Origin: Saccoglossus kowalevskii
Lineage: Eukaryota; Hemichordata; Enteropneusta; Harrimaniidae
Assembly (NCBI RefSeq): GCF_000003605.2
Contig: NW_003112969.1
Coordinates: forward strand, 348,554 to 374,080
DNA length: 25,527 nt
Reading direction: 5' to 3'
Positions 1-25,527 of the stretch are shown one piece after another. The number at the start of each line of letters is the position of its first letter. Within the stretch, counting starts at the first letter, position 1. The translations under genes were made by a program, and so were the position numbers. Under the pieces are notes generated by a model that did no database searches, had not been told where the DNA came from, and worked only from the letters and a program-made list of their open reading frames with translations.

Positions 1-420
1 ACAGGAGTCTTGCTTACAGAGGAACGCTGTTATCCTGATGATCGCAGAGCAGTTCATACAAGTCTCACATAATGATGAAGCCTGTATCACTTGTTTCAAA
101 CATCACATCAGCAACACACAGAGTACACAGTTGAGAACGGTGGACCACAACTGCCCTCAGTCTAGCCTATTTTTATAAATGGCCAAGATTTAGGTACGCC
201 ACCACTTGAGCCTTTGTTATGTAAATCACAAGCACACCTATTAGATCCCAATTGTCCTTTAAGAGTTGTAAACATGACTTGTCAATCACCTTTATGACAG
301 TTATCTGGCGGTAATGCGCACCGTTCCTTCCCATGATTCCATGCATACTTCTATTTGCAGAGTTTGAGGTACTATGACAAAAACATAGAATAAAGGATTA
401 TAGTAACTGTCCTACCAAAA
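1..420 (-). repeat. Repeat family D, copy 1 (runs off left edge)
   Basis: Read on the minus strand, this stretch aligns with 4510-4990. Shared blocks include the TGTTATGTAAATCACAAGC block near 216-235, the GTCAATCACCTTTATGACA block near 280-298, and the GAATAAAGGAT block near 387-399. The first 70 bases match the reverse complement of about 4905-4988. The match ends near 420. Many substitutions and small indels separate the two copies, so both are old. The part beyond the window edge is unseen, so full length and ends are unknown. No protein is recognised in it. Confidence 0.8.
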
Positions 421-1489
421 ATATCAAAAGTGTGAGCCACACAGATAGTGGCTTTTAAATACAAGCTGTATAGTTACACGAGACAGCTGTCAATAGACTT
501 CATGTGAATACAATTTGAAGCCAATCAGCCAATCAATCGTCAAAAACAAATTGGAAATTAAGAAACTGACCTCAACTATAGAGGGCCTAAATCACAATAG
601 ATAATAAAAAGTCTAAGTTTGTTTTTTTATAAGAAAAAGTATGATATATATCGCCCTCTTACTGATTTGACAATGTATTGTAGTGTTTTTTTCTATGTAA
701 GTGTTCCTTTGTGAGTTTTGAGTAAAGATCTACAATTACAACTACATCCAATTTGCTTCTGGTGAAACCTATACCATTATATTATAAGAGCAATCACATG
801 AAATGTTTCATTGTGCAGGTTTTATGCATACTATCTGTATTTATAAAGATATATATTTTTATTTTCACCAGTATACAAACATTTTATTACATGTTCATGT
901 ACAGGACAGAATTGTATAATACTGGTAAGGACTATAGAAATGGTTCATTTGGACTAGTCTAGTCCATGGCCCTTAATAGTAAGTAATGCATTAAGTCGTC
1001 ACTGTAAACAAATAAATGTAAAGACATCAATAAATGAGATCAACCAGTAAATAATATAATCAATCATTAATTTATGAGTTATACGTTGTCAATATAAAAA
1101 AAGTGTGTTTTAGTAGATGTAGATTTTCTTCGGAAGTGAACTACATATTAATTATGTTTCCAGAAGAGTAGTTTTAAACCATTTTCAACCTATACATTTG
1201 ATTAGCCCAGATTTTACCCTAAATAATAATCAATATTCTATCATGCGCAACCCTCAATTAGTCACGTGATCGTTAAGTAAATAAATCCATTATTGACAGT
1301 TTGAGTCAGTATTGCAAGAAATTAAAAGGGCTATTGAAAATGTGTTCATTGAAAAATAAAACAGGTAAGTTGTGTTTCACTAGACTGTGGTGTCCGGTTT
1401 TACATTCGGGCAGTATTATCTCTATATGTCATTATTATATTTCACTTATATTTTATTCATGGTATGGGGCCGTCTTCGCTGTCAATATC
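421..1489. other. AT-rich stretch with no recognised feature
   Basis: I see no repeat partner elsewhere in the window and no convincing coding frame. Open frames here are short, start at weak codons, and have the Phe/Ile/Tyr-rich composition expected from T-rich random sequence. Confidence 0.5.
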
Positions 1490-2690
1490 CTCAGCTGCAA
1501 CGCAGTTGATGCAGCAAGGCATATAAGATGTCCGCAATGTGTGCATGTCAGCACCAGACTGGTTATCCATGTGTGAATACAGGGAAATCCAAGAAACACC
1601 TTGTTTTGCCAATATATTTCGATGAGTTTAGACATTTGGATCTACATGAATCATACTCTTTTAGTATAAGTCAGTTTGAAACCAAACATTGATATATAGT
1701 GTATATGTAAATTATGAATTAGGGCAGTTAACTAGCAAAATACAGCATATGTAATCTTGTTTATCAAATTTCCCGAGCCTGAAAATATGGATTAGTCTCT
1801 TACTTTGTCATGTTCGCTTGTCTAGTCACATAAATATAAAGAAAACTGGTTTCCAGTATAAAGATTATATTGATCCAATTCTATTAAAAATGTTGTGATA
1901 TGCTGTGACCCTGAAGACATAGGTAGATATATTTTATTTGTTATATTCGCTTGTCTAGTTACGGAGATATTCAACTTTTCTGGTTTCCAACTTTTGTTCA
2001 ATAGGCTCCTAGTTTTTTTTTCAGAAGTTGCACTAGACTATAACGTTCATTGTTGTAAACCTCTCAGCGATCAAAAATCGATAACGTGTACAGTTGAAAA
2101 TAGTCACAAGATTGATGTCATAGTGATATGATAACAAAATACACTATTTCGCCCGGGGTAGTATGCAGTCACTTTTGAACATAGTAATTAACAATGACAT
2201 AGATGTTAACACAATTTTCCCAAGTGGAATACCTCCTGCCTCCGTCGTCCTTGATCTGTGTGCTACATGCATGAAATATTAATTGAAGATGATTTGTAGT
2301 GATAGTTGGTCGTATTGTGTGACAAGTTCAGCTATATAAGATGCCCGCAACAGAACAAAAACAGATTAGTTCTTACAACACAAAATTGGGACGAACAAAA
2401 TCGACGGGATCACCTTAGTTTTAGATCAAATTGGGAGAGTGTAAATTTGTTCTTATGATTTTTATTCAGTCTGTCATTAGATAGTTTTAGATTTCCTTAG
2501 CATAATCAAACAGGGTAGTTGGTGTTCAACTCAAGTAGAATTCAAGTCAATTGAATCAGCCCAACGAACTCTAATTTAAACTATTATGTATGATAATCAT
2601 ACATGTAACTAAGATACAAGTGACTGTAACGTTATGTGTGGTGTCAAATGTAATTTTTTACAGTTTAGGATCACGGAATCTACACTTCTA
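1490..2690 (-). repeat. Repeat family B, copy 1 (most complete copy)
   Basis: This is the longest uninterrupted B copy. Read on the minus strand it aligns in order with 3985-4100, then 5470-6400, and its far end (1490-1830) aligns with 18500-18790. Diagnostic shared blocks are the CTTGTATCTTAGTTAC block (near 2604-2623), the GATGTTAACGCACTTTTCC-like block (near 2203-2225), the TTATATTCGCTTGTCTAGTTAC block (near 1940-1962) and the CAGCACCAGACTGGTTATCC block (near 1549-1568). No terminal inverted repeats or protein motifs were recognised. It is a dispersed element of unknown class, about 1.2 kb long as judged from this copy. Confidence 0.8.
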
Positions 2691-3984
2691 CTTCACAGAC
2701 CTTTTCAAAAATTCAGTTCCGCGGAGATCCATGAAAAGTATCGCGATTCTGAAATTGTTATAGCGATACGACCTTTATTCATCGAGCTATCGTGATCTGA
2801 ATTTCATTTTCCGTTGAGTTGGCTCTTGCGTAACGGTCGTTAAATTCAAGATAAAATCGAATGAGACTACCTGCAAACAGAACTGCACACTGCTCGAGTG
2901 TACTCTATACGTAATATGTAGACATACTATCAAAACACACAAAAGACACACAAAATGAAACAACAACGCCGTCTCACGGCAAAGTTCACGACTCACGATT
3001 CTTTGGAGAGACGAATTGCGCAACTGCAGATAAAATACATTATACACTGAATAGTTTGTACAAGTTAAGAGTGTCAATTTGAACAAGGTCAATTAAAAGT
3101 TAGAAGTACCCGACAGAATATTCTGCTCGCTTAAGCTATTACATCACAATTTCCACATAGTGTTAAGTCTACTGCAATTTTGTTTTTTGATAAAATCAAT
3201 TTCTAATTAAAATTAAAATAAAAACGTACACGCGATATGAGGCATTTTATAAATAATGTATCAGCGTTTAAAACAACTGAAGAATAATAGTTGAACTGTT
3301 TCTCTTGTAGTGTAGTGGCGATGTATTTAGTGAGATGCAGTTGTAATACCACCATACATGCCCAGTACTATGGAAGCATTATAGGCACGTACTTCGAGTT
3401 AAATAATGTCACTACCTGTAAATCTGCTCCCTCTATTGAAAGGGGGAGGTATTTGTACAGCGCATGTGCAGCATTTGAGGCATTAATCATTGATTTCCCA
3501 CAATCCAATGCGCTCTTCTGTATATCACGCGAGTACGAGTATTTTATATGGATGCCGGGGACCACGTCGATACCTTCCAGACACTAAAGTCGTCATATTT
3601 TTTCATAAGAGACCAATATCTCGCACACGTGTTGCGAGATAACGACCGCCCTGGCGTTATTGTTATTTCTTTCATTTGTATGATATTGCACAAATCGTTG
3701 TAATTTCACTATATGTTTGGTTTATAATAATGATTTTTCCTCCTAACCTATGGCTATACTAATATACTGGAAGTGCTAAACAAATTAAAAAAAAATCTTA
3801 ATGGCCCACCCTAGCTGTTCAGTGGGGTTATTTTCGTAATCCTCAATAAAACACAGCTACAGTAGTGTAGTAGCTTTAACAGAGCGTACTTCGGGCTAAA
3901 CGGTGATAGGATCAGCACCTGTAACTCAGCGCACCCCATTGACATGGCTGGGTTATTGTTATTTATTTTAGTCGTGGCAGATTA
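2691..3984. other. Spacer between inverted B copies
   Basis: This 1.3 kb separates two inverted B copies. It has no recognised gene; the open frames near 2790-3090 (minus) and 3290-3590 (plus) lack a good ATG start and match nothing I know. A short hairpin lies at 3618-3640. Segments near 3385-3680 and 3885-3980 look like faint, diverged direct copies of one another (a shared GTACTTCG block, then a CCTGTAA block, then TTATTGTTATTT), but that is only suggestive. Confidence 0.45.
3618..3640. repeat. Small hairpin with CACGTG loop
   Basis: Perfect 8-bp arms ATCTCGCA and TGCGAGAT flank a 7-base loop containing CACGTG, an E-box core. It stands out by being GC-rich within AT-rich DNA. Function unknown; it may be chance or part of an old element. 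Confidence 0.5.
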
Positions 3985-4100
3985 AAGTCAGACTTTGGTT
4001 CCTGAACTGTAAAAAATGACATTCGACACCGCACATGATAGACACTTGTATCTTAGTTACCGGCATGGTAGATTCAATTGACCTGAATTCTGCTTAAGGC
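3985..4100 (+). repeat. Repeat family B, copy 2, left part
   Basis: The reverse complement of about 2535-2690 aligns here (the AACTGTAAAAAATGACATT block, the ACTTGTATCTTAGTTAC block and the GATTCAATTGACCTGAATTC block). The alignment stops near 4100 and resumes at about 5470, so this B copy is interrupted by about 1.37 kb. Confidence 0.8.
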
Positions 4101-4509
4101 AGAGTAGCAAATTCTATTGTATTGTCGGGATTCATTGGGCCGTTCTTGTTTTCGTTGATATCTCAGTTACATGGTGAAATGCTGTTACGCAATTCAAAGT
4201 ATTGTTGGGCAAATGTGCGATCATCAAATTTACATGCTGTTTAAATATAACAAAAATACAACATTTATGACATTCATGTGATTAAAATGATTTAGTCTAA
4301 TGATAGACACGTAAATGCATCAGGACTGTAACTAAGTGACGAGAAAGTAGGCGTAATCATATATAATAATGAGTATATTTATATATTATGACCGGGAATG
4401 GACTGGTACAATTATGAAACTGTCATATTTAAAATAATTGACCAACTCTAATGAAAGGGGGATTAGATGACACCTCATTAACAAACCAATTACTAGTACT
4501 CACTTAATT

Positions 4510-4990
4510 TTGACAGGTGGCTAAGTGTCAGTATCCTTTATTTTATGTGTTTGTCATATTACCTGAAACCCTGAAAATGGAAGTGTGCATGGAATTATGG
4601 GAAGAAACGGTGTGCATTGCCATGTGATAAGTGTCATAAAGGTGATTGACAGGTCATACTTGTTTTCAACTCTGGAAGGGCAGTGGAATCTACCAGGTGT
4701 GCTTGTGATTTACATAACAAAGGGTGTTTATAACTTTGGAAGGAGAATTCAAATCTACCAGGTGTGCTGTTATTTGAATAACAAAGAATGTTTATGATCT
4801 ACTGAGTTGCCTATGTGACACAGCTGCTAGCAAGATCACATTCTGATTGGCTCATGTGGAAACCCAGGTGGTGTCACTGAATCGTGCCTATAACCATCGT
4901 TCTTTGAGACTTGTATGAACTGCTCTGCAATCTTCTGCTTTCAGCGGTGCACAGAATACCAGCGTTCCCCTGCAAGCAAGACTCCTGTAT
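4510..4990 (+). repeat. Repeat family D, copy 2
   Basis: Inverted partner of 1-420. It may extend to the right past 4990, but the corresponding part of copy 1 lies outside the window. An open frame on the minus strand (4874-5083, 69 residues, starting at TTG rather than ATG) covers its right side. The equivalent frame in copy 1 shares only a short run (QESCLQ-NA) before diverging, so coding status is doubtful. Confidence 0.8.
4668..4795 (+). repeat. Two tandem 64-bp units
   Basis: Units 4668-4731 and 4732-4795 are equal in length and align end to end. Each runs from AACTCTGGAAGG or AACTTTGGAAGG, through ATCTACCAGGTGTGCT, to AACAAAG-TGTTTAT. D copy 1 has only one recognisable unit (about 190-265), so the duplication is specific to copy 2 or was lost from copy 1. 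Confidence 0.8.
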
Positions 4991-5469
4991 TTCTTCATTG
5001 TTGTGTTGCAAAAGCCATTGACTGTCGTCCATTATTACATCCTGGAACTGTGAGTTATCACCAATGCACACTTCCCTGAGCAATCCCCGATTTTAGAGAC
5101 TCTATTCATTGTATTTTGCTGTGCTTTATTTCTTGTAATTATTTTGACTCCATATTTTGGTGTATGTGTATTTCATTTCCAGTACTATTGTCTTGTCTAT
5201 CCAATACTAGCAGTGAAAGAACCCCCTGTCCAGTGGGAGTTCTGGGGGTGCCCCCTCATTAGCGATAAGCAGGCCTTACACTGCGACACTAAGCCATGTC
5301 AGATTTCGCAAAAAAGTCTTAATACACTACATACATTATAATATATGAAGTAATTTTAAAAACAACAATCCATCTCTGGTCGTAATTTTGACACAATAAT
5401 TTAAAGATTCATTTGAGAATTGATGTGATGAGAACCGATAATTCAAGTCCAATGGAAAAAAAAAAAGAG

Positions 5470-6400
5470 TCACAGCAGGGTGATGTTTGATTATGCTAGG
5501 AAAAACAATAAATATATAATGACAGTCTGAATAAAGATGATTAGAAAAATAAGCGCTCCGTCAATTTGGACTGAAATTAGGGTGACCCCGTTGATTTTAA
5601 AAACTAACCCGTTTTTAACAACTGATTTAGCTCACCATACGACCAACCATTACCTTCAATCAGTATTTCATGCATGTAGCACTCAGATCAAGGACGACAA
5701 ACGCAGCAGGTAATCCACTTGGAAAAGTGCGTTAACATCTATTTCAGTGTTTATTATTCTGTTCAAAAGTTGTGACTGTATACTACTCCGAGCGAAACGG
5801 TGGATATTGTTATCGTATCAATCTTGTGACCTTTCACAAGTGTACATGTTATTGACGTTTGTTCTTTGGGAGGTTCACAACAATGAATATTGTAGTCTAG
5901 TGCCATTTCTGAAGAAAAAAGTCCCTGCCAAAGGAGCAAGAGGCATATTTAGGGTAAAAGTTGGGAACCAGACTTTTTAGCATATTTTGGTCATGCTGAA
6001 TCCGGTTCCAAAGCGATATTTTGAATGTGTAATAGTAATATACAAAAATGGCCGCCAAAATTCCAATTTTCTGCGATACGAATTTGACAAATGAAATGCC
6101 TCTACCTATGTTTTCTTATTATTATTAATATTAAGCCATGTTAATGGAATTAGATTTACATAATCTTTCTAAATTAGCCGCCACAACTTTTTCCCTATAA
6201 ATATTTTGGGCATGTTGAATCGAATAAACCTGGTTCCCAAGTGGTTTTTTGAATTTTGATTTTTTTTCTGCAATATCTTTGTAACTAGACAAGCGAATAT
6301 AACAAATAAAATGTTTTCAGGTTCACAGAGCATTATAACATTTTTAATGGAATTAGATTTATATAACCTTTATACGGAAAACCCGTTTCCCCTTTAAACA
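5470..6400 (+). repeat. Repeat family B, copy 2, right part
   Basis: This aligns with the reverse complement of about 1835-2520 and directly with 18063-18500. Strong blocks are the GTATACTACTCCGAGCGAAAC block near 5778-5799, the TCTTGTGAC block near 5822, and the AACTAGACAAGCGAATATAAC block near 6282-6303. A 77-residue open frame at 5747-5980 is not preserved in the other copies and is rejected as a gene. The homology fades after about 6400, so this copy lacks the end seen in copies 1 and 3. Confidence 0.8.
5982..6390 (+). repeat. Tandem duplication inside B copy 2
   Basis: Unit 1 (about 5982-6200) and unit 2 (about 6201-6390) share an ordered set of blocks: ATATTTTGG-CATG-TGAATC, then GGTTCC-AA, then TTTTGAAT, TTCTGC, ACAAAT-AAATG, and TTAATGGAATTAGATTTA. 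B copy 3 has a single unit (about 18265-18475), so this is a local duplication. Confidence 0.7.
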
Positions 6401-7239
6401 AAAGCATAACCTCTTCATTAATATTCATGACTGACAAAGATAAATGAACAAAGCCGAGGTAATGGCAAATATGATTACTTTTAATGTTTGTCATTTGTAA
6501 ACACCTACAGTTTTCTTTACAAGACAAAGCTGCACGATAGCACTTACCCAAACACTTCCACATTGCTACAGGCTGTTGGTCCAGCACATTTTATAAAAGT
6601 CAGATGAGAACTTTGAAGTGATATTATTAAGTAAACGTCACTATGTAGAATCGGCTGATTTAGCTCCATGTTTCATCACGGCTATCGCGTCCACAAAAAG
6701 ACAAACAACTTTGTTAAAATCTTTTATCAAATAGATGCATACATGCATTATTTAATTTTAAATTAGCCACAAGAATTGTGATTTATATTTATTTGGAGAA
6801 AGTATAAAATTTATGTTTTCGAAGAAGCGTTGTAAATTGGTTCATTAAAAAACTTGCATGAATGTACGTCATCGACACCAAAAAGCTGATCAAACGAAAT
6901 CAAATCTCACAATAGAAGATTTTCGATTGGCAGTTAACAGTTTCTATCAAAAATAATAGCATTTAAAAAATAATTTTCATCCGAATCGAAGCTTCTTGCT
7001 GTCTGCTTCCTGAAAACAGCTACGAACAGTTCATTGACTGTGCGAAGCCTGATACTATGTAAAGATGTATTTGATTGGATGAAACCACGCATTGACGTGA
7101 AAACAACCAATCATAATATTTGTTCCAAAAAAGAAAGCGATGAATCTATTCCCTCCACGTAGGATGCCTGTTAAAAGCATGACTGTTTCCGGGGTTTTTA
7201 AATCACAAAAATTTAACTGATATTCGTAAAATATAAACA
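6401..7239. other. No recognised feature
   Basis: AT-rich and without a repeat partner in the window. A minus-strand open frame reaching 6333-6587 overlaps the end of repeat B and resembles nothing known to me, so it is not called. Confidence 0.4.
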
Positions 7240-8070
7240 TTTACGTGTTTAGACAAGCATTCGTGTGGACGTCTTGGTGATAAGCAATGTCTGTTATGGT
7301 ACGTCGGCTGCGCTGGCCATTTACCAATCGTACAAGGGGCTGCCTTTGTCCCCGCTCGACGGTAACGTTGTTGCCGCTTGTGACGGCGTGAACATGGTTT
7401 TAACCACGAACCTATATGTTTTGACGAATATTTTTACCGATATCGATTTTATATATTTAACGTCACCTTGACAGTGAAATATGGGTACGCTACTACACTA
7501 TGAGTACTAGGCCAAATCTTCACCTCATGATGACCTGCTACGATAACAAGCCGGAATTTTCACGTGATGGTCTGTTTTGAAAATAATTCTTTGTATGGGA
7601 CCAGGGCGCAGAGGAAATACAACAGGACGCTGACAAAATAGACAGCGCTTTAATTTCAGAAAGCAGGGCTCGTGAAGAACCCTGGAGAATTTGGCGACGA
7701 CTCGGAACGTTGTCGCTGTCTTTTGCCGTCAAATGTTTTTGAAACTCGCGGCATACTGAAGTCTGGGACTGAAGTAAACCGAGCCTCAAATAAAACGAAC
7801 GAAAAACGAAGGCAGTTGAAAAAACTTTACATGAGTATGAAAAACTCTCGATAAATCGAGTTGTAACAGTAACGAAACAGCGACCGATGTCCTGTTCTTA
7901 TGCCGATGTTCTCAATAACTGATTTTGAAGTTGTTAGGCTAAACAAATGTGCTAAACACGAAATAATCGCCCCGAAGTGAGAATTCACAATTGTCTCGTT
8001 TTCTCAGTGTTTGTTTCCGGAGCACATCGATGTGAATGATCGAACATGACGTCGTTCCGGCCACCGCCAC
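7240..8070. other. CpG-denser patch, possible regulatory or exonic DNA
   Basis: CpG dinucleotides are conspicuously more frequent here than in the flanks, for example around 7260-7400, 7680-7860 and 7960-8060, where CG pairs fall every 10-20 bases. Open frames at 7265-7471 (plus) and 7672-7854 (plus) begin at GTG and have no upstream in-frame ATG. I recognise no product. A TGACGTCG site (CRE-like) lies near 8047. This could be an old promoter or exon of a host gene, or a younger insertion not yet depleted of CpG. Confidence 0.3.
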
Positions 8071-8754
8071 TAAGTTGTGATTTGAATGCATAGATTCTAT
8101 AAGTAAGCTTCATTTCCGTATTTTAATTTTGACTGAATCATGCGGCACTTTTTCACTGTTGTTGCGCAAAAACGGACTACATACTCATAAAAACGCAAGA
8201 TGTTGGAAATATGAATCTTTTAGTCAGGAAAAAAAAAATAAAAAAAAAATACAGGATTACATTTCAAGACCTCCTTTCTACGATAGTGTGACTTTCGGGG
8301 TCACTGTCACCATACTTGCCAATAAATCTCGCTACATTAAAGATAACGCATAAGTGATTAGTCATGCCAGTTTAGAGCTTTGTTAGGTTATATTATTAAC
8401 ATGATCAAAGGTCAAATGTGTTGCTATAGAGAAAAGTAACAAACATACCTCTAAATCCACCATGAATATAACAGTGTCTGCAGACAGAACGCTTCTCCTG
8501 AAATAGGATTTACTTGCAGCGTCTAAAATTGTCCACGTTGATCTTGTTGGCAGGTATTATTAGAACAACTGCTATGATGATACAGGGTAAGCTAAAATAG
8601 TTTTCAGTAATCCCATACGCCCACAGTTATTCATATAACACGCCATCCTGTAATATAGCCTTGATATCCGCCTACTCACTTATTTGAATATATATCAAAT
8701 GTTTGAGATCGTCAAGTGATTTCATTGACCACCTTGTAATTGTAGAAATGTGCA
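8071..8754. other. No gene seen; short poly-A tracts
   Basis: Two A-runs separated by a single T lie at about 8229-8249. An A-run like this can be the relic of a retroposed tail, but I see no matching element body on its left side and no flanking duplication. The rest of the stretch shows nothing I can name. Confidence 0.35.
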
Positions 8755-10752
8755 AATTATTTTTATCTAGTTTAAAGTATGTGTATATAGTTCATGTAAA
8801 TAGATGTAATTTTCACCTTGGATTTTTTTCCAAAATATTACCTGTACAAATATTTATTTTTAAATTCCATCTTTTTTCAAGACTTTCTATAGCCAACTAT
8901 CTTATGACATTTTTTTTAAACGGAACCATATTCCATTTTGAAACTACGTGGCATCACAATTGCCTTATGCCACTTTAATGGGCGTCTTCAAGACCACTTC
9001 AAACACAAACGCCTACGGTGATTAAATAAAAAATAATAAGGCTTGCGAAGTTGCTCCCATTTTTGAATAATACTTGGTCAGTTACTTTGATTTAGTATCC
9101 CCATTACAACAGAAGTGTCAATTTTTGAATTACAGTTATTTTTGAATTGGTCAACAACGACCAAGGTAGATGGTCATTATAAACTGTAACATTAAGTTAC
9201 TGTGTTGTTTCGTTTTGTTTATGTTGCTATGGGAAGGGGTCAAAGGTCAGAATCCTTCCAGTTCATGAACCACTATTAGTTGGACTTCACTCTAAAATAG
9301 TCAGGAGGCAAATAAATAAAGGGCTACTGGACGTGTACACGAGTCCGGGCGTTAAGGGGAAGGTTTTCTGCACTGTGCCAAATGAAATGTTTCATGTTCA
9401 TGGTTTACCTGCTTTACCCCTGTTCGAATCTAAGTGCATACATACACAAATATTAAGCTAGTTGATATTTTTGCAGCACAATGTCTATGTGGACGTTGGT
9501 GGGAAGCTTGGTAGACACAGTTATACCACGTATCATTTTATTCATTATTCGACTTAGTCATTATTGGATATTTATGTATTAAATTTATATTAAGAGGCTC
9601 TATATTTCAGATCAGTTTCTATTTCGTTCTTGCATAGTTTAGCTGCAAATTATTACACATCCATACATGGCACCTACATCATGTGTAAACTAGCGTTCTC
9701 AGTGAGAACTGCTTCTTGCAAACAACAATGCATCTCTACATAGACGTCCGCCATGTTTTGATACTCACTTTAACAGCCTAAATGTACCAATCCGCTAATA
9801 TCCATGAGAAGGTAAAACATAATAAAAGCAGCCAGCTTTTGAAATTACAATGCAACATTGCAGTGAAGCAATACATTATATCCAGCCATTATACAGCAAA
9901 CCAATTCCCTTTGATACACTTATTATCAAAGGGGAAACTATAGCTGGCCAAGCCTACAATTCATAGGTGTGACAGGTCTAAGTACACGGCATGGACGCTA
10001 AAAACAAATTGAGGGCAGTATACATATTCATAATAACTTCTGGTATATCTTGTTGCATATTCCTGAGTACCTGATTATTTTTTGTTATAATTATGTATAT
10101 ATAAATTAATAAAAAAATGTTTGTGTTGGAAGGTAAAAATGTTATTTTGGCCTGATAATTATGACATACTGGATTGTAATTTTCGTACCTGTGCAAACAA
10201 GTTCTGGTTGTACGTTATATTGTTAATATTGCTTCTCATCAGGTGGTAGCATATAATTTATCCCACACAATCACAAAGTGTGTACGTTCATAGATATGTT
10301 TAATATATTGAAGTTCTTGGGTTTAACTGGTTATTATAGTCATTTGGTACTATGTATTTCCATATTTAGTCTACTAGCTCCCATATTAATGTTTCAAAAA
10401 CACTTGGTTGCGGAATTTTTCAACATTTCATTACGTTGTATATAAAAGGAGATGTGGTGAACAATTTCGGGTTTACCAAAATATTTTTCGATGTTGGCTA
10501 TTTTGTCCAGTTTGAAACTTCTGTGTTATTGGTTCTCATGATAACGGCATTGTTTCATACCTTATATATTTTGATATTGCGACTGATATAATGAGTGTGG
10601 TTACCTTTATTTTTGAAAACCACAGGGTTTTAGATTGAAATAATTTTAATTGAAATAATTCTGAAATAATATTTAAATAATAGCATTTTCGTAAATGTAT
10701 ATATATTTATGTTTTAGGTATAGTCTATTTTTTCAAGCGTCATTAGTCGATG
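8755..10752 (+). repeat. Repeat family A, copy 1 (left and right parts adjoining)
   Basis: The left part (8755 to about 10175) aligns directly with 19908-20873. Shared blocks include GAAACTACGTGGCATCACAA, the ACAAACGCCTACGGTGATTAA run, the GAGTCCGGGCGTTAAGGG run, the CATCTCTACATAGA-GTCCGCCATG run, and ATATCCATGAGAAGGTAAAA. The right part (about 10372-10752) aligns with 25196-25527 (CTAGCTCCCA-ATTAATGTTTC, TTGAAATAATTCTGAAAT, ATATTTAAATAATA-TAGCATTT). About 200 bases separate the two parts here, against about 4.3 kb in copy 2. No protein frame is apparent in this copy. Ends and class are unknown, and no terminal inverted repeats were found. Confidence 0.85.
9907..9933. repeat. Perfect 10-bp stem hairpin
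   Basis: Arms CCCTTTGATA and TATCAAAGGG surround a 7-base loop. It sits in A copy 1 at a place where copy 2 has no counterpart (around 20755-20790), so it is either lost from copy 2 or private to copy 1. Confidence 0.6.
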
Positions 10753-11916
10753 TCGGTTACATATTGGATGAATAACATTCACCTGGTTTTCTGAAAAAGC
10801 TGTAAACCCAGTTATGTGGTCTGTGGCAGAATAAACATGCGATCAGATAATCGTTGCAGCCATTGACTTAATATAATTTATAAATAATGTATTTATGAAA
10901 TCCCCGTAATATATTTATAATATCCACCCTAAACATGCAAGTCGATGTGCACACATGACATCATTATGGTAACACATTTCACAAATTTGGAGCTGTCCCT
11001 TAGCTCAGGTGGAAGATCTATAATAACAAAATATTACCGAGTTGCATATGTCCCTCCCGTTTACTGAAAAAAAATGTGTCTTGGGACGGATTGGTGTACA
11101 AACAGCAAAAACCTAAACTTTACACCTCCTTGCATTTATCAATTGGGTTTTTATAGGACCTGTTTGCATTAAGATGATAATAACAATGTACAAAACATAA
11201 CTGTGACGATAGCAGGCAAGTGACAGCAAATAACATCCATGAACTCACTTGTAAAACCATGAAACATCCTAGCAAACAATGGGCTTCCCAAGAGAATCAC
11301 TAATATATTTTCTCAAGTCAAATACAAAATTATAATTTCATCCCTTCATATGAAAAATAGAGTATGTATTAAGTTCATGTCAACATGCCTTTTAGGGCAC
11401 GATGAAACCAAATTCTTCATCGCCACGTGGCAGTGATTCAATTTATTATACGAAACTTTAAGAGCATTTCTGGCACAAATTTATGGTATAGACATAAATG
11501 TCACAATTATTTTTGATGTCTGCAGTTATTATGCTTTTTGTCAATCGCCACACCTGTGCACCATGATTGTCAAGCTAAACAAGATGGTCTAAAACAACAT
11601 CAGATTAGACAACATGCACAATGTTGTTAGACAATTTGGCACCCATACTGCACCAAATTTGACAAAAACATGAACTCAACGTTATAATGAATAATGTGAT
11701 AATTCAATGTGGTTCTATTAAACTTTTGTTGATGAAAAATCATAAAATAGTACAAATATGTAGCATGTCAGTTTTTTTTGCTGGAGGAGAAATATATGTA
11801 TTCAAATAAAGCGTTTACAACATATTTTGAGATTTCTAATTCTAAGAAGTAGAATGTTTTCATGATTGGTGAAGTTAGGAATTATATATTGAATTAAGAT
11901 AAATATATATATTGTA

Positions 11917-11961
11917 TGACGTCAGTAAGGTCAATAACCAGATATCGCCCAGTATATAAAT
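11917..11961 (+). promoter_or_regulatory. CRE palindrome plus TATA-like box
   Basis: A perfect TGACGTCA (CREB/ATF consensus) at 11917-11924 is followed about 28 bases later by TATATAAAT at 11953-11961. A 31-codon ATG frame starts at 12007, roughly where a transcript from this TATA box would first offer an ATG. Both motifs can arise by chance in AT-rich DNA, so this is a weak call. Confidence 0.2.
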
Positions 11962-12006
11962 ATGTAAATTCATTAAATTTAATCAATTGCCAGATAGACT
12001 AGAGTG

Positions 12007-12102
12007 AATGCCACATCTTGGTTATGAAGGTCAGTTGAATAGGGCAGCAATAGTGCACTCTCAAAAGAACCTGTGTGTGCTATTAGGCAATTATTATACA
12101 TG
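12007..12102 (+). CDS. Possible short ORF of 31 codons downstream of a TATA-like box
   Basis: This frame runs from ATG to TGA, beginning MPHLGYEGQLNR and ending LLGNYYT. It has no recognised domain. Its only support is its position 45-50 bases after the TATA-like box at 11953. It may equally be noise. Confidence 0.08.
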
Positions 12103-13068
12103 ACACTGATTATTTACTGACAAAATATCGTGAGACTAGCAGCACACAAAAAGTGACAATTGAAAGATTTATATTTGATGTCGATAATGAATTCTGGCAA
12201 AGAGTGACTATATATGGGAAAGTGGAAAAGTTATAAAACTGAAGGCAAAATGGCAACCAACTCATCGACTTGCTTGAATCTTGTGTAACGATGTGTATTG
12301 TGTCATCTAATTTCCAATACCTTATTTGAAGCGCATTTCCAACGAGAACAAACAAAATACAGCTGTTTTGTATGATCTAATATTATTAAGAAGGGTTAGC
12401 AAATATAACATGTTGTTCGTGTATTCGTATAGAACAAATAAGGACACTGCAGAGACACCTACGTTCACTATGCTATACTCTCATAGTAATTAAAACATAC
12501 CCAAACATGTACCAACATGGACCAGTTACACAACCCACTTTAAATTTTCTTCCGCCCACGGGTAATTTGAATGACTTTTCTATTGTCTACTTGATGCAAT
12601 GAAATATTTCATAAAACATGAATACATCTGCATACAATATGTGGCCTTTTTGGCATACATGTATCTGACGTTGTAGCAGGTTTACTGTGTGTCCATGCAA
12701 ATTGCAGAAGTTCATTCGATATCAAATGTAGTATACATATGCATAGATTTTCTTCTCAGACCTGAAAAAGTTTTGGCAACTTATTGCTATGATAAATTTA
12801 TCTAATTCACATAACTAACCTACCAATAGTTATTTGCAGGATATTGTCAGATTATATCTTCTGGTAAAGTGTACCTCACTTGAAATTGTTGATACATAGT
12901 CTATGTAAATTTGTTGATTTCCATAGTTTAGTTAATACTAATATAATACATTACTATGATTTATATTTTATTCGTCCTTTTTTGTATTTATATGCTCAAA
13001 CCACATAATGAATTATCTTGTTTATTCATTAATTGTGTCATGGTTGAGGCATTATAACAGATGTGATT

Positions 13069-13494
13069 ATGCAAAATGTAATTTTAATTCAGCATTTCAG
13101 TAGCTACCACATTAATGTTTTCCCCATTTTACTCTTCACTTTATTTATAACTGCAGCAGGTGTTTACCTCAATAATGTTGTATCGCTTATATCTGTTTAC
13201 TCCCCTGTCAAAATTCACCCTGTTGTATTACTTACCCGGTCATTTGTCATGTATATTTCATGTCATGTTTGCTGTTTTTTGTACTCATACATATCACTGT
13301 CAGTATGCAATCTTTTGCGAGCCCCACTTGTTACAGTGTCAATTAGTGTTGATTCCGTGAAAACAGCACTGAAGATGCGCACTCGTACACACTATTATCT
13401 TTTGCACAGTGCAATGATGTCAGAAGGTTCCTTTGTGAACAATAGAATGTGTAATATATTTGCTACAGATGCATTATTTACAAGAATTCACTAA
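13069..13494 (+). CDS. Unrecognised ORF with two hydrophobic segments
   Basis: About 141 codons are open from the first ATG, which is the longest single-frame opening outside the CXC pseudogene. Two hydrophobic stretches, at about residues 18-45 and 60-86 of the track-length frame, could be membrane segments. The first includes FPILLFTLF and the second CCFLYSYISL. However, T-rich DNA produces Phe/Leu/Ile/Val runs by itself, and no motif, repeat copy or regulatory signal supports the frame. I do not recognise it and think chance is the likelier explanation. Confidence 0.12.
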   Translation: MQNVILIQHFSSYHINVFPILLFTLFITAAGVYLNNVVSLISVYSPVKIHPVVLLTRSFVMYISCHVCCFLYSYISLSVCNLLRAPLVTVSISVDSVKTALKMRTRTHYYLLHSAMMSEGSFVNNRMCNIFATDALFTRIH

Positions 13495-14006
13495 TGTGTT
13501 GACTGATGTTGTGCACATTGGTGAATAAGTTTGAATACAGTGGTTAATGAATATTAAAATATGATATTTTGTTTCCACATCCCATTCTACTTCATCCTGT
13601 CAACTCGCAATCCCATACCTATATAGAAAGTTATATTGCTCATCAATAGTTATCCCATCTTGATTTAACCCCCGCCATAAGACTCCCATCATAATTATAA
13701 CAATATCGGGTGCTCACCTCACTAATGCCCTTCGATTTTATATTTTAAGTTAATTCACATATTAATAGTGGTCAGTGTTTCCACCTTTGTGAGCCATCAC
13801 TTGACTACCTCAAAGTTCTTACTCCCGTTTTAATCAACTACTATAACAACCGGGTTGACAAGATATACTTGAGTGATAAGGCGACGGCAAATTTAACAAC
13901 AAGGCCGTTTTTGTAACACTTTAATATACCTCAACCTGAATGTAATTGTTTGATACAATCAATCATATATTGACTTGTATCGGGCATTCAGTACCTGTAT
14001 CTGTAG

Positions 14007-14015
14007 TACCTGTGT
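14007..14015. repeat. Target-site duplication, left copy
   Basis: TACCTGTGT, identical to 14604-14612, lies directly outside the left terminal inverted repeat. Confidence 0.9.
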
Positions 14016-14150
14016 TAGACTGGCAAAGCGGGGACTTCTTTTTGTGTAACAAAAAATATATATAATCAATTGCCAATTTAGCCTTTTTAATGTGATCGCA
14101 AAAACTAGTGTGACTGCGAAAAAAATCCCGACTGGACGCATCTGCAGGCG
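14016..14150 (+). repeat. Left terminal inverted repeat
   Basis: About 135 bases pairing with 14474-14603. The outer 13 bases are identical between arms, and the inner part has scattered mismatches and small indels. Confidence 0.85.
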
Positions 14151-14473
14151 ACCCGGAGCGGAATCACTCCGGTGATTATTCTTATTAAAAGTTGTTGACT
14201 AGCATTGACAACGAGTCAGAGTGTAGCTATATACGCCATATCTCATCTATGTTAATGTATGTGACCTTTCACTTCCGAGGTCTCGGTGATTTTGAAAGAT
14301 TACTTATATACATTGGACATTTAAATCGACATGTTTTCAGTAAACATGGATGAAAGTATCGTCTTCGCACTTAGAAAGTTAAAGTATCAATCTCTGCGAT
14401 GGATTCGAATAAACCTTTAAAAGGTCATCTTTACCTTAACACATCCCGGCCACATGGATAATTAACAGTCGAA

Positions 14474-14603
14474 CGCCCGCAGCTGCGTTCAGTCGCAATT
14501 AGGTTAGTCAGGTTAGTTTTCGCGATCACGCAAAAAGGACTAAAAGAATGATTAATTATTTTATTTTGTAAAACAAAAAAGAAGTTCCGACTTTGCCAGT
14601 CTA
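14474..14603 (-). repeat. Right terminal inverted repeat
   Basis: About 130 bases, the inverted partner of 14016-14150, ending in CTTTGCCAGTCTA immediately before the right target duplication. Confidence 0.85.
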
Positions 14604-14612
14604 TACCTGTGT
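14604..14612. repeat. Target-site duplication, right copy
   Basis: TACCTGTGT, a perfect match to 14007-14015. Confidence 0.9.
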
Positions 14613-17028
14613 ATGTGTATTCTGTATAATCAATACTGGAGGAAACATATAACGGACAAATTACCGAACTTATCGACAGAATACGTGTCCTATAAATTGC
14701 AGAGTCATTTTTTTGGTCACCTAAACGTCGGAAATGGTCGAATGTGGTATGAAATATCTAGTTCAATTTCTCAATTACAAGTATTTGGTGAGTGATACTG
14801 TTTAAAAATTGTTTTTGAAAGACAATTCGTCACTTTAATTTGTCTCTGAATCTAAACCTCTGTACAAGGAAATATGTAAGACGCCATCTTGTGAATTTTG
14901 TATTGTCGTTTCCTAAGATTTTTTTTATAACAGTACTTTTTCTTACATGTCATCAAGTCGGCAAACCTAATGCCACTTCAAGTCACCTGTTTTCAAAATA
15001 TTTTGACTGTTATTTGTTTGTGATTTCTACTGATTCTACATTCCTGAGAATTCGTATAGACCGGGGAATCGACACCCGCTACAGATTTATGAATCCTAGA
15101 TTGTATAATTTGTAGTTGGAAAAGTCCAATAATAAATAAGGAAATTTTGAATATATGTTTTTCGTTCAAATGTCCATATACATACATACATGACAATAAA
15201 CACGTGGATATATATTTAAAATTTTCCATTATGAGTCAACGTAGCATGATCTTGTTAGTCATTATGAGTGGGTGTGTTATTTTCTAAGCCAATGTTTATG
15301 TACACCTACAGGTTTTATAGTTTATCCCGTGTGTTTACAAATGAGACAACGTTCTTTACCGATCAAATCGACATTTTCGAACAAATCTCTACCCGTCAAC
15401 ATAAAATATACGCTACCATCTTGTTTTGGACGGATTAATAAACAAAACGTCATTTCGCTGCGTTAAACTAGCTTTCGGCAAGCTTCCAGTGCTCTAGGTT
15501 CATTTTCAGCGACAAATTGGGTATTTATGGTCGCCAGATTGGTAGATCTACGTTTCGGCTAATTACGATCATGGAAACTGTATGAAAACTTTCCTGGGGT
15601 ATTTAAAACTAAAAATTGGCATTCCAGCTCAGCAGCCAATCAGCGACGGCCTAACGCTTAGATGACAATTTCGGTTTCAAACACCCCGGCTTAGTGTTCT
15701 AGGTTCTTCGCGTAATTAGGTTTTCATATGCAAGGGATTTTTCCACACAAAAACGACGAATTAGGCCGAATTTTGTTATCGGTTGGTTTAATATAACCCC
15801 AACGGACCGTATTTTTGTCCTGATTTGTAGGAATTTGAAAAAAAGGCGTTTCACAACTTGTTCCTAATTTAGTTTAATACGTCATTCAAGATGGCGGCCT
15901 CCATATAATAAATATCGTATTTATGTTATTATCACGTGTGCGCCAGCTGAGTGTGGTTATACTTAAAACTGGATATGTAAACGAAAATAATATATCTATT
16001 TACAACATATATGGGCCGGTTCTGTTTGGACAAAAACTAATCTTGAACAGTAAACCGTGGTGTCTGGCACATAAATATACATACTCAATTAATTGACATT
16101 TCTGTCACTAACAGTGACTATTGAGGAAAAACATACACATGTTTTTAACACGTTTTAACGGCGGAGCACAGTGTGTGAAAAAAATAGTTAAATAAATATT
16201 TTTTTATTTCCATTTTATACCTTATGGTATAGATGCAGGGGCGTGGGCAATCTGAGTGATTTTTTTATTATGCTTTTTTCTACCTAGATTGTATTGTTAA
16301 AATTTCGAAGCTTTGTCAATAGGAAACATACTCAAAAACGATTTTAAAATATATAGAAACCGAGGAACGCGCATGCGATTAAAAGTCCCGAAAGTTTGTT
16401 TACGTTGCTCTTTGATTGACAAGTCACTGTTGATGATATATGCAAATGAGTTACTGGCCTTACTACTAGGCGGCGGTGTGTGACTGCATGTCCTGGCTAC
16501 ATTTTTACTTACCTCAAGCGCGATCAACTAGCCTCACTCTTATCTCGCAAACTTCTAGCGTGGCAGCTTTTAGTGGTATACTGTGAAATAGTTTGATTTT
16601 TATTTATTTTCATATAGAATGAAGGCCCGAAACAAGGTCACAATTTTTTCTCTGGTGGTATAGATTTCATGCTTTTTTGCATTGTGGACAAAACTAAAAA
16701 AAGGCATTATAACAGTGAAGTAAACGATTTTCGTTTCGCTGTAACAATCACCGTGCTGATAGCATTGCGATGCAATTGATAAACGCCACTGCTGTTACTA
16801 TCATCGATAACTAACTTTTTCAGTGTCAAAATACACAAACATAAAATCATCTGATAATTGAAATTAAAAAAAAAATACCATGAAAATTATAGCAAAATCG
16901 GCAACGATATGCTGTTTTAAATACCACGGACAAATTAGGCACCCCTATTGTCTCCTAGCATGCACCGGTTGCGATGTAACAAAGTATGTTGTGTGGCGTG
17001 CTCGGTGACCTCTATTAATAAAGTATTT
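14613..17028. other. Mostly unassigned; promoter-like hints
   Basis: No repeat partner and no recognised protein were found. The short open frames at 14840-15115 and 15272-15466 lack motifs. A CAAGATGGCGGC site (YY1-like) lies near 15888-15899. CGCGCATGCG, close to the NRF-1 consensus, is at 16368-16377, and a strong GAG|GTAAGT splice donor reads on the minus strand at 16512/16513. A short motif, AGTG-TCTAGGTTC, occurs twice about 203 bases apart (near 15489 and 15692). Confidence 0.35.
16513..16600 (-). other. Possible non-coding first exon ending in a strong splice donor
   Basis: On the minus strand the sequence reads CGCTTGAG|GTAAGTAAAAA, a near-ideal 5' splice site with the exon end at 16513. 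The upstream bases have stops in all readings I tried and no ATG, so any exon would be untranslated. The NRF-1-like site lies about 140 bases on the intron side. One strong donor alone occurs often by chance, so support is weak. Confidence 0.15.
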
Positions 17029-17283
17029 TCAGAAGTCAGGGTTCGTCCCATTTTTATCGGTTCGTCTCGTCTGTACTTGAATAAAACGTGACTCTATTAC
17101 CAATAGTTTCCCTTTCAATACGTCTTCGTTTCGAATTTTGGAATCCATTATGCCATTCACAGTTTTCACGCAAGATTGTGTCTTCGCGGACGATTTTTCG
17201 CCTGTTTCCCTCAAGTTGTAATTATTTTTATTATTTACGTGACGATTGAACATGAAGCGTTGGTGTGTGGTGGATTTGGGCAT
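17029..17283 (-). CDS. Possible small basic protein behind a TATA box
   Basis: An 84-codon frame starts at a true ATG (17281-17283), preceded directly by an in-frame TAA. It is hydrophilic and Lys/Arg/Asn-rich, with no membrane segment or signal peptide. A TATAAAAG box at 17327-17334 sits about 45 bases upstream, leaving room for a short leader. I do not recognise the sequence; it could be a first coding exon, a relic of a mobile element, or a chance ORF. It lies next to the reverse transcriptase relic, which reads in the opposite direction. Confidence 0.22.
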   Translation of the reverse strand: MPKSTTHQRFMFNRHVNNKNNYNLRETGEKSSAKTQSCVKTVNGIMDSKIRNEDVLKGKLLVIESRFIQVQTRRTDKNGTNPDF

Positions 17284-17326
17284 TTAGTCGTGATGCGATA
17301 GCTATTTTTGTGGACGATAAACGTCA

Positions 17327-17334
17327 CTTTTATA
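17327..17334 (-). promoter_or_regulatory. TATA box for the 17283 minus-strand frame
   Basis: TATAAAAG on the minus strand, followed directly by TGACGT (a CRE half-site). Distance and orientation fit transcription start near 17300 and the ATG at 17283. Confidence 0.25.
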
Positions 17335-17572
17335 AAACGGGCATTATCTTTGTTCGTGTTTTCTGGTTGGTCAGTAAGATTTTAACTTAATTAGCTCTCA
17401 CAGTTTTTGCCAGTTTTTCATGACATTTCACACTATGTCACACTATTTAGACGACCTATTTACGAACAAAAGGACATCTGAGCTTATTTTTAAAGTTTAA
17501 CATTCTCGGACAATGACATCCAAAGTGTGAAATACTGAACGAGATCCTGCTTGACAACTTTATAATTTGGCT

Positions 17573-18062
17573 CAATCAGGTTTCAAGAAGGTGCAATCCT
17601 ATGAGACCGCCCTTGCTAAGATGACATCCCAATGGGCTACCAATATGGACAAGGGATTGGCCCTTCTTGATTACGCAAGGCCTTGAACATGATCAATCAT
17701 GATCTTTTATTACACAAATTATCTTTGAATAGGTAAGTGACCAATCACTACGGTGATTCAAATCCTATTTAACGGCCAGGTCACAATCTGTTAATTTAAG
17801 AGAGCTACATCTGAGAACTTGTGCAGCAAAACTGGGCTCGGACATGGCTAATGTAGAAGCGTGGTGTAAAACTAACAAGATGATCATAAATAGTGAGAAA
17901 AATAAAACAATATTAGTTACAACTTCTCAAAAATATCAAAAGTTACTTGTTAAATTGGAACACGTAAAGTCAGAAAGACTACTTGGTGTTATGGTAGATC
18001 AAAATCTGACACGGAAAGATCATATTAATAAAGTTCAAAAAATAGTGAGTATGCTTCTAGAG
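17573..18062 (+). pseudogene. Non-LTR retrotransposon reverse transcriptase fragment (CR1/Jockey-like)
   Basis: Three frames must be joined to follow the protein. 17573 to about 17675 gives QSGFKK, then ETAL, then LALLDY, matching the family's 'QSGFR...TAL...LDLSKAFD' region with the motif-A aspartate kept. After a frameshift, about 17679-17733 gives KALNMINHDLLLHKL. After another shift, 17757 to 18062 gives FKSYLTARSQSVN, then WCKTNKMIIN, KTILVTT, LLGVMVDQNLT, DHINKV. A TGA (17754-17756) sits where the conserved Trp of 'WF.SYL' is expected. The segment carrying the catalytic F-x-D-D motif is absent: SQSVN runs almost directly into LGSDMANVEAWC, implying an internal deletion. There is no endonuclease domain upstream. 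The fragment ends abruptly where repeat B copy 3 begins. It is clearly dead. Confidence 0.85.
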
Positions 18063-18790
18063 TATGTATACTACTCCGAGCGAAACACTGTATATTGTTA
18101 TCGTATCAATCTTGTGACAATTTACAAGTGTACATGTTATTGACTTTGTTCGTTGGGAGGTTCACAACAATGAACATTATTGGCTAGTACCATTTCTGAA
18201 AAAAAGTATCTCCCTCAGAAGCAAGAGGCATATTTAGGGTAAAAGTTGGGAACCAGACTTTTTGGGCATGCTGAATCCGATGAACCTGGTTCCAAAGCGA
18301 TATTTTGAATTTGAAATAGTCATAAACAAATTGGCCGCCAAATTTCCAATTCTCTGCAACATATTTGTAACTAGACACGCGTATATTACAAATGAAATGT
18401 TTCTATTTATGTTTTTAGGGTCTGATAATAATATTAAGACATTTTAATGGAATTACATGTACATAATCTTCATAAATAAACCGCCATTACGTTTTCCCCC
18501 TTTACAAATGAAGAATCTAATCCAGATTTTCAGGCTCGGGGAATTTGATAAACAAGATAACAGATGCTATATTATGCTAATTAACTGCCGTAATTCATAA
18601 TTTACATATACGCTATCAATGTTTGGTTCCAAACTGATTTCTACTAAAAAGTCATCGAAATATTGGCAAAGCAAGCTGTTTCTTGGGTTCCCTTGTATTC
18701 AAATATGGATCATCAGTCTGGTGCTGACATGCATACATTGCTGTGCATTTATAATGCTTGCTGCATCAACTATATCTGATTTCTGCACAT
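18063..18790 (+). repeat. Repeat family B, copy 3 (left-truncated)
   Basis: Starts at the GTATACTACTCCGAGCGAAAC block that also occurs at about 5778, and runs to the GCTTGCTGCATCAACT block that matches 1504-1520 inverted. It lacks the first third of B, and the reverse transcriptase fragment abuts it instead. Open frames at 18262-18447 and 18619-18894 follow the repeat and are not called as genes. A short frame (FLGFPCI, then SLVLTC) is open in both copy 1 and copy 3, but this follows from nucleotide similarity. Confidence 0.8.
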
Positions 18791-19560
18791 CATATACTCT
18801 ACAAACGAACGAGTCTGAGGATCGAATGGTCTCATCTGTGAGTGCACCTATACCTAAGATGGGCAGTAGATGTACAAGTGGGTTGTATATATGAATATGT
18901 CTTCTTGCATTGGCGTGGCAATATTTAAATAAGAACAAATGCTTGTGAGGGTAATATCTCGATTTTTTGCGCGCCCAAAAGGATGGTGGCCATGTCCATA
19001 ATATTGGTGATGCCAGAGCCGAATTTTATCATTTCGAACATATATTTACCATACACAGTCACATCTACCATACATATCTCACACCCGCTCTCCCACAAAA
19101 TAACTATAACTAATTAATTATTTTATTTGTTTTAACAAGTTTCACAATGACATACATACATTGTTTGCTGAAAAAAAATACTTAGTAATACACTTAGTAA
19201 ATGTTATTTTAAGCCGCAGATACTCCTAGTAGCCGTATCCCAGCAGTGTGAATCACTAAAATTATCAAGAATAAAAATGAATTAAAAAATTGTCAAAAGT
19301 TTGTTGATCACTCGCCAGATAAAAATGTCTGAGTGCCGTGGAAGTGACTAAAATTACTTTCTCATTAAAGTACTACACCTTCTATTCACAAGTCACACAG
19401 CTTTAGATCGTTTTCGGTTAGCATCGGCGTGGAACGCGTAGAGATGCTCACAGCGTAGAACGCGCAGTAGCGAGCCCGACTGCGACGTTTCAGCGGCGGC
19501 TTTATCGTACATTATTACTTCATATAAAAATATCCTAAACATAAAAACAGAGTATCTTAC

Positions 19561-19628
19561 TTGATATTCATTCTGGCACATTTGCTGTCTACTTCGGATG
19601 GGTATAGTTCTTCAGTGACGTCATCCAT
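19561..19628 (-). CDS. Possible first coding exon with splice donor
   Basis: Read on the minus strand, an ATG at 19628 opens a frame coding MDDVTEELYPSEVDSKCARMNI, interrupted after 68 bases by CAA|GTAAGA, a fair 5' splice site (intron from 19560). An acidic start of this kind is typical of cytoplasmic or nuclear host proteins, but I recognise no family and found no second exon. A perfect CRE (TGACGTCA, 19616-19623) overlaps the first codons. Upstream there is a CCAAT box (19684-19688 on the plus strand, reading ATTGG on the coding strand) and two ATATCACATGG repeats. Confidence 0.2.
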
Positions 19629-19690
19629 GTGATATACCCTGTAATATCCACTTGGCGCGTAATATACCATGTGATATCATGTGGCCAATC
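19616..19690 (-). promoter_or_regulatory. Promoter-like cluster: CRE, ATATCACATGG repeats, CCAAT-type box
   Basis: TGACGTCA lies at 19616-19623. CCATGTGATAT (ATATCACATGG on the minus strand) occurs twice, near 19625 and 19665. A GGCCAATCA block lies near 19682-19690, and GGCGCG near 19653. The combination is denser in known promoter words than the surroundings, but each could be chance. Confidence 0.25.
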
Positions 19691-19907
19691 AAATCATGCG
19701 TAATAGCAGTGAGATGTGATACATTAAAATATAAACATAAATTATAAACTAGCAGGAAATAAAGCCACAGTGCATCTGCAAAGATACTAGTATATCATTT
19801 AAAAACTAGAATAAATAACTCAATTGTCACCAATCCAACAGCAATAAGGGAGATGTAATTAGAATACTTGATAAAAAGTCATACAAGGCAACAGTGTAAT
19901 AAAGTAC

Positions 19908-20873
19908 AAATTATGTTTTATCTAGTTTAAAGTATGTTTAGATAGTTCATTCAAATAGATGTAATTTTCACCTTGGATTTTTCCCAAAATATTCCCAGTA
20001 CAAATATTTGTTTTTAAATTCCATCACTTTTCACCACTTTATATAGTCAACCCTCTAATGAATTTTTTTAACGGAACCATACTCCTTTTTGAAACTACGT
20101 GGCATCACAATTGCCTATGCCACTCTAATGGGAGTCTTCTAGACCACTTCAAACACAAACGCCTACGGTGATTAACTAAGGTTTGCGAAGTTGCTCCCAT
20201 TTTTGAATAATACTTGGTCAGTCACTTTAATTCAGCATCCTCATTGTGTCTTTAGCACCCTCAGCTATAAAAGGAGTGTCAATTTTTGAATTCAGTATTC
20301 TGATCATCGATCAGCAATTCAACAACGACTAAGTTAGGTGGTCTACGTTTATAAACTGTAACTTTAAGTTACTGTGTTGTTTTGTTTATGTTGCTATGGG
20401 ATGAGGTCAAAGGTCAGAATCCTTCCAATTTATGAACCACGATTAGTTGGACTAAGATATTCAGGAGACAAATAAATAAATATCTACTGGACGTGTACGA
20501 GTCCGGGCGTTAAGGGAGGGTCTTCTTCTAAATTTATATTTAGAGACTATATATTTCAGATCAGTTTCTACATGGCACCTACATTATGGGTAAATTAGCT
20601 TTCCCAGGGAGAACTACTTTTTGCAAACAACAATGCATCTCTACATAGAAGTCCGCCATGTTTTGACACTCGCTTTCTTGTGCTAATATCCATGAGAAGG
20701 TAAAAAATAATAAAAGCAGCCTGCTTTTGAAATTACAATGCAGTAAACCAATACATTATATCCAGTTATTTTATAACAAACTAATGCCCACACTAATGTA
20801 TAGCCATTTAAAACTAAACGTCTGTGGTGAAAGGTGAAAATCTGTTCTTGGCCTGGTAAACATGACATACTAT
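19908..20873 (+). repeat. Repeat family A, copy 2, left part
   Basis: Aligns colinearly with 8755 to about 10175, with several indels. Copy 1 has about 250 extra bases near 9380-9590, and copy 2 has a private CTTTAGCACCCTCAGCTATA block near 20251-20271. The alignment runs to the ACATGACATACT / ATGACATACT block, then stops exactly where the foldback element starts at 20874. The right part of A reappears at 25196. Confidence 0.85.
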
Positions 20874-21060
20874 AACAAAACCCCACACCCTCCCTGTGGC
20901 TTTCGTTGCGTATGGAAGTTATTTTCAGTAGTGAAGCGGTGCATCCTGTGCCCGCACTTTCACAAGCGAAGCGAATAAAATTACAGCAGGTTACACCACA
21001 TCTCGATTAAAAATAACTTCTATACGCAACGAAACCACGGGGAGGGTGTGAGGTTCTGTT
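20874..21060. mobile_element. 187-bp foldback / MITE with 51-bp inverted repeats
   Basis: The left arm 20874-20925 and right arm 21010-21060 are inverted copies differing at four bases and one indel. Both carry CACACCCTCCC, then GTGG, TTTCGTTGCGTAT and GAAGTTATTTT. The 84-base centre is not coding. If the ends are read as ACAAAACC and GGTTCTGT, the flanks offer a TA on each side, as in Tc1/mariner-type insertions. A two-base duplication is weak evidence and the class is open. Confidence 0.75.
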
Positions 21061-22190
21061 ATTATTACATATGTTCCATAAAAGACTATCTCATATTAAA
21101 GAAAGAACGTGTAACAAACCGGGATGGAATTTTGGTCGGGGAACCACATTGCCCATTAATATGTTCTATAATAGTATTACGCCCTAGCAACGCGTGTCAT
21201 TGTAGAATGCGTGTCACTGTCTGCCACGGTGTGAAAATAAAATAATCAGATGTTTAATCTGAGTCACTGATCGAACAAATAACTCGTGGACGTTTAGTTG
21301 GGGCCACGACAGAACTTGAACTGAATGACTGTGATACACACTTTATGTTGATGTTAAAAGTACTAGTTCCTTCACAGAACTGTGCACAGGATGACTTTCG
21401 TCAACAACAGTCGTCGCTGAGCTGCACACTACAACTTCGTTTGTAGTGTTGTTTGCTGGTCATGGATTGAATGAGTCTTGGTTACTGGTTAACATTTGCT
21501 CGTTTAGCGTTGGTGATCTTTATTTGGAGCTGAGTAAGCCACAACGTTGCCAGCAGAAACTATCTGGTACTTCGATGTTGATGGTTGCGGCTCCACAGCA
21601 ATCGCTGACTTTACTGCGAGTGGAGCTTCCGAGAGCCCTTCAGGCTTTATAAAGCTCAGTTTCCAGGTGGTCAACATACAATAAATTTTCCCAATCGTAG
21701 TATTCCATGTGATGTAGACCTAATATGTTGCTGAACTATTTAAACCGAATAAAAATAGCAGACGATTTTTTTACATAATAAAAATTGTTCGGTAGCTAAT
21801 GGAAAAACCATGTTTAGTCATGGAGCCAAGACCCACTAATAGTCAAGAACCTGACACCATCTGCTATACTTTTTCTGACTATATTTTTATGTTTATGGAT
21901 ATTTTTTGTTTATGAAATGGGATGTTGGCAAGCTGAAACCTCTTGCGCAAATTTTTCATAGCTGTTTTGTAATAAGTGCCCCTGCCGAGATATAAAAATA
22001 CATCAACTAACTCAATGAATTATGCCAAGGAAGTGCTTAAATAATAGTAAACATGCTTTTATAACTTGTTGTTTGAATAGTGCAAAGTTAATATGAATAG
22101 CGCATGTGCATATTAATGAGCTAATTTGCATATTTTATAATTAATGTGTGCGATTTTCAAATAAACGTCGTTTAAAACTAACATCTCTTA
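21061..22190. other. Non-coding DNA between foldback and CXC pseudogene
   Basis: No repeat partner was found in the window. 21400-21660 is less AT-rich and contains a 12-bp palindromic TATA sequence, GCTTTATAAAGC (21644-21655). A plus-strand open frame there (21446-21652) starts at TTG and matches nothing known. An octamer-type ATTTGCAT lies near 22124-22132. This stretch would be the 3' flank of the minus-strand element carrying the CXC protein, but no terminal repeat was identified. Confidence 0.4.
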
Positions 22191-22196
22191 TTTATT
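22191..22196 (-). terminator. Candidate polyadenylation signal for the CXC gene
   Basis: AATAAA on the minus strand, 133 bases past the stop codon at 22329-22331. The position suits a 3' end signal, though AATAAA is common in AT-rich DNA. Confidence 0.35.
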
Positions 22197-22328
22197 CTAG
22201 GTTTAACTGATATTTTTGCAACTTTTAGAGCCAGAACTACAATTTTAGCAGCGAAGAAACAAAAATTATCACATATGTATTATCTATCACAATAAAACAA
22301 TAGCATATAGTTACAATTATAACACTGC

Positions 22329-22860
22329 TTAGCGGCTATCAGAATCAGAGTCTGAGCTTACAGCAACTTGTCCACATTTATCTGGGTCCCCTGTACATTT
22401 ACAAGCAACTATGCAGGAAATGTTAGCTCTAGCACAAGAACATCCTCGCAGACAGTGGGATTTCACACATTTGCAATATGTGAACTTTACAGTGCTAGGT
22501 TTACTCGGTTTTGTCATCATTACACAAACTAGCTTTCCGCTCTCCACAAAAAAACAACCAAAGTAATTATCGGGTGGCAAGTCTATATCTTGAAGCTCTC
22601 CGAAGGTTGTAGCTCCAAGCAGTTGATATTTTTGCACAAAGGCTATTGCATCAATGAGATAAACTGTTGAAAGCTCAGAGTCTGGTAATTCTGGATATCC
22701 CATCATTTCAGAATCATATTGTTTTTGCATTTGTGCAAAGAAATCTGCTTTAGTGCCTTTTCTCATTTTAAATCCATGTGAAGCTTTCTGATCTATGTCA
22801 AACCTAGCAGCTGAATGGTCCATTCATTCATATTTGAACGCTTCATGTTTCTGGTCTGTG
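22329..22860 (-). pseudogene. CXC protein fragment 6 (C-terminus with zinc-binding CXC domain)
   Basis: Starts with KHEAFKYE, an in-frame TGA (22824-22826), then MDHSAARFDIDQKA and GFKMRKGTKADFF, matching the family's 'YEL...P-LFD--G-MRK--K' pattern. Downstream are LPPDNYFGCFF and TKPSKPS, then the CXC domain at residues 117-150 counted from that Met. An Asp/Ser-repeat tail (SSDSDSDSR) ends at TAA 22329-22331. The downstream Met could start a short protein if translation re-initiated, but there is no sign of a separate promoter. Confidence 0.8.
22374..22475 (-). other. Tesmin/TSO1-like CXC zinc-binding domain
   Basis: Nine cysteines spaced C-x-C-x4-C-x3-C-x-C-x6-C-x3-C-x-C-x6-C, which is the TSO1/Tesmin CXC pattern. 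In LIN54/Tesmin proteins two such repeats bind DNA through zinc clusters; here there is one. All cysteines are intact despite the damage upstream. Confidence 0.85.
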
Positions 22861-23677
22861 TATTGTAAAAACAAAGCCTTCTTGTAACCACAGATTCATC
22901 TTGGTACATTTTCAACAAAAAACCTTTTGATTTGGTTGACTTTCTGTCTGTTAAAAATGTTACAATGTTTGGTGGTTCAATTTTAGACAAAATCTGTTCC
23001 TCTGCTTTTCTCATAGCTTCAATTCCGATTTTCTTTGCATTAACAACATCTGTGGACTTTGCTTTCATACCAGTTGCAATATTTATCAGATCATCCTTGT
23101 TTGTACAAGTAAATGGATTGATCATATCAGCATTATTACTGTTATTCATTTTTATAACAATGTTAAGTTCTTCAATGGATAAATTACTTGAATCACCATG
23201 ATGACTGGAAGTTGAATGTTGCATATTCCCCATTGATTTAATGCTTTCAGAAACTTTTGTCATTACCGGAGCAGATTTGATGTACTTCTCATGTCCACCA
23301 TGGTTCTGTGTTATTCCTTTCAGTAGAGACGTCTTTTCCTCTTTGTTGTATGTCTGCTCCAGGGCAAGGTCACTCCATACCCCATTGAAGATTCCTTCTG
23401 TAAAATCTCCTTCCAGAAATCTCTGGTGTACCTCAGGAAATTTGTGAGACAATTGTGTCATTTTATGGAGATATATAGGAAGGCATATCATATAATTTTG
23501 ATGTCTAGAGCTCACAATGAATGGGAGAATATTCTGCACCTTCTTTAAATGTTCCCTCCAGTTACTGGACCTCTCGGCATGAGTATACCGTCTGAGGATT
23601 AATACCATGTCTAAGTACATTTGCCAGAATCTGGCTGTTACATTTAATTGTTCCTCATATTCACTCCACGGTACCAT
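22793..23677 (-). pseudogene. CXC protein fragment 5 (W-x-D-x3-E region)
   Basis: An unbroken frame of 294 codons, which also extends a few codons upstream as ARL. It includes FWQMYLDMVLILRRYTHAER, then LPFIVSSRHQNYM with a hydrophobic helix-like stretch, and GVWSDLALEQ (residues 99-108), followed by a Gly-rich KGITQNHGG. In relatives this is 'W-DLAIEQ...GGLTRGRG'. Asp103 and Glu107 are kept and could be the last acidic residues of an RNase H-like active site, which is inference. The coding sense ends near 22855; the tail to 22793 is out of frame. Confidence 0.8.
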
Positions 23678-23685
23678 TAGTCTTG

Positions 23686-23925
23686 CAAGGTTTCTTTAAC
23701 TTCATGTAATTTAGTTGTAGAACCACTAGTGTCTTTTCTCTCCATACAGTTCAGCAGGTCGTTCACTTTGTCTGTCCTTATCCATTAACCACTCTTCAAA
23801 TGCTTCCCATTTCAACCTCATTATTGCTTCACTGACTAGCTAATGGCATTTCAACATTCGATGATAATCTTTTTCATTTAAGATCTTTTTAACCGTGCCC
23901 CTACCAAATATACCATTATTGAGTA
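23686..23925 (-). pseudogene. CXC protein fragment 4 (linker with stop and frameshifts)
   Basis: Pieced together from two frames. NNGIFGRGTVKKIL runs to MLKCH, then a TAG (23840-23842), then LVSEAIMRLKWEAFEEWL and ERPAELYGE in the same frame. After a shift near 23738 comes KDTSGSTTKLHEVKETLQD. The matching family region ('RA.R.H.L...AL..L') has a sense codon at the TAG, which is probably a point mutation. The reading returns to the next fragment's frame near 23685. Confidence 0.65.
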
Positions 23926-24676
23926 GAAACCACTGGCCTTCATAAAGAATTCAATAGAACCCATAAAATTCTCATCTATATGAAAACCCCTGAGTCGCAC
24001 TACAACATTGTCATATTTCTGATTTATTCCTTGCACAATATCATATATTGCTTGATCGCATGTTGCAACTGTGCATTCTTGACCCATTCTTGTTGTAAGA
24101 CTGGTGAAATAGTCCAGTAAAGTTTGAACAACCTCTGGATTTGTTGGAGACTCAGGGAATATTGATCCATATCCAATACTAGTTCTAGCAGATTTCTTAC
24201 CGATTTGTATCTCATAAAAGGAGTTCCATGCTGAGGGAGTGATTTCTCTAGTGTCATCTCCAAGTAACAACTGCCCTGTTCGTAGCATTCGCAGCAGATA
24301 CCAAACAATGTCATCACTGCACAGATCTGTGCCAGTTTCTGGGGAAAGGTCTGAATAGAGTAGTGGAATGTCGGAAAGAGATCTTGCTTCTCTTCTATCC
24401 TTCAACTTCATGCGGCATTCTGCAGGATGAAAATCAACAGGATCATGGAGTGTTGCTTTCCTGCCTTTTGGTAGAGACACCACGGGGAGATCAGAACTAT
24501 GTATCTCTCCAATATACTGGTATTTATTGTGCGTTGTAGTATTACCAAATCTATTGAACACTGTTAGTAGCTCCTTACTCCTCGTTTGCCTTAGTATGTG
24601 GAGTGCAAGACGTGCATGTGTTGGCATTGCAATGGAGGTGTTTACTGCCATGACATCCTGTGCCAAATTAAGGACC
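23878..24676 (-). pseudogene. CXC protein fragment 3 (core with DQAIY and GFH motifs)
   Basis: The longest clean core piece. From the first Met after AQ (numbered from MAQDVM) it holds the HILRQTRSKELLTVFNRFG block at about residues 23-41, TPSAWNSF near 143-150, TCDQAIYDIVQGI at 202-214, and VVVRLRGFHIDENFMGSI at 221-237. In relatives these read like 'TFDQPLY' and 'LGGFHT-MSFLG'. The Asp and His are kept, but the second Gly of 'GGFH' is preceded by Arg. A conserved D-N-x-D-containing stretch expected after residue 53 seems to be missing. Frame is lost after KASGFYSI; the next frame continues NNGIFGRGTVKKIL. Confidence 0.8.
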
Positions 24677-24945
24677 TTCCTTTTAGTTCATTTGTGAGAA
24701 ACACACTACCATCTGTCCCAGTTGTTGCTTCTGCACTGCTTACCATCCACGCAAGGTGGTTGTATAACTCTGCTGGCACACTTTTGTAGGCTTGTTCATA
24801 GGAAATGTCTAAATCATTTTCAGAAGTGGTAGATGACGTAATATCAACTTGTCGGCGTCTATCACTATGCTCTCTTGCTTTAGACTTAATAGCATTCCTC
24901 ATGTGTTTGGCTGATGCATAAGAGTCTGCCTTGACAGTTTGGATC
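24642..24945 (-). pseudogene. CXC protein fragment 2
   Basis: Continues fragment 1 in another frame: KADSYASAKHMRNAIKSK, a low-complexity Ser/Thr-rich linker, then KSVPAELYNHLAWMVS, a block typical of the family. It leaves frame near 24670, after LTNELKGRS, and the protein resumes one frame over as VLNLAQDVM. The open frame runs on to a stop at 24642 but is meaningless past that point. Confidence 0.75.
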
Positions 24946-25192
24946 TTTTTTGAATGCCTTCCTCGTCACAACGGGTATCAGAATCTGGAATCAGCTGTGT
25001 TTTATTAAGTTCTTGTTTTAACCTTGCTGTTATTGAACACAGTTTTTGATTTGTAATATAGGAAGCACATATCGGACTTGACATACCCTTCTGTGTCAAC
25101 ACCTGCACATCAGATGCAAAATGCTTCAAAATTCTCTGCTGCAGACTTTGACTTCTGTATGTATGTGCATTTTCTACACCATTTTCAGTATA
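24946..25192 (-). pseudogene. CXC protein fragment 1 (N-terminal side)
   Basis: Open from the repeat A junction at 25192 down to an A6 run. It begins TENGVENAHTYRSQSLQQ, followed by RILKHFASDVQVLTQKG and SPICASYITNQKL. In the family this block lies well inside the protein, so upstream residues are lost. No start codon is present before the conserved part. After the A6 run the protein continues in the next frame as KIQTVKADSYASAKHMR. Confidence 0.75.
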
Positions 25193-25195
25193 TTA

Positions 25196-25527
25196 CTACT
25201 AGCTCCCACATTAATGTTTCCCACATTAATGTTTCAAAAAACGTGTGTTATTTGTGTGGTTGTACAAATATATAAATGGAAATGTGGTGAACTTGGTATT
25301 TTACCATTTTTACCTTATATAATTTTGACAGTGTTTGATATGTTTCGATATTCAGACTGATATGTTGAGAGCGGTTACCTTAATATTTGAAAATCACGGC
25401 GTTTCAGATACAGTTTAAATTGAAATAATTCTGAAATGATATTTAAATAATAATAGCATTTCCGTAATTGTACATATATTCATGTTGTAAGTATAGTCAA
25501 ATTTTGACAATGGTCATGGGTAGATGT
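25196..25527 (+). repeat. Repeat family A, copy 2, right part (runs off right edge)
   Basis: Aligns with about 10372-10752 of A copy 1, from TACTAGCTCCCA-ATTAATGTTTC through GAAATAATTCTGAAAT-ATATTTAAATAATA to the last bases (GTCAT-G-AGATGT). The CACATTAATGTTTCC motif is duplicated at its start in this copy (about 25207-25236). It begins within a few bases of the point where the CXC frame opens. Confidence 0.85.

Follow-up and report, generated by a model that had tools for sequence, protein, structure and literature searches.

The question raised by this locus is whether a gene that lies inside a repeat also belongs to that repeat. The window, which is the whole stretch of 25,527 bp of Saccoglossus kowalevskii DNA that was analysed, contains two copies of a repeat (A), and remains of a gene for a protein ending in a CXC motif are found inside the second copy. 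The first-pass annotation had proposed that the copies are an autonomous transposon and its internally deleted derivative, or else an occupied and an empty site, and that in the first case the CXC family is the transposase of A. Our analysis makes it quite likely that the CXC gene is the decayed transposase of a separate DNA transposon, broken inside one copy of an old local duplication, and not the engine of the surrounding repeat. The parts of A are located as follows:

8741–10753, plus strand: copy 1 of A, with a right limit that comes only from copy 2, where the contig ends
9697–9941, plus strand: dispersed sub-repeat within copy 1, parts of which are matched at 70–80% by five other loci
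19895–20873, plus strand: left part of copy 2, from the match to copy 1
25190–25527, plus strand: right part of copy 2, from the match to copy 1, up to the contig end

The left part aligns over 8741–9369 and 19895–20526 (81.0% over 664 columns, E 6e-178), with further matches between 9580–9621 and 20529–20570 (92.9% identity) and between 9664–9909 and 20569–20789 (80.9%), and the right part aligns over 10564–10753 and 25338–25527 (79.4%). Inspection by eye extends the left part to about 20873 in copy 2 and 10172 in copy 1, and places the restart of the right part at about 25190 and 10373, respectively. As annotated earlier, 200 bases separate the two parts in copy 1 (10173–10372); in copy 2 the spacing is about 4.3 kb. 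The matches (79.4–92.9%) and this spacing bear out the description of two A copies with extra DNA in the second, but the insert is composite and the right end given for A is that of the contig: contig C689 stops with its base 374080, which corresponds to window base 25527, so that 10752/25527 marks no boundary of A on the right. Copy 1 holds about 200 bp (about 9910–10110) that are missing from copy 2, so that the copies differ in both directions.

The proposal that A is a transposon, with the CXC gene as its transposase and copy 1 as an internally deleted derivative, draws on the position of the CXC fragment, which has a stretch matching copy 1 on either side. It is opposed by the distribution of A in the genome. 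The right part has only two matches in 572 Mb, both inside the window, and a left-part query gave 16 matches, four of which are the window's two copies and 12 the sub-repeat only, with no full copy elsewhere; for the parts searched, this speaks against a multi-copy nature of A, which was rejected. Copies scattered through the genome that share their ends were found neither with the right part nor with the left-part query, and a search for a second partner with 10740–11500, the continuation of A, yielded nothing beyond short matches, among them a common repeat of about 80 bp. Also the relatives of the gene lack A as far as their flanks are legible. No A DNA was found at the other CXC-family loci (0 of 33, about 27 distinct places, most flanks 1.5 kb), and none of five sub-repeat loci encodes CXC pieces within 1.5 kb; the expected recurrence of the CXC gene at one position inside A was thus not seen. 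Of the close relatives L039 and L040 (contigs C1913 and C3943) one flank each is readable, the other falling in a gap, and the readable flank contains no A DNA; in L074 both flanks are readable and free of A.

The 4.3 kb of extra DNA in copy 2 consist of at least three pieces, namely a near-palindrome, about 750 bp of other DNA and a transposon fragment:

20874–21060, no strand: 187-bp near-palindrome, MITE-like, without match in copy 1 (74% inverted identity over 191 columns)
21061–21814, no strand: DNA of about 750 bp without match in copy 1, from comparison of the copies
21815–25188, minus strand: decayed CXC-family DNA transposon fragment, 88–93% identical to L039 and L040
21815–21955, no strand: surviving terminal inverted repeat (TIR), starting TAGTCATGGAGCCAAG, from comparison with the ends of relatives
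22329–22823, minus strand: C-terminal open reading frame (ORF) with the CXC motif (Pfam TCR E 0.087, under the cut-off)
22489–22588, minus strand: deletion junction, about 98 bp against about 990 bp in L039, the latter mostly coding for the nuclease-like domain
22793–23695, minus strand: listed ORF, in which SDLALEQ (23354–23374) is the putative third acidic motif
23878–24687, minus strand: listed ORF, in which CDQAIYD (Asp codon 24055–24057) is the putative second acidic motif
24534–24537, minus strand: junction of a coding deletion of about 153 bp, with which the putative first acidic motif (in L039 FDNLNF..DGK) was lost
24899–25192, minus strand: 5' portion of the coding sequence, broken; in L039 and L040 the frame continues beyond 25188, in the window copy it does not

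The element has its own end at 21815, inside the A insert, and its other end is gone at 25188, where the window copy breaks off within coding sequence; this copy has neither the nuclease-like domain nor the first of the acidic motifs. With a TIR of its own beginning within the insert and the coding sequence cut at 25188, the pairing of an autonomous with an internally deleted copy has to be given up, and it is extremely improbable that A is the transposon. Quite likely the two copies of A, about 81% alike, go back to an old local duplication of about 2 kb or more, and the CXC element is a separate, nested and truncated insertion in one of them.

The other proposal, a single 4.3-kb insertion in copy 2 with copy 1 as the clean empty site, has in its favour that the extra DNA is flanked by two A parts. 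Nevertheless it is very unlikely, as the extra DNA comprises at least three pieces, the transposon has no right end, no target duplication is seen around the 4.3 kb, and at this place copy 1 carries 200 bp of its own, while another 200 bp or so differ as well. The nested, truncated insertion that takes its place comes close to the one-off insertion that had been named as the refuting outcome.

A retro-copied (processed) pseudogene could explain why the CXC segment is 5'-truncated and lacks, as if an intron had been lost, about 153 bp that are present in L039 and L040. However, the missing 153 bp are coding and have no GT-AG ends, no poly(A) is found at 21815, and the 3' end is a TIR common to the opposite end of L040 (21847–21955 of the window, 74.6% over 114 columns). 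The coding nature of the missing segment and the TIR at the 3' end leave a retro-copy practically no probability, and it was ruled out.

The nested insertion can be assigned to a TIR DNA transposon on the basis of its relatives, an assignment supported at the sequence level by inverted ends, a duplication of fixed length and an internal transposase gene, all of which were found. Termini of the TAGTC type occur in seven copies besides that of the window. The terminal motif TAGTCA.GRAGCCA is present in the window, in L039, L040 and L047 and at both ends of a copy in contig C1734, and it also stands 5' of the gene in the distant subfamily L053/L054, which was retrieved by protein and not by motif; since similarity continues there for about 80 bp outward beyond the motif, TAGTC is only a putative boundary in that subfamily. 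Two copies are legible at both ends, and both have perfect 3-bp target duplications. In the first, L074 (contig C1732), the inverted arms (67% over 183 columns) have TAGTCC ends 6702 bp apart, the duplication is TAA, and coding pieces with DN.D, FDQ and IEQ motifs lie in that order between the TIRs. The second, in C1734, ends at L069 position 4379 and L059 position 1514, with inverted repeats of 63% over 145 columns and the duplication CTA; it contains a gap, and no coding part was found in it. For L075 (C2922), of which the final 2 kb are N, no inverted ends were found, and at the missing ends of three copies the stretches are almost entirely N. Searching the genome with the terminal pattern gave nine matches, against three for a reversed-pattern control; L057, L062, L063 and L065, found in this way, are otherwise unlike element ends and were rejected as probable chance matches.

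In the CXC family, the nuclease-like motifs VFDGY..K, GDAD and DTDLL are followed, in this order, by CD..GIGK. Together with the three acidic motifs in their order, the TAGTC TIRs and the 3-bp duplications, this motif set supports, as far as can be judged from sequence, that the family is the transposase of a DNA transposon; this part of the original claim stands, but the transposon is not A (0 of 33 loci). In profile and database searches (Pfam, PDB), neither known DDE transposases nor XPG/FEN were matched significantly. Weak matches to XPG_I_2 (0.16) and 5_3_exonuc_N (0.13) each came from one of eight members, and the unrelated MCP1_TM scored better (0.00093); the nuclease-like part gave a weak PDB match to 2qip (1.2), and nuclease searches with A2 or A5 returned nothing relevant. 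The three hits of the Pfam XPG_I model in this genome all lie outside CXC copies, and no relatives of the protein were confirmed in viral contigs. The C-terminal Cys pattern is like that of the tesmin/TSO1-like CXC domain (PF03638), at a Pfam E of 0.087 and a score of 13.6 against a curated cut-off of 23.5 bits; here it is a single short motif in a large transposon protein, in contrast to a tesmin-like host regulator. A core piece of the protein has 71 genome matches, several being pieces of a single copy. One CXC-family locus, L041 in contig C3044, lies between two matches to the A sub-repeat and carries no A DNA.

In its fuller form the transposon measures about 6–7 kb, carries TIRs of about 110–185 bp that start with TAGTC, and is flanked by 3-bp target duplications. 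Its product has Cys/His motifs at the N terminus, a three-acid (DN.D, DQ, EQ) transposase core, an XPG/PIN-like nuclease-like domain and, at the end, the CXC motif. Transposition is likely of the cut-and-paste type: having bound the TAGTC ends, the protein would cut and rejoin the DNA at a stagger of 3 bp, and its nuclease domain may trim or resolve intermediates. Copy 2 of A would have received at least the palindromic MITE-like piece and the TIR transposon with its gene ending in the CXC motif, and the transposon may afterwards have lost its right end, together with some adjoining A DNA, as well as two internal coding segments. Lacking these parts, the window copy is dead.

In genomes of marine invertebrates, such CXC proteins are often present as unnamed gene models. 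The false link between the CXC gene and repeat A is replaced by a testable one, between this gene and a TAGTC-ended transposon with 3-bp duplications, and with the ends known, annotators can take such gene models out of gene sets and assign them to the element.

Regarding classification, the nuclease of AcademX elements is XPG-like. The CXC element resembles Academ/AcademX in its 3-bp duplications (two copies only), its length of about 6.7 kb and perhaps its nuclease-like domain. Academ is a DDD/E superfamily (PMC9587614), AcademX is described as having target duplications of 3 or 4 bp and as linked to an encoded nuclease (PMC10045372), and Academ elements have a mean length of 5565 bp in bivalves (PMC10294476). 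The CXC element is probably of the Academ kind, AcademX lineage, being likened to it by motif order, 3-bp duplication and 6.7-kb length, not by sequence. It is possible, if unlikely, that it represents an undescribed DNA transposon superfamily outside Academ, combining a three-acid core, an XPG/PIN-like nuclease and a CXC motif. In line with that idea, there is no significant match to any Pfam transposase or nuclease family, what weak similarity was found is only to DUF6589, of unknown function, and the protein is not named in the portions consulted of the literature on tesmin/TSO1 with transposon and on Academ with CXC or XPG; the AcademX nuclease and 3- or 4-bp duplications and the fit to Academ length speak against it.

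A more specific claim seems rather doubtful, namely that the family is an undescribed animal superfamily with TAGTC ends and 3-bp duplications, a distant sister of the DUF6589 proteins, with a protein in which a three-acid transposase core is joined to a FEN/XPG-like nuclease and a DNA-binding CXC motif, and that many orphan invertebrate CXC proteins are its transposases. A search for papers on DUF6589 (PF20231) found none. Four of 15 CXC-family pieces match this domain weakly (best E 0.0039, not significant), the longer CXC-family ORFs do not match it, and none of its 11 genome matches coincides with the 71 CXC matches. With hhalign the first motif is aligned at E 0.029 but with a probability of 1.7%. 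By eye, the DN, DQ, FH and acidic motifs of host DUF6589 ORFs follow one another in a similar order, and the weak link offers a further lead on the placement of such cores.

The two copies of repeat A (copy 1 at 8741-10753; copy 2 with a left part at 19895-20873 and a right part at 25190-25527) are real, with identities of about 81% between the left and about 79% between the right parts when aligned within the window, where GC is about 30-42% and repeats are dense. The window makes up the final 25,527 of the 374,080 bases of contig C689; genome size (572 Mb), GC and repeat density suggest a eukaryote, probably an animal. The right limit given for A in the first-pass annotation is the contig end and not an element boundary. 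The extra DNA of copy 2 is a composite of several pieces:

20874-21060, strand not given: near-palindrome, from self-comparison
21061-21814, strand not given: stretch without counterpart in copy 1, from comparison of the A copies
21815-25188, minus strand: CXC-family transposon fragment, by homology (88-93%) to the family loci L039 (contig C1913) and L040 (contig C3943)

A 15-bp tandem duplication (CCCACATTAATGTTT) at 25206-25230, present in copy 2 only, adjoins the junction.

The first-pass annotation had proposed either that copy 2 is an autonomous transposon, whose transposase the CXC gene would then be, and copy 1 its internally deleted derivative, or that copy 1 is an empty and copy 2 an occupied site. 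The observation holds, with corrections; half of the interpretation is correct, though for another element than A. A DNA was found in none of 33 CXC-family loci (about 27 places, six loci being contained in others), most of which were searched with flanks of only 1.5 kb, and this argues against the CXC gene belonging to A, as does the restriction of A's right part to the window. None was seen at L039 and L040, each of which has one flank in a gap; the best test is locus L074, where both flanks could be read and contain no A. Query 20200-20800 gave at least 16 genome matches (the query sequence, three fragments from copy 1 and another 12 that lie beyond the window), and the right part (25196-25527) at least two in the 572-Mb genome, both within the window. 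A full-length dispersed A family would probably have shown up in such searches. Since the outside matches of the left query are all confined to roughly 20602-20795 and the right part gave matches only here, the most fitting reading of A is that of a local duplication, an old one, with a small dispersed repeat inside. Repeat B occurs at 1504-2512, 5484-6395 and 18065-18771, once inverted; two of its copies share order and orientation with A and lie a similar distance apart (12.3 and 11.2 kb), so that a single, more extensive tandem duplication of old date is possible. At 10866-10942 there is a repeat, about 80 bp long, that accounts for most of 41 other matches to query 10740-11500.

The true ends of the CXC element were read from other copies (L039, L040, L047, contig C1734 and L074). 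The window copy begins with TAGTCATGGAGCCAAG at its left limit, 21815; L039 has the same end, adjoining DNA that matches window 15873-15958, and L040 and L047 carry the same terminal sequence, inverted, at the opposite end. The repeat abutting the L039 end (L039:7522-7606) is 91% identical to its window copy. A genome scan for TAGTCANGGAGCCA gave nine places, against three for a reversed-pattern control: four are the window, L039, L040 and L047, one is C1734, a diverged copy with both ends, and the remaining four are probably chance matches. In the distant subfamily of L053 and L054, whose proteins are about 27-35% identical to that of L039 and which was retrieved by protein alone, TAGTCATGAAGCCAAG lies 5' of the gene, but similarity between the two loci persists for about 80 bp outward past this motif, and they therefore do not prove the boundary. 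L074, of a third subfamily and also found by protein, has inverted arms (1401-1583 and 7940-8112; 183 columns at 67%) and TAGTCC at both ends, 6702 bp apart with the gene in between. A 3-bp target duplication is present in both copies readable at both ends (CTA at C1734, TAA at L074), the chance per match being roughly 1 in 64. No coding part was found at C1734, where a gap lies inside the copy.

At L017, an 830-aa open frame contains ADNVDHN..DGKNTFHGMG, TFDQPLWWKA and SDLVIEQ, and L074 has the three acidic motifs in the same order. In L054 a pattern search recovered the first two, with VDQAIY for the second, and QTLEQ stands in the third place. The order of the motifs suggests the three acids of a putative DDD/E transposase. 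Behind them, L017/L074-type copies have VFDGY...K, GDAD, DTDLL and CD..GIGK, an order known from FEN/XPG nucleases, and L039/L054-type copies have HEEADTR, DTDV and GCDT..GIGKK-like motifs. Profile searches with this nuclease-like domain gave no significant match to any nuclease family: XPG_I_2 (0.16) and 5_3_exonuc_N (0.13) each appeared in one of eight members, the unrelated MCP1_TM being better at 0.00093, and among PDB entries 2qip, a structure of unknown function, came up at 1.2. None of the three places found by the Pfam XPG_I model over the genome is a CXC copy. The CXC motif ends the protein in the window, L039 and L054, and is degraded in L074.

The window element is a new member of what is probably a known kind of DNA transposon. 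AcademX is reported to make duplications of 3 or 4 bp and AcademH of 9 or 10, the length being tied to the encoded nuclease or helicase (PMC10045372), and Academ elements in bivalves average 5565 bp (PMC10294476); the 3-bp duplications and the 6702-bp length of L074 fit these features. Membership in Academ, judged by duplications and length, is probable. A weak lead is DUF6589, whose model has 11 genome matches, on C1075, C1306, C1796 (L070-L073) and further contigs. Those of the open frames that were read have motifs resembling the acidic motifs of the CXC family, and may represent a sister transposase family.

The element in the window is dead. In comparison with L039, it lacks about 153 bp that carry the first acidic motif, as well as a net length of about 890 bp (990 versus 98) that carries the nuclease-like domain, and it has several frame breaks. 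It breaks off inside the coding sequence at 25188 and A resumes at about 25190, which points to loss of the right end and some A DNA, presumably after insertion.

Elsewhere in the window, a 128-aa open frame at 17757-18143, without Pfam support, looks like the C-terminal portion of a reverse transcriptase of LINE type. Long inverted arms at 1-398 and 4533-4988 (four pairs, each 40-125 nt long and 81-93% complementary, with 4.1-4.9 kb in between) suggest a further TIR element, about 5 kb in length; both arms are matched by another locus, L020.
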